From Shouchella clausii (GTDB lineage: Bacteria > Bacillota > Bacilli > Bacillales > Bacillaceae_D), in assembly GCF_002250115.1 (NCBI RefSeq), contig NZ_CP019985.1, forward strand, positions 620,001-684,000: 64,000 bases of DNA. Direction: 5' to 3'. Position 1 is the stretch's first letter, and each line of letters begins with the position of its first letter. Shown in pieces: positions 1-64,000 of the stretch. The notes under the pieces are model-generated. The model was not told the DNA's origin, did no database searches, and saw only the letters and a program-made list of their open reading frames with translations. Both the position numbers and the translations under genes were made by a program.

Positions 1-149
1 AAAGAACTTTGGATAGTGCCTCGCCCTACATTTAGCTGTTGTGCTAAAGATTCGACTTTCGGAATCCGTTGGCCTTTCTCAATCGTGAGTAACAGGGAAG
101 CAACTTTGAGCAACGTTTTCCCTTTTTTTGACAGAAGCGCTTCGTTCAT
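1..149 (-). CDS. HTH transcriptional regulator, N-terminus only (YhfZ/GntR-like), partial
   Basis: The gene runs off the left edge, so only about 49 N-terminal residues are visible. The ATG at 149-147 follows a strong GGAGGTG ribosome site (151-158). The residues form a winged-helix start: a basic helix, then a recognition-helix-like stretch ending VGRGTIQSS, which resembles the N-terminus of YhfZ/GntR-type regulators. The effector domain lies outside the window, so ligand and target are unknown. A cre-like palindrome about 55 bp upstream suggests catabolite control. The family call is from pattern memory and is moderate. Confidence 0.55.
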   Translation of the reverse strand, partial: MNEALLSKKGKTLLKVASLLLTIEKGQRIPKVESLAQQLNVGRGTIQSS

Positions 150-202
150 GTTCACCTCCACCAAACCAATATACTGTTTTTTGTACAATGAAACAGTATC
201 AT

Positions 203-216
203 AGAAAGCGCTTTTA
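203..216. promoter_or_regulatory. cre-like catabolite response element
   Basis: The sequence around the perfect palindrome AAAGCGCTTT (205-214) fits the Bacillus cre consensus at about 12 of 14 positions. It lies upstream of the leftward regulator that starts at 149. The rest of the 150-467 divergent region shows no gene. Confidence 0.45.
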
Positions 217-467
217 CACAAGTGTTTTTGTTAAGATTTCTAACGCACATTTTCTCAGTTGCCGTTTCCCTACTATTACAATTCGGTCACATCGCGATTT
301 CAAGTTACGTAACACTCTTCAAAAATTACCGCAAACTACAAGCAAATGACTGCACTGCCCTATAGCCCTATGTAAGTTTTGCTCACAAGGTTTTTCGAAA
401 ACAGAGGATGTGTATACTAGCATTGTAGAGCCACACCTGGAAGTTGATACAGAAAGGGGTTGCTTTG

Positions 468-1523
468 ATGGACAGCCGAATTAAATGGATCGATGCGGCG
501 AAAGGGCTTGGCATTGTTCTTGTTGTCATGAGCCATGCGCCTATCGACGAAACGCTTAAAGCCTTTTTGTTTGCCTTTCATATGCCTTTATTTTTTTACT
601 TGTCTGGAGCTGTATTTCGTCCTCATTCTATGAGTATTTGGGCCTTTATTAAGAAAAAAGCACGAAGCCTATTATGGCCATACTTCGTTTTTTCAGCGGC
701 TTCCTATCTCATTTGGTACAGTATGACAAGACATTTTCCTTTCACTGCCGGTGAAGACGTCAATCCGATTAATCCATTTGTTGGCATCTTTTTGTCAACA
801 CCTGGGAATTACCAACTTACGTACAATCCGGCCATTTGGTTTCTCACTTGCCTATTTGTTGTCGAATTGCTCTTTTTTCTTTACTATCGCCTGTCAAAAG
901 GGAGATTCATTGCGACGTTTCTCGTAGTCGCTGCTATCGCCGGTTACGGGTCGACCATGCTTTCGTTTGCATTGCCTTGGAATGTTTTCGTCGCTTTGAC
1001 GGCTGTTGTATTTTACGGCCTTGGCCATTTGACAAAACATTTTTGGAAGACGCTTCCATGGGCAAATGTGCTGCTTATTGCGACGCCCTTATTTATATCG
1101 GTGTTCTTCATCCAATCGCTCAATACAGAGCGTGTTGACATGCGGGCAAATGTACTCGGCGAATTCGGCTTCTTTTATTTAGCTGCAATAGCAGGCATCG
1201 CCGCCTTTCTCGTGCTCATTCCTAAGCTGCAGCACTCAAAGACATTATTGTTTCTTGGCCAAAACTCGATTGTGATTTTGCTTATCCACTTGCCAATACT
1301 AAACTTTGTCCGCGCTGCCCTTTATTACGGATTTCAAGTTGACTTAAGCACGGCTAACAGTTTGCCTTGGACGTTGTTTTTCACAGCTGTTACGATTGTG
1401 CTTGTCGTCCCATTTATCTATTTGTTGCAAAAATACCCATGGTTGCTTGGAAAAGCACCATTGAAAAAGCAGGGACGGTTGCAGAAGCAACACGCCTTAC
1501 AAGGAAACGCTGTGCCCCGCTAA
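468..1523 (+). CDS. Membrane acyltransferase, fucose 4-O-acetylase-like (acyltransferase 3 family)
   Basis: A 351-residue polytopic membrane protein. The N-terminus (RIKWIDAAKGLGIVLVVMSH, then FHMPLFFYLSGAVF) is the hallmark of acyltransferase-3 / NolL-like O-acetyltransferases, with the early His expected in catalysis. About ten hydrophobic segments follow, and the C-terminus is basic. The family moves acyl groups from a cytoplasmic donor onto extracytoplasmic sugars or other envelope molecules; the acceptor here is unknown. The ATG at 468 is preferred over the in-frame TTG at 444 because AAAGGGG (453-458) lies about 9 bases before it. The gene stands alone, and its stop falls inside a bidirectional terminator shared with tenA. 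Confidence 0.8.
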   Translation: MDSRIKWIDAAKGLGIVLVVMSHAPIDETLKAFLFAFHMPLFFYLSGAVFRPHSMSIWAFIKKKARSLLWPYFVFSAASYLIWYSMTRHFPFTAGEDVNPINPFVGIFLSTPGNYQLTYNPAIWFLTCLFVVELLFFLYYRLSKGRFIATFLVVAAIAGYGSTMLSFALPWNVFVALTAVVFYGLGHLTKHFWKTLPWANVLLIATPLFISVFFIQSLNTERVDMRANVLGEFGFFYLAAIAGIAAFLVLIPKLQHSKTLLFLGQNSIVILLIHLPILNFVRAALYYGFQVDLSTANSLPWTLFFTAVTIVLVVPFIYLLQKYPWLLGKAPLKKQGRLQKQHALQGNAVPR

Positions 1524-1542
1524 CAGAGCACAGCGTTTTTTT
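1506..1542. terminator. Bidirectional intrinsic terminator
   Basis: AACGCTGTGC (1506-1515) pairs with GCACAGCGTT (1528-1537), followed by a T run on the plus strand. It overlaps the end of the acyltransferase gene and touches the tenA stop, so it can serve both convergent units. Confidence 0.8.
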
Positions 1543-2212
1543 AACCGATCGGCCAGTTTTCTTGTTTATAGGCCATATCCCAAAACATATATTCATAACG
1601 GCTTGTATTCATAAAGATCGTTTCAATCCGGTCTAGCTCGGCCTCGCTCTTTTCTGCGGCAAGCTCGTCTAGCTTTGCAATCAGCCAGTCCGCAATTGCG
1701 CCAAACTCAGGCGAAGAGTACATTTTCACCCATTCCCCATATGCCTCATGTTCTGTGGCGCCAGGAATTTTTGCGAGTTCTGTGCCAATTTCATAATAGC
1801 TCCAAGCACACGGCAAGATCGCAGCAATGAGCTCGGCAAGGGACCCTTTTTGCGCTTCAGCCATCATCGCGCTGCTATAGGCAAGCGTTACTGGGCCAGG
1901 AACCGTCTGTTCCAACTGCTCCCGTGTAATTCCGAGGCGCTTTGCATAAGCACGGTGCAGTTCCATTTCGCTGTTAAGTGTCTCATCAAGCGCTTTAGCA
2001 AAGCCTGACATCGTTTCCAAATCAGGTGCCAGTACTGTGCCGAGGGCAATGACGCGGGCATACTCGATCAAATATTTATAATCCTGGCACATATAATATT
2101 GAAATGCTTCTAGTTCAAGAGTGCCGTGGCCAATTCCTTGGACAAACGGATGATTGTGGCTCGCTTGCCAAATCGGATCAGCATTTTTACGAATACGTTC
2201 TGAAAACTTCAT
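1541..2212 (-). CDS. tenA: Aminopyrimidine aminohydrolase / thiaminase II
   Basis: A 223-residue all-helical TenA protein. In Bacillus it hydrolyses 4-amino-5-aminomethyl-2-methylpyrimidine to HMP, recycling thiamine damaged in alkaline soil. The residues known from B. subtilis TenA fall at the same positions: Asp44 and Tyr47 (in CQDYKYLIEY), Tyr112, and the nucleophile Cys135 in LPCAWSYYE. The gene starts 3 bases after the ylmB stop, so the two form an operon. ylmB supplies its substrate, and both lie downstream of a TPP riboswitch. No ThiXYZ transporter gene is in this operon. Confidence 0.93.
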   Translation of the reverse strand: MKFSERIRKNADPIWQASHNHPFVQGIGHGTLELEAFQYYMCQDYKYLIEYARVIALGTVLAPDLETMSGFAKALDETLNSEMELHRAYAKRLGITREQLEQTVPGPVTLAYSSAMMAEAQKGSLAELIAAILPCAWSYYEIGTELAKIPGATEHEAYGEWVKMYSSPEFGAIADWLIAKLDELAAEKSEAELDRIETIFMNTSRYEYMFWDMAYKQENWPIG

Positions 2213-2215
2213 AAG

Positions 2216-3493
2216 TTATTCTCCCCTTTTTTCAGTATTGCACCATTTATAAATGAAGGCGACAAGCGCTTTCGTATAACGGACGAGTTCATCAATGTCA
2301 AGCTGTTCATTCACGCCATGTGCGTGTGCTAATTTCCCAGGCCCGTAACAAATCGTCGGCATTCCATATTCGGCCAACCAGCCACCATCATTCACACTAG
2401 TCGACATTTCTATTTCCAGTGGAGCGTCGAAAACAGTCTGATGAACAGTCTTTAAAACAGATAATGCAGGATGAGCTTCATCGATTGAAAAAGCAGGGAA
2501 TACTTCCCCTTTGTCTTCAATCATAGAGGCGCCGCCCCAAGTAAAGGTTGGAAGATTGTCTTTCAACCAGACATCTGCTTTAGCTGTAGCAAGAAGATGG
2601 GCTTCAATTTCGTTGGCCACTTCTTCTGCGGATTCATTTGGATAAAAATGCACAGTTATCCACAACCTGCATTCATCGGCAATAAACGCTGGATGACGCC
2701 CGCCTTCAATGACAGCTGGATTAATCGTATTGGTACCAGGCGGAAAACCTGGATACGACTTTGTCACAGCCCAGTGGCGCTCAAGCTCTTGCAAAGCAGC
2801 AATCAGTTTAGCCATTTTTTCAATCGCACTAGCGCCCCTTAAACTGCCACCGGCATGGATCATATCCCGCCGCGTTCCATCATGGTGAGTCGAGTCACTT
2901 TTTACGGTAATCCAGCCAGTAATGACACCGCCTTGACCATGAACATGGCAATTGCTTGTGTCGGCTACAATTGCATAATCAGCCGTATAGCCCCGTTCAC
3001 AACATTGTTTCGTGCCAGCCTCGCCGACTTCTTCGCCTGTAACTGCTTCGAGTAAGACATCGCCCTTTAGTTCAATGCCATGATCATGCAAAAGACGCAA
3101 CGCAAACAGACAAGCGCCAAGCCCGCCTTTCATATCGGCGGCACCACGGCCATACAGCGTCCTTTCTTCTACCACGGGAGAAAAAGGAGCGTATTTCCAT
3201 TGGCTTTTTTCTTCCTCTTCGACTGTAGCGACATCGACATGGCCATTTAAAAGGAGGCTATGGTACTTCGTTCTATCTGTGCCTTCCTTCTTCGCCACGA
3301 TATTCCAATCGCCTGGGTACGATTCCCACTTATCGACAGCCATCCCCGCAGCACGCAAATAGCTCTCAATATACTGTTGGATATCGGCCGTATTTCGGGC
3401 TGGAGGGGCTATGGTCGGATAGGAAATCAAATCAGACACAAGCCGAATGAGCTCCTCTTCCCGTTCTTCCACTTGCTTAAGCAACGATTCCAC
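2216..3493 (-). CDS. ylmB: N-formyl aminopyrimidine deformylase, M20/ArgE-DapE family (thiamine salvage)
   Basis: A 425-residue M20 metallohydrolase, the usual YlmB length. Two-zinc motifs are visible: GHVDV, GRGAADMKGG and TGEEVGEAGT. YlmB removes the formyl group from N-formyl-4-amino-5-aminomethyl-2-methylpyrimidine, the step before TenA. The GTG at 3493 is preferred because AAGGAGG lies 11 bases before it; the GTG at 3517 has no ribosome site. The M20 fold alone does not fix the substrate, but coupling to tenA (3-base gap) and a TPP riboswitch make the deformylase role very likely. Confidence 0.88.
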   Translation of the reverse strand: MESLLKQVEEREEELIRLVSDLISYPTIAPPARNTADIQQYIESYLRAAGMAVDKWESYPGDWNIVAKKEGTDRTKYHSLLLNGHVDVATVEEEEKSQWKYAPFSPVVEERTLYGRGAADMKGGLGACLFALRLLHDHGIELKGDVLLEAVTGEEVGEAGTKQCCERGYTADYAIVADTSNCHVHGQGGVITGWITVKSDSTHHDGTRRDMIHAGGSLRGASAIEKMAKLIAALQELERHWAVTKSYPGFPPGTNTINPAVIEGGRHPAFIADECRLWITVHFYPNESAEEVANEIEAHLLATAKADVWLKDNLPTFTWGGASMIEDKGEVFPAFSIDEAHPALSVLKTVHQTVFDAPLEIEMSTSVNDGGWLAEYGMPTICYGPGKLAHAHGVNEQLDIDELVRYTKALVAFIYKWCNTEKRGE

Positions 3494-3536
3494 CTGGTTG
3501 TTGTCCTCCTTTTCCACACAAAAAAACCGCTACTTA

Positions 3537-3578
3537 AAAAAGAAGCGGGTGGCATGTCGAGAAAACGTGCCCGCTTCC
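3537..3578 (-). terminator. Terminator of the TPP riboswitch expression platform
   Basis: On the minus strand, GAAGCGGG pairs across a short loop with CCCGCTTC and is followed by a run of T. The hairpin begins inside the 3' end of the TPP aptamer (shared bases 3573-3578) and stands before the ylmB ribosome site. This is the layout of a transcription-terminating riboswitch. Confidence 0.8.
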
Positions 3579-3665
3579 CTCCGCTGGTCCGAACCAGATC
3601 AGGTGATAAGGGTTAAGGCGTTTGCCTCTCTCAGCTTCCATTATTCGAAGCACCCCTAGCGGTTT
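3573..3665 (-). promoter_or_regulatory. TPP riboswitch (THI element) upstream of ylmB-tenA
   Basis: Read on the minus strand, the region shows the conserved TPP aptamer blocks in order: GGGGTGC, GCTGAGA, a variable arm, ACCCTT, ACCTGATCTGG and the closing AGCGGAGGGAAGC. It ends in the terminator hairpin at 3537-3578. High TPP should terminate transcription and switch off salvage of the pyrimidine. Confidence 0.95.
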
Positions 3666-3883
3666 TAGTGATTGTGTTGTCATTCTTACGCTATCATATG
3701 GGAACGATAACGGCAAGCTTTGTTTAACTAAAAACGGTTCTGAAATCTGACATGATCAGTGAATGTTGAAACCTTATTTTGTTTGATACCATCCTATAAT
3801 CGTCACAGTGTTCTTTTTATCGAGAGCGGTGCGCTTATTCACCAAACGATGGAGCTGGAACCACTAGACAAAAATATCACCTC

Positions 3884-4320
3884 TCATATATTCGTAACTT
3901 CATTCATAAACGTTTTCACACCTGCAAGTCCTTTCGTTTCATACTTTCTCAACAACTCGCTTCCAATAATAGCTAAGTCGCTTTTTTTCTTTAAGTATGC
4001 TACATCCTCTTTTGACTGAATTCCTAACCCTACTCCGATAGGGAGCCTAGATAAATCTTTGCATCGTTTAAAAACACATCAGTCTTATGATCAAAAATAG
4101 TTTTTGATCCAGTCACCCCTTTTCTAGCGACACTATAAAGGAAACCATCCCCTAGCTCGGACAAATACTTTATTCTTTTGTCTGAACTATGTATCGTCGT
4201 AAGTAGAATTGGAGCTACATCCACTTTTTTAGCCTTTTCAATGTATATTTTACTTTGCTCTGGAAATGCATCAGGGACTATTAATCCTTTAATTCCAATA
4301 GCGTGACACCTAGGAACCAC
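3884..4320 (-). pseudogene. trpA: Truncated, frameshifted tryptophan synthase alpha chain (trpA relic)
   Basis: The minus strand encodes the C-terminal half of a TrpA-like protein. The first part (4320 to about 4070) contains GIKGLIVPDAFPEQS and FLYSVARKGVTGSK, which match TrpA strand 5-6 motifs. Translation then hits a stop at 4030, but the next frame carries on with LPIGVGLGIQSKEDV and LAIIGSELL, ending at a TGA at 3884-3886. Restoring one A in the homopolymer near 4067-4071 joins both frames. The N-terminal 110 or so residues, including the catalytic Glu49 region, are absent, and no other trp gene is nearby. The stretch is AT-rich. Confidence 0.8.
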
Positions 4321-4410
4321 CGTAGAGCAGTGCTTTCAATTTGCTGAAAAAGTGATATTTTACCTCTATCACTCCTACTGCTTCAAAACATAATTGATTA
4401 GAATAACACG

Positions 4411-4439
4411 GGGTGACCATACCCTTGCAATGGTCACCC
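4411..4439. repeat. Perfect 10-bp inverted repeat (possible terminator)
   Basis: GGGTGACCAT (4411-4420) and ATGGTCACCC (4430-4439) form a strong hairpin with a 9-base loop. It lies 32 bp past the stop of the lipoprotein gene transcribed leftward. No clear T run follows on either strand, so it may be a terminator of unusual form or a structured RNA end. Confidence 0.5.
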
Positions 4440-4471
4440 GTAGAAATCGATAATAGCTAGGAGCAAACTTG

Positions 4472-4885
4472 TTATTCCTCAATTAACATTAAAAAATCAG
4501 CCGTTTCCTCTTCCTTTATTTTGTAGTAGTAGTGATCTTGATCATGATCTGCAAATAAAATTTGTTCCTGATCAGAATGAGGCAGCCATACGATTAATCT
4601 CAGAGAATCGGTGTCTTCTTTTGAAAATAGAAGCGTAACCTCTTTGTCTGGTTTCCTTATGTCCAATGTCCCTTCTTGAGAGTCAGCATTTTCGAGGATT
4701 GCTACCAAATCATCGATTGACTTTTCATCCGCTACTGAGGTTATATGCTCAGTTGCTACATCCAAAACATTCACTTCAATTACATTTTCATTCATTTGTA
4801 TGTTTGGGTTTGAAAAGTGGCAAGCTGATAGCATGACCACCATTAACAAAGGGAAAAGCACACAACTACCTTGAGATTTTCCCAC
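4472..4885 (-). CDS. Small lipoprotein of unknown function
   Basis: A 137-residue protein with a type II signal peptide: a hydrophobic stretch, then the lipobox LSAC, followed by an acidic mature domain rich in Asp and Glu. I do not recognise the family. It begins at a GTG that overlaps the stop of the upstream 67-residue gene by one base (TAGTG), so the two are translationally coupled. Base composition is AT-rich compared with the operons on either side, which suggests recent acquisition. Confidence 0.65.
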   Translation of the reverse strand: MGKSQGSCVLFPLLMVVMLSACHFSNPNIQMNENVIEVNVLDVATEHITSVADEKSIDDLVAILENADSQEGTLDIRKPDKEVTLLFSKEDTDSLRLIVWLPHSDQEQILFADHDQDHYYYKIKEEETADFLMLIEE

Positions 4886-5088
4886 TATCTATTATCCTCT
4901 GCTTCCTCCTTTAATTCAGGAAAATTCTCAATCATTGATCGAACATCTTTAACAAACTCTTCCTCTGTATATTGACCATCCGCATGTTTTAAAATATCCA
5001 GTTTGCCACAAATAATCTTCATGATTCCCTTTGCGTGCTCTTCTTTCAAGCCGTTTACTTTATCAATCATCTTATCCAACTCAAGCAT
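4885..5088 (-). CDS. Small acidic protein of unknown function
   Basis: A 67-residue charged, probably helical protein (MLELDKMIDKVNGLKEEH at the start) with no cysteine pairs beyond a single ICGK, no membrane segment and no motif I recognise. ATG 5088 has GGAAGGAG about 10 bases upstream. It is coupled to the following lipoprotein gene by a one-base stop/start overlap, so the pair probably acts together at the cell surface or is part of a small accessory module. Confidence 0.6.
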   Translation of the reverse strand: MLELDKMIDKVNGLKEEHAKGIMKIICGKLDILKHADGQYTEEEFVKDVRSMIENFPELKEEAEDNR

Positions 5089-5296
5089 TCAATCATTACT
5101 CCTTCCGCTTCCTCTACACCTAATATTAACATACCACCAATTCGTTTTTATAGATGAAGGCCCATCCTTGCTATACGAGCGCTTTTAAGGAATGGTTTTG
5201 TTCCAACTTGTTATTGTCAAAAATAAACATGTATTATTTATTGAAAATACAGTATAGTATAATCTAAATTTATATTTTCATTGGTTTCAACTATTT

Positions 5297-5310
5297 TGTA
5301 AGCGCTGTCA
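5297..5310 (+). promoter_or_regulatory. cre site, full consensus match
   Basis: TGTAAGCGCTGTCA fits the B. subtilis cre consensus TGWAANCGNTNWCA at all 14 positions. It lies 35 bp before the ABC solute-binding protein gene. Upstream (5230-5262) is AT-rich sequence with a TATAAT-like box at 5256-5261, but no convincing -35. CcpA repression is the natural reading. Confidence 0.8.
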
Positions 5311-5344
5311 TACATGCCAATGATTCTAAGAAGGAGGTTCCACC

Positions 5345-6592
5345 ATGAGACGTCTTTTCCTGTTTTTCAGTGTGTCGCTCCTTGTCTGTTCTAGCTGTCA
5401 ATTTGCCCCTATGTCAGGCGAGTCTAAACCGGTAATAACACTTTGGTATTGGAACCGCAGCCTGAGTGATGATGTGATTGCGAAAGCGCAAGAAGCCTTT
5501 CCTCATGTGACGATTGATGCCCAAAAGATCGGTGGAGATGAATACAAGACGAAGTTGCATACAGCGCTTATTGCGGGGAGGGGCCCTGATATTGTCGCTA
5601 TGAATGACTGGGCCTATGAGTATATCGCTTACGCTGAAGAGTTTGTCAATTTGCTTGATTATGGTGCAGATCAATTAGAGCAATCATATTTGGATTGGAA
5701 ATGGCAAGCTGTACAAGACCCAGAAACCGGTGCGCTCATTGCCCTGCCAATAGACACTGGCCCAACTGCCCTTTATTACCGAGCAGACTTATTTGAGGAA
5801 GCGGGATTGCCTACCGAACCCGATGAAGTGCATGCCCAGTTGCAGACATGGGAGGATTATATCGAGGCGGGCATTCAAATGAAAGAAACAACAGGTGTCC
5901 ATATGTTTGAATCGATTACAAAACCTTATTTGCAAGTGATTGAGCAGCAATCAGACAAATACTTTGCTGAAGACGGCACTTATATCGGCGATGGGGAAGC
6001 GATTCAATATGCTTGGAATACAGCAGTCCGCATCCACGAAGAAGGCCTGTCTGCACGTCTGACAGAAGGGCAAGAAGTCAATGCCGCTTTAAACGGGGGC
6101 GATGTCGCTTCACGGGTAGGAGCTGTTTGGGAATCGCAAATCTTACAAGATGCTGCTCCTGATACAGCAGGGAAATGGCGTGTTACAAGAGCTCCTGGTG
6201 GAGATGGCAATAACGGCGGTTCTTTTATTGGCGTTCTTGATAGCTCCGCCCACAAAGACGAGGCAGTGGCTATTACAAAATGGCTTGTATCACCAGATGC
6301 CCAGCTCGACCATTTTTTAGACGTCAATCTTTTTCCTTCTGCGATTGAGACGCTTGAGTCAGAGCTTTTGCGTGAACCTGATCCTTTTTATGGCGACCAA
6401 GTAGTAGCGGATGTTTTTGTTGAGTCGGCGAAAAACGTCCCTCCTACTTTCTATGGAGAACATTACGGCAAGTTTCGCACGATTTTTAATGATGAGATGG
6501 TGCTGATCGATCGAGCCAATAAGAATCCAGAGAAGGCTTGGGAGGATGCACAGAAGAAAGCGCAACGGGAACTGTCAAGAATCGATCAATAA
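5345..6592 (+). CDS. Extracellular sugar-binding lipoprotein of an ABC importer (family 1)
   Basis: A 415-residue family 1 solute-binding protein. The signal peptide ends at Cys18 in a slightly unusual lipobox (CSSC). The mature part has typical MalE-like features: ITLWYWNRS near the start, GRGPDIVAMNDWAYEY, and ALPIDTGPTALYYRADLF. It should capture an oligosaccharide or other sugar outside the membrane. It is the first gene of a three-gene transporter operon with two permeases and no ATPase. In Bacillus such CUT1 systems commonly borrow a shared MsmX-type ATPase. Substrate cannot be told from sequence; there is no linked glycosidase. Confidence 0.9.
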   Translation: MRRLFLFFSVSLLVCSSCQFAPMSGESKPVITLWYWNRSLSDDVIAKAQEAFPHVTIDAQKIGGDEYKTKLHTALIAGRGPDIVAMNDWAYEYIAYAEEFVNLLDYGADQLEQSYLDWKWQAVQDPETGALIALPIDTGPTALYYRADLFEEAGLPTEPDEVHAQLQTWEDYIEAGIQMKETTGVHMFESITKPYLQVIEQQSDKYFAEDGTYIGDGEAIQYAWNTAVRIHEEGLSARLTEGQEVNAALNGGDVASRVGAVWESQILQDAAPDTAGKWRVTRAPGGDGNNGGSFIGVLDSSAHKDEAVAITKWLVSPDAQLDHFLDVNLFPSAIETLESELLREPDPFYGDQVVADVFVESAKNVPPTFYGEHYGKFRTIFNDEMVLIDRANKNPEKAWEDAQKKAQRELSRIDQ

Positions 6593-6605
6593 GGAGGAAT
6601 ACGCG

Positions 6606-7538
6606 ATGACCACTAAACCTCAAACAGAACTCGACTATGAGATGCTCCGTCAACATAAGCCTTCTCTTTGGGCTGAAATATGGAAAAAACGCACCCTCTA
6701 TCTGTTTATCTCTCCTTTCTTTCTATTATTTGCGGTCTTTGGCGTTTTTCCAATCTTCTATTCGTTGTATTTGTCTTTCCACAGTTGGTCTGGTTTAGGC
6801 GATAAGACGTTTGTCGGCCTGTCCCAATTTCAATATTTGCTTGGCGATGCTGAGTTTTGGCAAGCTGTCGGCAACACATTTGCGATTTGGTTTCTCTCAA
6901 GCATTCCTATGTTGTTCTTTGCTTTAGTCATCGCTTTTTTACTCAATCTCCCTTCCCTCAAAGGGCGGAGCACCTACCAAACGATGTTCTTTATCACGAA
7001 TGTCACCTCCATTGTTGCCGTAGCGATCATCTTTGAAACGATTTTCAGCAACCAATACGGCTTAATGAACTACTTGCTCTCTCTCATTGGCATCACGCCT
7101 CTCGAATGGCTGAACTCAGGTTTCTTAGTGAAAGTCGTCATCGCCTCCATGGTTGTTTGGCGGTTTGTCGGCTATAATGCGATCATTTATTTAGCTGGCT
7201 TGCAAAACATCCCGAAAACCCTTTATGAAGCTGCCATAATTGATGGAGCCAATAAAACGCAAATTTTCTTTCGCATTACCATTCCTTTACTGCGCCCAAT
7301 CATTTTGTTTACGGTCATCATGACAACAATCGGCTCGATGCAAATTTTTACCGAGCCGCAAATATTACTAGGCAATTCTGGCGGCGTTGGCGGAGCTGGC
7401 ATGACGATGACACTCTATATGTATAATGAAGGTTTTCTAAATAATCAATTTGGTTATGCTTCCGCGGTTTCATGGGCCATGTTCATCATCATCGCCTTGT
7501 TTTCGCTTATTAATTGGAAACTAGTCCAGAAAGCATAA
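6606..7538 (+). CDS. ABC sugar permease, MalF/UgpA type
   Basis: A 310-residue inner-membrane permease with six predicted helices and the cytoplasmic EAA loop (YEAAIIDGANKTQIFFRITI), which docks to the ATPase. The ATG at 6606 is chosen because AAGGAGGAA lies directly upstream, 13 bases after the binding-protein stop. Upstream in-frame extension into the preceding gene is not supported. It pairs with the MalG-type permease that follows. Confidence 0.92.
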   Translation: MTTKPQTELDYEMLRQHKPSLWAEIWKKRTLYLFISPFFLLFAVFGVFPIFYSLYLSFHSWSGLGDKTFVGLSQFQYLLGDAEFWQAVGNTFAIWFLSSIPMLFFALVIAFLLNLPSLKGRSTYQTMFFITNVTSIVAVAIIFETIFSNQYGLMNYLLSLIGITPLEWLNSGFLVKVVIASMVVWRFVGYNAIIYLAGLQNIPKTLYEAAIIDGANKTQIFFRITIPLLRPIILFTVIMTTIGSMQIFTEPQILLGNSGGVGGAGMTMTLYMYNEGFLNNQFGYASAVSWAMFIIIALFSLINWKLVQKA

Positions 7539-7550
7539 GGAGGAAATCAG

Positions 7551-8381
7551 ATGGCATCCGATAAATTTCTCACGAAAGCATTGACCCATTTTGTCTTGCT
7601 CATTGGCGTCATTATCTCGATTTTCCCGTTTTACTGGCTAGTCGTCATGGCCACGAATACAACAAGCGATATTTTGAGATTTCCTCCAAAATTGACGTTC
7701 GGCCATGAACTGTTTACGAATGTAAAGAATGTGCTGGCTTCCATTGACTTTTACCAAGCTTTTTTTAACACGTTATTTGTTTCAACCGTCACGGTTATTG
7801 GCGTGTTATTCTTTTGTTCCCTTGCCGGATTTACATTCGCGAAATTTCGTTTTCCAGGAAAAAACATGCTGTTCACTGCTTTGCTGTTAACGATGATGAT
7901 TCCTTCACAAATGAGCTTTGTCCCTTCTTTCCTGCTAATTGCCGAGTTTGGCTGGGTCGATTCGTACAAAGCGTTGATCATTCCTGGCCTCGCCAGTGCA
8001 TTTGGAATCTTTTGGATCCGCCAATTCTGCCAGGACGCGGTTCCTGATGAATTGCTCGAAGCAGGAAGATTGGATGGCTGCAACACGTTCCGTCTATACT
8101 GGAATGTAGCGCTGCCCTCGCTCCGGCCAGCGCTGACCTTTCTCGGCATCTTTACATTCATCGGTGTGTGGAATGACTATTTATGGCCGCTCGTTACGAT
8201 CAACTCACCAAGCCGTTATACACTACAAGTCATGCTCGCACAACTGAACGGGGTTTATGACACCGATTACGCGATCATCATGACAGGCACATTGATGGCG
8301 ACATTGCCACTCATTATCTTATTCATCATCTTCAGCAAGCAATTTATGAAAGGTGTCGCGGAAGGAGCTGTGAAGGAGTAA
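7551..8381 (+). CDS. ABC sugar permease, MalG/UgpE type
   Basis: A 276-residue permease with six hydrophobic segments and the EAA-loop form LLEAGRLDGCNTFRLYWNVA. An AAGGAGGAA ribosome site lies in the 12-base gap after the first permease. It is the last gene of the importer operon and is followed at once by an intrinsic terminator (8414-8461). Confidence 0.92.
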   Translation: MASDKFLTKALTHFVLLIGVIISIFPFYWLVVMATNTTSDILRFPPKLTFGHELFTNVKNVLASIDFYQAFFNTLFVSTVTVIGVLFFCSLAGFTFAKFRFPGKNMLFTALLLTMMIPSQMSFVPSFLLIAEFGWVDSYKALIIPGLASAFGIFWIRQFCQDAVPDELLEAGRLDGCNTFRLYWNVALPSLRPALTFLGIFTFIGVWNDYLWPLVTINSPSRYTLQVMLAQLNGVYDTDYAIIMTGTLMATLPLIILFIIFSKQFMKGVAEGAVKE

Positions 8382-8413
8382 GATACGGCTTTTAATCGTG
8401 AAAAAGGTAACAA

Positions 8414-8461
8414 AAAACGGCTTTCCCTTCGATATGGAGACAATGGGAAGGCCGTTTTTTT
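8414..8461 (+). terminator. Intrinsic terminator of the ABC importer operon
   Basis: AAAACGGCTTTCCC pairs with GGGAAGGCCGTTTT across a 17-base loop and is followed by T residues. Confidence 0.85.
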
Positions 8462-8521
8462 AGTACAGAGATGGGAGGACAACTAGCGCTCTATTGACGA
8501 CAGCTTCGCTTTTTCCTCAAT

Positions 8522-8549
8522 AGAAAAAGCTTCCCGCATAGGAAGCTTT
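8522..8549 (-). terminator. Intrinsic terminator after gntP-type gene
   Basis: On the minus strand, AAGCTTCC and GGAAGCTT (8527-8534 with 8541-8548) form a hairpin followed by TTTTTC, a few bases past the stop of the permease gene at 8555. Confidence 0.75.
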
Positions 8550-8554
8550 CCAAC

Positions 8555-9922
8555 TTAAACGAACATATTTGCGATGAGTAGCATAATAAGGGAGATAAAC
8601 CAGGCAATCGTAGTCGGCACTGACCAGACAAGGATTTGTTCTTTCGCCTGCTTAATGCCAATTGTGCGGTTGACTACCCAGAACAAACTATCATTAAAAT
8701 AAGAGAAGAATAGTGAACCGAGAGCAGCTGCTTGTGCAGCAAGCACCATATTGACATCCATATCGGCTAAAATTGGCGCTGAAATGGATGCGGCTGTAAT
8801 CATCGCGACAGTGCCGCTGCCTTGAATAAAGCGGATGAGTGTAGCGATGACGAAAGGAAGCAAAATTGCAGGGATTCCTGTGTTTACGACGATTTCGCCA
8901 ATATGCTCGCCTACACCTGTCTGTCTTAAGACAAAGCCGAGGGCACCGCCTGCGCCGGTGACAAGCAATACGATTCCCGCTTGCTTAATGCCTTCTTCCA
9001 TCCGCTCCAATGCTTCTGAGCGTTGGATATGGCCGAACAACCCGTAGATAGCAAGCAGTACGGCGATCCCTACTGCAATGACAGGCGAACCAAAAAAGGT
9101 GATATAGTCGACAAATGGGCCTGTTGCTTCCATTGCGTTCAATGTTGTATTCATAAAAATCAGAACGATCGGCACCACAATTGGCAAAGACGAACGCAGC
9201 AATGAAGGAAGCTCTTTTTGTTCTTTTTCTTCCAACCATTGTTCTACATCTAGCTGTTTTTCTGGACGAATCCAATCCATTCCGTCTTCGCTCGGAACTT
9301 GGTAAATCCGCTTGCCAAGCCACTTTGCGTAAATGACCATTGCAATGACAATTGGAACCGCAAACAACATGCCTGAGATAATCATCCAACCGATGTCAAT
9401 ATCGAATATTCCTGCAACTCCAAGGGGACCTGGCGTCGGTGGAACAGCACTATGAATGACAACCGCGCCGCCGGCAAGAGCAATAGCAAGAGCGACGATT
9501 GATTTTCCTGTCTTTTTTGACAACGCTTTCGCAAGTGGACTCAAAATAATAAAGGCTGAATCGACAAAGATTGGAATCGCGACGATATAGCCTGTAATTG
9601 CCATCGCCCACTCTTCCTTACGTTTCCCAAGAACTTTAACGATCGTGTAGGCTAGCCGTTCCGCTGCACCTGATACTTCAAGAATTCGGCCCATCATCAC
9701 GCCAAAACCAATCACGATTGCAATCGAGCCGAGCGTGCTGCCAAATCCTTCTGTAATGGCGTTCACCACGTCTGGAGGCGCCATTCCGCCGACGAGCCCA
9801 GTAATGGAAGCGGCAATAATTAAAGCCAAAAAGACATGAACTTTTGTTTTTACGACAAGAAATATGAGCACAGCGATCGCCAATACGAGGCCGATCATCA
9901 TTTGCGTTTCAGATACTTCCAT
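8555..9922 (-). CDS. GntP-family permease, probable D-threonate/D-erythronate importer
   Basis: A 455-residue protein with about 12 membrane segments and GntP/gluconate-permease motifs (VIGFGVMMGRILEVSGAAERL, AIPIFVDSAFIILSPL, VPPTPGPLGVAGIF). GntP carriers import sugar acids with protons. It is the last gene of the unit regulator-kinase-dehydrogenase-permease, so the substrate is likely the four-carbon acid used by the kinase. Between it and pdxA2 lie a hairpin and a cre-like site, so it may also have its own control. GGAGG lies 8 bases before the ATG. Confidence 0.85.
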   Translation of the reverse strand: MEVSETQMMIGLVLAIAVLIFLVVKTKVHVFLALIIAASITGLVGGMAPPDVVNAITEGFGSTLGSIAIVIGFGVMMGRILEVSGAAERLAYTIVKVLGKRKEEWAMAITGYIVAIPIFVDSAFIILSPLAKALSKKTGKSIVALAIALAGGAVVIHSAVPPTPGPLGVAGIFDIDIGWMIISGMLFAVPIVIAMVIYAKWLGKRIYQVPSEDGMDWIRPEKQLDVEQWLEEKEQKELPSLLRSSLPIVVPIVLIFMNTTLNAMEATGPFVDYITFFGSPVIAVGIAVLLAIYGLFGHIQRSEALERMEEGIKQAGIVLLVTGAGGALGFVLRQTGVGEHIGEIVVNTGIPAILLPFVIATLIRFIQGSGTVAMITAASISAPILADMDVNMVLAAQAAALGSLFFSYFNDSLFWVVNRTIGIKQAKEQILVWSVPTTIAWFISLIMLLIANMFV

Positions 9923-9939
9923 AAGTGTTGCCTCCTTCT

Positions 9940-9953
9940 TGTAAGCGCTTAAT
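9940..9953 (-). promoter_or_regulatory. cre-like site before the GntP gene
   Basis: TGTAAGCGCTTAAT fits the cre consensus at 12 of 14 positions. It stands in the 72-bp gap between pdxA2 and the permease gene, 18 bp upstream of the permease start. Confidence 0.55.
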
Positions 9954-9967
9954 AATAAGATGAATAG

Positions 9968-9990
9968 CTGGGCTGCTCGTCGCAGCCCAG
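9968..9990 (-). repeat. Intercistronic hairpin between pdxA2 and the permease gene
   Basis: CTGGGCTGC and GCAGCCCAG form a perfect 9-bp stem with a 5-base loop directly after pdxA2. No T run follows, so it is more likely an mRNA-end stabiliser or partial attenuator than a full terminator. Confidence 0.6.
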
Positions 9991-9994
9991 TCGG

Positions 9995-10990
9995 TTACGC
10001 CTGTTTAAAATGAGGCGCGTATTTAGCGGCAAGCTTAATGCTTTCTTCCATGCTGACTGAACTTGCAATCCCTTGTCCGGCAATATCAAATGCTGTGCCG
10101 TGATCGACAGACGTCCTTAGGAATGGAAGTCCATTTGTAATGGAGATGGTGCGGTGGAAATCAGTCATCTTCGCGGCAATATGCCCTTGGTCATGGTAAA
10201 GGGAAAGCACGGCATCGTAACGTCCATTTAATGCTTGGAAAAAGACCGAGTCGGCAGGAACTGGACCGACAGCGTCTATCCCGTCTGCTTTGGCAAGCTC
10301 AATTCCTGGCTTGATTTCATCCACTTCTTCATAACCAAACAATCCATTTTCTCCACTATGGGGATTTAAGCCAGCTACAGCAAATTTGCGCTTTTCAACA
10401 CCAAGCTTTGCGAGTGCTGCATCACAGCGAAGCAAATAGTCGTGGACACGTTCCTTTGTCATTTGCCCAATTGCATCTTTTAGCGACAAGTGGCGTGTCA
10501 AAAAGAAAATGCGCATGTTGCGGACTTCAAACATCGTGAGCGGATCAGCGACATCAGCTAGGCCAGCAAGCATTTCCGTATGCCCAATGTATGGTACATT
10601 TGCTGCTTTAAGGGATTCTTTATTAATCGGTGCTGTTGCCATTGCTTGCACTTGGTTGGTTTTGCAAAGCTCAACCGCATGTTCAATATAAGCAAATGCT
10701 TGTGCACCACATTCGGCGCTAACTTTCCCAAACTGATAATCACCGAGGTTTGGAAAATCAATGACGTCAATTGTTCCATATTCGCCCCGTGCTTCCGCCG
10801 GAGTGTTAACTTTGTTAATCGTTAAGTCCGCTTTGACTACAGGCAATAGTTTTTCTAGCACTGCTGCATTGCCAATCACGACAGGTGTGCAAAGATCATA
10901 AATTTCGCTCTTATTCAGTGAACCAACTGTAATTTCAGGTCCAATTCCTGCTGGATCGCCCATTGTTACCGCAATAATTGGTTTTGCCAT
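9995..10990 (-). CDS. pdxA2: 4-phospho-D-threonate/erythronate 3-dehydrogenase, PdxA2 type
   Basis: A 331-residue PdxA-family NAD-dependent dehydrogenase. The N-terminal IIAVTMGDPAGIGPEITV, the VIGNAAVLEK region, HTEMLAGL, SLYHDQGHIAAKM and DHGTAFDIAGQG are family landmarks, including the metal-binding histidines. PdxA2 enzymes oxidise and decarboxylate 4-phospho-D-threonate or erythronate to dihydroxyacetone phosphate, unlike the vitamin B6 enzyme PdxA. The adjacent DUF1537 kinase gene (18-base gap) supports PdxA2 rather than PdxA. RBS is GGAGAGGG. Confidence 0.88.
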   Translation of the reverse strand: MAKPIIAVTMGDPAGIGPEITVGSLNKSEIYDLCTPVVIGNAAVLEKLLPVVKADLTINKVNTPAEARGEYGTIDVIDFPNLGDYQFGKVSAECGAQAFAYIEHAVELCKTNQVQAMATAPINKESLKAANVPYIGHTEMLAGLADVADPLTMFEVRNMRIFFLTRHLSLKDAIGQMTKERVHDYLLRCDAALAKLGVEKRKFAVAGLNPHSGENGLFGYEEVDEIKPGIELAKADGIDAVGPVPADSVFFQALNGRYDAVLSLYHDQGHIAAKMTDFHRTISITNGLPFLRTSVDHGTAFDIAGQGIASSVSMEESIKLAAKYAPHFKQA

Positions 10991-11008
10991 GTTATCCCTC
11001 TCCTTTGT

Positions 11009-12295
11009 TTACATTGCTTTTGTCTCAATAAATTTGACACACTCGTAAATCGCTTTTTTATCGCCAATTAAGCCGCCTTTTGTCACAACTGGCAATCCGT
11101 CAAAATAGCCGCCGTCAAATGTGCCATAAGCAGCAAGGGGCATGACTTCGTCTTTTAGAGCAATGCCATTCGCGCGCCCGAGTGCACAGACGGATGCGGT
11201 TACATCACCGCCGCTTGTAAAACAACCAGCAAACTGGATACGCTCGCTTGTAAGCAATTTCCGGCTAATCGTTGCCAGTCCATCGGTGATCCGTTTTGCA
11301 AGGGCATCACTGCTCTTTTCTTCTTCAATAGCTTTTGCCTTCAAATCGACTAGTTCTTGGCCAGGCTTATGTGTTGTCACAATGAGAACACGGTCTGTTT
11401 CTGCTTGCTTTAATGCAGCTTTTGTTGCTCGTTCCACTTCCTGTTTCCAAGAGCTGCTATAACTAGCAAGGGGCTCAGGGTTCACATAAACGGGCGTGGA
11501 ACCTGTTTTTTCAATCAGATACGCTAGTTGCGTCCCTGTTAGACTTGTTGCACTGCCGACTGCCACTAAAATATTTGCTTTCTTCGCATAGTCGCGGGAC
11601 ATCGCTCGAGCATAACTAGCTGTCAGCGGGCCAGGATCAGCACACAACACTGTTCGCCCACTGGACGCAAGTGCTTCGGCTACTTCATCAATCTGTTCAT
11701 TGGTAATCGCATCAACAACGATGATTCGGGCGCCAGTTTGCAATTGGAGCGAAAGCTCATTTAAGAAAGACTCTTGGCCTTCCATAACCGCGCTAAGCCC
11801 GACGTAGCCCACTTGATGATGGGATTGGTCCCCGATTAAATCAGGGACATAAGATTTTTTTATTGGCGCGATTGGGTCTTTCGATACATACGTTTCCTGA
11901 AGGGGAATGCCATCTAGCAACAAATAGCCCCCTGCCATCGCTCGGCCGGAATCTGGAAAAGACGGCATGACGATGCTTATGGCATCTTCCGCCATTCCTT
12001 TAAGCATTTCATCGACCTCTGCGCCAATGTTGCCTCTTAATGTGCTGTCAATCCGTTTTGTAAAAATGGCAGCTCCCCAATTTTGCAACTGCTCCATTGC
12101 CCGAGCAACACGCTGTTTAGCGACGTTTTCTTCAATGTAACGGCTATCGGTATCCATAATGACTGCATCATAGAAACTGTTGGCAGGCAAAGTCGCACTA
12201 TGGACAATCGTTGACGCTTGAAACCCTTGTCGAACCAGTTTCACGCCAGAGGCATTCGCCCCTGTTAAATCATCAGCAATTACGCCTATTTTCAT
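11009..12295 (-). CDS. dtnK: Four-carbon acid sugar kinase (DUF1537), D-threonate/D-erythronate kinase
   Basis: A 428-residue kinase with the two-part DUF1537 layout. The N-terminal substrate domain begins KIGVIADDLTGANASGVKL and includes TKRIDSTLRGNIGAEVDEML. The C-terminal nucleotide domain has FTSGGDVTASVC, PLAAYGTFDGGYFDGLPVVTKGG. It phosphorylates a C4 acid sugar at O4, and the PdxA2 product of the next gene completes conversion to dihydroxyacetone phosphate. Whether D-threonate (DtnK) or D-erythronate (DenK) is preferred cannot be decided from sequence. It follows the DeoR gene after 18 bases. Confidence 0.87.
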   Translation of the reverse strand: MKIGVIADDLTGANASGVKLVRQGFQASTIVHSATLPANSFYDAVIMDTDSRYIEENVAKQRVARAMEQLQNWGAAIFTKRIDSTLRGNIGAEVDEMLKGMAEDAISIVMPSFPDSGRAMAGGYLLLDGIPLQETYVSKDPIAPIKKSYVPDLIGDQSHHQVGYVGLSAVMEGQESFLNELSLQLQTGARIIVVDAITNEQIDEVAEALASSGRTVLCADPGPLTASYARAMSRDYAKKANILVAVGSATSLTGTQLAYLIEKTGSTPVYVNPEPLASYSSSWKQEVERATKAALKQAETDRVLIVTTHKPGQELVDLKAKAIEEEKSSDALAKRITDGLATISRKLLTSERIQFAGCFTSGGDVTASVCALGRANGIALKDEVMPLAAYGTFDGGYFDGLPVVTKGGLIGDKKAIYECVKFIETKAM

Positions 12296-12313
12296 TGTTT
12301 TCCCCCCGTTCGC

Positions 12314-13069
12314 CTACATCGGCGCCAACCGCATATTCTCATGGCATGCCTCCATCTCGTGCCCTTGGATTCTCGAGTCGGTCACAATTCCTTCCAACTC
12401 ATTCAAACCACAAACACGGGCGAAAGACGTTTCATCAAATTTTTTGGAATCGCATACAAGCCATGTTTTTGCTGCTGCTTGCATCATCAACTTTTTGATT
12501 TTCGCCTTTTCAAGCGTAGGCGCTGTGATTCCGGCCAATGGATGGACAGCATGGGCACCAAGCAAAAATAAATCAACGTGAATATTGCGCAATAGCTCTT
12601 GGGCATGGGGGCCGTGCAGCGCACCGAGTTCGGGCTGGACTTCACCCCCGGTTATAATACAACGCGGCTTTGCATCAATCAGTTGTGCAGCTATCTTTAT
12701 ATCATTGGTAATAATGGTCAAATCATTCCGGTCTTTCAATAACTTAACAATTTCAAGCGTTGTTGTCCCTGAGTCTATTAATACTGTTGACCCGTTCTCT
12801 ACAAGTTGTGCCGCTTCCCGTGCAATCGCCTTTTTCGCTGGCAATTCTTTCGTTTCTTTACGGGCATAAGGCGTCTCCTTGACAAGTGCTTTTTGCAGTA
12901 CAGCTCCACCGTGTGTGCGAATAATTTGGTTTTCCGCTTCAAGCAAAGCCAAATCGCGTCTTACTGTCATGTGAGAAACATCGAGAGCCTTGGCCAATTC
13001 ATCAATATCTGCTTTTCCGGCGGTCGCCAACAACTTTTGAATATACAAACGTCTTTCTTTAGGATTCAT
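12314..13069 (-). CDS. DeoR-family transcriptional regulator of the threonate/erythronate locus
   Basis: A 251-residue DeoR/GlpR-type repressor. The N-terminal winged helix (KERRLYIQKLLATAGKADID, then LDVSHMTVRRDLALLEAENQ) is followed by a phosphosugar-sensor domain with VLIDSGTTTLEIVKLL and DLFLLGAHAV. Such sensors usually bind a phosphorylated intermediate, here plausibly a 4-phosphotetronate or dihydroxyacetone phosphate. It is the first gene of the operon it probably represses, read from the promoter at 13096-13124. Confidence 0.85.
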   Translation of the reverse strand: MNPKERRLYIQKLLATAGKADIDELAKALDVSHMTVRRDLALLEAENQIIRTHGGAVLQKALVKETPYARKETKELPAKKAIAREAAQLVENGSTVLIDSGTTTLEIVKLLKDRNDLTIITNDIKIAAQLIDAKPRCIITGGEVQPELGALHGPHAQELLRNIHVDLFLLGAHAVHPLAGITAPTLEKAKIKKLMMQAAAKTWLVCDSKKFDETSFARVCGLNELEGIVTDSRIQGHEMEACHENMRLAPM

Positions 13070-13095
13070 GTTCTTTTTTCACATCCTATATTGTT

Positions 13096-13124
13096 AATTT
13101 AGAACAAAAAGCAACCGTTGTCAA
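13096..13124 (-). promoter_or_regulatory. Sigma-A promoter of the deoR-dtnK-pdxA2-gntP operon, with a GAACAA/TTGTTC operator candidate
   Basis: Minus strand TTGACA (13124-13119), a 17-base spacer and TAAATT (13101-13096) form a good sigma-A promoter 27 bp before the regulator start. GAACAA (13102-13107) next to the -10 and its inverted mate TTGTTC (13132-13137) upstream of the -35 could be DeoR half-sites. The remaining part of the 13070-13325 gap is AT-rich and otherwise featureless. Confidence 0.7.
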
Positions 13125-13325
13125 TCATTAATTGTTCTTTTTAAACATAAATCGACATAATTCTGCACAAATCAAACATATATCCCGGTATATCTTTATT
13201 ATAACTGATCGTTTTTCACAAGTGTACTAGCGCAAAAGAATGAAAATGAAAAAAACAAGTTAATGCAAAGGGAAGAAAATAATCAAAAACGAGTCTTTGA
13301 TTTACACTGAATGCCGGATTAAAGC

Positions 13326-13355
13326 GCATAGAAAGGAGTGGGCTGCTACATACTA
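13326..13355 (+). promoter_or_regulatory. Sigma-G promoter of the ger operon
   Basis: GCATA (13326-13330), an 18-base spacer and CATACTA (13349-13355) match the forespore sigma-G consensus (GMATR, 17-18 bases, CATWMTA) at every position. It lies 40 bp before the gerXA ribosome/start region. The position also rules out starts upstream of about 13362 for the first gene. Confidence 0.85.
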
Positions 13356-13394
13356 CAACTATTCTCACTTCAAGCAGGAGGTGTCCCTCTTATC

Positions 13395-14909
13395 ATGAAA
13401 CAATCCGCACCGCCTCATGATTACTTAACAAACAAGATGCCTAGCTCTCATCTCGCTGATACGATTGATTTTATTTTAACTACTACCGGACATAGCGAAG
13501 ATATACTCGTACGGCCTTTTTCATTTGGTAGAAACCAAACACTAAAAGCAGCTTTTCTTTATGTAGAGGGGCTTTGCAATGAAGACGCAGTTGAAAAAAT
13601 GATAAGCAGAGCGAAATTTTTTGATGAAAAGGAACCTGACGTGTTTGAAAGAGCACAACAGTATTTAGAAGAAGTAGGCCATACAGAAACGCTCAATCGC
13701 TTCCGGCCGCTAATGGACAAACTTTTCACTGGCTACGCAATTTGTGTAATCGATGGTTTTTCTACCCCTATCGCTGTCGCTGTTTCCCTTTATACAGAAC
13801 GGCCTGTATCAGAACCAATGACAGAAAAAGTCGTCCGCGGCTCACGAGAAGGATTTGTTGAAAATGTACGGACGAATATCTCCCTATTGCGAAGGCGAAT
13901 AGGAGACGAACAGTTATGGATTGAGACAAGAACAATCGGCACCCGTACCAAAACGAAAATTATGATTGCCTATATGAATGATATTGTTGACAAAAGCATA
14001 TTGCGTGAACTACATACAAGGCTAGATCGCATCTATACTGATTCGGTTTTAGAAGACGGAAACATCGAAGAATTAATCGAAGACCAAGCATATACGCCTT
14101 TTCCAACTGTGTACTCAACTGAGCGCCCTGATACAACAGCAGCCCATTTATTAGAAGGCAAAATTGCAATACTGAGTGATGGCTCGCCAATGGCTCTTAT
14201 TGTCCCGGCCCTATTTGTGCAATTTTTCCACAACGCTGAAGACCATACACAGCGTGCTGACATCGGAACCCTTATTCGTCTGTTACGCTTCATGTGTATT
14301 TTTATTGCGATGTTGGCCCCCTCTTTTTATATTGCGATTACAACGTTTCACCAAGAGCTGATCCCCACAGGGCTGCTTGGCAACTTAGCTGCGCAACAGG
14401 AAGGCACGCCGTTTCCGACTTTTGTTGAAACATTAATGATGGAAGTCACATTTGAAATTCTCCGTGAAGCAGGGATTCGCATGCCGCAGCCAGTCGGCCA
14501 AGCCGTATCGATTGTCGGTGCTATCGTCATTGGCCAAGCCGCTGTGCAAGCAGGGATTGTCTCTGCAGCAGTTGTCATTGTTATCTCGATTACAGCGATC
14601 GCCAGTTTTGTGTTTCCTACATACAGCATTGGCGTACCAATCCGTATTTTGCGATTTGGATTTATGGCTCTTGCTGCTTCGTTTGGCCTTTTAGGCATTT
14701 GTATTGGCTTTACTGCAGTGCTTTTACATTTGTCTACTTTAAAATCGTTTGGCATCCCTTATTTAAAAGGGCTTTCCCCGTTTGTATGGAAAGACCAAAC
14801 CGACACAATTTTCCGTGCGCCTAAATGGTTGATGAATGAGCGGCCAGAAGCAACGACAAAGTTTAATCAAACGCGGCAACGTACACCAAAACCAAGCCCT
14901 AAAGATTGA
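13395..14909 (+). CDS. gerXA: Spore germination receptor subunit A (GerA family)
   Basis: A 504-residue GerAA/GerKA-type protein: a soluble N-terminal domain of about 240 residues and a C-terminal membrane domain with roughly five to six helices. Family landmarks include DILVRPFSFG, IDGFSTPIAVAVSLYTERPVSEP, VVRGSREGFVENVRTNISLLRRR and EVTFEILREAGIRMPQPVGQ. It forms a nutrient-sensing germinant receptor in the spore inner membrane with the B and C subunits encoded downstream. ATG 13395 is chosen because AGGAGGTG lies 11 bases upstream and the sigma-G promoter starts transcripts near 13362. Nutrient specificity is unknown. Confidence 0.93.
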   Translation: MKQSAPPHDYLTNKMPSSHLADTIDFILTTTGHSEDILVRPFSFGRNQTLKAAFLYVEGLCNEDAVEKMISRAKFFDEKEPDVFERAQQYLEEVGHTETLNRFRPLMDKLFTGYAICVIDGFSTPIAVAVSLYTERPVSEPMTEKVVRGSREGFVENVRTNISLLRRRIGDEQLWIETRTIGTRTKTKIMIAYMNDIVDKSILRELHTRLDRIYTDSVLEDGNIEELIEDQAYTPFPTVYSTERPDTTAAHLLEGKIAILSDGSPMALIVPALFVQFFHNAEDHTQRADIGTLIRLLRFMCIFIAMLAPSFYIAITTFHQELIPTGLLGNLAAQQEGTPFPTFVETLMMEVTFEILREAGIRMPQPVGQAVSIVGAIVIGQAAVQAGIVSAAVVIVISITAIASFVFPTYSIGVPIRILRFGFMALAASFGLLGICIGFTAVLLHLSTLKSFGIPYLKGLSPFVWKDQTDTIFRAPKWLMNERPEATTKFNQTRQRTPKPSPKD

Positions 14910-14928
14910 ATGAAAGGAGGATGCGGAT

Positions 14929-16125
14929 TTGAAAGCAGAAATACAAAAAACGATGATCATTGTCGTCTCCTTTTTTCTTTTAAGCGGTTGTTGGGACCGT
15001 TGGGAACTCAATCAGCTTTCCTTAATTGTCGGCATAGCCGTTGATAAAGAAGGAGATGATTATGTGTTGACAATGCAGGCAATGAACCCTGCTGAAATCG
15101 CTTCACAGGAAACTGGCAGAGGCTATGCACAAGGTATCGACGTCCGCGAAAAATCTAAAACGATTCATGAATCGTTACGGAAAATGATCCAAAAAACACC
15201 AAGGCGATCGTTTGTTTCCCAATTAAAAGTGTTGATTCTAAGTGAAGATGTTGCGAGGGACGGTCTAGACCATGTATTGGATTTCTTTTATCGGGATCAC
15301 GAAATGCGCTCTGATTTTTTTGTGCTAATTTCCAAAGATACGGCCGCTGAAAACATTTTAAATGTGCTAACGCCATTGGAAAATTTGTCCTCACAAAGCC
15401 TTTTTGATTCGATCGAGTTTTCGGGCCGTTCTTATAGCAGTACAAAGAAATTGACAATGGATCGTCTGTTTTATGAACTAAAGGCTGACGGCATTGATCC
15501 TTCGATTATGGGCGTAACGGTTTCTGGGGATTTACAGAAAGGTAGGACGAAGAAAAATGTCGAGCAAAACATGGCGGCTGCCTTTGTCGAAACCAATGGT
15601 TTAGCCATTTTTAAAGGCAGCAAAATGCTTACTTGGCTTTCTCAACCACACAGCAAAAACATTGAATACTTAAACAGTGGAATCGAGAACAGCGTCAAAA
15701 GCTTTACTTGCCCAAGCGGTGGCAAAATAGCACTAGAAATGCATTCAAACGATCCAGCTATAAAAATGGAGTTAAAAGACGGGGCGCCTTCAGTGACATA
15801 CGACCTCTCACTTAAGGCCACCATTTCAGAAGTCGATTGCGTTGATTTGGACTTGTCCATCCCTTCTTCCTATGAACGGGTCGAAAAACAGGCGCAAACC
15901 GAGATGGAGTCAGACATTCGCGAAGCGATCGTCGCAACCCAACAAGCAGGTTCGGACATCCTTGGTATCGGACAGGAATTATACCGAAAATCCCCTGATT
16001 ACTGGGAGCAAATCCAGGACGACTGGTACTCGATCTATCAAGACCTCGATGTGAAAATAAACATTGACATCACCATTTCTGATAGTGGAAGCATTATCAA
16101 TTCTTTTTCAGAAGGTGATTATTAA
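14929..16125 (+). CDS. gerXC: Spore germination receptor lipoprotein subunit C, Ger(x)C family
   Basis: A 398-residue Ger(x)C protein. The lipobox is LSGC, followed by the family hallmark WDRWELNQLSLIVGIAVD. The mature three-domain protein faces the outer side of the spore inner membrane. The TTG at 14929 follows an AAAGGAGGAT ribosome site and is the only start with a good one. It follows gerXA after 19 bases, and its TAA overlaps the next ATG by one base. Confidence 0.93.
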   Translation: MKAEIQKTMIIVVSFFLLSGCWDRWELNQLSLIVGIAVDKEGDDYVLTMQAMNPAEIASQETGRGYAQGIDVREKSKTIHESLRKMIQKTPRRSFVSQLKVLILSEDVARDGLDHVLDFFYRDHEMRSDFFVLISKDTAAENILNVLTPLENLSSQSLFDSIEFSGRSYSSTKKLTMDRLFYELKADGIDPSIMGVTVSGDLQKGRTKKNVEQNMAAAFVETNGLAIFKGSKMLTWLSQPHSKNIEYLNSGIENSVKSFTCPSGGKIALEMHSNDPAIKMELKDGAPSVTYDLSLKATISEVDCVDLDLSIPSSYERVEKQAQTEMESDIREAIVATQQAGSDILGIGQELYRKSPDYWEQIQDDWYSIYQDLDVKINIDITISDSGSIINSFSEGDY

Positions 16126-16328
16126 TGGTGTTGTCTTTGGTTTGTGTCCTGTTAAGCGCATTTGTAATCACATGGGTAAATTGGCGCGACTTAAAGGGCA
16201 ATCGCAAAGTGCAGGTTGTCTTTTATACGATTCTAACGATAGCTACAACATATGGAGCGCTTTACGCATGGGGATTAGAGGTGCCGAGTATTGCTCGGGG
16301 GCTCACTTCACTCGTTAAGTCGTTTTAA
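16125..16328 (+). CDS. Small two-helix membrane protein in the ger operon
   Basis: A 67-residue protein with a hydrophobic helix at residues 1-17 and a second one near 30-48, separated by a basic stretch (NWRDLKGNRK). Its ATG overlaps the gerXC stop (TAATG), and the B-subunit gene follows 36 bases later, so it is an integral part of the operon. Some ger operons encode a small D-type membrane subunit of about this size, which is the best guess here; I did not recognise specific residues. Confidence 0.7.
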   Translation: MVLSLVCVLLSAFVITWVNWRDLKGNRKVQVVFYTILTIATTYGALYAWGLEVPSIARGLTSLVKSF

Positions 16329-16364
16329 AAAGCAACGTGTACGGCAAGAAAAGGAGAGTCGGAT

Positions 16365-17516
16365 TTGATGAAAACAGTGGAAACATTCTCATCGCGGTCT
16401 TTTGCTACAATGGTTCTTTACGCAACAATTAGCACGGCGATGCTCGGCCTTCCAGGCTCATTGAGCTTTTTTATCCAGCAAGATGCTTGGCTTGTTCCGA
16501 TTATCGGCAGCATCGTTGGCATCCCAATTATTTTTCTTTACACGTTGCTTGCTCGCTGGATGCCTTCTGATGTCATTTTTGACATGAACAAACGTACTTT
16601 CGGCAAAGTCGTAGGTTGGTTTGCTTCCTTTTTCTATATTTTGTTTCCACTGCTTCATTTCCCAGCAATTATGAGCTATGCCGTCACCTTTATTAATCAT
16701 TTTTTGTTGCCGTCGACGCCTTTTTTTGTATGCTACTTGCTATGTTTGTCCATTATTGTGTTCGGCATCATATGCGGAATTGAAGCAATAGCCCGGACAG
16801 CATCGCTATGTTTGCTATTCTTTTTCGTTCCACTCACACTGCTGATTGGCTTAACTTTGCACGATGTCGATGTTGGCTATATTATGCCGATTGCCCATTC
16901 ACCAATGGCAGCAACGACCCAAGCGTTCGCTATTTATATGGGCAATGTCGTTTGCAACGTCGTCATCCAACTATCGATTTTCCCTAAGCATATAAGCGAT
17001 AAAAAAGCAGCCGAAAAAGCGATATGGCTCGGCTATTCCCTCGGTTGCCTCATTTTAATCGTGTTTACATTCCTATGCATCACCGTTTTAACACCGCAAG
17101 TCGTATCTCGTGATTTTTATCCAGCTCTGTCACTTGCACAGCGCATCGATGTCGGCCAATTTTTCCAGCGAATTGAAGCAACGATTACCGTCGTATGGTT
17201 TATCTCGATTTACTTCAATTTACTTCTTTATTTCTATGCGATCTTAACGGGAATTGCCCATTTATTCAATCTTAAAAAAGCCAAACCGTTAGTGTTGCCA
17301 ATTGCAATGCTATTGTTGTTTCTTGGCGCCACTTATTTCACAAGCATAATTGAAGAGCGTGAATTTTTTCGATTCGTAAGCATTCCTCAATCGATTTTAA
17401 CTGGTTTTTTCCTGCCTTTGTTTCTCGTTGCTGTCGGCCTGATTAAACGACGGAAAAAGAAACAACCTCTTTGGCCGAAGCACGCTAAAGAAAGCACAGG
17501 ACCGCCTACTTCCTAA
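16365..17516 (+). CDS. gerXB: Spore germination receptor subunit B (GerAB/YndE family permease)
   Basis: A 383-residue polytopic protein of the GerAB type within the amino acid-polyamine transporter superfamily, with about ten helices. Recognisable parts are the early ATISTAMLGLPGSL and the IEATITVVWFISIYFNLLLYFY helix. The B subunit is thought to bind the germinant. AAGGAGAG at 16351-16356 fits a TTG at 16365 (8-9 bases) as in gerXC; the ATG at 16368 is the alternative. The operon order A-C-small-B differs from the common A-B-C. Confidence 0.9.
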   Translation: MMKTVETFSSRSFATMVLYATISTAMLGLPGSLSFFIQQDAWLVPIIGSIVGIPIIFLYTLLARWMPSDVIFDMNKRTFGKVVGWFASFFYILFPLLHFPAIMSYAVTFINHFLLPSTPFFVCYLLCLSIIVFGIICGIEAIARTASLCLLFFFVPLTLLIGLTLHDVDVGYIMPIAHSPMAATTQAFAIYMGNVVCNVVIQLSIFPKHISDKKAAEKAIWLGYSLGCLILIVFTFLCITVLTPQVVSRDFYPALSLAQRIDVGQFFQRIEATITVVWFISIYFNLLLYFYAILTGIAHLFNLKKAKPLVLPIAMLLLFLGATYFTSIIEEREFFRFVSIPQSILTGFFLPLFLVAVGLIKRRKKKQPLWPKHAKESTGPPTS

Positions 17517-17596
17517 GGAGAAAGGCAATACGCCCATCGGTTTGCCTCTAACATGAAATGAGCTGCCTTTTTGCGGACAGCCCTTTCTGTTAGCTA

Positions 17597-17680
17597 TTAT
17601 TCGTTTCGAATTTCCCAGATGGCTTGCCCTGACAAGAGAAGCTCTTCAAATATAAGCTCATAGTAGTCGGATTCATTCAC
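17597..17680 (-). CDS. Possible 27-residue ORF at the end of the kyn operon
   Basis: Downstream of kynA, the minus strand has a GTG with AGGAG about 11 bases before it, opening a frame that reads NESDYYELIFEELL, then SGQAIWEIRNE and a TAA. The acidic amphipathic character is coding-like, and an in-frame GTG at 17692 offers a longer form of 31 residues. No known family is recognised. The rest of the 17517-17703 gap holds only the inverted pair AGGCAA/TTGCCT past gerXB. Confidence 0.35.
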   Translation of the reverse strand: MNESDYYELIFEELLLSGQAIWEIRNE

Positions 17681-17703
17681 ATCAAACACCACTCCTGTTA
17701 CGT

Positions 17704-18561
17704 TTAAATTTCCGTTCGCAAATCCCATAGCTCAGGAAAAAAACGTTGCTCAAGGACACTCTTTAAGTAGTTGACTCCAGACGAGCCACCTGTGCCAACT
17801 TTAAAGCCAATGATTCGCTCGACTGTTTTCATATGGCGAAAACGCCATTGCTGTAACCAATCTTCGATATCGACTAGCTTTTCTCCTAGTTGATAGAGAT
17901 TCCAATAACGATCCACATGTCGATAGACGGTCAACCACGCTTCTCGGACAGAATCATTTGCCACATAAGGTTTTGAAAAATCCCGTTCTATTAAGTGTTG
18001 GTCAATTGCTAGGCCGGCATTTGCCAATGCTTGAATCGAAACGTCATACAAGCTCGGTGCCTGATAGGCTTCAACCAGCTTTTCATGCAACTCCTTGTCT
18101 TTTTCGTAGATTTTTAAAATCGCTCTCGTTTTATGGCCTAGTGCAAACTCTATGAGACGATATTGATACGACTGGAACCCTGATGCCTGGCCGAGCTGTT
18201 CCCGAAATTCCATGTATTCAGTTGGGGTCAACGTCGAAAGAACGTCCCACGCTTGAATGATTTGTGATTGTGTTTTCGAGACACGCGCTAAGCGTTTAAA
18301 CGATGATGGCAAGTCATTTGCTTTAATAGAGGCAATGGCTGCGTAAGTTTCATGGAGGATCAGTTTCATCCAAAGCTCGCTTACTTGGTGGATAATGATA
18401 AAAAGCATTTCATCATGATGATTCGACAGTCGCTCTTGCGCGGTTAAAACTTGATCAAGTTTTAAATATTCCCCATACGTCATCCTGTTTTTAAAATCGG
18501 TATGGATTCCTGTTTCTTCCTGTGGCGCTTGTTGTTGAAAAGGCTTCTGTTCGTTTGTCAT
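17704..18561 (-). CDS. kynA: Tryptophan 2,3-dioxygenase
   Basis: A 285-residue heme dioxygenase that opens the indole ring of L-tryptophan to N-formylkynurenine. Landmarks are [33 protein letters not shown] (with the distal His of the active site), [18 protein letters not shown] and [12 protein letters not shown] near the C-terminus, including the proximal His region [14 protein letters not shown]. It is the last of three kyn genes in transcription order, 21 bases after kynB. Confidence 0.96.
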
Positions 18562-18582
18562 ACCTATGCCCCGCCTTCCTGT

Positions 18583-19224
18583 TTAAATGGCTCGGATAAC
18601 GGCCCGTACTGGACTACCATCTGCCTCTTCCATTGGCAAAGGCAAGGCAATCAACTCATAATCGCCTTCTTCCACCTTATCTAACATAAGGTTTTCTAAA
18701 ATAGAAATGCCATTGTCCGCTAAAGCATGGTGCCCTTCTAGCTCTTTACTATCCAATGGATCAACAGAAGGAACATCGACGCCAATGAGTATAATGCCTT
18801 TTTCCTTCATGTAGGCAGCACCGTCTGCCGTTACATATGGAATCTTATCAGGAAATGCAGTTGCTTGGTTCGGGACGGCTGTCTTTATTAACAACCTTTT
18901 TATTCCTTCTAAATGGAGAGGACGAAGGGCAGCTTGGTCGATTCTTTCGTGTTTAGATAAATCAACGACTCTTGCTTTTCCTATAAACACATTAATATCC
19001 AAGTCTGATATTTTGGCACCGTCGTCTTTAAAATGAAACGGCGCATCAACGTGAGTACCAGAATGGACACTCATCGCCATTTGGCCAATATTGACAGAAC
19101 CTGTTTGCTGTTTGGAAAACGTCAACTGGTACGAATACGGCAAATCACCTGGCCAGTGGGCAAGTTTTTCATTAAGTGGCTGCGATACATCGATCCAGCG
19201 GTTCATGTTATTTGCATGATTCAT
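18583..19224 (-). CDS. kynB: Kynurenine formamidase (arylformamidase), cyclase family
   Basis: A 213-residue zinc enzyme that hydrolyses N-formylkynurenine to kynurenine and formate. The metal site of the cyclase family is visible as HSGTHVDAPFHF near residues 54-65, with VDVPSVD further on. The ATG at 19224 shares one base with the kynU stop (TAATG), so the genes are coupled. A second ATG at 19206 would remove six residues but has no ribosome site. Confidence 0.95.
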   Translation of the reverse strand: MNHANNMNRWIDVSQPLNEKLAHWPGDLPYSYQLTFSKQQTGSVNIGQMAMSVHSGTHVDAPFHFKDDGAKISDLDINVFIGKARVVDLSKHERIDQAALRPLHLEGIKRLLIKTAVPNQATAFPDKIPYVTADGAAYMKEKGIILIGVDVPSVDPLDSKELEGHHALADNGISILENLMLDKVEEGDYELIALPLPMEEADGSPVRAVIRAI

Positions 19225-20507
19225 TAAGCAACCACATCCCGTTCATTTTTAAATTTTTTGTAGCGCTCTTCCTTCATAATTAGCTTTAAGACCTGAATGC
19301 TATTCCATACTTCCTCAAACGTATTGTAAAGGGCAACCGGTGCGAGGCGAATGCCTTTCGGGCTGCGAAAATCAGGGATCACGTTTTCTTCCTTAAGCGC
19401 TTTGCAAATACGAGCAGCTTCTTCGTGTTCAATGTAAAGATGGCCGCCTCGTCTTTCATCCCTTGGGTTTTGGATCGTAAACTGGTACTCGGAAAGCTCG
19501 TGCTCGATTAGTGTCATCATATAGTCAGTCAGTTTTAACGACTTTTTGCGAATTTGGTCGATTCCTGCTTCTGCAAAAATGGCAAGAGATCCGATCAAAG
19601 GCGCGATGCTAAAAATATGAGGTGTACCAATTTGAAAGGCACCGGCATGTTCAGCATGCGTTAGCGTATGCTCCATGTCAAATTGTTTTTGTTTGTTTGA
19701 ACTAAACCATCCAGCTAATCCTGGGCTTCTGCCAAAGTGTTTTTCGTTCACAAAAAGCGCCGCTACACTGCCCGGTCCGCCATTTACATGTTTATACGTG
19801 CACCAAAAAGCAAAGTCCACATCCCACTTTCCTAATTGGTGGGGAATGGAACCAATCGAATGGCATAAATCAAACCCGATTAGAATGTTTCTTTGATGAG
19901 CGGCCGTTGTTAACCGTTCCATATCAAGGATTTGCCCGCTTCGATATAAAACACTCGGCAAAACGATCAAAGCGACATCTTCTTTCATTTTTGCAATAAT
20001 GTCCCCTTCATTTAGAATGTGACCATTTTCACTTTTCACTTGAATAAGGTGTTCCTCTGGATCAAGGCCTCGGAGGTGGAGCTGACTTTTTAATGCGTAA
20101 ATGTCACTCGGGAAATTCAGCTCGTCTGCCAGTATTTTCGTTTTCTTTCCTTCGGGCCGAAAAAAAGAGCTAACTAATTGGTGGAGATTTGTTGTCGTCG
20201 ACCCAGTAACGATCACTTCCTCCGCCTTCGCCCCTACAAGGAAAGCCATCTTTTCCCCCAATGATTCAGACAAATAAAACCAAGGGTGCTTCCCTTTTGT
20301 CCAGCCATCAATTCCATACTGTTTCCAAGAATCCAATACGTCAAGCAATGATTGCTCTGCACGTATGGACAGCAAACCGAGTGAATTGCCATCGAGATAA
20401 ATGCTTTTTTTGTCAATGTAAAACTCATTGCGAAAGCGCGCAAGTGGATCAGCTGCATCCAGTTGTTGCGCATATTCTTTTGTGTAAACGCTCTCAAAAC
20501 AAGGCAT
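19224..20507 (-). CDS. kynU: Kynureninase
   Basis: A 427-residue PLP enzyme that cleaves kynurenine to anthranilate and alanine. The family start [18 protein letters not shown], the phosphate loop [30 protein letters not shown] and the PLP-lysine segment [14 protein letters not shown] are all present. It is the first gene of the operon, with GGAGGGCG before the ATG. No nic or nad genes follow, so the pathway here ends at anthranilate. Confidence 0.96.
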
Positions 20508-20540
20508 AAACGCCCTCCTAGGAAAGATGTCGTCCTGTTC

Positions 20541-20570
20541 ATTTTACCGTTCTAGCTGAGATCACGTCAA
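20541..20570 (-). promoter_or_regulatory. Sigma-A promoter of the kynU-kynB-kynA operon
   Basis: Minus strand TTGACG (20570-20565), an 18-base spacer and TAAAAT (20546-20541) lie 34 bp before the kynU start. No clear operator palindrome was found around it. Confidence 0.65.
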
Positions 20571-20663
20571 TGATGCAGCCCTTACTGCCAGAACTTGAAG
20601 AAGGCGATGGCTACAAGTAAATGCGCAATGGAGAACTCCTTGGACAATGCCTTTAAGCAACAA

Positions 20664-20706
20664 AAGACCCAATCCCGCCACAATAAGCAGGATTGGGTCT
20701 TTTTTA
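20664..20706. terminator. Bidirectional terminator after rlmN
   Basis: AGACCCAATCC (20665-20675) and GGATTGGGTCT (20690-20700) make an 11-bp stem. T runs follow on both strands (stronger on plus). It begins next to the rlmN stop and separates rlmN from the kyn promoter. Confidence 0.85.
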
Positions 20707-21774
20707 GTTAACCTTTACTTTTTTCTTCTCTTGTTTGCTTCTTAGTTGGCCGCAAGCCGCATCAATATCCGTGCCGTGTTCTAAGCGGACGCCGCAATTG
20801 ATGCCCTTTTTCTTCAATGTGTCGAAAAACTGGGAAATGGCTTCAGGTTCGCTGCGTTGGTATTGGCTATGCTCATCCACTGGATTGTACGGAATCAAGT
20901 TTACATAGGAAAGGTGGCGTTTATCACCAATTAGCTCAGCTAACTGCAATGCCTCTTCTTTATGATCGTTGACATCCTTGATTAAAATGTATTCATAGGT
21001 CACACGGCGGTTTGTTTTTTCTATATAGTAGTTGATCGAATCCATTAATTTTTCAATCGGAAACGCTTTGTTGATTTTCATAATCCGTGACCTAAGCTCA
21101 TTGTTTGGAGCATGCAAAGACACAGCTAAGTTGACTTGCAGTTTCAAGTCGGCAAATTCATAGATTTTGTGGGCTAGGCCGCTCGTTGATACGGTAATGT
21201 GCCTTGCTCCAATCGCCAACCCTTTATGATCTTTAATGATCTCAAGAAAATCGACTGTATTCTGGAAGTTGTCAAATGGTTCGCCAATGCCCATTACGAC
21301 AACGTGGCTCACGCGCTCTTCTTTTCCTACTTGATCTAAATGGAACTGGACTTTCATAATCTGCTCGACAATTTCACCGCTGGACAAATCGCGGTTTTTA
21401 GTCAACAAGCCACTCGCACAAAAGCTACAGCCAATGTTGCAGCCCACCTGTGTGGTAACGCAAACCGAGAAGCCGTACTTATGGCGCATAAGCACCGTCT
21501 CAATTAAATTGCCGTCTTGGAGACGGAAAAGAAATTTAATCGTACCGTCCTTTGACTCCTGCCGCACATGTTCGCTCATTGTCTCAATGGCAAAGTGGTC
21601 TTCTAATAGCTGGAGGCAGTCTTTATTGACGTTGGTCATTTCTGCAAACGTCGTCACCCGCTTGCGATAAAGCCAGTCCCACACTTGCGCGGCACGAAAC
21701 TTTTTATGGCCACGCTCCATCAGCCAGTCAGTCAACTGAGCCATTGTAAGGCCGTAAATCGATTCCTTTGACAT
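20704..21774 (-). CDS. rlmN: 23S rRNA (adenine2503-C2)-methyltransferase, radical SAM
   Basis: A 356-residue radical SAM enzyme that methylates A2503 of 23S rRNA and A37 of some tRNAs. The cluster motif is [11 protein letters not shown]. The [10 protein letters not shown] and ITVSTSG segments and the second conserved Cys near the C-terminus (DIDAACGQL) are RlmN features. ATG 21774 follows GAGGG with good spacing; the ATG at 21801 has no ribosome site. It is a single-gene unit between an MFS carrier and the kyn operon. Confidence 0.95.
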
Positions 21775-21902
21775 GTTTTTACCCTCATTTCGTTCGTTCA
21801 TGCTTATTCAAAGTTTGCCAAATAACACGGCAAACGGATAGTCGTATTCTCAAACCCTGATTATAGCATAGAACATGAGAGAAAGAAAATTTGTTTTTAG
21901 AT

Positions 21903-23129
21903 TCACTTTTCCGGCTCAGGAAGGAGAAACTTACAAATGGTTGCCGCTACCAGCAACGCAATGGAAATATAAATAGCATACTGATAATGACCGTATTCGG
22001 AATAGAGCCAACCTGGCAAGTACGCTCCTAGAGCGGAACCAATTTGGTGGCTTAAAAACAGCCACCCAAGAATAAAGCCGACAGAATAGCGTTTAAAATA
22101 CTGGGTGATTAACATTTGCGTAGGCGCGACCGTTGCAAAGCTAACCAATCCATAGATCATCGCAAACAGGAACAATAAAGCTGGATTATGGCTATTTAAC
22201 AAAATAAAAAGCGCGACCGCTCTCGTCAAATATAACCACAACAAAAACTTTCGGCTGCTAAAACGGTCAGCGACAACACCTGACGCTAAAATGCCAATGA
22301 CATTAAATGCTGCTAAAATGCTGACCGCTGTGCCGGCAACTTGGGTGGAAAACCCATGGTTATGGGAAAAAGGAATCAAATGGGTATCCATTAACCCCGT
22401 AGTCGTAAAGCCACAAATGGCAAATGGCAACAACACAAGCCAAAATTCACGTTTAACTACGACTTGCCTAAAAGAAATGTCTGCTTTTTTGCCTTCTTGG
22501 CTAGTGTCTTCCCCTTCTTGCCTTTCTCCGCCAACCGGCGACAATCCTTTTTCACGAGGATGGTTCCGTAAAAATAACATAATGATTGGAAAGACAACGA
22601 CGATTAAAAACAAACCAAGTAAAACAACCGTCATCCGCCAATCAGACCAATGAATTAATGACAAAGACACGGGCACGAGAACCATTTGCCCGGCGCCGAA
22701 GCCTGTCTCCATAATGCCAAATGCCAACCCTCGTTTTTCGTTAAACCAGTTTGTAATCACAACCGTTGCCGCTACATTGGAGGCACCACCGACACCAAGT
22801 GAAACGAACAAGCAATACAAGACAAACAGTTGCCAAGGTTCGTTAACAAAAGCGGTTAACAAAATGCTGATACCGACAATGAGCGTGCTGAATGAGAGAA
22901 CCATGCGTGCTCCCCATTTGTCTACTAGCTTCCCAATAAGAGGTTGGGAAACGCCGTATACAACAAAACTCAATGTCGATATAAGCGATGTTGTCCCTCG
23001 ATCAAGGGCAAAGTCTTTTTCCCAAGGTTCCACAAAAGCGCCAAATGAAAGGCGCAGTCCTTGAACTGCCAGAAATGTCAAAAAGATAATGATGACAATC
23101 ATCCATGCGTAATGAACCTTTCTGTTCAT
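21903..23129 (-). CDS. MFS transporter, oxalate/formate antiporter-like
   Basis: A 408-residue MFS protein with 12 predicted helices and a central charged loop (residues about 195-220). The signature between helices 2 and 3, [12 protein letters not shown], is clear, and the N-terminal [11 protein letters not shown] plus the [16 protein letters not shown] helix resemble the OFA/monocarboxylate group. Substrate is unknown; no enzyme gene is linked. The ATG at 23129 is chosen because AGGTGG lies 6 bases upstream; the in-frame GTG at 23138 is too close to it. Confidence 0.85.
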
Positions 23130-23408
23130 TTTCTCCACCTACCTCCGATTCCATCCTACTCTCTGTTGAAAGCACAAACTATTTTTTGGCTATGTGCTTG
23201 CCTATCTCCTTTTTTCTTCAGCTAAGAATTCGTTGCATGCAAAGAAAACGCAACCGACTGCAACCAGCCTGATACGCTAATCAAAAAAAGCATGTTTCCA
23301 TTTTGAGCATCTAAAACACAGGTCACCACTGACTCATAAAAAATAAGGCCATAAATGGCCAGAGACTGTAGACAAAAAAAGGACGACAAGGCGTTTGCCT
23401 CGCTTATG

Positions 23409-23445
23409 TGCTTGATTTTGTCGAAGTTGACGACAAAATCAAGCA
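23409..23445. repeat. Perfect 15-bp inverted repeat in a 440-bp gene-free gap
   Basis: TGCTTGATTTTGTCG (23409-23423) and its exact complement (23431-23445) flank a 7-base loop. No T run follows. The surrounding 23139-23574 stretch has no gene; it holds an imperfect GGCC-rich repeat (GGCCATAAATGGCC at 23347-23360) and a GACAAA motif repeated on both sides, so a decayed miniature element is possible. Confidence 0.5.
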
Positions 23446-23574
23446 GCCCTAAATGGGCCGTTTGTCACTTAACTTTGTCGTTCAATAGTTGCTTTAATAA
23501 AACTATCTGATTGTTCCATCATTCTATTAAATCAAATAACGGCACAGCTTGTAAAGAACATTTTTTCACTTTTT

Positions 23575-23931
23575 TTAAAATGACGTACGGATCGCGTCAG
23601 GAATATCTTCTAGTTGGACTTCTTCCCAGCTATCGACAAATGCTTTTTTTGTCTTTAACCGCAAAAATGCCCCTTCCCGCAAATTTTTGCTTGCAGTAAA
23701 CTCAACTGTCCTCACTTGGCCGTGTTCGTCAACTCCCTGTATTTCATATACATAGTCGCCAGATTCATTTTTAGTGCCGTCTTCCTCTATTGCCACGTAC
23801 ACATCTGTCACTGCTACAAATGGATTTATTTTCAACACAACAACATTGTCCTTAAACAAGAGCCAGCCAGCAATTATTAGAATGGCTCCTATGCTGAAGG
23901 CGATAGCTAGTCTGCGTTTCAACTTACTCAC
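23575..23931 (-). CDS. YxeA-like secreted/membrane-anchored protein (DUF1093)
   Basis: A 118-residue protein with one N-terminal hydrophobic segment (LAIAFSIGAILIIAGWLLF) and an extracytoplasmic beta-rich domain. The pattern YEIQGVDEHGQVRTVEF, ASKNLREGAFLRLKTK and a C-terminal VDSWEEVQLEDIPDAI fit the YxeA family of small beta-barrel (OB-fold) proteins of unknown function. The start is a GTG with a weak ribosome site. It stands alone. Confidence 0.75.
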   Translation of the reverse strand: MSKLKRRLAIAFSIGAILIIAGWLLFKDNVVVLKINPFVAVTDVYVAIEEDGTKNESGDYVYEIQGVDEHGQVRTVEFTASKNLREGAFLRLKTKKAFVDSWEEVQLEDIPDAIRTSF

Positions 23932-24043
23932 TCTCTTTCTTTTTTATTCAATTGTCTCGCTTCTCCCTATAGGAAACCATTGATCTGCCTTACAATTGAC
24001 GGCGCCTCACTTACAATTTTGTCACCATCTATATAAATAGCAA

Positions 24044-24070
24044 AAAGCCTTCCTAGGATAGGAAAGCTTC
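24044..24070 (-). terminator. Terminator-like hairpin
   Basis: On the minus strand AAGCTTTCCTA pairs with TAGGAAGGCTT and is followed by TTTTTG. No minus-strand gene ends immediately upstream, so its purpose is unclear; it may be left from a lost gene in this AT-rich gap (23932-24309). Confidence 0.5.
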
Positions 24071-24196
24071 TTTAATTAGGCGAGACGGCGATTGTGAAAT
24101 GCAGCATACTACGCTTTTTGAACTCCGTAGTTTTTTGTAATGATTAACAAGACAAGGTGGCTATTAGGGTAACTTTAAGTCCGATTTAATCAGGGG

Positions 24197-24226
24197 TTGA
24201 GTTATTTTACCAAGATTGAGTATACT
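24197..24226 (+). promoter_or_regulatory. Candidate sigma-A promoter before the small membrane protein
   Basis: TTGAGT (24197-24202), an 18-base spacer and TATACT (24221-24226) lie 84 bp upstream of the small ORF at 24310. Confidence 0.5.
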
Positions 24227-24309
24227 GTTCTTACAAAGAACCAATTTTTTATTGTTTTTATGTTACGAACTTGCGTTTCTATAAATATTCCACTAAGCAG
24301 GTGAAAAAT

Positions 24310-24528
24310 GTGTTTTTTAAAAATTCTGTCAGTAACAAAAATGTTAATAACGCTTATTGGATAACCTTTTTATTTTGGGGAGGAGTGTTATTAGTAAACT
24401 CCATAACAGAATTATTTTATAGCCAGAGGTTAATTTCAAGCTCTTTTATTACTTTAGTTTTGGGTTTATTGCTATTTTTTATAGTTGTGTTTATATCAAA
24501 TGTAAAAAAACAAAAACACTCCGATTAG
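24310..24528 (+). CDS. Small membrane protein of unknown function
   Basis: A 72-residue protein with two hydrophobic helices (WITFLFWGGVLLVNSI and FITLVLGLLLFFIVVFIS) and a basic C-terminus (VKKQKHSD). The GTG at 24310 has AGGTGA a few bases upstream; an upstream TTG at 24271 lacks one. The DNA is clearly more AT-rich than the flanking genes. I do not recognise a family. A sigma-A-like promoter upstream supports expression. Confidence 0.55.
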   Translation: MFFKNSVSNKNVNNAYWITFLFWGGVLLVNSITELFYSQRLISSSFITLVLGLLLFFIVVFISNVKKQKHSD

Positions 24529-24848
24529 TTAATAAAAGAGAAATATCTACTAGTCTAAAAACAAAAAATAAATTATGATTTTTATATGGAGTGGTCTTTT
24601 ACGGAGAATGGAATAATTCTAAGTCTCATTTCATCCATTACCGACCTTAAATGTAGCTACTACTCTACTAATAATATTATATTGCCACAAACAAGAGCAG
24701 AAGGTCTTCCAGATTTCGCTTGGCGGATCATTCATCCCCTCCCTATTCAGGAAGGGGACTTCTTTTGGAAGGCTATTAATAACGATTCCGCGTTTTCAAC
24801 TAAGTAGTTCCGCTTTTCAACAAACACACGCCAATGTTTCAACCAAGA
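24529..24848. other. Gene-free AT-rich gap with one hairpin
   Basis: No convincing gene is present. CCCCTCCC (24736-24743) and GGAAGGGG (24750-24757) form a near-perfect hairpin followed by ACTTCTTTT, which might terminate rightward transcription from the small membrane-protein gene. A 73-codon open frame at 24586 lacks a ribosome site and recognisable features. Confidence 0.5.
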
Positions 24849-26648
24849 CTATTCACACTCTCCAAGCAACTTCCATACGCCCCATTCTCCTGTTGTTCCT
24901 GGTTCTTCTCCTGTCGTCCACCATTTCGCCTCATATAAATGTCCTTTATGCTGGACTTGGTCTCCGCCTGTGTAGACGGCTGTCTGTTCCCAGTTAGGAG
25001 CTGCACACGCCTCACCGCCATTTTTCGCTTTCGTTGTGACGTTTAAAGCTTGTCCGGTGTGCCTGCTGCCATCTTCATACTCAGCAGAAACAGTAAATGT
25101 ATACGCCGTGCTTGGTTGCAGGTTGGTAATCGATAGAGACGTTTCGTCTGTCACTTGTTCTTCTGTGCCGTATTGAACGATATACCGTGTCGCTGCTTCG
25201 CTTGACGGTTCCCACGAAAGAGTGATGGATGTGGATGTAACGTCCACGGCGCGAATATCGCGAGGCGCCAATGAAGGTTCTTCAGGGTTTTGCCCTTTTC
25301 CCGGCTCAAAATCCAGTTGCTCCGCTAATGCTGTAAGGAGTGTTCCATTTCGGTCACCGCTCACCTCCCAAAACATCGAACCTGCCAGATTGTTGGCTTT
25401 AATAAAATCGGTCTTATGCTGGAAGGATTCTGCATCATCGTACGTAATAAAGGTACCGTTTGCCGCATTGTACAAGAAAGGAACTTTCGCAACATCGTTC
25501 CAATAGCGTTGATAGCCATTTTTATTTACATAATTGTCTTCAAGGTCTGAGAAGTCAAATACACCATTTTCCCACGTTCCTTCTTGAGGAGGAGAGCAGT
25601 GTTGGTACTCGCCGTGATTTGCTTCTTCGCAATTCATCCAGCCTCTCCCATAAAAAGGCATTCCTAATACAAGTTTATTTGCTGGTACCCCTGCATGCAA
25701 ATGACCGTCGACAGCGCTTTCAACATTAAATTGCTCAGGCGTCGGAAGCTCTGAATCGGCTGCCGCTGGATCAAAGTAGAGCGGAGCGTTGTGGCCGCTC
25801 GTATTTTGCCAACCACCGTTAAAATCATAGGTCATAATGTTGATCCAATCGACCACTTCGGCAATTTCGGCTAGCTTGTTATTTTCTACATATTCAGAAC
25901 TGGCTCCTGAGGCAATTGTCACTAAGTACTCTTTTCCGTCCTCTTGGCCCGCCTCATTTAATTTGTTGCGTACTTCTTGCAAAAGCAGAACATGGTTCTC
26001 CTTATCTTCAGGGCGGCGGCTATTGCCTGGAAGCCCTCCACTTACTGGATATTCCCAATCAATATCGACGCCGTCAAACCCATATTGGCGGATGAAATCA
26101 ACTGCCGAATTTGCAAAGTTTTCTCGTGTTTCCTTTGTTGCTGCGACGTCAGAAAAACGGTTCGACCATGACCATCCGCCGACAGAGATCAACGTTTTTA
26201 AATGGGGATGTTCTTCTTTCAGTTTTTGCAACTGCTTAAAATTCCCCCGTAGCGGCTCGTCCCAAGTATCGCCTGGATTGGACTTTTGTGCATCGATCCA
26301 AGGGTCGCCCATAACAATTGACCCGTTCGGTACATCGATGACGCCATTTTCATCTTGACATGACCAAGTTTGCGGATTTGGACTAGCAGGGTCTGGATTG
26401 CCATGTCTACCATCCCAACAAATGTTGGCAAATGCGTAATTAATATGACTTACTTTCGAAGCATCGATCTCCCAAACTTGAAAATCTCGTCCATAGGCGC
26501 TCCAAGATGGATAGTAAGCGACAATTTTGTAAGGGTCGTCCTCTGACTTTGTTGCAGCATTTACAGATTGTCCGCCTCCACCCGATACAAGTAGCAAGAA
26601 AACAACAAACAGAGGTGTGAGCAGTTCCCCCAATCGTTTCCATTCCAT
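24849..26648 (-). CDS. Secreted chitinase, GH18 with FnIII and CBM5/12
   Basis: A 599-residue secreted modular enzyme. A signal peptide (about residues 1-31) is followed by a GH18 domain to about residue 450. Its catalytic motif is FDGVDIDWEY, with Glu199 as proton donor, plus SVGGWSWS and a late MFWEVSGD segment. Next come a fibronectin type III domain (about 460-545) and a C-terminal CBM5/12 chitin-binding module starting CAAPNWEQTAVYTGGDQV with aromatic WW residues. It hydrolyses chitin outside the cell to chitobiose. The divergent GntR regulator and the chitobiose PTS operon next door complete the pathway. Confidence 0.95.
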   Translation of the reverse strand: MEWKRLGELLTPLFVVFLLLVSGGGGQSVNAATKSEDDPYKIVAYYPSWSAYGRDFQVWEIDASKVSHINYAFANICWDGRHGNPDPASPNPQTWSCQDENGVIDVPNGSIVMGDPWIDAQKSNPGDTWDEPLRGNFKQLQKLKEEHPHLKTLISVGGWSWSNRFSDVAATKETRENFANSAVDFIRQYGFDGVDIDWEYPVSGGLPGNSRRPEDKENHVLLLQEVRNKLNEAGQEDGKEYLVTIASGASSEYVENNKLAEIAEVVDWINIMTYDFNGGWQNTSGHNAPLYFDPAAADSELPTPEQFNVESAVDGHLHAGVPANKLVLGMPFYGRGWMNCEEANHGEYQHCSPPQEGTWENGVFDFSDLEDNYVNKNGYQRYWNDVAKVPFLYNAANGTFITYDDAESFQHKTDFIKANNLAGSMFWEVSGDRNGTLLTALAEQLDFEPGKGQNPEEPSLAPRDIRAVDVTSTSITLSWEPSSEAATRYIVQYGTEEQVTDETSLSITNLQPSTAYTFTVSAEYEDGSRHTGQALNVTTKAKNGGEACAAPNWEQTAVYTGGDQVQHKGHLYEAKWWTTGEEPGTTGEWGVWKLLGECE

Positions 26649-26692
26649 TCGTACTCCCCCCAGTCCATTTATTAAGTAGCATCAACCATAAG

Positions 26693-26738
26693 TTGTTACT
26701 ACTAATTCGATCATAAAGGTAATAACAATAACAATCAA
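26693..26738 (-). promoter_or_regulatory. Chitinase promoter with two GTARTWACAR operator copies
   Basis: Minus strand TTGATT (26738-26733), a 17-base spacer and TATGAT (26715-26710) form a sigma-A promoter. A copy of the motif (GTAATAACAA, 26719-26728) sits inside the spacer, and a second (GTAGTAACAA on the minus strand, 26702-26693) lies just downstream of the -10. This matches the arrangement at the chb operon and suggests repression by the adjacent GntR/UTRA regulator. Confidence 0.65.
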
Positions 26739-26852
26739 CGTCATTATTATAATTTTCGAAAAATAGTTCTTTCTATCTATATTGGACTTATAAATTCATT
26801 GGTTTTGCTAGTTACACCCAATCCTTTTTCTATTTCATTACTTGATTTTTAG

Positions 26853-26907
26853 CTGTTACTACCTTTTAAACATCCGTAAATACATATTCGTTAGAAAATG
26901 TTATAAT
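26853..26907 (+). promoter_or_regulatory. Promoter region of the GntR gene with one operator copy
   Basis: An extended -10 (TG, one base, TATAAT; box at 26902-26907) lies 50 bp before the regulator gene. An operator-like copy (GTAGTAACAG on the minus strand, 26862-26853) is 40 bp upstream, consistent with autoregulation. Confidence 0.5.
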
Positions 26908-26956
26908 GACTGTTGATAAAACGTCTTAGCCGTACCCACTGAAAGGAGTAACAACA

Positions 26957-27709
26957 TTGAACGTGAATAAAAAAGGCACTGACCAGTCGCTCCATGCTTA
27001 CGTTAAACAAGAGTTAGTTACCGCCATCCAACAAGGAGTTTATCCCGTTAAATCCCAGCTGCCAACTGAGGCAGAACTGTGCAAGATGTATGATGTTAGC
27101 CGAACGACGATCCGAAATGCACTACAGCAACTTGTCATCGATGGGTATGTAGAACGTATCCAAGGGCGAGGCACCTTTGTCGCCAGCAGAAGGGTCAAGC
27201 AAACGTTATCTGCAACGCAAGGGAATTATCGGGAGCAATTGCAATTGCAAGGAAAAAAACCAAAAATACAAGTGATCGATTTGAAAGTCGTTCCTTCTGA
27301 TGAGTTCTTGTCTGCCATGCTTGAAATCGAAGAAAATGAGCCTGTCCACCGCCTTGAACGAATCCGTTATGCAGACGACGCCCCCTTACAATACGAAATC
27401 GCTTATTTGCCTTGGCGCAAGACGACTTGGCTAACGAAAGAAGGGGGAGAACACTCACTCTATCAACTACTGCAAAGCCAGCCGGATCTCTCGCTTCACC
27501 AGACAAAAGAACATTTGCATATCGCCCTCGCAGATGAAGAAGTAGCCGCAAAGCTAGGGATTTCAGTTGGCGACCCTTGCATTCAAATTGAAACACACGC
27601 TTATTTAGCCGACGAGTCTAAAATCGAATATTCAATCGCTTATTTCCATGGAGAAAAAGCTAGTTTTACGATTGAACGAAATTATCAAAAACCGACCAAG
27701 ACTTGTTAA
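26957..27709 (+). CDS. GntR-family regulator with UTRA domain, probable chitobiose-regulon repressor
   Basis: A 250-residue HutC/GntR-type repressor. The winged helix covers residues about 10-75 (LPTEAELCKMYDVSRTTIRN, then IQGRGTFVAS). The UTRA ligand domain follows (LERIRYADDAPLQYEIAYLP and a C-terminal YSIAYFHGEKASFTIERN). UTRA domains bind sugar phosphates. Position between the chitinase and the chitobiose operon and shared GTARTWACAR motifs before all three units point to control of both. The TTG start has AAAGGAG 9 bases upstream. Its stop overlaps the convergent chbG stop inside a shared terminator. Confidence 0.85.
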   Translation: MNVNKKGTDQSLHAYVKQELVTAIQQGVYPVKSQLPTEAELCKMYDVSRTTIRNALQQLVIDGYVERIQGRGTFVASRRVKQTLSATQGNYREQLQLQGKKPKIQVIDLKVVPSDEFLSAMLEIEENEPVHRLERIRYADDAPLQYEIAYLPWRKTTWLTKEGGEHSLYQLLQSQPDLSLHQTKEHLHIALADEEVAAKLGISVGDPCIQIETHAYLADESKIEYSIAYFHGEKASFTIERNYQKPTKTC

Positions 27710-27730
27710 GTCTGAGTCGGTTCGTTTTTT
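27688..27730 (+). terminator. Terminator overlapping two convergent stop codons
   Basis: AACCGAC..AAGACTT and AAGTCT..GTCGGTT pair across a 3-base loop, followed by CGTTTTTT. The stop codons of the GntR gene and of chbG both lie in the loop region, so coding sequence itself forms the stem. Confidence 0.75.
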
Positions 27731-28437
27731 CCAAGCAAGTGTCCTACCGTTTGTTTCACTTGTGTCAAAATCCTAAGCTCCCGGGCACGGTCGTCAACAT
27801 AGGAAGAATATTTCCTTAACGTTTCATCTATGTATGCTGGGTGGCACATCACTTCAATGGTCCCATCATACCCTTTGTATTGTTGGGATAGTTCAGCAAA
27901 ATAGGCCTCGTTTACGCCTTCTTTATAAAAGTTTGTATCGAGTAGATCAGACCAGAAGCGAATGCCAGCAGGTGCTTGTTTAAAGCCAGTCCTTACAGGC
28001 AGGTCATACGTTTGTGCAAGGTGCTTGATCACTGGGATGACAGGCTCCCACGTATGGATGTGGTGGTGGCTGTCAAGGTGCGAAGGCGTGATCCCTTTTG
28101 TATAGAATTGTTGAATTTGTGCGTTCCACTCTTTCTCCACTTCCTCCACGTTGATCTCATGTGTTGCTCGCCGAAATTGACTAGTAAGACGAAACTCGCC
28201 TTGTTGGTTGATTAATGTAGGGCAGTCCGACGTTAAGGGAACGCCGCAAGTCAAAGTTAAATGAACACCCACTTGCAAATCGGGATAATGCTCCATTAGT
28301 TGGAAGGCATGGTCTGTTGCAGGCATGTTTGTAAGCATAGTCGTTGATGTGACGATTCCTAGTTCATGGGCGTCCACAATCCCGTAATTGACACCACGGG
28401 ATAGTCCAAAATCATCTGCATTTACAATCAGCTTCAC
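27706..28437 (-). CDS. chbG: Chitooligosaccharide deacetylase, ChbG/YdjC family
   Basis: A 243-residue YdjC-family carbohydrate deacetylase. The metal-binding NADDFG at the start, SHHHIHTW (with HLDS before it) in the middle and VMCHPAYID near the end are family markers. ChbG removes an acetyl group from diacetylchitobiose 6-phosphate so that the GH4 enzyme can cleave it. It is transcribed divergently from the licH/chb operon, sharing its operator region. Confidence 0.9.
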   Translation of the reverse strand: MKLIVNADDFGLSRGVNYGIVDAHELGIVTSTTMLTNMPATDHAFQLMEHYPDLQVGVHLTLTCGVPLTSDCPTLINQQGEFRLTSQFRRATHEINVEEVEKEWNAQIQQFYTKGITPSHLDSHHHIHTWEPVIPVIKHLAQTYDLPVRTGFKQAPAGIRFWSDLLDTNFYKEGVNEAYFAELSQQYKGYDGTIEVMCHPAYIDETLRKYSSYVDDRARELRILTQVKQTVGHLLGKNEPTQT

Positions 28438-28486
28438 GGTATGATCCTCCTCTTACTCTTTTTTTCTTCTCTATTATATCACAAAG

Positions 28487-28566
28487 TTGTAATTACGTAT
28501 AAAAACAACCACTTGAATAAGTAGTTACAAATTTAAGTTGATTAGTAATTACAAATGTGATATATA
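28487..28566 (+). promoter_or_regulatory. Divergent chb operator/promoter with three GTARTWACAR copies
   Basis: Three motif copies lie between chbG and the GH4 gene: 28487-28496 (minus), 28521-28530 and 28545-28554 (plus). The last one sits inside the 17-base spacer between TTGATT (28538-28543) and TATATA (28561-28566), the promoter reading rightward. A TATAAT box for chbG lies at 28478-28473 on the minus strand. The copies on the plus strand are 24 bp apart. Confidence 0.7.
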
Positions 28567-28574
28567 TGGTTTAG

Positions 28575-28588
28575 AGGAAGCGCTTTCT
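28575..28588 (+). promoter_or_regulatory. cre-like site at the chb operon start
   Basis: A sequence centred on AAGCGCTT fits cre at about 11 of 14 positions. It lies just downstream of the -10 box, the usual roadblock position for CcpA. Confidence 0.45.
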
Positions 28589-28611
28589 CTGTGATCAAGG
28601 GAGGAGAAAAC

Positions 28612-29940
28612 ATGTCACTTAAAGTCGTTATCATCGGTGGTGGGTCGAGTTATACCCCTGAAATTATTGAAGGATTTATTGATCGGTATGAACGAGTGCC
28701 CGTTAGCGAAATCGTTCTTGTCGATATTGATGCCGGCGCTAGAAAATTAGCGATTGTCGAAGCGTTATCAAAACGAATGATCGAGAAATCAGGCTATCCC
28801 ATCCACGTGCGCAGCTCATTTAACCGGCAGCACGCTTTAGAAAATGCTGACTTTGTTACGACGCAAATACGAGTAGGCGGGTTGGAAGCAAGAGAAAAGG
28901 ACGAGCGAATTCCATTAGAGCATGGGCTAGTCGGCCAGGAAACGAATGGAGCAGGCGGCGTATTTAAAGCGTTTCGCACCATTCCCGTTTTGCTTGAGAT
29001 TGCCAATGACATTCATAAGATTTGCCCGCAAGCGTGGATGATTAATTTTACCAACCCAGCAGGCATCGTGACGGAGGCGTTGCTCCACCATAGCCTCCAT
29101 AAAAAAGTAATTGGCGTATGCAACATTCCATTCAATATGAAAACAGGAATTGCGGAAATGTTCTCCTGCCCTGTGGAACAAGTGGAGATCGAGTTTATCG
29201 GGATGAATCATTTTGTCTTTGGAAAGCGTGTTTTTATTCGTGGCGAAGACCGCACCAATGAAGCATTAGCAAAACTCACAGCGGACAATGTCCATTACTC
29301 TCCTGCCAACATTGTCTCTCTTGGATGGTCTAAGGCGTTTGTTACGGCAATACAGCTGCTTCCAAACCCGTATCACATGTATTATTTCCAAAAGGAGGAG
29401 GTGCTGAAAAGGGATCTTGCTGCCTTTAGGGAACATGGGACGAGGGCGCAAATCGTCAAACAAGTTGAAAAGTCGCTTTTCCACACGTATGAAAATCCAG
29501 CATTGTCAGAAAAGCCAAAAGAACTGGAACAGCGCGGCGGGGCTTATTACAGCGAAGCAGCGTGCAACTTAGTAGAAAGTCTTCATACCAATAAACAAGA
29601 TATTCAAACAGTGAACACACGTAATAATGGAAGTATCCGAGATTTGCCTGATGATGCAGTCGTTGAAATCAATGCTGTCATTACGAAAGAAGGCCCTAGG
29701 CCTCTTGCTGTTGGAAACATCCCTCTACAAGTCAAAGGAATCATTTCGCAAATGAAAGCGTTCGAACAGCTTGTCGTTAAAGCTGCATTGTCCGGCGATT
29801 ATTACGATGCGTACAATGCGCTTGTTATGAACCCACTCGTTGCCGATGAGAAAAAAGCCAAGGCCATTTTAGACAAACTGCTTGAAGCCCATAAAGACCA
29901 CTTACCACAATTTTATCGTAAAGGAGTTGTTAGCCAATGA
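28612..29940 (+). CDS. GH4 6-phospho-beta-glucosidase / diacetylchitobiose-6-phosphate hydrolase
   Basis: A 442-residue family 4 glycosidase that uses NAD and Mn. The nucleotide-binding start VVIIGGGSSYTPEIIEGF, GVCNIPFNM with the metal-binding Cys and IGMNHFVFG with the metal-binding His are visible. In this setting it most likely hydrolyses deacetylated chitobiose 6-phosphate (ChbF role); cellobiose or other 6-phospho-beta-glucosides (LicH role) are the alternative. ATG 28612 has GGAGGAG 6 bases before it. The stop overlaps the IIC start (ATGA). Confidence 0.9.
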   Translation: MSLKVVIIGGGSSYTPEIIEGFIDRYERVPVSEIVLVDIDAGARKLAIVEALSKRMIEKSGYPIHVRSSFNRQHALENADFVTTQIRVGGLEAREKDERIPLEHGLVGQETNGAGGVFKAFRTIPVLLEIANDIHKICPQAWMINFTNPAGIVTEALLHHSLHKKVIGVCNIPFNMKTGIAEMFSCPVEQVEIEFIGMNHFVFGKRVFIRGEDRTNEALAKLTADNVHYSPANIVSLGWSKAFVTAIQLLPNPYHMYYFQKEEVLKRDLAAFREHGTRAQIVKQVEKSLFHTYENPALSEKPKELEQRGGAYYSEAACNLVESLHTNKQDIQTVNTRNNGSIRDLPDDAVVEINAVITKEGPRPLAVGNIPLQVKGIISQMKAFEQLVVKAALSGDYYDAYNALVMNPLVADEKKAKAILDKLLEAHKDHLPQFYRKGVVSQ

Positions 29941-31250
29941 ATCCAGTGATGCAGTGGATGGAGAAACATTTTATTCCGATTGCGGGACGGATCGGTTCAC
30001 AACGTCACTTAGTTGCGATTCGCGACGGTTTTGTCGCGATCATGCCGTTAATCATTATTGGCTCATTCGCTGTCTTGATTAACAATTTGCCTATCGCGTT
30101 TTTCCAAAACTTTATGGCCGACCTATTCGGCGAAAGCTGGACAACGCTTGGCGGCAACATCTGGGATGGGTCGTTTGCGATCCTTTCATTGCTTGTCGTG
30201 GCAGGAATTAGTTACAATTTAGCTAAGTCTTATGATGTGGATGCTCTGTCTGCTGCACTTCTTGCTGTTGGCTGCTATATCATTTTGACGCCAACGACGG
30301 ATGATTGGGGACTATCATTCGCTTGGACGGGAGCGCAAGGTCTGTTTGTCGGTGTATTGACGGCAGTTATTGTAACGGAGCTTTTCCGGCTTTTGTATCA
30401 CTCGAAATTTACCATTAACATGCCTGAAGGCGTCCCGACTGGCGTTGTCAAATCTTTCCGCGCCCTTATCCCTGCCGCTGTCACTCTCATTCTTGTCTCC
30501 AGCCTGCAAATGTTGATCACGGCGTTGACAGACGGCAGCATTCACGAACTCGTCTTTGAGGTCATTCAACAACCATTGCAAGCATTAGGAAATACGCTAC
30601 CTGCCGCATTTATCATTACCTTTTTGAATCAGTTGCTTTGGTTTTTCGGTTTGCACGGCACAAACATCTTAGGACCAGTCATCGATTCGATCTACCTTCC
30701 TTTGCTCGAAGAGAACATTCGTTTATTTGCAGAAGGCACTAGTGCAGCCGATGTCCCTTACATTGTTACGAAACCATTTTTAGACGCCTATGTATTCATG
30801 GGCGGCTCAGGTACGACACTTGCCTTAATTGCCGCCATCTTTCTTGTAAGCGCGTCCAAACATTATCGAACGATTGGGAAATTATCAGCACCAGCCGGGG
30901 TGTTTAATATTAACGAGCCCGTGCTATTCGGCTTGCCTGTCGTGCTAAATCCCTTGATGCTCATCCCATTTTTAACGGTTCCCGTACTTTTAACACTCAC
31001 ATCCTATCTCGCTATTGCCAGCGGACTTGTGCCAAGGACTGTTGCCCTTGTCCCTTGGACGACGCCGCCCTTCATTAGCGGCTATTTGGTGACAGGAGGA
31101 TCATTTGCTGGCGTCGTGCTCCAGCTTTTTAACATCACTCTTGCGACCATTTTTTATATTCCATTTATAAAAGCGGCGATGAGAGCCGAACAGAAGAATT
31201 TTGATGACAAAGGAGATACTGGCGATGACGACACAACAAAAGCCTCTTGA
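29937..31250 (+). CDS. PTS EIIC, lactose/cellobiose/chitobiose family
   Basis: A 437-residue membrane channel of the lactose-family PTS, with about ten helices. Family landmarks are DGFVAIMPLIIIGSFAVL near residue 25, FFGLHGTNILGP and INEPVLFGLPVVLNP. It moves and helps phosphorylate a disaccharide, here probably diacetylchitobiose made by the neighbouring chitinase. It overlaps the GH4 stop by four bases and extends over the start of the IIA gene. Confidence 0.93.
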   Translation: MNPVMQWMEKHFIPIAGRIGSQRHLVAIRDGFVAIMPLIIIGSFAVLINNLPIAFFQNFMADLFGESWTTLGGNIWDGSFAILSLLVVAGISYNLAKSYDVDALSAALLAVGCYIILTPTTDDWGLSFAWTGAQGLFVGVLTAVIVTELFRLLYHSKFTINMPEGVPTGVVKSFRALIPAAVTLILVSSLQMLITALTDGSIHELVFEVIQQPLQALGNTLPAAFIITFLNQLLWFFGLHGTNILGPVIDSIYLPLLEENIRLFAEGTSAADVPYIVTKPFLDAYVFMGGSGTTLALIAAIFLVSASKHYRTIGKLSAPAGVFNINEPVLFGLPVVLNPLMLIPFLTVPVLLTLTSYLAIASGLVPRTVALVPWTTPPFISGYLVTGGSFAGVVLQLFNITLATIFYIPFIKAAMRAEQKNFDDKGDTGDDDTTKAS

Positions 31251-31557
31251 GGAAATTTCGTTTCAAATCATCCTTCATTCAGGAAACGCCCGTTCATTTG
31301 CGATGGAGGGAGTCCAGCTAGCGAAAAAAGGAAAATTTGCAGAAGCGCGCGAACGTCTCGAACAAGCAGACAACGAATTCTACCAAGCCCACCATGCACA
31401 AACGAGTTTGCTGCAAGGTGAAGCTAGAGGCGATCAAGTTGCCCCTTCCCTTTTGTTAATCCACGCCCAAGACCATTTAATGACATCAATGACAACGAAA
31501 GAGCTTTGCTTGGAAATTATTGAACTACACAAAAAATTTGCTAAGGAGCGTCGTTAA
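31225..31557 (+). CDS. PTS EIIA, lactose/chitobiose family
   Basis: A 110-residue three-helix IIA protein. The phosphorylated His is in LLIHAQDHLMTS, and the N-terminal IILHSGNARSFAMEGVQLA is typical. ATG 31225 has AAAGGAGA 8 bases upstream and lies inside the end of the IIC gene; the ATG at 31201 lacks a ribosome site. It passes phosphate from HPr to the IIB encoded two bases downstream. Confidence 0.92.
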   Translation: MTTQQKPLEEISFQIILHSGNARSFAMEGVQLAKKGKFAEARERLEQADNEFYQAHHAQTSLLQGEARGDQVAPSLLLIHAQDHLMTSMTTKELCLEIIELHKKFAKERR

Positions 31558-31558
31558 T

Positions 31559-31855
31559 ATGAATATTTTACTCGTTTGCTCTGCTGGGATGTCTACAAGC
31601 ATGCTTGTTGATAGAATGAAAAAAGCAGCTGAAGAATTAGAAGTACACGCAACGATTACAGCAACGGCTGAAGCAGGGTTGGCTAATGAGCTTGACACGA
31701 CAAACGTCATTTTAATTGGACCGCAAGTACGCTATTTGGAAAACAAAATTACAAAAAAAGCAGAACCCTATGGCATTAAAGTCGCCGTTATCGATTCAAT
31801 TGCCTATGGGACGATGGATGGAAAAAAAGTTTTGCAACAAGCATTGGCTTTATGA
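31559..31855 (+). CDS. PTS EIIB, lactose/chitobiose family
   Basis: A 98-residue IIB protein whose phosphocysteine loop is CSAGMSTSML near residue 7. VILIGPQVRYLENKI is typical of the family. It is the last gene of the operon, with AAGGAG before its ATG, and is followed by a terminator. Having IIC, IIA and IIB as separate genes in the order C-A-B is less common than B-C-A. Confidence 0.93.
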   Translation: MNILLVCSAGMSTSMLVDRMKKAAEELEVHATITATAEAGLANELDTTNVILIGPQVRYLENKITKKAEPYGIKVAVIDSIAYGTMDGKKVLQQALAL

Positions 31856-31951
31856 ACGTTGCCGACAAAATCATTGAGGGCGTTTGTCAACATGACGCAA
31901 AATCGAGTAAAGTCTAAATAGCACAGAGAAAGGAACATTTAGCTAAAGTCT

Positions 31952-31982
31952 GGCTTGCCACGCACAATGGTGGCAAGTTTTA
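31952..31982 (+). terminator. Intrinsic terminator of the chb operon
   Basis: CTTGCCAC and GTGGCAAG form an 8-bp stem (31954-31961 with 31970-31977 allowing for the loop), followed by TTTTA. Confidence 0.7.
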
Positions 31983-32007
31983 TGTTCTCCCTGTTAGGAA
32001 CTGGCGT

Positions 32008-32721
32008 TTACTTTTGCAAAGCTTGGTTGGTTTCTACTAAAAAGGAACCAATCGGCTTTTCGTTTACCACATAATCGGCGATTGTGTCCAACGGGGTAGG
32101 ATCGCGGTTTACAATGATGAGCTTTGCCCCGTGTTCTTTCGCCATTCTTGGAAAAAGATTAGCTGGTGATACAACTAGCGACGAACCTAGCACGATGAAA
32201 ACATCTGCCTCTATCGAATGCTGCTCCGCTAAGGCAAGTACGTTTGAATCGAGCGGTTCTCCAAATAAGACAACAGACGGACGAATAAACCCGCCGCAGG
32301 AACAGTTTGGTTGGTTGTTCATGTAGCGGTCAACGTCGTAGTGTTGACCGCATTGAATGCAGTATAGCTTTTGAATCGATCCATGGAGTGGGAGTACCGT
32401 CTGGTTTACTGCTCGTTCGTGCAGTCCATCTGTATTTTGGGTAATGATCGCGGTGACCGGGAGCTGCTGTTCCCATGAGGCCAATACATCGTAGCCTTTA
32501 TGGGGTTGTACATGCTGAAGCTGCTCCATACGCAGCCGGTAAAAGTCAATAAAGGCTTGGCGATTATTGGCCATTGCTTGTAAACTCGCCAACGCCTCTG
32601 GCTTATTCCCTTTCCACAAACCTCGGCTCGAGCGAAAATCAGGGACACCGCTTTCTGTACTCATGCCTGCTCCGGTGAAGACAACCATTCTCTGCGCTTC
32701 TCGTAACCATGTTGTGAGCAA
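32008..32721 (-). CDS. cobB: NAD-dependent protein deacylase, sirtuin
   Basis: A 237-residue class U/III sirtuin. GAGMSTESGVPDFRS binds NAD, TQNTDGLH and HGSIQ hold the catalytic His, and the zinc site is CIQC followed by CSC. It removes acetyl (or other acyl) groups from lysine, classically controlling acetyl-CoA synthetase. The TTG at 32721 has GGAGGTGG just upstream and gives the usual N-terminus. It stands alone. Confidence 0.92.
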   Translation of the reverse strand: MLTTWLREAQRMVVFTGAGMSTESGVPDFRSSRGLWKGNKPEALASLQAMANNRQAFIDFYRLRMEQLQHVQPHKGYDVLASWEQQLPVTAIITQNTDGLHERAVNQTVLPLHGSIQKLYCIQCGQHYDVDRYMNNQPNCSCGGFIRPSVVLFGEPLDSNVLALAEQHSIEADVFIVLGSSLVVSPANLFPRMAKEHGAKLIIVNRDPTPLDTIADYVVNEKPIGSFLVETNQALQK

Positions 32722-32810
32722 GTGACCACCTCCATACTGAGAAAGTTCATTCTCCTCAAATGCGTTGCCCTAACCTTCCCTTCTACCATTTAGAAAGGCG
32801 AATGTGGTTG

Positions 32811-33377
32811 TCAAACACTGGCTTTTTGTTTTTCCATGAATTGCTCCATGTATGTAATAACTTGCTCTAAAGGAACCGAAATCCCTTGGGCTGGAATGTT
32901 GATTGGCGCTTCAAATCCTTGATTCATACGCATTGCCATTTGTTTAAACCCTTTTTGTTTGGCTAACACACGATCTATGTCTTTCGGAACAATGCCGAGA
33001 AAATGTTGCCCTAATACAGAGTAAATGAAGTACCGATCTACTTCCTCCCAGCGAATAAGCCCGGCCCCGGCCGCCGATGCATTGTCTACAATCCCTTCTT
33101 GGTTAATATGCAACGAAGGCTTTGGCTTCACTACTCGGTATAAAAGATAGACAAAGCAAAGACCAAAAAAGACGATGCCTACTGGCGCAATAATTGGAAA
33201 AAGCGTTGCAAAGATTCCCGCGCTCCCCGTACTTCCTTGTAACAAACTTTCCTGGTTCAGTGCCAAAACAACCGTCAACGCCGTAAACAGAAAGGCAAGT
33301 GTACATAACAAGGCCAATTTAAACGGATTTGGATAAATAATGACTTGATTTTCTTCGACTATTACTTTCTTAGACAT
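32811..33377 (-). CDS. Two-helix membrane protein of the STM3941 family
   Basis: A 188-residue protein with two adjacent hydrophobic segments (LALLCTLAFLFTALTVVLAL and PIIAPVGIVFFGLCFVYLL) and a C-terminal domain with LHINQEGIVDN, IRWEEVDRYFI and VPLEQVITYMEQFM, the pattern of the STM3941 family. Function is unknown; the soluble part resembles a PH-like fold. The ATG at 33377 follows GGGGAAG. The 33378-33642 gap holds no further gene that I can support. Confidence 0.65.
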   Translation of the reverse strand: MSKKVIVEENQVIIYPNPFKLALLCTLAFLFTALTVVLALNQESLLQGSTGSAGIFATLFPIIAPVGIVFFGLCFVYLLYRVVKPKPSLHINQEGIVDNASAAGAGLIRWEEVDRYFIYSVLGQHFLGIVPKDIDRVLAKQKGFKQMAMRMNQGFEAPINIPAQGISVPLEQVITYMEQFMEKQKASV

Positions 33378-33642
33378 GCTCAACTTCCCCTTTTCTGAAA
33401 AATCAAATCGCGCGAACAAGTGATATTGACAAAAGATCATTACTTATTCGCCATTTGCTTCATTCCTTGACACGGAAAGTAAGAATTCGGCTATTTTCAT
33501 TTTATCCCATTGTTTACCAACATGGAAGAGCTTCATTGGGAACGACAGGGCAGCGTTCGTTTTCCTAACAGCGACATAGACTGAGCGAACTTTTGATGAT
33601 AAGATGACAGCGAACAACGCGTATAAAAGGAGCACACGTTAA

Positions 33643-34605
33643 GTGGATCGATTGGAAAAATACCAGACTGTCATTTTGTTTATTGCGGTCATTGTTGGCG
33701 TCTGCCTTGGCCAGATTGCCCCGATTGCCACAAGCGCAGAAATGCTTATTCTTCCGTTCTTGCTGTTAATGTTATATGGTCTATTTTTAAACATTCCGTT
33801 AAAACAAATAAAGCAATCGTTCCAACACAAGCGCTTTTTTTGGGCAAGCCTCCTTCTTAATTTTGTCTGGACGCCACTTCTCGCTTGGGGGCTTGGAGCC
33901 GTCTTTCTCAAAGAACATCCAGCTTTATGGCTCGGTTTTATTTTATTAATGGTTACGCCTTGCACTGACTGGTATCTCGTTTTTACAGCCATGGCTAAAG
34001 GAAATGTTCCACTAGCTGCTTCCTTACTGCCTGTAAACTTGCTTTTGCAATTGCTGCTTTTGCCGCTCTATTTGCTTCTTTTTGGCGGAACTACAGAGCT
34101 GCCTTCCCTTCAGTCAGCTGCCCAAAGCGCAATGGGCGTCTTGGTGATTCCGTTTGCATTGGCTTATGGGACAAGGGGGATATTAAAAAAACGAAAACGA
34201 TTTTTAGAACAAAAACTTGTACCGTTCTTTTCTTCCGCACAGCTGCTCTTTCTGGCATTGGCGGTTATGGCATTGTTTGCTTCGCAAAGCCAGAGTCTAT
34301 TTCAGCACGCTACGCACTTATTGAGCTTGCTGCTGCCGATTTTTCTTTTCTTTGTAATTAACTTCTGCATAGCCCTAGCAACTGGAAAATGGTTTTCATT
34401 CTCTTATAAGGACACAGCTAGCCTACAGCTCACTGTTCTGGCCCGCAATTCGCCACTTGCTCTAGCTGTAGTAGTTGCCGCTTTTCCTGGTGAACCTTTC
34501 ATTGCTCTTGCCCTTGTCATTGGCCCTTTGCTTGAGTTACCAATCCTCGCGCTCGTAGCCTATGCGTTGTTGTATATAAAGAAGCGGACCCATGTTTTCG
34601 TCTAA
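33643..34605 (+). CDS. BASS-superfamily transporter, ACR3/arsenic-resistance-like
   Basis: A 320-residue protein with ten predicted helices. LLMVTPCTDWYLVFTAMAKGN matches the conserved Cys-containing segment of ACR3-like carriers, and the late LARNSPLALAVVVAA segment is a BASS marker. ACR3 proteins export arsenite, but no arsR or arsC gene is linked, and this subgroup may carry another substrate. The GTG at 33643 has AAAGGAG 10 bases upstream. It ends before a shared terminator. Confidence 0.75.
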   Translation: MDRLEKYQTVILFIAVIVGVCLGQIAPIATSAEMLILPFLLLMLYGLFLNIPLKQIKQSFQHKRFFWASLLLNFVWTPLLAWGLGAVFLKEHPALWLGFILLMVTPCTDWYLVFTAMAKGNVPLAASLLPVNLLLQLLLLPLYLLLFGGTTELPSLQSAAQSAMGVLVIPFALAYGTRGILKKRKRFLEQKLVPFFSSAQLLFLALAVMALFASQSQSLFQHATHLLSLLLPIFLFFVINFCIALATGKWFSFSYKDTASLQLTVLARNSPLALAVVVAAFPGEPFIALALVIGPLLELPILALVAYALLYIKKRTHVFV

Positions 34606-34670
34606 GCACAGCTCTTACGTTCGTATTCTAAAACAAAAAGTCTCGCCCCCTGCTGTTTTTCCCACGTGCC

Positions 34671-34715
34671 AAAGCCTATCGGCTTTTTATCGAATCGATA
34701 GGCTTTGTTTTTTAT
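34671..34715. terminator. Bidirectional terminator between convergent units
   Basis: AAAGCCTATCG (34671-34681) and CGATAGGCTTT (34696-34706) form an 11-bp stem followed by GTTTTTT on the plus strand. The minus-strand small ORF ends at its edge. Confidence 0.85.
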
Positions 34716-34858
34716 TTGGTTGGCATTGATTCTAGACCGACAAGCGTTAACCAGTTTGCAGCGCCTTTTCGACCAAAAACACTATGTGCCGTTGACCAAT
34801 ATACCAATCCGTCCCATGCCGCCAAGAAATATCGGTCCAACGGAAACCATATATGCAT
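34712..34858 (-). CDS. Possible 48-residue ORF coupled to the MFS gene
   Basis: A minus-strand frame starts at an ATG that overlaps the stop of the frame-corrected MFS gene (TGATG at 34860-34856). It reads MHIWFPLDRYFLAAWDGL, later AHSVFGRKGAANWLTLVGL, and stops at the terminator. Composition is coding-like, with aromatic and charged residues, but no family is recognised. It could be a coupled small protein or the tail of a decayed gene. Confidence 0.4.
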   Translation of the reverse strand: MHIWFPLDRYFLAAWDGLVYWSTAHSVFGRKGAANWLTLVGLESMPTK

Positions 34859-34870
34859 CACTGCAGTTTT

Positions 34871-36046
34871 TTATCCGCTGACTGCGCCGCCGAATACCGT
34901 AGCCCCATGCTGAACAAAACAAACACGGCAATGATGGCGAATAAGTACGCCGAGTACCCCGAACCAAGTAATGGATGCCAAAGAAATACGGTTAACGATC
35001 AGCCCACCCATTCCTGCGCCAACAGCCATGGAAAGCTGCATCATGGAACTGTTCAAGCTCAACATTACTCCTGAGGATTCAGGAACAAGCGAGACCAGGT
35101 TAAATTGCTGCGCAGGTGCGGATGACCAGGCGGCAAAAGACCAGAGGATCAAAATTGCAAATACGGCGATGACCGATTGCCCGACTAAGGCTAGCAAAAT
35201 CAACGAAATGACGTGAAGCACCATCCCTGAAATAAGCGTGAATTTGATGCCACGTTTATCCGTGCTGTAGCCACCGACTTTTGAACCAATTAAACTGGCA
35301 ATGCCGAACACGAACAGAGCTGCACTTATCAATGATTCATTTATATGAGTCACCTCTAGCAGAAAAGGGGTGATGTAAGTATAGGCGAGGGAATATCCTC
35401 CCAACCAGAAGAACGTAATCGCTAAAGCTACCAGAACCTGAGGTTTTTTTAACAAAGCAAATTGGTTGATTAGTGGAACAGGTTTGTCGCCCTGCATACG
35501 TGGAAAAACTGCAGCTATGACAAGCATGGAGATGGCCCCGACAATTGCGATGACCAAAAATATCGCTTTCCAGCCAAAAGCCGAGGCTACCATTCTGCCG
35601 AGCGGGACGCCGATGATGAGCGATGCGGTAATGCCCATCGTGACGTTAGCGATGGCGCTGGCCTGCTTGCCGGACGGAGCGATTTTGGCGGCGATGCTGA
35701 GCGCGTTAACGGTGACTACCTCGGCGCCTATTGCCGTAATGATTCTCGCGGCAATGAAAAGACCGAAGCCGGACAATATATATGTCAGCAGATTTGCGGC
35801 AATAAAGAGACCTAGCGAATAAAGAAGGAGCTTGCGCCGGTCCATCTTGGCCGTCAGCGCCATCAATATAGGTGTAACGACCGCATAGGCCAGGGAATAA
35901 ACCGTAATAAGCTGGCCTGCTGTCGCAACGCTTGTTCCCAACGTCTCTGCGATCCGGTCTAATATCCCAGAAATGACGTAATTGGATGTTCCAACTAAAA
36001 AGCTAATCAAGGCTAGAACGTACACTTTCCATGCGCTCTTCATCAT
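34871..36046 (-). CDS. MFS efflux transporter (DHA1/Cmx-YdhP type) with C-terminal frameshift
   Basis: A 391-residue MFS carrier with motifs AKMDRRKLLLYSLG between helices 2 and 3 and ASLIIGVPLGRMVASAFGWK in helix 5, typical of drug/sugar efflux carriers such as YdhP and Cmx. After residue 365 or so the translation becomes basic and cysteine-rich. One base fewer near 34940-34946 restores a hydrophobic final helix (FAIIAVFVLFSMGLRYSAAQ) and a stop at 34858. So the gene is either frameshifted or carries a sequence error. A TetR gene lies on the other side of a relic, with operator repeats between. GC is higher than in neighbours. Confidence 0.8.
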   Translation of the reverse strand: MMKSAWKVYVLALISFLVGTSNYVISGILDRIAETLGTSVATAGQLITVYSLAYAVVTPILMALTAKMDRRKLLLYSLGLFIAANLLTYILSGFGLFIAARIITAIGAEVVTVNALSIAAKIAPSGKQASAIANVTMGITASLIIGVPLGRMVASAFGWKAIFLVIAIVGAISMLVIAAVFPRMQGDKPVPLINQFALLKKPQVLVALAITFFWLGGYSLAYTYITPFLLEVTHINESLISAALFVFGIASLIGSKVGGYSTDKRGIKFTLISGMVLHVISLILLALVGQSVIAVFAILILWSFAAWSSAPAQQFNLVSLVPESSGVMLSLNSSMMQLSMAVGAGMGGLIVNRISLASITWFGVLGVLIRHHCRVCFVQHGATVFGGAVSG

Positions 36047-36102
36047 TCACTCTCCTGATGTGTTTTAAAGAACTATTTTTTAAAAACAATCTTTACATAT
36101 TG

Positions 36103-36298
36103 TTATTCCTTAAGCATTTTGTTAAAGAAAGGGACATCATCGACTGCCAGCCTCACCGTCGGATGACCGGACTTCGCCGCCTTTTGCGCGGGCAACAAAC
36201 ATGAGTGGCACCGATACTAGCACGTTATGACTCTCCAATCTTCGAGTACCACAATGACAGCCGAAGCCTCAACCTCTTTTGATTTGTGAAACCGACAT
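36103..36298 (-). pseudogene. Relic of an unidentified gene
   Basis: A minus-strand ATG at 36298 has an excellent AAAGGAGGAGAG ribosome site but opens only nine codons. Beyond it, other frames carry coding-like text: EVEASAVIVVLEDWRV, and then HSCLLPAQKAAKSGHPTV running to LAVDDVPFFNKMLKE and a stop at 36103-36105. At least one or two frameshifts or stops separate these parts. The family is not recognised. Confidence 0.4.
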
Positions 36299-36346
36299 GT
36301 TTCTCTCCTCCTTTTGGAAAAGAAGCATTCTAAATTCGTATCTATG

Positions 36347-36446
36347 CAACATTTGTTGTTTGAACAACATTCGTTGTATTCATATGTTATAATTCCAACC
36401 AGATGGTGAGCAATCATCAATAGCCATGAACCGTTGTATAAACAAC
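36347..36446 (+). promoter_or_regulatory. TetR promoter with three CAAC-N4-GTTG operator copies
   Basis: CAACATTTGTTG (36347-36358) and CAACATTCGTTG (36365-36376) are two near-identical palindromes 18 bp apart. A further inverted pair GTTGT-ATAA-ACAAC lies at 36433-36446. An extended -10 (TG, one base, TATAAT at 36388-36393) lies between them. This is a typical autoregulatory TetR layout that could also serve the divergent MFS unit. Confidence 0.65.
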
Positions 36447-36487
36447 ACCCTTTCTATAATGTCGTTTTATTGGGGGAGATTTTAACC

Positions 36488-37078
36488 ATGACAACTAAAA
36501 AGAATGAAGCTGATCCTCGTGTGATACGTACACGGCGACTTCTTCAAGACGCTTTTGCTTCATTAATTCAAGAAAAAGATTTTGAATCGATAACCGTTAA
36601 AGATATAGCAGAGCGGGCTACTGTTAACAGAGCAACGTTTTATGCGCACTTCATAGATAAATTCGAAATTCTTGAGGCTAGACTAATGGAATCATTTATG
36701 ACAATCATAAATCGTAGAATATGCGGTCACGAAGTATTAAATGAAGAAACCATTCAGAGCATCTTTCTGGGTGTATGCGATTTTCACAAGGATCTAAGCG
36801 CTATGTGCAAAAGAAGGAATGCATCGCTCGGAGCTGTATTTGAAACTCAAATAAAGGAAAAAATTCAAACGATACTTCTTTCCTTTATAGACAAAGACAA
36901 GATGCTATCAAGTTCAAACGCGCAATTCTTAATCAATACAGCTTCTATTATGTTAAGTTGGGGGATGTATGGATTGGCTTACGTTTGGAACAAGGAGGGG
37001 CGTCAAATAAGTGCGGAATCATTCGTTAAACAAAGTATGCCCTTAGTAATGAACGGAGCCAAAGAACTGCTGGAATAG
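36488..37078 (+). CDS. TetR/AcrR-family transcriptional regulator
   Basis: A 196-residue TetR-type repressor. The N-terminal HTH reads IRTRRLLQDAFASLIQEKDF, then ITVKDIAERATVNRATFYAHF, followed by a helical ligand domain of the TetR C-terminal-3 kind. ATG 36488 follows GGGGGAG; an upstream TTG/GTG extension to 36434 is unlikely because operator repeats lie there. The divergent MFS carrier is the probable target. Confidence 0.88.
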   Translation: MTTKKNEADPRVIRTRRLLQDAFASLIQEKDFESITVKDIAERATVNRATFYAHFIDKFEILEARLMESFMTIINRRICGHEVLNEETIQSIFLGVCDFHKDLSAMCKRRNASLGAVFETQIKEKIQTILLSFIDKDKMLSSSNAQFLINTASIMLSWGMYGLAYVWNKEGRQISAESFVKQSMPLVMNGAKELLE

Positions 37079-37294
37079 GTCCTGTCGCTATTGCTGTGGA
37101 AGAAACAAGATGCATACAAAAAAGACCCACTCCCACGCGAAGTGATACGCTCCCACCATCTAATTTATAAACGCAGCTATAGTATGATGGATTGGCTGCT
37201 ACCTCTTTCTTGTTTAGCTAAAATCGATCATACTGAAATAGAAACGAAGAACACATATACTTGCATGAGAGATTGATGAAGCGGAGTGGTCTGA

Positions 37295-37879
37295 ATGAAA
37301 CTGATTATAGGAATGACAGGGGCTACAGGGGCCATTTTTGGCATCCGTTTGCTCCAGCAACTACAAAAAACAGAAGTGGAGTCCCATTTGGTGATGTCGC
37401 CATGGGCTGCTGCTACGATCCAAGCTGAAACGCCTTTTACCGTAAAAGATGTTGAACGGCTTGCCGATTATACGTATTCGCCTAAAGATTTAGGCGCAGC
37501 GATTTCAAGCGGCTCTTTTCAAATCGATGGCATGATGATCGCCCCGTGCAGCATGAAGACGCTCGCTTCAATCCGGACAGGCCTCGCAGACAACCTGGTT
37601 ACACGGGCCGCTGATGTCATGTTAAAAGAGCGTAAACCGCTATTATTAATGACACGGGAAACGCCACTTAATGATATACATTTAGAAAACATGCTGGCTT
37701 TGTCGCGAATGGGGGCTCATATCGTCCCGCCAATGCCCGCTTTTTATAACCAGCCGCAAACGATTGATGATCTTGTTGACCATATCGTTTACCGCACCCT
37801 TGACCAATTCGGCATTCACTTGCCTGATGCAAAACGCTGGCAAGGATTAAAAGCAGAGCGCCGCGATCCTGGTTTTTAG
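37295..37879 (+). CDS. UbiX/Pad1-like flavin prenyltransferase
   Basis: A 194-residue flavoprotein with LIIGMTGATGAIFGIRLLQ, SSGSF, APCSMKTLASIRTG and LLMTRETPLNDIHLENML, all UbiX family signatures. The enzyme prenylates FMN to make the cofactor for UbiD-type decarboxylases. In B. subtilis the homologue (BsdB/YclB) sits with the decarboxylase BsdC, but here no ubiD gene is adjacent. It is a single-gene unit with its own terminator; the 37079-37294 gap before it shows nothing firm. Confidence 0.9.
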   Translation: MKLIIGMTGATGAIFGIRLLQQLQKTEVESHLVMSPWAAATIQAETPFTVKDVERLADYTYSPKDLGAAISSGSFQIDGMMIAPCSMKTLASIRTGLADNLVTRAADVMLKERKPLLLMTRETPLNDIHLENMLALSRMGAHIVPPMPAFYNQPQTIDDLVDHIVYRTLDQFGIHLPDAKRWQGLKAERRDPGF

Positions 37880-37892
37880 GTGAACTATATGT

Positions 37893-37927
37893 AAAAGGAG
37901 CTGACACTGGGTGTCAGCTCCTTTTTT
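37893..37927. terminator. Bidirectional terminator
   Basis: GGAGCTGACAC (37897-37907) and GTGTCAGCTCC (37911-37921) form a perfect stem with a 3-base loop, flanked by A and T runs on both sides. It serves the UbiX gene and the convergent uxu operon. Confidence 0.9.
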
Positions 37928-37939
37928 ATAGTCATACCC

Positions 37940-38785
37940 TTAAACGCCTGAATACGCCATAAATCCTCCATCAACGGGGATCGTAACGCCTGTCACAAAC
38001 CGCGAAGCGTCTTCATCGGCAAGCCACAAAAGTGTTCCAAGCAAATCTTCAGGTTTGCCGAAACGGCGCTGTGGTGTGTGGGCAATGATTTTTTCGGCCC
38101 GCTCCGTTAGCGAACCGTCTGGCTTTGTTAATAAAGCGCGGTTTTGCTCAGTTAGAAAGAAGCCAGGGGCGATGGAATTGGCCCGAATGCCTGAGTCAGC
38201 AAAATGAACGGCGAGCCACTGAGTAAAATTGTTAATGCCCGCTTTTGCAGCGCTATAGGCTGGAACTTTCGTCATCGGTGATGGAGCAGACATGGATGAA
38301 ATATTGATTACCGAACCGCCGCGTCCGAGCATTTGTTTGACAAAGGCTTGTGTCGGAATGACGGTGCCTTGCAAATTTAACCGAAATACGGAATCAAAAC
38401 CATTCGGCGCCAAATCAAAAAACGATTTTGCCGACTCGTTTTCCAAATCGCCTTCCTCATAAGTTTCCTTGTCAGTAATGGCGTCTGGATGGTTTCCACC
38501 AGCACCATTTATAAGCAAATCACAAGGGCCAAACTCTTCCTTGACCGTAGAGGCCGCTTGTTGGACCTGCTCTTCATTAAGCACATCACAAGCTAGCGCT
38601 ATCGCCTTCCCGCCTTGTTCCCTAATTTCCTGGGCAACTGCCTCGCCTTTTTCTTTCGTCCGATTTAGAATCGCGACTTTCATGCCATGTATGGCAAGTT
38701 CTTTTGCCATTGCCCGGCAAAGAATGCCGCTTCCGCCAGTCACAACAGCGACTTTCCCCTTTAATGACTCATGCCCAACTGCCAT
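37940..38785 (-). CDS. SDR-family D-mannonate oxidoreductase (UxuB/YjmF type)
   Basis: A 281-residue short-chain dehydrogenase. [20 protein letters not shown] is the NAD-binding region, [15 protein letters not shown] follows, and the active-site Ser is in INISSMSA with YSAAK. The long insert after NHPDA is typical of fructuronate/mannonate oxidoreductases of the YjmF type, which reduce D-fructuronate to D-mannonate. It is the last gene of the operon, directly after uxuA. Confidence 0.88.
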
Positions 38786-39861
38786 TACGATTGCCTCCTT
38801 TTTGCTTCAAGCTCATATGCATCCCAAAGTCCCCACAAATGCATGATGCCAAGAGCACGGTCGTAGAGGCCATAGCCAGGACGGCATTTTTCATCCCAAA
38901 TATGGCGGCCGTGGTCAGGGCGCGCGTAGCCAGTATAGCCATTTTCGTGGTAGGCCTTAACGACATCGGCAATATGAACAGAACCGTCTTGTGAACGATG
39001 AGATGTCTCGATAAAATCCCCATTATCATAGACTTTGACATTGCGGATATGAGCAAATGGAATTCGGTCGTGGAAACGGCGAATCATCTTCGGAATATCG
39101 TTTTCTGGGTTTGCACCGAGTGAACCGCTGCATAGCGTAATGCCATGGGCTGGGCTGTTTGACAATTGCAAAAAGCGCTCAACGGCGGCCTCACTTGTTA
39201 TGATGCGCGGCAAGCCAAAAACAGACCATGGCGGATCGTCAGGGTGGATCGCCATTTGAATGCCATGTTCCTCGGCAACTGGAAGTACTTGCTCTAAGAA
39301 ATACTGCAAATGCTCCCATAGATCTTCTTCTGTCACATTCTCGTAAGCTTTGAGCAATTTTTCAATATGAGCCAAACGCTCTGGCTCCCAGCCAGGCATG
39401 GTAAAGGCCGCGTTGCTTGTCGTTTGTCGTACCAATTCGTGGGGGTCCATGCTGTCCACTTTTGCTTTTTCATAGAAAAGAGCAGTAGATCCGTCTTCCA
39501 TTTCTTTAAACAAATCTGTGCGTGTCCAATCAAACACAGGCATAAAGTTGTAACAAATCACCTTCGCACCGACCTTGGCGACATTACGAATGCTTTCTTT
39601 ATAATTCTCAATGTATGCATCACGCGTCGGCAAGCCTAGTTTAATATCTTCGTGGACATTAATGCTTTCAACCACGTCTAAATGAAACCCATAACGGTCG
39701 GCCTGTTCCTTTACTTTCATGATGTCTTCCAAAGGCCATACTTCGCCAGCCATTTTATCGTGCAACGCCCAAACAAGCCCTTCTACTCCAGGGATTTGTT
39801 TGATTTGCTCCAGTGTTACGCTGTCGTTGTTTTCTCCGTACCACCTAAATGTCATTCTCAC
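38785..39861 (-). CDS. uxuA: Mannonate dehydratase
   Basis: A 358-residue enzyme that dehydrates D-mannonate to 2-keto-3-deoxygluconate using Fe/Mn. [52 protein letters not shown] and [16 protein letters not shown] are UxuA landmarks. It overlaps the upstream dehydrogenase stop by four bases and the downstream SDR start by one. The kinase and aldolase (KdgK, KdgA) and the isomerase UxaC are not in this window. Confidence 0.95.
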
Positions 39862-40895
39862 TTGCTCTCATCCTCTCTATCAAAGATTAACACTGCTTTA
39901 CGGACATTAGCAGGCTCCTTTTCAAGCAACTCGATTGCCTTTTTCACCTCATCAAAATCAAAACGATGGGATATAATCGAGGCTGGGTCAACCTTTTGTT
40001 CATTCACTTGCCTAATAACGCCGGGAAATTGGTTTGTTTGCAGCCTTGAGCCTGCTACAGTCAATTCTTTTTTCGTTAACAATAAAGACGGAATGCTCGA
40101 CGGCGTTTCATTAAAGCCTAATGTCACTACCGTTCCAGCAACAGAAGCAAGCCTAACTGCTTCAGCAAATGTTGTATTCGTACCAACTGCATCAATGACA
40201 ACATTCGCGAGTTCGCCATCGGTTTTCTCAAACAGGACTGTTTCCGGCTCTTCATGAGGCAAATGAATTGTAAAATCAGCGCCTACCTGTTTGGCATAAT
40301 CGAGCCGGTTGGCTTGTAAATCAGAAATGAAAACCGTTGCGCCTTTTTGCTTCGCCATGATTAAACAAGCGATGCCTGTTGGTCCTGCGCCCATGATAAA
40401 AACAGTATCTCCAGGCTCAATGTTGCCACGATATGCAGCTTGGGCGCCGATTGTCATTGGCTCGACAAGAGCAGCTGCTTCAAAAGGCAAATTCCCTTTT
40501 ACTTTGTGCCAGTTAGCTTCAGGAGCTACCATCCATTCACGCATCCCACCATCACGGTGTACGCCAAACACTTCCAACTTTGCGCAAACATTCGGGCGAC
40601 CTTTTTTGCAAGCGTAGCATACGCCGCATGATGAAATGGGCTCAAGCGCTACACGGTCGCCAGGACGAAGGTCATGGACGCCGCTCCCCACTTCTTCAAC
40701 AATGCCTCCGACTTCATGGCCGATAATGCGCGGGTAGACAGTAAACGGATTACTGCCATGGTAAATGTGCATGTCTGAACCACATATCCCTACAGCTTGC
40801 ACTTTGACAAGTACATCCGTGTCATTTTCAAGCTCTGGCTTTTTTACTTCAACTATGTGAATGTCCCCTGGCTTTCTAACTTCAATTGCTCGCAA
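39858..40895 (-). CDS. Zinc-dependent alcohol dehydrogenase (YjmD/sorbitol-dehydrogenase-like)
   Basis: A 345-residue medium-chain dehydrogenase. The catalytic zinc ligands are in VGICGSDMHIYHG and GHEVGGIVEEVG, the structural zinc site is CGVCYACKKGRPNVC, and the NAD fold is MGAGPTGIACLIMAKQKGA. Homologues beside uxuA/uxuB (YjmD in B. subtilis) probably oxidise a sugar acid or polyol such as L-galactonate or galactitol derivatives. The TTG at 40895 has AAAGGAAGTG upstream and gives the normal MRAIEV start; the long upstream open frame is leader. Confidence 0.85.
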   Translation of the reverse strand: MRAIEVRKPGDIHIVEVKKPELENDTDVLVKVQAVGICGSDMHIYHGSNPFTVYPRIIGHEVGGIVEEVGSGVHDLRPGDRVALEPISSCGVCYACKKGRPNVCAKLEVFGVHRDGGMREWMVAPEANWHKVKGNLPFEAAALVEPMTIGAQAAYRGNIEPGDTVFIMGAGPTGIACLIMAKQKGATVFISDLQANRLDYAKQVGADFTIHLPHEEPETVLFEKTDGELANVVIDAVGTNTTFAEAVRLASVAGTVVTLGFNETPSSIPSLLLTKKELTVAGSRLQTNQFPGVIRQVNEQKVDPASIISHRFDFDEVKKAIELLEKEPANVRKAVLIFDREDESK

Positions 40896-40933
40896 ATGCG
40901 CCACTTCCTTTTCCGTTAGTCTGACGTCTTTTT

Positions 40934-40947
40934 TGAATCCGCTTACA
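40934..40947 (-). promoter_or_regulatory. cre-like site in the leader of the uxu operon
   Basis: On the minus strand TGTAAGCGGATTCA matches the cre consensus at 13 of 14 positions. It lies between the promoter near 41010-41033 and the first start codon. Confidence 0.6.
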
Positions 40948-41014
40948 GGATAGGCTTTGAAAATATCAAGTATGATGATAACAATGGAGCCTGCGCTCAA
41001 AGTTAAATATGATT

Positions 41015-41030
41015 CTACCATACTACCATA
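41015..41030 (-). promoter_or_regulatory. Tandem TATGGTAG repeats overlapping the uxu promoter
   Basis: Two exact 8-bp copies (minus strand TATGGTAG) abut at 41030-41023 and 41022-41015. They fill most of the spacer between a TTGTAT -35 (41033-41028) and an ATATTT/TATTTA -10. This is a probable regulator site, perhaps for a GntR-type hexuronate repressor encoded elsewhere. Confidence 0.5.
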
Positions 41031-41440
41031 CAAGTGTGGCAGTCAAGAAATTTGCTCATTCATGAGGCTAGAAGTCATGCCAAATTGGTTTTTCCGAAAA
41101 CGCATCAAAAGCAATTGACTAAGATCAGATCTGCGCCATTACGCCCTTTCACTGCGATAACCTCCGAAAACAGCCTGCGCGAACAAGCCCACCCATCGTT
41201 GACTTGACTGGGGCAACATTTGTTTATGTCACACAGCTTGTTTATAGGGTCTCGTTCATTCCCTTCGAGACTACCTTTTGTATAGGTTGAAATAGGCGTT
41301 TTCCTTGTCGCACTTATCGGGAGAAGCTTTAATAAGTGGGGAAACGGTAATGGCTATCTCTTTGATTCGCCTTTAGTTTGCGAGAGAAAACAAAGACTAG
41401 GGACTCGCGTCTCCTAGCCTTGTTTTTGTCATAAGAATAA
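41031..41440. other. Gene-free gap with a terminator
   Basis: No gene is supported. CTAGG and CCTAG arms (41397-41415 region) with an inner GAC/GTC pair form a hairpin at about 41390-41428, flanked by CTTGTTTTTG on one strand and TTTGTTTTC on the other, which probably terminates the leftward cluster ending at 41441. The remainder (41031-41380) shows nothing recognisable. Confidence 0.5.
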
Positions 41441-42949
41441 TCATGATTTAGAGGATAACGGTTTTGTTCTGTTGCAGAAGGCAGCTGCTTGTTCGCCAGC
41501 AAGCCGCCCAAACACAGCGCCTGCCATTAAACCAGAACCACCAGGATAGTTATGGTAAAACAGCCCGCCAACCATTTCTCCGGCTGCAAACAAGCCAGCA
41601 ATTGGGCGCTTATCATCGCCGAGAATTTCGCTTTCTGGGCTGACGTGTATGCCGCCAAACGTAAATGTAATGCCGCATGTTACCGGAAATGCATAAAACG
41701 GCGCTTTTTCAAAAGTTAGCGCCCAGTTTGATTTAGGCGGACACACTCCTTTTGTACATTTGCCGTCTTTTATCGCTGGATTGTACGGCCCCGGTTGGAC
41801 TGCCTGGTTATAGGCACGGATCGTATTTACTAACGACTCAGGACAGACGCCCATTTTCTCTGCTAATTCCTCCACGCTTCCTGCTTTGTAACAGGTTGCT
41901 TCTGGCAGGTGGTATTCCTTGCGGAGGTTAGCGCTCACTTGTGAATCGAATAATTGAAATGCTTTTTGCTCAGGCTGCTTCAATGTTTCCTTTCCATATT
42001 TTGCATACGTGTAATTGCGAAAATCGGCTCCTTCATCTACAAACCGTTCTCCTTTTACATTTACAATCAACCCTAGCGGATAAGATGATTTTTTATAAAT
42101 GTCCCCTGGCTTGTTAAAATCGCCTGTTTTTGGGGCATGATAATCGGTCGTATGGGCGTGGCAGCCATCCCATTGTCCATATCGGACGGCCCCAGCTTTT
42201 AGAGCGAGCGTTAACCCTTCGCCTGTGTTAAAGGCTGTGCCACGGACGACTGCTTTTTCCCATTCATTCCCTAGGTGGGTCTTGCGCATGTTGGCATTGG
42301 CTTCAAATCCTCCGCAGGCGAAAATGACGGCATTGGCTGTGATTTCAACAGGTTCTCCCGCTATTTCAACAATTATCTTTTTTGATTGGCCTTCTTGTTT
42401 TAACGCTGTTGTCTTTGCGTTGTACTTGATGTCGATGCCAAGTGCTTCGGCACGTTGAAACAAAGCTTGGACCAGCCCCACTCCTTTGTTTTTTGTCTTC
42501 AACGGAAGCCCTCCCCAAAAATGGCGCTTCCCGTCTTTCTCATAATATTGGTTCTCATTCACTGCAAATTGCACGCCTTGCTTCATCATCCATTGAATCG
42601 TATCAAAAGAGCGTGACACGAGCTGGTTCGCTAACTTTCGATCTGTCTGCCCCTCCGTCAAGCGCAGCAGGTCGGCCATAAACGCTTCTTCTCCATAGTC
42701 AGGCATGCTGATTTGCTCGACTTGCTCCTCATCCAAGTCCGGGAGAACGGCCCGCAAATCTTGAAAGCTACCATACGCACAACGAATTGCTCCGTCGGTA
42801 AAATACGAATTTCCGCCTCTCTTGTTCTTTGGCGCCCGTTCCAACATACATACGCTGGCCCCTTGCTCTTTTGCAGCAATCGCTGCACAAAGGGCGGCAT
42901 TTCCTGCCCCTAACACAACCACGTCGACGTCTGTTTTTCTCATGATCAT
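41441..42949 (-). CDS. FAD-dependent tricarballylate dehydrogenase-like flavoprotein (TcuA type)
   Basis: About 500 residues of the fumarate reductase/succinate dehydrogenase flavoprotein fold. The FAD site is VDVVVLGAGNAALCAAIAAK, then RGGNSYFTDGAIR; ACGGFEANANMR, GCHAHTTDYHAP and the C-terminal HNYPGGSGLMAGAVFGR match TcuA-like enzymes. Salmonella TcuA oxidises tricarballylate to cis-aconitate and needs the Fe-S protein TcuB, which is absent here. The ATG at 42949 overlaps the upstream gene stop (ATGA); ATG 42943 has better ribosome-site spacing and is the alternative. It is cotranscribed with the isopropylmalate-type dehydrogenase. Confidence 0.82.
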   Translation of the reverse strand: MIMRKTDVDVVVLGAGNAALCAAIAAKEQGASVCMLERAPKNKRGGNSYFTDGAIRCAYGSFQDLRAVLPDLDEEQVEQISMPDYGEEAFMADLLRLTEGQTDRKLANQLVSRSFDTIQWMMKQGVQFAVNENQYYEKDGKRHFWGGLPLKTKNKGVGLVQALFQRAEALGIDIKYNAKTTALKQEGQSKKIIVEIAGEPVEITANAVIFACGGFEANANMRKTHLGNEWEKAVVRGTAFNTGEGLTLALKAGAVRYGQWDGCHAHTTDYHAPKTGDFNKPGDIYKKSSYPLGLIVNVKGERFVDEGADFRNYTYAKYGKETLKQPEQKAFQLFDSQVSANLRKEYHLPEATCYKAGSVEELAEKMGVCPESLVNTIRAYNQAVQPGPYNPAIKDGKCTKGVCPPKSNWALTFEKAPFYAFPVTCGITFTFGGIHVSPESEILGDDKRPIAGLFAAGEMVGGLFYHNYPGGSGLMAGAVFGRLAGEQAAAFCNRTKPLSSKS

Positions 42950-44019
42950 TCCGCCTCCTCGATCTTCTCGCAAACAACATCTGTAAATTGCTGCGTGCTT
43001 GCTGTTCCGCCTAGATCCTTGGTACATACTCCACTTGCCAACGTGTCGGCAATCCCTTGGTTGATCCGTCTCTCGACAGTGCTGCATGATTGGCTTTTAT
43101 GTTTTTTGCCAATCCAACCTAATAACATCGCACTGGAACGAATCATTCCAATCGGATTGGCCATACCTAGGCCAGCAATATCGGGGGCTGAGCCGTGTGC
43201 CGCTTGTGCCATTGCTTTGCTTTCACTTGCATTGATCGAGCCGGCGAGCCCTAAGCTTCCAACAAGCTCTCCAGTAAGATCCGATAAAATATCGCCGAAC
43301 ATATTTTCTGCAACAATGACATCAAACTCATCGGCGCGCCTAACCAAATGGGCACACATGGCATCAATGTGATAATCATCAACAGACACATCTGGATAGT
43401 GGTGGCCTACCTCTTTGCAGACGTTTAAAAACAAACCAGATCCTAAGGAAATCACATTCGCCTTATGGACAATTGACACTTTTTTCCGGCGTTCCCTGGC
43501 AGCACAAAACGCGGCATGGGCAATCCGTTCAATCGCTTTGCGCGTAAACACACCGGCTGTTACAGCAATGTCTGCTGTTACCATCCATTCGCCGATTCCT
43601 TTATACATATTGCGGTCAACATAAAACCCTTCTGTATTTTCTCTGTATATGACCAAATCTGCGCGTTCCACCACTCCTTTTATATATGGCTCTGACTTAG
43701 CTGGCCTAATGTTGGCATACAAATCGAAACGGTGCCGCAATTCACCGCTTGGATTGCGTACGTTTTGTAGCTGTTTTGGATACGACTGTGAATCATGGGG
43801 GCCCATCAGCCACCCATCGAGTTTGTCGAGTGCTCGTATCGTCTCCTCTGGCATGCTTAAACCTGTCTGTTTGATTGCGTCCAGCCCCATTGGCAACACA
43901 TGCCAGCCAATAGCCAAACCTGATTTCGCGGCGGCAGCGCTTGCAATTTTCACGGAAGCGCTTACGATTTCATAGCCGATTCCATCTCCATATAATACGC
44001 CTAGCTCTAATTGCCCCAT
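42946..44019 (-). CDS. Isocitrate/isopropylmalate-family decarboxylating dehydrogenase
   Basis: A 357-residue beta-decarboxylating dehydrogenase. GVLYGDGIGYEIV is the start motif, YRENTEGFYVDRNMY the substrate loop, SIVHKANVISLG holds the catalytic Lys, VDDYHIDAMCAHLVRR and AENMFGDILSDLTGEL bind metal, and HGSAPDIAGLGMANP binds NAD. The substrate loop (FYVDRNM) differs from LeuB and from citrate-cycle Icd, so the substrate is a related 2-hydroxy acid such as isocitrate, tartrate or a tricarboxylate. It lies directly upstream of the TcuA-like gene. Confidence 0.85.
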   Translation of the reverse strand: MGQLELGVLYGDGIGYEIVSASVKIASAAAAKSGLAIGWHVLPMGLDAIKQTGLSMPEETIRALDKLDGWLMGPHDSQSYPKQLQNVRNPSGELRHRFDLYANIRPAKSEPYIKGVVERADLVIYRENTEGFYVDRNMYKGIGEWMVTADIAVTAGVFTRKAIERIAHAAFCAARERRKKVSIVHKANVISLGSGLFLNVCKEVGHHYPDVSVDDYHIDAMCAHLVRRADEFDVIVAENMFGDILSDLTGELVGSLGLAGSINASESKAMAQAAHGSAPDIAGLGMANPIGMIRSSAMLLGWIGKKHKSQSCSTVERRINQGIADTLASGVCTKDLGGTASTQQFTDVVCEKIEEAE

Positions 44020-44111
44020 GGCACCCTCCTTAACGTGGAATTACCTTTAGCCTACTAGGAAAATATTATAGAGGGAAATATTGATTTTCTTTGACATTCG
44101 ATAAAAATTTT

Positions 44112-44981
44112 TTATGATTGCTCTTGTTGCCACTGGCAGATGTAATCGATAAAATGCCTAACCACTGCCAGCTTTGCTGCCTCCCTGCTCGCTAATAACC
44201 ATGTCCGACGCAAAAGTGGGGACCTGTCCAAATAGTAGAGTGGCTCTATGTAAAGCTGGTCTTTTTCTGAAAGGGAGATTCCCGGCACAATCGCGTATCC
44301 AAGCCCGTGTTTGACCATTTCCTTGCATGTTTCAAATCGGTCTAAATCCATTTCCGTGTACGGCGGCTCCTCAAATCGGTCGTTCCACCAATGCTGAATC
44401 GTATCTTTAAGCGAACTGTCTGTCCGGTAACTTAAATACGGCTTCTCAGGCAATGTGCCCAGTTCGAGCTTTTCCTTCGAAATGAGCGCCAGCTGTTCTT
44501 CTCCAAGTAGATGCTTTTCTCCTGGCCATGTAAAGTCACTGCGCAAAATACCAACATGGACGGAAGCGCTTTGCAAATGTTCTAATACTTGCGTACTCCA
44601 TCCTGTCCGGACTTGGAAACGAACATTGGGATAGTGGCTTGAAAACCCTTTGAGCACTTTTGGCAGTAAGTATTGGGCATAATTGCTTGATGCGCCAATG
44701 CGAAGCGTTCCGCTTACATGCTTTTGCATGTGCAGCAACTGGTCTTTTGTTTGTTGGATTTTCTCTAGCATTTCATTCGCGCATTCAGCAAGATATTCTC
44801 CTTCTGCCGTAAACCCGATCCCCTTTTTCGTTTTGAAAAACAGCTCCACTTGAAATTCCTGCTCCATTCGCTTTAATCGGTAACTCAAGGATGGCTGTGA
44901 AACAAATAGCTTTTCTGCCGTCTTGGTTAAATTTTTGTATTTATACAGCGCATTAATTAATTCCCAATCTTTTTGGTCCAT
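44112..44981 (-). CDS. LysR-family transcriptional regulator
   Basis: A 289-residue LysR protein. The HTH is NALYKYKNLTKTAEKLFVSQ and LSYRLKRMEQEFQVELFF, and the C-terminal periplasmic-binding fold follows (LRIGASSNYAQYLLPKVLKGF). It sits between the divergent transporter operon and the enzyme genes and probably activates both when the substrate, likely a tricarboxylate, binds. AAATATT-containing imperfect palindromes occur before both units (44057-44081 and 45021-45040). Confidence 0.88.
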   Translation of the reverse strand: MDQKDWELINALYKYKNLTKTAEKLFVSQPSLSYRLKRMEQEFQVELFFKTKKGIGFTAEGEYLAECANEMLEKIQQTKDQLLHMQKHVSGTLRIGASSNYAQYLLPKVLKGFSSHYPNVRFQVRTGWSTQVLEHLQSASVHVGILRSDFTWPGEKHLLGEEQLALISKEKLELGTLPEKPYLSYRTDSSLKDTIQHWWNDRFEEPPYTEMDLDRFETCKEMVKHGLGYAIVPGISLSEKDQLYIEPLYYLDRSPLLRRTWLLASREAAKLAVVRHFIDYICQWQQEQS

Positions 44982-45076
44982 TATGGGCCCCCCTTGCCGT
45001 TTTTGTGTGCCTATTATACATGATTATTAAAAATATTTATCGGATTTTATAGAATTCTACTATTTTACTTATGTTT

Positions 45077-45090
45077 TGCAATCGCTTACA
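45077..45090 (+). promoter_or_regulatory. cre-like site before the tct operon
   Basis: TGCAATCGCTTACA fits the cre consensus at 13 of 14 positions, 35 bp before the first transporter gene. Confidence 0.65.
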
Positions 45091-45124
45091 ATTCGATTCA
45101 AGACATTGCAAACGAGGTGAAAAA

Positions 45125-46249
45125 ATGAGAAAAACGGTTGGGCTCGCAATAGCCTATTCTGTATTATTGTTCGCAGCGGCAGGTTGTAATACGATTCAGG
45201 CAAATGACAAGCAGGCGGACAATGAGGGAAGCGAAGGGGCACTCTATGAAAATGAAGTGATCTCGTTTGTTGTCCCTTACCAGGCCGGCGGTGGTTCAGA
45301 TGTGTTTGCCCGCTTTATGGCCAACTACTTTTCTAAACATATCGAAGGCTCCCCCCGGGTTCAAGTGGAAAATATCCCTGGAGGAGGCAGCATCACAGGG
45401 ACCAATGAATATGCACTTTCGCGGCAAGCGAATGGACGAAATATTTTAACTACAAGTGCTTCCACCCATATTCCGTATATTCTCCAACAGCCATCTGTCA
45501 AGTACGACTTGTCGAAAATGACGCCAATCATTGGCGCTCCTACAGGTGGCGTTGTCTACACTTCTCCCGAAATAGCGGCATTAGGAATGGACGATCTTTC
45601 GAAACAGCAAGGGGAGCTTTTCTATGCCGGCATTTCGCCAACTGGGTTGGACCTTGTGACACTATTGTCGTTTGAAGTCCTTGGCCTTGACGTCAAAGCT
45701 GTGCTTGGCTATGAAGGCAAGGGGCCAGCCCGTGTCGCCTTTGAACAGGGGGAAAGCAACATTGACTACCAAACAACAACGGCCTATAAACGGAATGTCA
45801 TTCCTTTAGTCGAAGAAGGCAGCGCTGTCCCCCTTTACAGCCTTGGACAAATGAGTGAAGACGGTGATTTGGTGAGAGATCCCCAGTTCCCGGAGTTGCC
45901 CACGATTGAAGAAATCCATTATGACCTATACGGAACTGGACCAACAGGAGACGCGTGGGAAGCCTATAAACAATTTGTAGGCGCATCCTTTACGATGCAA
46001 AAAGTCATTTGGATCCATGAAGACGCACCGGAACAGCATCAACAGCTTTTGCACGCATCGATGGAAACACTTATTAAAGACGAACAATTCATGGCTCAGT
46101 CAGAGGAAATTTTGGAAAATTATCAGCCTTTAGTTGGTGAGGAGCTGCAAACAAGAATTGATTCGATGTTGACGATGTCCCCTGAGACATTAGAATGGGT
46201 TTCCCAATTTCTTTTAGATACCTATGATGTGGACATTACTAAACTTTGA
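45125..46249 (+). CDS. Tripartite tricarboxylate transporter substrate-binding lipoprotein (TctC)
   Basis: A 374-residue TctC/BugT-type binding protein. A signal peptide ends in the lipobox AAGC (Cys21). VPYQAGGGSDVFARFMANYF, VENIPGGGSITGTNEY and the large lobe with YAGISPTGLDLVTLL are family features. It captures a carboxylate outside the membrane for the TctAB channel encoded downstream. ATG 45125 follows GAGGTGA. Compared with most TctC proteins the mid-region insert is long. Confidence 0.9.
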   Translation: MRKTVGLAIAYSVLLFAAAGCNTIQANDKQADNEGSEGALYENEVISFVVPYQAGGGSDVFARFMANYFSKHIEGSPRVQVENIPGGGSITGTNEYALSRQANGRNILTTSASTHIPYILQQPSVKYDLSKMTPIIGAPTGGVVYTSPEIAALGMDDLSKQQGELFYAGISPTGLDLVTLLSFEVLGLDVKAVLGYEGKGPARVAFEQGESNIDYQTTTAYKRNVIPLVEEGSAVPLYSLGQMSEDGDLVRDPQFPELPTIEEIHYDLYGTGPTGDAWEAYKQFVGASFTMQKVIWIHEDAPEQHQQLLHASMETLIKDEQFMAQSEEILENYQPLVGEELQTRIDSMLTMSPETLEWVSQFLLDTYDVDITKL

Positions 46250-46326
46250 TTTAACACCCTTTTCCTTGCTCTATTTATTCAACTTTCTTTTGAAACGACA
46301 CCATCCATAAAAAGGAGGCGACTGCT

Positions 46327-47817
46327 ATGCTCGAAGCTGCATGGGAAGCATTGCTTATCGTGTTGCACCCATCTAGAATCGGCTTCATGTTTCTTGGCAT
46401 ATTTATTGGTATTTTTGTAGGACTTCTCCCAGGTTTAAGCGGAACGGTAGGCATGTCCTTGCTGCTGCCCTTTGTGTTTGGCCTCGACCCATTTGTCGGC
46501 ATGGCCTTGCTGATTGGCATGGTTGCTGTTGTCCATACGGGCGATACATTCCCGTCTATCTTGCTTGGCATTCCCGGCACTTCAGGGTCCCAAGCAACGA
46601 TCATGGACGGTTTTCCTTTAGCCAAACAAGGGCAAGCCTCCCGGGCTATGGGAGCCTCATTCTTTTGTTCCATGGTAGGTGGCGTAATTGGCGGCCTTGC
46701 CCTTTATTTAACGATCCCGTTCGCCCGCCCGCTTATCTCTGCTTTTAGTTCGCCAGAGTTATTTATGTTGACGATGCTAGGACTTAGCATGGCTGGGCTG
46801 CTTGCTGGCAAATCGCCGATGAAAGGGATTATTTCAGGACTGCTCGGCTTGCTGATTGGCTCAATCGGCAGCGCCCCAGCTGTCGCAGAATACCGCTACA
46901 CATTTGGATCACTTTATTTATCAAACGGCGTCTCTTTGCCTGTTGTGGCATTAGCGATTTTTGCTTTCCCGATTATGATCACGATGTTGACCAACAAAGG
47001 CGCCGTTTCTAATCATGGACCTTTAAAAAGAGGCGTTTTGACAGGGGTTATGGACGCGCTGCGCAACAAATTCCTTGTATTTCGCAGCGCTGTTATCGGT
47101 ACGTTGATTGGTTTTGTTCCAGGACTTGGAGGCAGTGTTGTTGACTGGATTGCTTATGGCGCTGCCCAAAAAACAGTCAAAGGAAATTCATTTGGAAAAG
47201 GCGACATTCGCGGCGTCATTGCTCCGGAGAGCGCCAACAATGCCAAAGAAGGCGGTTCCCTTGTGCCAACGCTTTTATTTGGCATCCCTGGCTCTGGGAC
47301 GACAGCGATTTTGCTAGGCGGGCTCACCTTAATGGGCTTGGAGGCAGGGCCACGAATGCTTGGCGCCGATTTGCCGGTAACGTTATCGATTGTATGGACG
47401 CTCGTTTTTGCCAATATTTTTGGCGCACTGCTGTGCATGCTGCTTATCCGGCCAATCTCCAAGATTAGCATGGTGCCTGGAGAAAAAATTGTCCCGTTTC
47501 TCGTCGTCCTGCTTGTACTAGGCGCTTACCAATCGAACTTCTCATGGGGCGATCTCATTGTTTTCGTCGCCATTGGCCTCCTAGGCTACGTGATGACGAT
47601 TCTAGATTGGCCGCGCCCGCCGCTCTTAATTGGGTTTGTCCTTGCTTTGAGTGCTGAGCGCTATTATTGGATATCGATTGAGCGGTACGGTTGGTCGTGG
47701 ATGAGCAATCCACTTGTCATTGCCCTTGCTCTATTTATTGTTCTATTGTTGTCAGGCGGGGCGATTATGAAAAAGTTTAGTAAATCCGTTGAGTCAGGAA
47801 AAGGGGTCTCCTCATGA
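46327..47817 (+). CDS. Tripartite tricarboxylate transporter large subunit (TctA)
   Basis: A 496-residue membrane protein with about 11-12 helices. GIFVGLLPGLSGTVGMSLLLPF, GDTFPSILLGIPGTSGSQATIMDGFPLAKQG (read in parts) and FVPGLGGSVVDW are TctA signature loops. It is the sodium- or proton-coupled channel for citrate-like acids. AAGGAGG lies 9 bases before the ATG, and the stop overlaps the TctB start by four bases. Confidence 0.94.
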   Translation: MLEAAWEALLIVLHPSRIGFMFLGIFIGIFVGLLPGLSGTVGMSLLLPFVFGLDPFVGMALLIGMVAVVHTGDTFPSILLGIPGTSGSQATIMDGFPLAKQGQASRAMGASFFCSMVGGVIGGLALYLTIPFARPLISAFSSPELFMLTMLGLSMAGLLAGKSPMKGIISGLLGLLIGSIGSAPAVAEYRYTFGSLYLSNGVSLPVVALAIFAFPIMITMLTNKGAVSNHGPLKRGVLTGVMDALRNKFLVFRSAVIGTLIGFVPGLGGSVVDWIAYGAAQKTVKGNSFGKGDIRGVIAPESANNAKEGGSLVPTLLFGIPGSGTTAILLGGLTLMGLEAGPRMLGADLPVTLSIVWTLVFANIFGALLCMLLIRPISKISMVPGEKIVPFLVVLLVLGAYQSNFSWGDLIVFVAIGLLGYVMTILDWPRPPLLIGFVLALSAERYYWISIERYGWSWMSNPLVIALALFIVLLLSGGAIMKKFSKSVESGKGVSS

Positions 47818-48254
47818 CAAAAGACTTACTTAATATTGGTTTTACTAGTTTTTTGATGCTTGTTTTTGGATTCGCTGTTTTTGGCGCTTTGCAATTTTCA
47901 CGGTTGGCACAGTTTTTTCCACTGTATGTTTCGATTGCTGGAACCGTTTGTACAGCGATTTACTTAGTTGTTTTAATTATCCGTTATCGAAAAGAAAACG
48001 CATCAAGTTCAAGAGTGGTCGTTTCTATCGCCCGGCCACTACGCTATATGGCGTGGCTTCTTGGCTACATTGCCTTCATTTATCTTGTAGGCATGTTGAT
48101 TGCCACTTCTCTGTTTCTCGTCGCTTTCTTGATGTTTGAATCGAAAATGCCATTTATCAAGACTGCCCTTTCTGTCGCCATCGTACTGATCGGAATTTCA
48201 GCCGCTAGCTCCCTGCTCGGTGTTTACTGGCCGACAAACTTGCTTGGGCTGTAA
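47814..48254 (+). CDS. Tripartite tricarboxylate transporter small subunit (TctB)
   Basis: A 146-residue protein with four hydrophobic helices (TSFLMLVFGFAVFGALQF first, LGYIAFIYLVGMLIATSLFL in the third). TctB is poorly conserved, so the call leans on position between TctA and the isomerase gene and on size and topology. It overlaps TctA by four bases. Confidence 0.85.
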   Translation: MTKDLLNIGFTSFLMLVFGFAVFGALQFSRLAQFFPLYVSIAGTVCTAIYLVVLIIRYRKENASSSRVVVSIARPLRYMAWLLGYIAFIYLVGMLIATSLFLVAFLMFESKMPFIKTALSVAIVLIGISAASSLLGVYWPTNLLGL

Positions 48255-48282
48255 AAAAGAACAATAACCACTAGGAGTGAAA

Positions 48283-49440
48283 ATGATGAGAGAATATGAA
48301 CGCATACGCGCTGCCATTATTCGCGGCGGCACAAGCAAAGGTGTCTTTATTTTGCAAAACGAGCTGCCAGAAGACCCTAAAGTCCGCGACCAAGTCATCC
48401 TATCCATATACGGCCAGGACGCACGGCAAATCGATGGCCTTGGCGGAGCAGACGCCTTAACAAGCAAGTTTGCGATGGTCCGTCCGTCTCCTTTGTCAGC
48501 AGCTGACATTGAGTATACATTTGGCCAAGTGGGGATTGGCACTGGTCATATCGATTACAATACCAATTGCGGGAACATCCTTAGCGGCGTTGGCCCGTTT
48601 GCCGTCGACGAAGGGCTTGTTTGCGTGACAGAACCCTATACAAAAGTTCGTATCCATAACACCAATACAGATCGGATCATCATCGCCCATGTGCCCGTAG
48701 AAAACGGCCGCGCCAAGCAAGTGGGGAACTTTCATATTGACGGCGTCCCCGGCGGCGGCGCTAAAATTATGCTTGATTTTCAAAACGCTGCTGGAGCAAA
48801 AACAGGTGCCCTGTTTCCAACAGGCGCACGAAAGGATTGGCTTGATTGTTCATATGGCAAAATTGCAACGAGCATTGTCGATGTTACTACGCCAGTCGCT
48901 TTTATAAACGCTTCTGATGTAGGAATGACAGGAGTAGAACTTCCTGAGCAGCTGACTCAAGAGCAACTGTTTCTGCTTGAGGAAATACGGGGCGCAGCGG
49001 CAACGAAATTAGGTTTTGTTGCCCAACCGTCAGACGCTGCCCGTTTGACCCCTGCAAGCCCGAAATTGATCATCGTTTCAGAAGCAGAAGAATACGAAAC
49101 AGCTGCCAGGCAAACTGTTCATAAGGCAAATATTGATTTCGTCGGCCGGGCGATGTCGATGCAACAGATGCATAAAACATTTCCTGTCACAGGCGGGCTG
49201 TGCACTGCTGTTGCTTCTAAACTACAGGGCACTGTCGTCCACGAATGCTGTTCTGATCATGCTCAAAATGAGGAAACTGTCCGTGTCGGACACCCTTCTG
49301 GCACAATGGAGTTTCATGTGTCCGTCAAAGAAGCAAAAGACATCGAACCAACGATTGAAAAAGCAGCTGTCGCCAGGACGGCACGGCGTATAATGGAAGG
49401 ATTTGCGTACGCACCCGCTGCTTTGTTTTGGGGGCACTGA
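48283..49440 (+). CDS. PrpF-like isomerase (aconitate isomerase/methylaconitate family)
   Basis: A 385-residue PrpF protein of the diaminopimelate-epimerase fold. IRAAIIRGGTSKGVFILQNELP, DGLGGADALTSKFAMV, DYNTNCGNILSGVGPFAV and GVPGGGAKIMLDF are landmarks; Cys in NCGN is the expected catalytic residue. PrpF-like enzymes isomerise double bonds or cis/trans forms of tricarboxylates (2-methylaconitate, aconitate, oxalomesaconate). It ends the tct operon. AGGAG at 48273 fits ATG 48283 or 48286. Confidence 0.9.
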   Translation: MMREYERIRAAIIRGGTSKGVFILQNELPEDPKVRDQVILSIYGQDARQIDGLGGADALTSKFAMVRPSPLSAADIEYTFGQVGIGTGHIDYNTNCGNILSGVGPFAVDEGLVCVTEPYTKVRIHNTNTDRIIIAHVPVENGRAKQVGNFHIDGVPGGGAKIMLDFQNAAGAKTGALFPTGARKDWLDCSYGKIATSIVDVTTPVAFINASDVGMTGVELPEQLTQEQLFLLEEIRGAAATKLGFVAQPSDAARLTPASPKLIIVSEAEEYETAARQTVHKANIDFVGRAMSMQQMHKTFPVTGGLCTAVASKLQGTVVHECCSDHAQNEETVRVGHPSGTMEFHVSVKEAKDIEPTIEKAAVARTARRIMEGFAYAPAALFWGH

Positions 49441-49555
49441 TCGGTAAAAGGATTTAAAGGTATATAGACGCTGAAGCAAATCAATTAGACGGAATAACAT
49501 CATATCTCCCTCATGAGTAGAACACTACTCCAACAAAGACAACGCAAAGCAATCA

Positions 49556-49590
49556 AGCACCTAAAGCATTACGTTTTGGGTGCTTTCCCT
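49556..49590 (+). terminator. Intrinsic terminator after the PrpF-like gene
   Basis: AAGCACCTAAA and TTTTGGGTGCTT pair across a short loop and are followed by TCCCTTTTCC. The gap 49441-49734 otherwise holds only the next promoter. Confidence 0.75.
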
Positions 49591-49622
49591 TTTCCAACAT
49601 TGCAATTGAGTTTTTTACCCAC

Positions 49623-49664
49623 TTGACAATTAGCTCTTTCCCATATATGGTTAACTACATAACC
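49623..49664 (+). promoter_or_regulatory. Promoter and GGTTA-N6-TAACC operator of the ytrA-type operon
   Basis: TTGACA (49623-49628), a 17-base spacer and TATGGT (49646-49651) form the promoter. GGTTA and TAACC (49649-49664) make a palindrome on the -10 and start region, with a further CTAACC copy just downstream. It is a likely binding site for the GntR/YtrA repressor encoded next. Confidence 0.65.
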
Positions 49665-49734
49665 AACTAACCAAATAACAAACCCCTACTGCCCATCTTC
49701 ATGCTCTCTACCATCCCGAGAAAGGAGGGATCAC

Positions 49735-50109
49735 ATGAAATCTTCACTTGATGAAAACAAACCCATCTTTCAACAAATACGAGAGATGATTGAAGATGAC
49801 ATTGTGAATGGCACACTGACAGAAGAAGCACAAGTCCCGTCAACGAACCAGCTAGTGGCTGCTTATCAAATCAATCCAGCAACGGTTTTAAAAGGATTCA
49901 ACCAATTGGTTGACAATGGCATTTTGTACAAGAAAAGAGGCGTTGGCATGTTCGTCAAAAGCGGAGCCAGAAGCAAGCTTATTAAGAAGCGCAAACAGGC
50001 ATTTAAAGAAAGTTATGTCCGCAGCATGCTGCAAGAAGCGCGAAAACTTGGCATTACTGACGGAGAATTACACGAAATGATTAAGTCGATAGGAGGAGAA
50101 ATGGAATGA
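49735..50109 (+). CDS. GntR-family regulator, YtrA subfamily
   Basis: A 124-residue protein with a GntR winged helix (KPIFQQIREMIEDDIVNGTL, PSTNQLVAAYQINPATVLKGF, RGVGMFVKSG) and only a short helical tail instead of an effector domain. That is the YtrA subfamily, whose members usually repress an ABC exporter in the same operon. The ABC ATPase start overlaps its stop by four bases. Confidence 0.9.
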   Translation: MKSSLDENKPIFQQIREMIEDDIVNGTLTEEAQVPSTNQLVAAYQINPATVLKGFNQLVDNGILYKKRGVGMFVKSGARSKLIKKRKQAFKESYVRSMLQEARKLGITDGELHEMIKSIGGEME

Positions 50110-50990
50110 TCGACCCTGTGATTGAAGCGAAACAGCTGACGCTACGTATATCGGACAAAACGATTATTGACAATGTCTCATTTACGCTTGAACAGAACAA
50201 AATCTATGGATTGCTTGGCCGAAATGGCGCGGGGAAAACGACGCTATTGTCCTTGTTGGCAGGATTCCGAAACCCGACAAGTGGAGCGATTACCGTAAAT
50301 GGCGAGGACGTGTTTGAGAATGGAGCGATTGTTGAAAACATCAGCTTTATCCGCGATGTCAAAATGGATTCAGATTCAGATCGATTAGAGGATTATTTAA
50401 AAGGCGTTGCCCTCTTTCGTCCCCATTTTGATTGGGAGTATGCAATGAACCTTGTTGAACGGTTTAAACTGCCTATTGATTCGCCGATGAATGAATTATC
50501 ACGGGGGATGCAATCTGCCGCCCATGTCATAATCGGACTAGCAAGCCGGGCTCCGATTACGATCTTTGACGAAGCTTATTTAGGAATGGACGCGCCGGCT
50601 CGGGACATTTTCTATAAAGAAGTGCTCAATGAATATATGGAACATCCGAGAACGATCATCCTGTCCACACACCTTATTTCTGAAGTGGCTTCGATGCTAG
50701 AAGACGTCCTCATTCTACATCAAGGTTCCCTCATGCTCCATGATCGTACAGAGTCATTGTTGTCTAGGGGAACGACAATTACGGGCGATACCGCAGCGGT
50801 TGATGGATTTACACGAGGAAAGAAAGTACTAAATGAACAGACACTAGGACAGACAAAATCGGCGATGGTCTACGGAGAGTTAACTGAAACAGAGAGATCA
50901 CAGGCCGAACGACAAGGTTTGCAAATTGGCCCAGTTGCTTTGCAAGAACTATTTATCCATTTGACAGGGGAGGAGGGGCATAATGAATAA
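50106..50990 (+). CDS. ABC transporter ATP-binding protein (YtrB/EcsA-like)
   Basis: A 294-residue ATPase. Walker A is GLLGRNGAGKTT, and Walker B with the following D-loop is ITIFDEAYLGMD. The signature motif is degenerate (LSRGMQSAAHV in place of LSGGQ), as in other YtrB-type subunits. The C-terminal 70 residues after the H-loop (STHLISEVA) are an accessory domain. It pairs with the permease downstream (8-base overlap). YtrA-linked ABC exporters respond to cell-wall antibiotics in Bacillus; the substrate here is unknown. Confidence 0.88.
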   Translation: MIDPVIEAKQLTLRISDKTIIDNVSFTLEQNKIYGLLGRNGAGKTTLLSLLAGFRNPTSGAITVNGEDVFENGAIVENISFIRDVKMDSDSDRLEDYLKGVALFRPHFDWEYAMNLVERFKLPIDSPMNELSRGMQSAAHVIIGLASRAPITIFDEAYLGMDAPARDIFYKEVLNEYMEHPRTIILSTHLISEVASMLEDVLILHQGSLMLHDRTESLLSRGTTITGDTAAVDGFTRGKKVLNEQTLGQTKSAMVYGELTETERSQAERQGLQIGPVALQELFIHLTGEEGHNE

Positions 50991-51678
50991 AAGCACACTT
51001 GTTGCCAAGGCGACATTGCATACGTTTGTGAAATGGAGTAAATGGTATACGGCAATGTTTATTGGCATCTTTCTCGTTATTGTCGTTTTGCTCAATCACC
51101 TATCAACATATGACTGGTCCCTTTTGCAAGGCTATCTGCAATCCACGCGGATTTTCTTTTTGATTCTTGGTTTGATGTCTATGAGGGGCTTCTTAGAATA
51201 TTTTGTATCGAACGGCGTTACGCGCAAAGACTATTTTAAAGGCTTGGCGTCAGCCAGCGCGCGCTTGGCCATTGTAATGACCATAGCTGGACTTATTTTT
51301 TACGGCCTGGAACGGCTCGTCTACTTCGTTGCCGGTTGGGAATTCAGTCATGCTTGGCCCTTTATGGAACAATCGCTTTTCATCCAAACTTTAGCGATGC
51401 TTTCGACTTTTTTCCTGTTCTACTTGTTAGGTTGGTTCATTAGCGCCGGGTACTATAAGTTTAACCCTTATGCTGGTTTTGGCATCGTCATGCTTTGTGT
51501 TGGAGTCGTCATTGTCCACAACCGCTTTTGGGGTTTAGACGTGCCAGATCCCGTGCTTATTTGGAGCAATGGCCTTTCGTCTTCTCCCTTTTTCTCCGTT
51601 CTTTTAAGTACAGCGTTCATTGCTGGTTTGCTATGGTTGCTGCGACAGATGACGAAAAATATGGAAATCACCGCTTGA
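50983..51678 (+). CDS. ABC transporter permease of the YtrA-type unit
   Basis: A 231-residue polytopic protein with six hydrophobic segments and no long extracellular domain. It starts within the end of the ATPase gene, with GGGGAGGAGGGG as ribosome site. I do not recognise a closer family; its role as permease is inferred from topology and operon position. Confidence 0.8.
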   Translation: MNKSTLVAKATLHTFVKWSKWYTAMFIGIFLVIVVLLNHLSTYDWSLLQGYLQSTRIFFLILGLMSMRGFLEYFVSNGVTRKDYFKGLASASARLAIVMTIAGLIFYGLERLVYFVAGWEFSHAWPFMEQSLFIQTLAMLSTFFLFYLLGWFISAGYYKFNPYAGFGIVMLCVGVVIVHNRFWGLDVPDPVLIWSNGLSSSPFFSVLLSTAFIAGLLWLLRQMTKNMEITA

Positions 51679-51693
51679 CTTCTCTCTGGCATA

Positions 51694-51740
51694 AAAAGAA
51701 GCCGCCACTAAGCGCAATGCTTATGGCAGCTTCTCTTTTT
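51694..51740. terminator. Bidirectional terminator between the ABC unit and cysI
   Basis: AGAAGC-CGCCA...TGGCA-GCTTCT arms pair, with an inner AAGC/GCTT pair, and A and T runs flank both sides. It touches the cysI stop at 51739. Confidence 0.8.
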
Positions 51741-53460
51741 ATTGATGGAAATCGGTTCCCGACTCGACTGCTTTTACATAGCCTTTGCGGATGACAAAAT
51801 CGCCAAAATGCTCGCCTTCTTCTCGTTCTTTCGCATAAGCAAATAAGATTGGTTCCAATGTTTCTAAGATTTCCGCCTCGCCGATATTTTCTTTGTACAT
51901 TTTGCTCAAGCGCTCCCCAGCAAATCCCCCGCCAAGATAAAGGTTATACTTACCTGGCGCTTTGCCAATAAAACCGATTTCGGCTAATGCAGCACGTGAG
52001 CAGCCATTAGGACAGCCAGCCATGCGGATGACGATGTCTTCGTCGCGGATGCCCGCCTCATCGAGGATAAACTCCAGTTTGTCAATGAGCGAAGGCAAGT
52101 ACCGTTCTGATTCAGCCATTGCTAAGCCACATGTCGGAAAAGCAACGCAAGCCATCGAGTTCCGACGCAATGCTGAGACATGTTGGCCATCTGTAAGCCG
52201 ATATGTTTCGACAATAGCTTGAATCGCTTTTTTCTTCGCTGCCGTTACGTTGCTAATAATTACATTTTGATTGCCAGTCAAACGAAATTCCCCTGTATGA
52301 ATCTTGGCAATCTCGCGCAAGCCAGTCATTAGTTGATAATCATCTGTATCTTGAATCCGGCCATTTTGGATAAATAACGTCAAATGCCAACGTCCTTTTA
52401 CTCCTTTGGTCCAGCCATACCGATCACCATTATGATCGAACTGAAAAGGGCGCGCTTCTCCAAGCTCCCAGCCAAGGCGAGCATGCAGCTCATTTTTTAA
52501 CCAGTCCAGACCATGGCGGTCAATCGTGTACTTAAATCGGGCATACTTCCGAACGGAACGGTTGCCATAATCCCGTTGAATCGTAATTAATTTTTCAGCA
52601 ACATCAATGATTTGTTGGGGCTCGCAAAAGCCAATGACACGGCCAAGTTGTGGGTAGGTTTTCGTATCGCCGTGGGTCATGCCCATGCCACCACCGCAAG
52701 CAATATTAAAGCCTACTAGCTTGCCCTCTTCCAAGATGGCGATAAAACCAATATCTTGTGAAAAGATATCGACATCATTTGCAGGTGGCACGGCAACGCC
52801 AATTTTAAATTTTCTTGGCAAATAAAGAGGTCCGTACATCGGTTCTACTTCATCTTGCTGAGGCGTGCCTGCAACTTTCTCTTCGTCAAGCCAAATTTCA
52901 TGATAAGCCCGTGTTTTTGGCAATAGCGCTTCACTCAGTTTTTTTGCCCAGTCGTAGACTTCACCATGGACTTCAGATTGGTACGGGTTGGGCGTGCTCA
53001 TCACATTTCGATTTACGTCGCCACAAGCGGCAATCGTATCCATTAAAGCAGCATTAATGCCTTGGATGTTTTTTTTCATATTCCATTTTAAAATGCCATG
53101 CATTTGGAATGTTTGCCGTGTCGTTAGCCGAAGCGTGCCGTTGCCGTAACGATGGGCCAGATCATCCATAGCCAGCCATTGTTTCGGTGTGGCGACACCT
53201 CCAGGAAGACGGACACGCACCATAAATTGATAGGCAGGCTCAAGCTTTTGTCGGCGCCGCTCATCACGCAAATCGCGGTCATCTTGCAAATAGCTGCCAT
53301 GGAATTTCATTAACCGGTTATCGTCGTCTGGGATGCCGGCGCTTAATGGTTCTTTTAATGACTCAGCTAAAGTGCCACGTAAATAATTGCTTTCTTCTTT
53401 AATGCGTTCGACATCACTAGGAGGTCCATCTTGTGTCGGTGCAAATTTTTGGTCTGCCAT
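51739..53460 (-). CDS. cysI: Assimilatory sulfite reductase hemoprotein subunit
   Basis: A 573-residue siroheme/4Fe-4S enzyme that reduces sulfite to sulfide with electrons from CysJ. The cluster and siroheme cysteines are in [16 protein letters not shown] and GCPNGCSRA near the C-terminus, and [12 protein letters not shown] and [13 protein letters not shown] are substrate-binding repeats. The ATG at 53460 is chosen because GGAGGAG lies 6 bases upstream. Last gene of the nine-gene operon, starting near the cysJ stop. Confidence 0.96.
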
Positions 53461-53474
53461 CATTTTCTCCTCCA

Positions 53475-55304
53475 TTAATACACGTCGCGCTGGTAACGGT
53501 TATTTTGCTGTAAGTGACTAAGATAGGCTTCTGCTTCTTCTTCGCTGCGGTTGCCTTGTGTGGCGATGATCGAAACGAGCGTTTTATGGACGTCTTTCGC
53601 CATTTGTTTTTCATCGCCACAAATGTAAATAACAGCGCCATCCTCTAGCCATTGGAACACTTCATCTGCTTTTTCTAACATTTTGTGCTGCACATAGACT
53701 TTTTCGTCCTGGTCACGTGAGAAAGCGACATCCATTTTCGTTAGTACGCCTTCTTTCATCCAGCGCTGCCAATCGGTTTGGTATAGAAAGTCAGTCGAAA
53801 AATGCTGATCTCCAAAAAATAGCCAAGCGGGCCCCTCTGCCCCCGTCTCTTCCCGTTCTTCCAAAAAGGCTCGAAAAGGGGCTACTCCTGTTCCTGGACC
53901 GACCATTAAAATCGGTGTGCTCCCATTCTCAGGCAAACGAAAATTCGGGTTGCGCTGAATAAAAATTGGCAATGTCTCCCCTGGCGCTTTGCGCTCAGCA
54001 CATTGTACAGAGCAAACACCTGCCCGTTGACGTCCATGAGCGTCATAGCGGACAGCGCCAACAGTTAAATGGACTTCGTCTTCATTTGCACGGTAGCTGC
54101 TAGCAATCGAATACAGACGTGGCGGGATTTTGCGGAGAATAGCGGTAAAGTCTCCTGCTGTTCCTTCCCATGGGGCGAAATCCCTAACTAAATCAAGGAG
54201 GTCGCGACCTTCAATATAAGCTCGAAGCTGCTGTTCATTGCCATCTGCCACTAATTCTTTTAAAGCATTATTTTGGGAAAGGAGCGACGCTTTTTCAAGT
54301 AGAGGCTTTGTTAAAACCGTTATTTCGAAATGACGGATTAGCGCCTCCCGCAACGGCAACACATCGCCTTGCTTGCCAATTGGCACCGACTCATCACCGT
54401 TCCAACCCATTTCGGCAATCAACTGATCAGCCAAATCGCTGTCATTTTCCGGAAAAATACCAACAGAGTCGCCAGGCTCAAATGTGAATCCCGACCCTTC
54501 AAGAGAAAGCTCCAAGTGGCGCGTCTCCTTGTTTGAACCACGGCCATTTAAATTGATATTTTCAAGTATTTCTGCTTTATAAGGATTTGTGCGGCTGTAA
54601 ACAGTAGCCGTCGTTTCTGTTGATAGCGGAGCTGTGGAACTCGCTGCTGACGATATACCCGTTGCTTTTTCAAGGCCAGCAAGAACACCTTGCATCCATT
54701 CGGCTGCATCCTCGTCAAAATCAATGTCACAATCAACACGAGGATACAAGCGCGTTCCTCCAAGCTCCTCTAAGCGCTGGTCCAACTCTTTGCCTGTTTG
54801 ACAGAAAAATTCATAAGATGAGTCCCCTAAAGCAAGCACTGAAAAATGCAAATCCGACAATTTCGGCGCCTTGCGCCCAAGCAGAAATTCGTGGAAAGCA
54901 ATGGCGTTATCTGGCGGTTCGCCTTCCCCATGCGTACTAACAATAAGAAGTAAATTCGTAACGTCTTTTATGTTTTTTGGCTTGTATGTATGCATCGATG
55001 CCAGTGTCACATGATACGCTTTGTCTTCCAGTTTTCGGCTAATTTCTTCAGCGAGCTGTTGGCTATTGCCTGTTTGTGAACCGTATAAAACAGTCACTTC
55101 TCTGTTTTCCTGGGCAGCTTCGCTCGGTGCGCTACGTTCAGCTGGTACCGTTGTCGCTGCTTCACTAAGAGCCGCGTTTGCTGTTGCTGCCAAATAACCG
55201 CTTATCCAGCTTTTCTGCGTATCGGTTAGCGTTGGCAGCAACTTATTTAAAAGCTCTATTTGTTCTTGGCTGAATGGGCTGTTTGTCGTCTGGAGCTGCA
55301 CCAC
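53475..55304 (-). CDS. cysJ: Sulfite reductase flavoprotein subunit
   Basis: A 609-residue two-flavin reductase. The N-terminal FMN domain has [16 protein letters not shown] and [12 protein letters not shown], and the C-terminal FAD/NADPH part has [29 protein letters not shown] and [13 protein letters not shown]. It feeds NADPH electrons to CysI. GTG starts at 55304 (AGAGGTGG upstream), 21 bases after the sirC gene. Confidence 0.96.
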
Positions 55305-55325
55305 AATCCACCTCTCGTATCGTCT

Positions 55326-55955
55326 TCATTTTTGTTTGTCTTCGGCTATCCGTCGCAGTTGGTCATCTAGCCATTGCTCGCGCCTTTCATCTTGCAGACG
55401 TTCTGGTGAAGCAAGCTCTTGCAAAAGAGCGCGTTTTTCCTCGTTTTTTGCATTGCTTGCTAATACAAGCTCCCGTGCTTTCCGGAGAAACGAAAGTTCT
55501 TCGGCCGCATGCTCTGGCAACATGTCCGCGATTTGCCACTTTATCCGTTTGGTGTAACTTGGGCTTGCTCCTGCTGTCGAGATGCTAACTGTGAGCAACC
55601 CTTTTTCAATTTTAGCCGGCACATAAACATGGCCTGCTTGCGCTTGGTCGCCAACATAAACGAGCTGACGCGGCGCTCGGTTTCGCAACAATTGTTGGTG
55701 CAAAAGTGGATGATCGGTACAGAGGAAAAGCAAATCAGCGAGAAAGCACTCTTCTCCACTTGCATAGCGCGCTTCCCAGTGCAGTTTTCCGGCTAACGCT
55801 AACGCTTGGAGCTGCGGATGAAGTGTGGGCGCCACAACAGTTACGTGACCGCCTGCTTCAACGATGCTTAACGCCCGCTTATAAGCAAGCTGCCCCCCGC
55901 CGACTACCACGGTTTTTAACATGCTTAGCTCGAGCATAAACGGCAACGCACTCAT
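55326..55955 (-). CDS. sirC: Precorrin-2 dehydrogenase (SirC/YlnF)
   Basis: A 209-residue enzyme that oxidises precorrin-2 to sirohydrochlorin. The NAD fold is TVVVGGGQLAYKRALSI, and VSISTAGASPSYTKRIKWQI is the SirC/CysG signature. The ATG at 55955 has AAAGGAGG 6 bases before it. It overlaps the sirB stop by four bases and supplies siroheme to CysI. Confidence 0.92.
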   Translation of the reverse strand: MSALPFMLELSMLKTVVVGGGQLAYKRALSIVEAGGHVTVVAPTLHPQLQALALAGKLHWEARYASGEECFLADLLFLCTDHPLLHQQLLRNRAPRQLVYVGDQAQAGHVYVPAKIEKGLLTVSISTAGASPSYTKRIKWQIADMLPEHAAEELSFLRKARELVLASNAKNEEKRALLQELASPERLQDERREQWLDDQLRRIAEDKQK

Positions 55956-56731
55956 CCACATCCTCCTTTTATTTCACGAAGCGCCTCATTGACGCGGCCT
56001 ATCAACACAGGCGCGAGCCCGTCGTCGCTCCCAAGGAATTCGCATAACACATATGCAGTGGCTGTGTTTCCTTTTCTGTCTGCTAGCGTGTTGGCCAATT
56101 CGTTCATTAAAATGCCGGTAAAGAGCAAATATGGAAGCACATAAACACGCTGCGCACCAAGTTTCTCCACTTTGGCTAACCCTTGGGCCACTGTCGGCGT
56201 TGTTGCTGCCATAAAACACGTTTCAACATTGTCGCATGCTGTTTTCTCATAGAGTAGACGGGCAATTTTAGCGACATCACTTGGTTGATTGCCATCGCTT
56301 GACCCTCTGCCGACGACAAGAACGGTCGTACCTTCTTGCCGCTTGCCTTCCTCTGCAAGCAGTGGCAGCCCTGCATCAGCAAGCCGCTTTAAAGCAACAT
56401 CAATGACATCAGCTTGAATGCCAAACGGCTTGCCATAGGCAAATGCAATGTCGGGATATTTTCTCTTAGCTGCTTGTATTTCCTGAGGGATGTCCATATT
56501 CGCATGGTGGGCCGTCAATAACAATACGGGAATGACGGCAATTGCCGTTGCCCCGTTTTGTACACACCGATCAATCCCTTCGGCAATCGTCGGTTTACTA
56601 AGTTCAATAAACGCTTCAGTTTGGAAATAATCGCCGGAAAAATGGCTTTTGGCTTTTTTTAAAAAAGCACGAAACTGGTCATTTCCTTCTTTGACCCGGC
56701 TACCGTGGCCCACATATAAAATCGCCTGCAT
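55952..56731 (-). CDS. sirB: Sirohydrochlorin ferrochelatase (SirB, CbiX family)
   Basis: A 259-residue class II chelatase that inserts Fe2+ into sirohydrochlorin to make siroheme. The metal-binding His is in YVGHGSR, and LLLTAHHANMDIP and the duplicated half with VVGRGSSDGNQPSDVA mark SirB. ATG 56731 has GGAGGGG upstream and lies inside the 3' end of the upstream methyltransferase-synthase gene. Confidence 0.92.
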   Translation of the reverse strand: MQAILYVGHGSRVKEGNDQFRAFLKKAKSHFSGDYFQTEAFIELSKPTIAEGIDRCVQNGATAIAVIPVLLLTAHHANMDIPQEIQAAKRKYPDIAFAYGKPFGIQADVIDVALKRLADAGLPLLAEEGKRQEGTTVLVVGRGSSDGNQPSDVAKIARLLYEKTACDNVETCFMAATTPTVAQGLAKVEKLGAQRVYVLPYLLFTGILMNELANTLADRKGNTATAYVLCEFLGSDDGLAPVLIGRVNEALREIKGGCG

Positions 56732-58130
56732 ACGTCCCCTCCATCCATGACGACAGTACCGATTGCTTGACTTGCGGCGACAAACCATAGGAAATCGCTG
56801 CTTTTTTCGCTTCATCGCTTAAACAAAGCACATTTAACTCCCTTATTTCCTTCTCTCTGCCGATCGCAGCAAACGCTTCACCAAAACATTCAACGGACTC
56901 ACGGCTTAAAAAGACAAGATCGGTCAAGTGCCCTTCATCAAGTAGACGGTTTATCGTCGTTTGCGTGGATGGGGCAACGATTCGCTCCCTCGTTTGAATG
57001 TGTTTCCAGCCAGATTTGACACCTAAGCCCCCGCGGCTTAAAAAGAATCGGCCTGCCCCTAATGGACTGCTCCCCTGAACAGGGGCAAGCCCACGTTGTT
57101 GAAGAGCTTGCACCGCCGAATCCGTTTCACCGCTAAATTGGGCAGAAAGGGTACGGATATCAAGTCCTCTTTCTTGGAGCCATCGAAAAAAGACAATGAC
57201 ATCCTTCTCTTCAAAGAAGGCAATGTCTGTAGCCGTTTCCCAATGAATAAGTGGGGCTTCCTCCTCTACCTCATGGAAACGGGGGTATACAAACGTTTCA
57301 GCCCCTTCTTCTTTTAATAAAGATGCAAGCTGAGAGGAACCGTCGCTATTGGCAATTAGCGGAAACGAACCGAACAATGGTTTACGCTCAAACCAACTTT
57401 TTCCTTGATAAAGGGCTGCGACATCACCAATGAGGGCAATCGCTGGGTTGGTGAACTGTTCAGCTTCTGCTTTTCGGGCGATCGTGCCTAAGTCAGCGAT
57501 AAGAGCCCGCTGTTTGCTCGTTGTCCCCCATTGAATTAACAACACTTTTTCGTCCTTGCGGCGGCCATGTGTGATTAAATTTTCTGTAATGGCTGGCAAG
57601 TGTTTAATGCCCATATAAAAAGCAACCGTGTCGATGGAGGCAAGCCCATTCCAATCGATTTCAGGCAAGCCGGTGTCTCTGCGGCTATGCCCTGTCGCAA
57701 TGGCAAAGTTGGCGCCGTGAAGGCGATGGGTTATGGGGACGCCTGCATAAGCTGGCGCCGCAATTCCTGCTGTCACGCCAGGAACGATTTCGTAAGGTAT
57801 GCCGTATTCGTCGAGAAAAGCTGCTTCTTCGCCAACGCGCCCAAATACGCTTGGATCGCCGCCTTTTAAACGAACGACGCATTTTCCTTTTTGGGCATGG
57901 CGCACCATTTCATCATGAATCGCTTCTTGGCGAAGAATATGGCGGTTCGGCAGCTTGCCTGCATACAGCAGTTCAGCCCCTGGTTTTGTTTCTTCCAGCA
58001 AAAGTGGGTTGACAAGACGGTCGTATAATAAAACGTCCGCCTGGCGAAGAATGTCAAGCCCCTTTGCCGTCAATAAACCGCAATCGCCTGGCCCTGCACC
58101 AATTAAATAAACCGTTCCCTTTTGTGCCAT
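56700..58130 (-). CDS. Uroporphyrinogen-III C-methyltransferase fused to a uroporphyrinogen-III synthase-like domain
   Basis: A 476-residue fusion. Residues 1 to about 245 are SUMT/CobA: VYLIGAGPGDCGLLTAKGL, VVRLKGGDPSVFGR, VPGVTAGIAAPAYAGVPITHR. Residues about 250-476 have a HemD-like composition and end (LFGSFPLIANSD early, FFSRE-type LVFLSRESVECFGEAF late). SUMT methylates uroporphyrinogen III twice to precorrin-2, the siroheme precursor. B. subtilis YlnD is the methyltransferase alone, so the extension is notable. The ATG at 58130 is preferred on ribosome-site spacing. Overlaps sirB by 32 bases. Confidence 0.88.
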   Translation of the reverse strand: MAQKGTVYLIGAGPGDCGLLTAKGLDILRQADVLLYDRLVNPLLLEETKPGAELLYAGKLPNRHILRQEAIHDEMVRHAQKGKCVVRLKGGDPSVFGRVGEEAAFLDEYGIPYEIVPGVTAGIAAPAYAGVPITHRLHGANFAIATGHSRRDTGLPEIDWNGLASIDTVAFYMGIKHLPAITENLITHGRRKDEKVLLIQWGTTSKQRALIADLGTIARKAEAEQFTNPAIALIGDVAALYQGKSWFERKPLFGSFPLIANSDGSSQLASLLKEEGAETFVYPRFHEVEEEAPLIHWETATDIAFFEEKDVIVFFRWLQERGLDIRTLSAQFSGETDSAVQALQQRGLAPVQGSSPLGAGRFFLSRGGLGVKSGWKHIQTRERIVAPSTQTTINRLLDEGHLTDLVFLSRESVECFGEAFAAIGREKEIRELNVLCLSDEAKKAAISYGLSPQVKQSVLSSWMEGTYAGDFICGPR

Positions 58131-58166
58131 TGCTATCACTGCCTTCCGTTTACTTTGCCTGCCTTT

Positions 58167-58775
58167 TTACCGAGTGAGAATATGATGCTTTTCAAGCCAG
58201 CCAATGATTTGTTCTACTGATTCTTCCACTGTTTGTACGCTCGTATCAACGGTAATTTCAGGCGTTTTCGGCTCCTCATAAGGGGAACTAATGCCAGTAA
58301 ATTGAGGTATTTCCCCATTGCGCGCTTTTTTATAAAGTCCTTTGACATCACGGCGCTCACACTCTTCAAGGGGGCATTTCACATACACTTCTATAAATTC
58401 GCCGTCTGCTAGTAGAGCCCTTGCCTGGTCTCTATCCGATTGAAACGGCGAAATAAAGGCTGTCGATACAATTGTACCAGCATCGACAAACAATTTGGCA
58501 ACTTCTCCAATGCGGCGGATGTTTTCCTGCCGATCTCTATCGGAAAAACCTAAGTCCTTATTTAAGCCATGGCGAATGTTGTCGCCGTCTAGTACGTATG
58601 TTGACAGCCCTGCATCAAACAATGAACGGTCCAAAGCGTTGGCGAGCGTCGATTTTCCCGAACCTGAAAGTCCTGTAAACCAAAGCACGCAGCCTTTATG
58701 GTTATGGCGTGCATGCCTTTCCTGTTTGCTGACACTTGCTTCATGCCAGACAAGATTTGAATTCGTTTTTGTCAT
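58167..58775 (-). CDS. cysC: Adenylyl-sulfate kinase
   Basis: A 202-residue kinase that converts APS to PAPS with ATP. The P-loop is GLSGSGKST (35-43), followed by [17 protein letters not shown] and [13 protein letters not shown], and the mobile [11 protein letters not shown]. Having both a kinase and an APS/PAPS-reductase-type CysH is common in Bacillus cysH operons. It lies between the sulfate permease and SUMT genes. Confidence 0.95.
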
Positions 58776-58800
58776 TGGAAATTCCCCTTATGTAAAATGT

Positions 58801-59877
58801 TTATATGCCTTCCCCATCACGCATCGTTTGTTCTTTATCTTGGCGGACCGAATGGTATAAGCTGATTGCGCCTACTGTCGCGATAAAGACGCTGACAATT
58901 ACAACAAGCGTATAATAGTCTTGCGAGCGAAAAAGCAAAATCAAGCTATAGGAAACAGCCAACGCAAACAAAGGTGATACAATCCACACTTTTAAAATCC
59001 GCCTGATGACAGACTTTTGCCACAAGACAAAGCCGTTTTCCGCTGTGCCGATGCCGACAATGGCCGCTGTCGTAATTTGCGTCAGAGGCACAGGAAGCCC
59101 AAAAATCGAAGCAATGATGACAAGCGCTCCACCAGTAAACGAGACTGTACTTCCTTGCAGCAGCGAAAGACTAGTAATGTGTTTGCCATTGGTCTCGAGC
59201 ACTTTTCCGCCGAGTAAAAGGGCGCCAAGGGCAACAAAAAATCCACCAGCAATAACAGCCGTTGTCACATCTAGCGCCCCTACCCCGACAAGAGGGCCGA
59301 CAGCATTGGCCACATTGTTCATTCCAGCTGAAAAAGCTTCAAGGCAACCACAAGCGATTAAAATGAAGGTGAGAGGCTTATGCCATTTTCCATCGCCACG
59401 CAAAAAGGGCAAATGGGCTTGATACTTTTTGATCGTTTTTCCAGCCCCGAGTGCGAGAAAAAACGCAGCAAACGGAATGACAATCCAAAAGCTCACAATC
59501 ACAAGCAAGTACTGCCAATAAAGAGCTTGGTACGCAAGGCCAGCCCCAACAAGGGAACCGACAACGACTTCGCTTGTTGACAAGGGAATGCCAATAAGGT
59601 TGGCAAAAAATAAGGTGAAACAAGCCGCAGCTAACACAATGACAACGACTTCCATTTGCATAACAGTAGGCGGCACAATCCCTTCGCCGATCGTCCGCAC
59701 GACTTCGCCCCCCGCCAGCGCGCCAAGCCAAGCGCAAGCGCCAACAAGAAGCATCGCCACTCGTTTCCTTTTAATCGCTCCACTTCCGTAAGCAGGGCCC
59801 ATCGCTGCCGCTGTTCCGCTTGCGCCAATATTCATTGCGAAGAAAAAAGCAATCGCAAATGCTGCCGCCTCTATCAT
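58801..59877 (-). CDS. cysP: Sulfate permease, PiT family
   Basis: A 358-residue carrier of the inorganic phosphate transporter (PiT) family with two copies of the GANDVANA-type motif in divergent form (AFFFAMNIGASGTAAAMGPA and AFSAGMNNVANAVGPLVGV). CysP in B. subtilis is a sulfate importer of this family. Gene order right after sat supports sulfate over phosphate. Confidence 0.9.
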   Translation of the reverse strand: MIEAAAFAIAFFFAMNIGASGTAAAMGPAYGSGAIKRKRVAMLLVGACAWLGALAGGEVVRTIGEGIVPPTVMQMEVVVIVLAAACFTLFFANLIGIPLSTSEVVVGSLVGAGLAYQALYWQYLLVIVSFWIVIPFAAFFLALGAGKTIKKYQAHLPFLRGDGKWHKPLTFILIACGCLEAFSAGMNNVANAVGPLVGVGALDVTTAVIAGGFFVALGALLLGGKVLETNGKHITSLSLLQGSTVSFTGGALVIIASIFGLPVPLTQITTAAIVGIGTAENGFVLWQKSVIRRILKVWIVSPLFALAVSYSLILLFRSQDYYTLVVIVSVFIATVGAISLYHSVRQDKEQTMRDGEGI

Positions 59878-59910
59878 TGCCGCTCCCTCTTTCTCTATTT
59901 TTCTATCGCC

Positions 59911-61029
59911 CTATCCGCGCATCAACACTTCAACCACTTCTTTGCGGCTGAATTCTTGTGGAGGAAGCACGCCTTCTTTTAACATTTGCCGCACTTTTGT
60001 CCCTGATAAAATAACGTGGTGCTCAGAATCATGCGGACATGTTTTTTGCGAAGCCATGTTGCCGCAAGCTTTGCAATAAAAACTATGTTCAAAAAACAAC
60101 GGCTTAATGCCAAGCTCGCCTTCTTCAAACTCTTTAAAAATCTCTTGTGCGTCATAAGTACCATAATAATTGCCGACACCTGCATGGTCGCGGCCAACAA
60201 TAAAATGCGTACAACCGTAATTTTTGCGAACTAACGCATGGAAAATAGCTTCCCGGGGACCGGCATAACGCATCGCTGCCGGGAACACCGATAAATGGAC
60301 ACGGTTTTTTGGATAATAATTTTTGAGCAACACTTCATAGCTTTCCATTCGTACATCGGCTGGAATGTCCCCTGCCTTTGTTTCCCCGACAAGTGGGTTC
60401 AAGAACAGTCCGTCAACCGTTTCCAGAGCTGCTTTTTGAATGTATTCATGGGCGCGGTGCACCGGATTTCGCGTCTGGAAGCCAACGACCGTCTTCCAGC
60501 CCTTTTCAGCAAAAATCCGCCGCGTATCGATTGGATCGATATAGTAAGAAGCAAAGCGTTCATAATTGACACGTTTTGTCAATACAATCGGCCCGCCTAC
60601 ATAAACGGGAGGACGTGCATACATCTTTGCTACCCCAGGGTGGGCTTCATCCGTCGTACGGTATACTTCCTGAGCTTCGACTTTCTTATCAGGCGTATAA
60701 ATTGATTCGATTTCAATGACGCCGTAAATGTCATTGTTGTAAACGAGCTTTGCACGTTCGCCAACACGCAAGGTAGAAGCCTGGTCGGCGGAAACAGGCA
60801 GTGAAATCGGAATGCTCCAAGGCGCTCCATTCGCTAATCTCATTGACTTGACAACAGAATGGTAATCGTCTTCGTTTAAAAAGCCAGTTAGCGGCGTAAA
60901 ACCGCCAATGCCAAGTAACTCCAAGTCAGAGAGAGCAAAACCATCGAGTGCAATCTCGTTTGTGATGCCCGTTGTATCATAATCCGGATCGTATCGTTGA
61001 ACAAGTTCTGTTTCTTTTACTGCTTCCAT
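59911..61029 (-). CDS. sat: Sulfate adenylyltransferase (ATP sulfurylase)
   Basis: A 372-residue ATP sulfurylase that makes APS from sulfate and [38 protein letters not shown] and [15 protein letters not shown] are catalytic motifs, and [13 protein letters not shown] is a zinc-binding loop found in bacterial and archaeal Sat. It directly abuts the cysH stop, with a cysP gene following after 33 bases. Confidence 0.96.
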
Positions 61030-61755
61030 TCATGAATCTCCTTTCGTTGGTGCATGCAACCCGCATTCTGTTTTTCCTGTTCCTGCCCAGCGGCCGCTTC
61101 GAGCATCTTCCCCGGGCATGACCGCTTTCGTGCAGTACGTACAGCCAATGCTCGGATAGTGATGGTCGTGCAGCTCATTGTAGGGCAATTGATGCAATTT
61201 GATGTACATCCATATTTCTTCTTCCGTCCAATGAATCAACGGACAAACCTTCACCTTTTTAAAGCGTTTATCCTGATTAACAAACTCGGTATTTGCTCGT
61301 GTTGGGGACTGCTCACGCCTTAACCCTGAAAGCCAAGCATCGTAAGGCTCAAGCTCACGGGCCAGCACATCCAATTTTCGAATTTGGCAGCACTGGTCTG
61401 GGTTTTTAAGCCATAGCTCCTCGCCGTAACGTTCAGCTTGTTCCTCTGGAGACAAAGCAGGCTTAGCCATGTTGATACGAAATTTCGGGTACCGTTCTTT
61501 TACACGTTCGATCAATTCGTACGTTTCAGCAAAATGAAAATCTGTATCTAAAAACAAAATGTGGGCTTCTTTTTGTACCTTTGACAACAAGTCGAGCAGC
61601 ACCATGGCTTCGGCTCCAAAACTGCAAGCGTACACGAGCTTTTCACCATACGTTTGATTCGCCCAGCGCAAAATATCCAGGCTATCCCGATTTTTCAACT
61701 TGGTATTTACCTTTTCATAGTCAGGTGCTTCCATTTGCTGATAAACGTAAGCCAT
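61030..61755 (-). CDS. cysH: Phosphoadenylyl/adenylyl-sulfate reductase, Fe-S type
   Basis: A 241-residue reductase that converts (P)APS to sulfite. The 4Fe-4S ligands Cys122, Cys123, Cys205 and Cys208 (DQCCQIRK and GCTYC) show the APS-capable type, and the catalytic cysteine is in ECGLH (231). SFGAEAMVLLDLL and LDTDFHFAETYEL are substrate loops. First gene of the operon, with GGAGAAAGGGGAGAG before its ATG. Confidence 0.96.
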   Translation of the reverse strand: MAYVYQQMEAPDYEKVNTKLKNRDSLDILRWANQTYGEKLVYACSFGAEAMVLLDLLSKVQKEAHILFLDTDFHFAETYELIERVKERYPKFRINMAKPALSPEEQAERYGEELWLKNPDQCCQIRKLDVLARELEPYDAWLSGLRREQSPTRANTEFVNQDKRFKKVKVCPLIHWTEEEIWMYIKLHQLPYNELHDHHYPSIGCTYCTKAVMPGEDARSGRWAGTGKTECGLHAPTKGDS

Positions 61756-61812
61756 TACTCTCCCCTTTCTCCTCCATAGACAAACCCATGTAAGTTGATA
61801 TGATTTATAAAA

Positions 61813-61841
61813 ATTCTAACTGTGTTCGAATAGACTGTCAA
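61813..61841 (-). promoter_or_regulatory. Sigma-A promoter of the cysH-sat-cysP-cysC-sumT-sirB-sirC-cysJ-cysI operon
   Basis: Minus strand TTGACA (61841-61836), a 17-base spacer and TAGAAT (61818-61813) lie 58 bp before cysH. No S-box riboswitch blocks were found between the promoter and the gene, and the leader is only about 50 bases. Confidence 0.8.
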
Positions 61842-61982
61842 TGGGGTAATTTGATTGAATACCTTTCTAGGAAATACAAACTTTTGTCGATAATTAAAGG
61901 CCAGTCCCTTATTGTTATAGCAAAATCCAAAAAGCCCGTCGATGTTCAAATGGAAGAGAGTAAAGCAAAAAAAGTTCGTTAG
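61842..61982 (+). other. Short open stretch of coding-like sequence, possible gene tail
   Basis: A plus-strand frame through 61842-61982 reads LIEYLSRKYKLLSIIKG, then SLIVIAKSKKPVDVQMEES and a lysine-rich end with TAG at 61980. It lacks a ribosome site and overlaps the cysH upstream region. It may be the tail of a decayed gene at the border of the AT-rich segment that begins here. Confidence 0.25.
61857..61876 (-). promoter_or_regulatory. CymR-like box upstream of the cysH promoter
   Basis: The 20-base stretch ends in AGGAAATA and fits the CymR consensus as I recall it (TAAWWNCN2ANNWGGAAWTW) at about 18 of 20 positions. It lies 16 bp upstream of the -35. Tentative; the consensus is degenerate. 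Confidence 0.3.
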
Positions 61983-62004
61983 GAGGCAATCGATCCAACT
62001 TGTC

Positions 62005-62058
62005 TTGACAAAAGTCTAATTAGACCTCATACTCAGCGTTACAGTCTAATTAGACTGT
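62005..62058 (+). promoter_or_regulatory. Promoter with two GTCTAATTAGAC operator palindromes
   Basis: TTGACA (62005-62010) and CATACT (62028-62033) are 17 bases apart. The palindrome GTCTAATTAGAC (62014-62025) fills the spacer, and a second copy lies at 62044-62055, within the perfect 18-bp palindrome ACAGTCTAATTAGACTGT (62041-62058). The copies are exactly 30 bp apart, on one face of the helix. The PadR protein encoded in the same operon is the obvious candidate ligand. Confidence 0.75.
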
Positions 62059-62084
62059 CGCAATTAAAGAAAGAAGGTTTTACG

Positions 62085-62936
62085 ATGAAATCGATATTAT
62101 TAATCGGACAATCAAATATGGCGGGAAGAGGATTTGTTGAAGATGTACCGCCTATTTATAATGAGCACATCCATATGTTACGGAATGGTAGATGGCAAAT
62201 GATGGCTGAACCGCTCAATTTTGATCGTCATGTATCTGGTATTGGGCCAGCCGCTTCTTTTGCTCAGGCTTGGACAACGGATCATCCAAGTGAATCCATT
62301 GGGTTAATTCCATGTGCGGAAGGAGGCAGCTCTATTGATGAGTGGACAATGGACGGTCCATTAGCCAGACATGCGATCTCTGAAGCAATGTTCGCTACAG
62401 AAACGAGTGAATTAATAGGGATATTATGGCACCAAGGAGAAAGTGACAGTTTCGGAGAACGTTTTAAGACATATGAGAATAAGTTGCTCTCATTATTTAC
62501 ACATTTGAGAGAAAAATTAAATGTACCAGATATCCCTATTATTGTCGGTGAATTAGGGCATTATCTTGAAGAGATCGGATTTGGAAAAAACGCTATAGAG
62601 TTTAAGCAAATAAACCAGATTTTGTATAAAATTGCTCATAATGAAGAAAACTGCTACTTTGTAACATCCAAAGGCTTAACAGCAAATCCAGATGGCATTC
62701 ATCTTGATGCGAGCTCCCAAAGGAAATTTGGATTACGGTATTATGAAGCTTTTTCAAAACAAAAACACGTTTTAGATCCTTTGGACATCGAGGATGAATG
62801 GATTGCTAAGGAAGCAAAGCGTGAACTTACTAAAAATGAAGCCATGTTTGTTCAAAGTACAAAGTTTGCTTTAGGACAATTGAGTTTTAAAGAGTTTTCT
62901 TCTCATGTTTCCAAAATCCACCAAAGCGAGGAGTGA
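62085..62936 (+). CDS. Sialate O-acetylesterase-like SGNH hydrolase
   Basis: A 283-residue SASA/DUF303-type carbohydrate esterase. The nucleophile Ser is in LIGQSNMAGRG, GGSSIDEW and LWHQGESDSF follow, and the catalytic Asp-His pair is DGIHLD near residue 208-213. No signal peptide, so it acts in the cytoplasm. It probably removes acyl groups from a sugar. The last 60 residues are a helical extension beyond the usual domain. It is followed 4 bases later by a PadR gene and shares its promoter. DNA is AT-rich. Confidence 0.82.
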   Translation: MKSILLIGQSNMAGRGFVEDVPPIYNEHIHMLRNGRWQMMAEPLNFDRHVSGIGPAASFAQAWTTDHPSESIGLIPCAEGGSSIDEWTMDGPLARHAISEAMFATETSELIGILWHQGESDSFGERFKTYENKLLSLFTHLREKLNVPDIPIIVGELGHYLEEIGFGKNAIEFKQINQILYKIAHNEENCYFVTSKGLTANPDGIHLDASSQRKFGLRYYEAFSKQKHVLDPLDIEDEWIAKEAKRELTKNEAMFVQSTKFALGQLSFKEFSSHVSKIHQSEE

Positions 62937-62940
62937 TCCA

Positions 62941-63489
62941 TTGATCCCACTTTTAATTTTAGGTTTGTTAAAAGAAAAACCAGGTTCCTACGGGTATGAG
63001 CTTCTGGCCATTATGAATGAGAGACATTACAAGTTTGTCGTCAATTACACCAAAGGGTCATTTTATTACAATATTCAACAGTTAGAGGAAAAAAGAATGA
63101 TTCAACGCATTATTGAAGAAAGAGAAGCTGAATCAAGAGAAAAAAACAAATACATTCTTACTGATTTAGGATTGGAGGAGTTTAATCGTTTAATGACAAA
63201 GTACGGGTCAAAAACAGATTATATAAATCTATCTTTTTATAGTGCAATGCTTTTCGAAGGTGAATACGACAAAGAAAAGATGAAAGAACTCGTTCTGGTT
63301 CAAATTAAACAAACAGAGAAAAAAATTGCTCTCTTAGAGGACACTTTGACAAATCGGGCAGATCTTATGAAAAATTTCCGCCGCATGTTAGAAAATTCCC
63401 TTTCACACCATAAAGTGAACGTGGCCTGGTTTCATGAAATTTTAAAGGAACTCGATACAGAAATCACGGAGAACAGGTTTTTACATTAG
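62941..63489 (+). CDS. PadR-family transcriptional regulator
   Basis: A 182-residue PadR protein. The winged helix begins IPLLILGLLKEKPGSYGYEL, with KGSFYYNIQQLEEKRMI as recognition region, followed by a coiled C-terminal dimer domain. The TTG at 62941 has GAGGAG 7 bases upstream and gives the standard PadR start; an upstream in-frame start would add a non-family leader. It likely represses its own operon through the palindromes at 62014 and 62044. Confidence 0.87.
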   Translation: MIPLLILGLLKEKPGSYGYELLAIMNERHYKFVVNYTKGSFYYNIQQLEEKRMIQRIIEEREAESREKNKYILTDLGLEEFNRLMTKYGSKTDYINLSFYSAMLFEGEYDKEKMKELVLVQIKQTEKKIALLEDTLTNRADLMKNFRRMLENSLSHHKVNVAWFHEILKELDTEITENRFLH

Positions 63490-63617
63490 AACTTTAAACC
63501 GATTTTCTACCTACGCTGATGTGGTTACTTATCTACCAAAGTAAAGTATTTTTTGTAAATAAATCAATACTATAACATGCAGTTCTTACCGCTTAAGTTA
63601 AGGTATCAAAAAAGAAA

Positions 63618-63687
63618 GAAGTACTCCCCAAACAGTTGATGGGTTTAAAGCAAACGTATTACCCAAAAGACTATTGGGGACTACTTC
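63618..63687. repeat. Long imperfect inverted repeat with a 24-codon frame behind it
   Basis: GAAGTACTCCCCAA (63618-63631) and its complement with one mismatch (63674-63687) enclose 42 bases that contain a smaller TGGGT/ACCCA pair. An ATG at 63688 directly after it opens 24 codons (TTSVFSFTRFIEFSPHI in part). Nothing recognisable otherwise in 63490-63784; a decayed mobile-element end is possible. Confidence 0.4.
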
Positions 63688-63784
63688 ATGACTACGAGTG
63701 TGTTTTCTTTTACAAGATTTATAGAATTTAGCCCCCATATCACAGGAGAGGTGCTACTCTAGTTGTCTAACCAAGAAAACCACT

Positions 63785-64000
63785 TTACTTGATGTTTGAA
63801 AATGAAACGAGGTTGCCGGTAGTTGCATTTACACCTATCACCCGGTTTAAAATTTCTTCTGCTGTTTCGACAAATTCGTAAGAGGATCGTTTTCTTGGGC
63901 GTGGAAGATTAATATCATATGTGTTAGCGATGCTTCCGTTTTCAATCACATACACCTTATCCGCTAATGTGACTGCCTCGTCAATATCGTGTGTAACAAG
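63785..64000 (-). CDS. ABC transporter ATP-binding protein, C-terminus only (SsuB/TauB-like), partial
   Basis: The last 71 codons of a minus-strand gene that begins beyond the window. VTHDIDEAVTLADKVYVIEN is the H-loop region of nitrate/sulfonate/taurine-type ATPases, followed by a short RPRKRSSYEFVETAEEIL tail typical of that group. A sulfonate or related importer next to sulfate assimilation genes would be fitting, but only the tail is seen. Confidence 0.8.
   Translation of the reverse strand, partial: LVTHDIDEAVTLADKVYVIENGSIANTYDINLPRPRKRSSYEFVETAEEILNRVIGVNATTGNLVSFSNIK

What the first reader, a model, noticed from the sequence alone, without database searches (positions are those of the whole stretch)
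41441..49440. Tricarboxylate-type catabolic cluster with an unusual enzyme set
One locus combines a TctCAB importer, a TcuA-like FAD dehydrogenase, an isocitrate/isopropylmalate-family dehydrogenase with a non-standard substrate loop (FYVDRNM), a PrpF-like isomerase, a LysR regulator and a cre site. A coherent hypothesis: import of tricarballylate or trans-aconitate, oxidation to aconitate (TcuA-like), isomerisation (PrpF-like), hydration by an unlinked aconitase and oxidative decarboxylation to 2-oxoglutarate. TcuB, the partner of Salmonella TcuA, is missing, and TcuC is replaced by a tripartite transporter. Another substrate, such as a methylated or hydroxylated tricarboxylate, is equally possible.
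Basis: partly seen in the sequence, partly recalled or inferred. Interest (0 to 1): 0.75.

Follow-up and report, generated by a model that had tools for sequence, protein, structure and literature searches.

The report
Bacterial aconitate-type acid uptake operon
A soil-type Bacillus relative carries a two-way gene cluster that probably imports an aconitate-like acid and feeds it into central metabolism; its core resembles a known trans-aconitate system, while two of its enzymes belong to families whose substrates are not established.

Summary
The genes are all there, in a Shouchella clausii-like genome. The same seven-gene divergent layout recurs in six relatives, with a cre site and LysR-type dyad between the two units. 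A core of TctC, TctA, TctB, LysR and PrpF occurs alone in four other genomes, so it works like the published tar trans-aconitate system with another importer (PMC11495376). The regulator is closest to CcpC and keeps its two citrate-contacting arginines. The DRN loop is real but family-wide (Arg in 96 of 96); the window's dehydrogenase passes no curated NCBIfam cut-off, and linkage to TcuA-type genes changed at least four times on its tree. Best reading: trans-aconitate-type assimilation, with a divergent FAD dehydrogenase and an NAD-type isocitrate-like dehydrogenase added; hydratase unlinked. Substrate and electron acceptor unproven. New variant of a known kind.

The parts
41441..42949 (-). 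TcuA-like FAD dehydrogenase, 502 aa (the long type, without TcuB)
42946..44019 (-). DRN-loop isocitrate/isopropylmalate-family dehydrogenase, 357 aa, predicted NAD-dependent
44112..44981 (-). CcpC-like LysR-type regulator, 289 aa
45049..45063 (.). LysR-type dyad ATAG-N7-CTAT, seen with small changes in relatives
45077..45090 (.). cre site (TGCAATCGCTTACA on +, TGTAAGCGATTGCA on -)
45125..46249 (+). TctC-like solute-binding lipoprotein (no Pfam match)
46327..47817 (+). TctA large permease subunit
47814..48254 (+). TctB small permease subunit
   Evidence: 28.0 bits against a cut-off of 29.1
48277..49440 (+). PrpF-family isomerase; nearest solved structure 3-methylitaconate isomerase 3g7k

Best explanation
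An inducible uptake-and-assimilation cluster for an aconitate-type tricarboxylate, most likely trans-aconitate and perhaps its saturated analogue. Core (inferred from family, context and the tar precedent): TctC binds the acid outside, TctAB imports it, PrpF moves the double bond (trans- to cis-aconitate), the CcpC-like LysR senses the acid and controls the divergent units, and CcpA acting at the cre site holds them down on good sugars. Add-on unit (inferred): the FAD enzyme makes the double bond in a saturated analogue, an aconitase (here the unlinked AcnA) hydrates the product, and the DRN-loop enzyme oxidatively decarboxylates the resulting isocitrate-like acid with NAD+ to a 2-oxoacid (2-oxoglutarate if the acid is isocitrate). 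Shown here: gene content, conserved layout and regulatory sites, family placement. Not shown: substrate, reactions, electron acceptor of the FAD enzyme, direction of regulation.
For: Seven-gene divergent layout in six other genomes: L002, L003 (several frames broken), L004, L012, L118, L119. Four genomes hold TctCAB + LysR with a divergent PrpF and neither redox enzyme nearby (L188-L191; in L191 = G301 the TctC frame has a stop; LysR stands on the tctCAB strand there, unlike here). Before PrpF they have ATAA-N7-TTAT and one or two TTATAA (no chance control run); TTATAA is the motif shown for TarR (PMC11495376, sections 23, 26, 27 and 31 read). In 397 genomes of the order, window-type TctC is in 17 and PrpF lies within 12 kb in 14 of these; long TcuA (29) and the dehydrogenase (23, E up to 1e-85) are both in 9 against 1.68 expected, Fisher 6.8e-6, kinship not corrected. 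LysR: best solved relative CcpC 5z72, 201.7 bits; R147, R258 and S129 align with the citrate contacts Arg147, Arg260 and Ser129 (passages of PMC8514465) and are kept in 50, 44 and 47 of 50 similar regulators, duplicates included. PrpF keeps the Lys of 'tsK' and the Cys of 'NCGN' seen in 3g7k and 2pvz. Hydratase-type genes do sit in related clusters: AcnA in Shinella L163 with TctC, TctA, PrpF, dehydrogenase, TcuA and TcuB, isopropylmalate-dehydratase subunits directly after a long TcuA, with PrpF, in Hydrogenophaga L170. 'HGSAPDIAG' in place of Icd's 'HGTAPKYAG' fits NAD+ (rule recalled).
Against: No substrate or activity data. If cis-aconitate and isocitrate were the intermediates, the housekeeping Icd would suffice, so a dedicated dehydrogenase hints at another acid; plain trans-aconitate needs neither redox enzyme. 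The long TcuA lies outside the TcuB-paired branch. The dehydrogenase is not bound to this pathway: tetronate-type kinases are near 14 of 96 members, and none of the five scored gene types (TcuA, PrpF, OtnK-type kinase, aconitase, tripartite transporter) near 47 of 96, some loci being short. Window-type TctC also occurs away from this core: G045, G254 and G212 have no PrpF hit and carry two-component regulators instead, and in G308 PrpF is 8.9 kb off. PrpF scores higher against 3-methylitaconate isomerase than against PrpF (348.7 and 221.6 bits). The LysR residues are kept in almost all similar regulators, whatever their neighbours, and the partner positions of CcpC Ile100 and Ser191 vary. Tripartite transporters carry other things too (PMC13390454, search listing only).
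Confidence: 0.5

Rival explanations
1. Tricarballylate catabolism as in Salmonella: the FAD enzyme is a functional TcuA that makes cis-aconitate, with ETF or another carrier in place of TcuB.
For: NCBIfam NF006130 TcuA 604.5 bits over its 369 cut-off. True TcuA-TcuB pairs sit with related TctC, TctA, TctB and PrpF in L150 and with related TctC, TctA and PrpF in L160-L163. ETF genes were seen next to two of the 45 long TcuA genes: L171 annotated, L141 by similarity. The genome has one ETF gene pair.
Against: TIGR02485 TcuA 288.2 bits, under its 372.55 cut-off, while two TcuB-paired proteins pass with 515.9 and 546.0 and two further long ones fail with 276.2 and 262.9. Separate branch and different signature, GADFRNYTYAKYG against GEDxWPKRYAIWG. 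Schinkia azotoformans (L015) carries both types in neighbouring units, so they are probably not redundant. No TcuB hit in the genome.
Confidence: 0.2
2. A different acid: a methylated, hydroxylated or alkylated tricarboxylate or substituted succinate, handled by desaturation, isomerisation, hydration and oxidative decarboxylation of a 3-substituted malate.
For: PrpF nearest to 3-methylitaconate isomerase; a dedicated dehydrogenase with its own conserved loop; related clusters add 2-hydroxyacid dehydrogenase, Ldh_2, RraA, MmgE/PrpD, PEP-mutase-type and amidohydrolase genes.
Against: These extra genes are absent from the window's cluster; a CcpC-like regulator and a tar-like core point to plain aconitate-type acids.
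Confidence: 0.2
3. Two neighbouring but separate functions: TctCAB-PrpF for trans-aconitate, and the dehydrogenase pair for another acid that shares only the regulator.
For: The core occurs without the pair in four genomes; the dehydrogenase occurs elsewhere without the core.
Against: Joint divergent layout in the window and six relatives, and the same gene types together in other lineages.
Confidence: 0.1

Closest known systems
tar trans-aconitate system (tarR-tarA-tarB) of Bacillus velezensis FZB42 (PMC11495376)
   Same: PrpF-superfamily isomerase, divergent LysR regulator, importer, AT-rich dyad-type operators
   Different: importer is the MFS protein TarB there and TctCAB here; no FAD enzyme or dehydrogenase described in tar; TTATAA absent from this promoter; TarR does not bind citrate, the ligand of this LysR is unknown
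Salmonella tcuABC tricarballylate operon (PMC10468695, passages seen)
   Same: FAD enzyme of the same superfamily beside a tricarboxylate-type transporter
   Different: no TcuB, other TcuA branch and signature, other transporter, added PrpF and dehydrogenase
CcpC of Bacillus (PMC8514465, passages seen; 5z72)
   Same: regulator similarity, two citrate-contacting Arg and one Ser, dyad like ATAA-N7-TTAT
   Different: 268.2 bits against the 400 cut-off of NF058504; sits in a catabolic cluster instead of acting on citB
NAD-dependent isocitrate/homoisocitrate dehydrogenases (6lky, 6m3s, 1x0l) and tartrate dehydrogenase 3flk
   Same: fold (Foldseek TM to query 0.85-0.90, 32-39% identity) and most catalytic positions
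   Different: DRN loop, AQAxHGSAPDIAG and NPSG signatures; the window's protein is below every NCBIfam cut-off

Membership tests
TcuA tricarballylate dehydrogenase (Salmonella type) | score over the TIGR02485 cut-off | tested here: not met
   288.2 against 372.55; NF006130 is met, 604.5 against 369
TcuA tricarballylate dehydrogenase (Salmonella type) | TcuB partner gene directly downstream or in the genome | tested here: not met
   0 of 45 long TcuA loci have TcuB directly downstream (in L143 and L144 a TcuB belongs to the neighbouring short TcuA); no TIGR02484 hit in the genome
TcuA tricarballylate dehydrogenase (Salmonella type) | inside the TcuB-paired branch | tested here: not met
   9 TcuB-paired rows on one side of a branch, SH-aLRT 100; 45 long rows apart, 96; quick tree, Salmonella TcuA itself not in it
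tar trans-aconitate assimilation system | PrpF-family isomerase, LysR regulator and importer in one divergent unit | tested here: met
   importer family and gene order differ; TarA itself was not compared
tar trans-aconitate assimilation system | aconitate isomerase activity and trans-aconitate-induced expression | not testable with these tools
   needs bench work
Tripartite tricarboxylate transporter | TctA, TctB and TctC over Pfam cut-offs | tested here: inconclusive
   TctA 396.6 bits met; TctB 28.0 under 29.1; TctC no Pfam match
Isocitrate / isopropylmalate / tartrate / homoisocitrate dehydrogenase equivalogs | score over a curated NCBIfam cut-off | tested here: not met
   18 models matched, none over its cut-off; best TIGR02088 294.6 against 409.8
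Isocitrate/isopropylmalate dehydrogenase superfamily | Iso_dh domain and fold | tested here: met
   285 bits; model pLDDT 90.4, TM to query up to 0.90
CcpC | score over the NF058504 cut-off | tested here: not met
   268.2 against 400; best of 16 hits in the genome

The most novel reading that the evidence does not exclude
The DRN-loop dehydrogenases are a separate enzyme family that oxidatively decarboxylates an acid other than ordinary isocitrate (for example another isocitrate isomer or a substituted one), and the long TcuA-like proteins are a separate family of desaturases that pass electrons to something other than TcuB, possibly ETF; together with PrpF they form an undescribed route that several bacterial lineages have assembled independently.
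Probability: 0.3. Interest if true: 0.65.

Novelty: new variant of a known kind. Interest (0 to 1): 0.45.

Why it matters
The long TcuA is labelled tricarballylate dehydrogenase in public plasmid records although no TcuB follows it. The cluster gives a compact setting in which both substrates could be settled, would add a transporter type to trans-aconitate use (the tar authors call for more transporters to be identified, PMC11495376), and warns that the tcuA label is too broad.

Tried and rejected

Literature: none of the titles and abstract starts listed describes this gene set (open-licence PMC only; listed 5 of 5, 19 of 19, 1 of 2, 20 of 23, 15 of 155, 12 of 70, 10 of 81, 8 of 8). This does not prove absence from print. 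PMC13188880 was seen in passages only.

Rows dropped: the TcuA set took rows over 200 bits and 420 residues, and 4 duplicate rows were left out; L163 was set to TcuB-paired from its annotation because the script had missed it. In the dehydrogenase set 7 loci that repeat others or hold a partial gene were left out, and L164, L176 and L177 fell out for want of a clear start motif or length. The loci were fetched by TcuA or dehydrogenase similarity, so counts over loci are not a random sample; only searches use the even sample of 397 genomes.
Full report
Where it is. The window is positions 620001-684000 of a 4.52 Mb single-contig genome. The nearest named relative among the fetched loci is Shouchella rhizosphaerae (dehydrogenase 96% identical), so it is Shouchella clausii-like.

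What is there. Minus strand: LysR 44112-44981, dehydrogenase 42946-44019, FAD enzyme 41441-42949. Plus strand: TctC-like 45125-46249, TctA 46327-47817, TctB 47814-48254, PrpF 48277-49440. The FAD enzyme's likely ATG overlaps the dehydrogenase stop. Between LysR and TctC lie a dyad ATAG-N7-CTAT (45049-45063) and a cre site (45077-45090). In the same intergenic stretch of seven relatives (L002, L003, L004, L012, L118, L119, L120) a strict cre pattern is found in 5; L012 and L120 have close variants. By eye the dyad appears in all seven with small changes, as ATAA-N7-TTAT in L012.

Conservation. The same seven genes in the same divergent layout are in L002, L003 (frames broken in several genes), L004, L012 (Oceanobacillus), L118 and L119; L120 has all but the dehydrogenase. 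In an even sample of 397 genomes of the order the FAD enzyme family is in 32 genomes at E 1e-60 (29 with the long type), the dehydrogenase in 23 at E 1e-85, PrpF in 57. Long FAD enzyme and dehydrogenase are both in 9 (1.68 expected, Fisher 6.8e-6), in one of them (G305) on different contigs and in another (G203) split over contigs; FAD enzyme and PrpF in 20 (4.16 expected); dehydrogenase and PrpF in 18 (3.30 expected) (kinship not corrected). The TctC type of the window is in 17 genomes; of these 14 have PrpF within 12 kb (13 within 5 kb), 9 an FAD enzyme of the family (one of them, G001, of the short TcuB-paired type), 6 the dehydrogenase. Four of the 17 (L188-L191) have TctC, TctA, TctB, LysR and a divergent PrpF and neither redox enzyme nearby; in L191 the TctC frame has a stop. 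Three (G045, G254, G212) have no PrpF hit and carry two-component regulators, so this TctC type also serves other clusters.

The core. A PrpF-superfamily isomerase, a divergent LysR and an importer is the make-up of the tar system of Bacillus velezensis, where TarA isomerises trans-aconitate, TarB (MFS) imports it and TarR binds it and TTATAA sites (PMC11495376: abstract, passages, sections 23, 26, 27 and 31). The four minimal cassettes carry TTATAA (1 or 2 copies) and ATAA-N7-TTAT between LysR and PrpF (no chance control). The window's promoter has the dyad but no TTATAA. Gene order differs: there LysR lies on the tctCAB strand, here on the dehydrogenase strand. The regulator is nearest to CcpC among solved structures (201.7 bits), under the CcpC cut-off. 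R147, R258 and S129 line up with CcpC's citrate contacts Arg147, Arg260 and Ser129; Ser189 and Ser191 are T187 and S189, the latter Ser in only 13 of 50 similar regulators, and Ile100 is not kept. This fits a tricarboxylate ligand but does not say which.

PrpF. No NCBIfam equivalog is reached (4-oxalomesaconate tautomerase 320.2 against 440, PrpF 272.8 against 440.55). Nearest solved structure: 3-methylitaconate isomerase (348.7 bits), then PrpF-type entries (about 220 to 225) and YbhH (213.4). The Lys and Cys that I recall as catalytic are kept; 5k87 differs from 2pvz at that Lys. TarA itself could not be compared.

The FAD enzyme. On a tree of 57 rows the 9 TcuB-paired proteins form one side of a branch (SH-aLRT 100) and 45 proteins of the window's long type another (96); 3 further paralogues stand apart (quick method). 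Signatures differ sharply. None of the 45 has TcuB directly downstream; 13 of 45 have the dehydrogenase nearby (L143 counted from a fragment at a contig end), 20 of 45 PrpF and 14 of 45 the window-type TctC. Schinkia azotoformans carries both kinds in neighbouring units (L015). ETF genes were seen adjacent in two loci (L171 annotated; L141 by similarity); one ETF pair is in this genome. ETF as electron acceptor is therefore only a suggestion. The label TcuA is a family label here, not a shown function.

The dehydrogenase. It matches 18 NCBIfam models, none over its cut-off. In 96 aligned members, window included, the loop reads about EGxYxDRNxxxGxGE with D in 95, R in 96 and the closing GE in 96; LeuB, Icd, the fourth Iso_dh gene of this genome and homoisocitrate dehydrogenase lack it. 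So the loop defines a subfamily. The Tyr of the loop is kept in 90 of 96 (5 Leu, 1 Met). An AlphaFold model (pLDDT 90.4) matches isocitrate, homoisocitrate, isopropylmalate and tartrate dehydrogenases about equally, so fold does not settle the substrate; the loop is the least certain part. On a tree of the 96 and three outgroups the 15 that neighbour a TcuA-family gene need at least 4 changes of that label, gains or losses, and the window's own group is a set of 7 (98). Alphaproteobacterial plasmids (L160-L163) place it with TctC, TctA, PrpF and TcuA-TcuB; L164 has it beside a long TcuA with TctC, TctA and PrpF. Aconitase-family genes are near in 10 of 96, tetronate-type kinases in 14 of 96, and 47 of 96 have none of the five scored gene types nearby, so other roles exist.

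How it most likely works. Import, isomerisation by PrpF, hydration by an aconitase (the genome has two aconitase-family hits, read as LeuC and AcnA; Shinella has acnA inside such a cluster, and Hydrogenophaga has isopropylmalate-dehydratase subunits directly after a long TcuA, with PrpF), NAD-dependent oxidative decarboxylation, with the FAD enzyme admitting a saturated analogue. The first two steps rest on the tar precedent, the later ones on family chemistry. The weak point is that a dedicated dehydrogenase is unnecessary if ordinary isocitrate is formed, which is why a different acid stays a serious rival. A related lead, recalled only: phosphonate pathways of the FR-900098 type use a PEP mutase, an aconitase-like and an isocitrate-dehydrogenase-like enzyme on a phosphonomethyl-malate; the Bradyrhizobium locus L165 looks like one and is the single member without the loop Asp.

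Verdict. New variant of a known kind.

Noticed in passing
37940-41033: Neighbouring hexuronate-type genes: UxuA mannonate dehydratase, mannonate oxidoreductase, Zn-dependent dehydrogenase; probably a separate unit.
   Followed up: no
   Followed up: partly
L165 (Bradyrhizobium japonicum plasmid p1S06B): A member of the DRN family, with Ala in place of the loop Asp, beside an aconitase-type large subunit, a PEP-mutase-type protein and a nucleotidyltransferase: looks like a phosphonate biosynthesis cluster.
   Followed up: no
L167, L175, L177: The dehydrogenase near aconitase-family genes, with lactonases, citrate symporters, tetronate-type kinases or an Asp/Glu racemase in various mixes, in Priestia, Ilyobacter and Pantoea: a second uncharacterised context (the loop of L177 was not checked).
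   Followed up: partly
L152, L153, L154 (G054, G221): Large clusters with three PrpF genes each, near MmgE/PrpD, PEP-mutase-type, AtuA and amidohydrolase genes, around TctCAB, a TcuA-family gene and the dehydrogenase.
   Followed up: partly
L158:4335-5390 (genome about 444335-445390): A fourth Iso_dh gene in this genome, outside the DRN family.
   Followed up: partly
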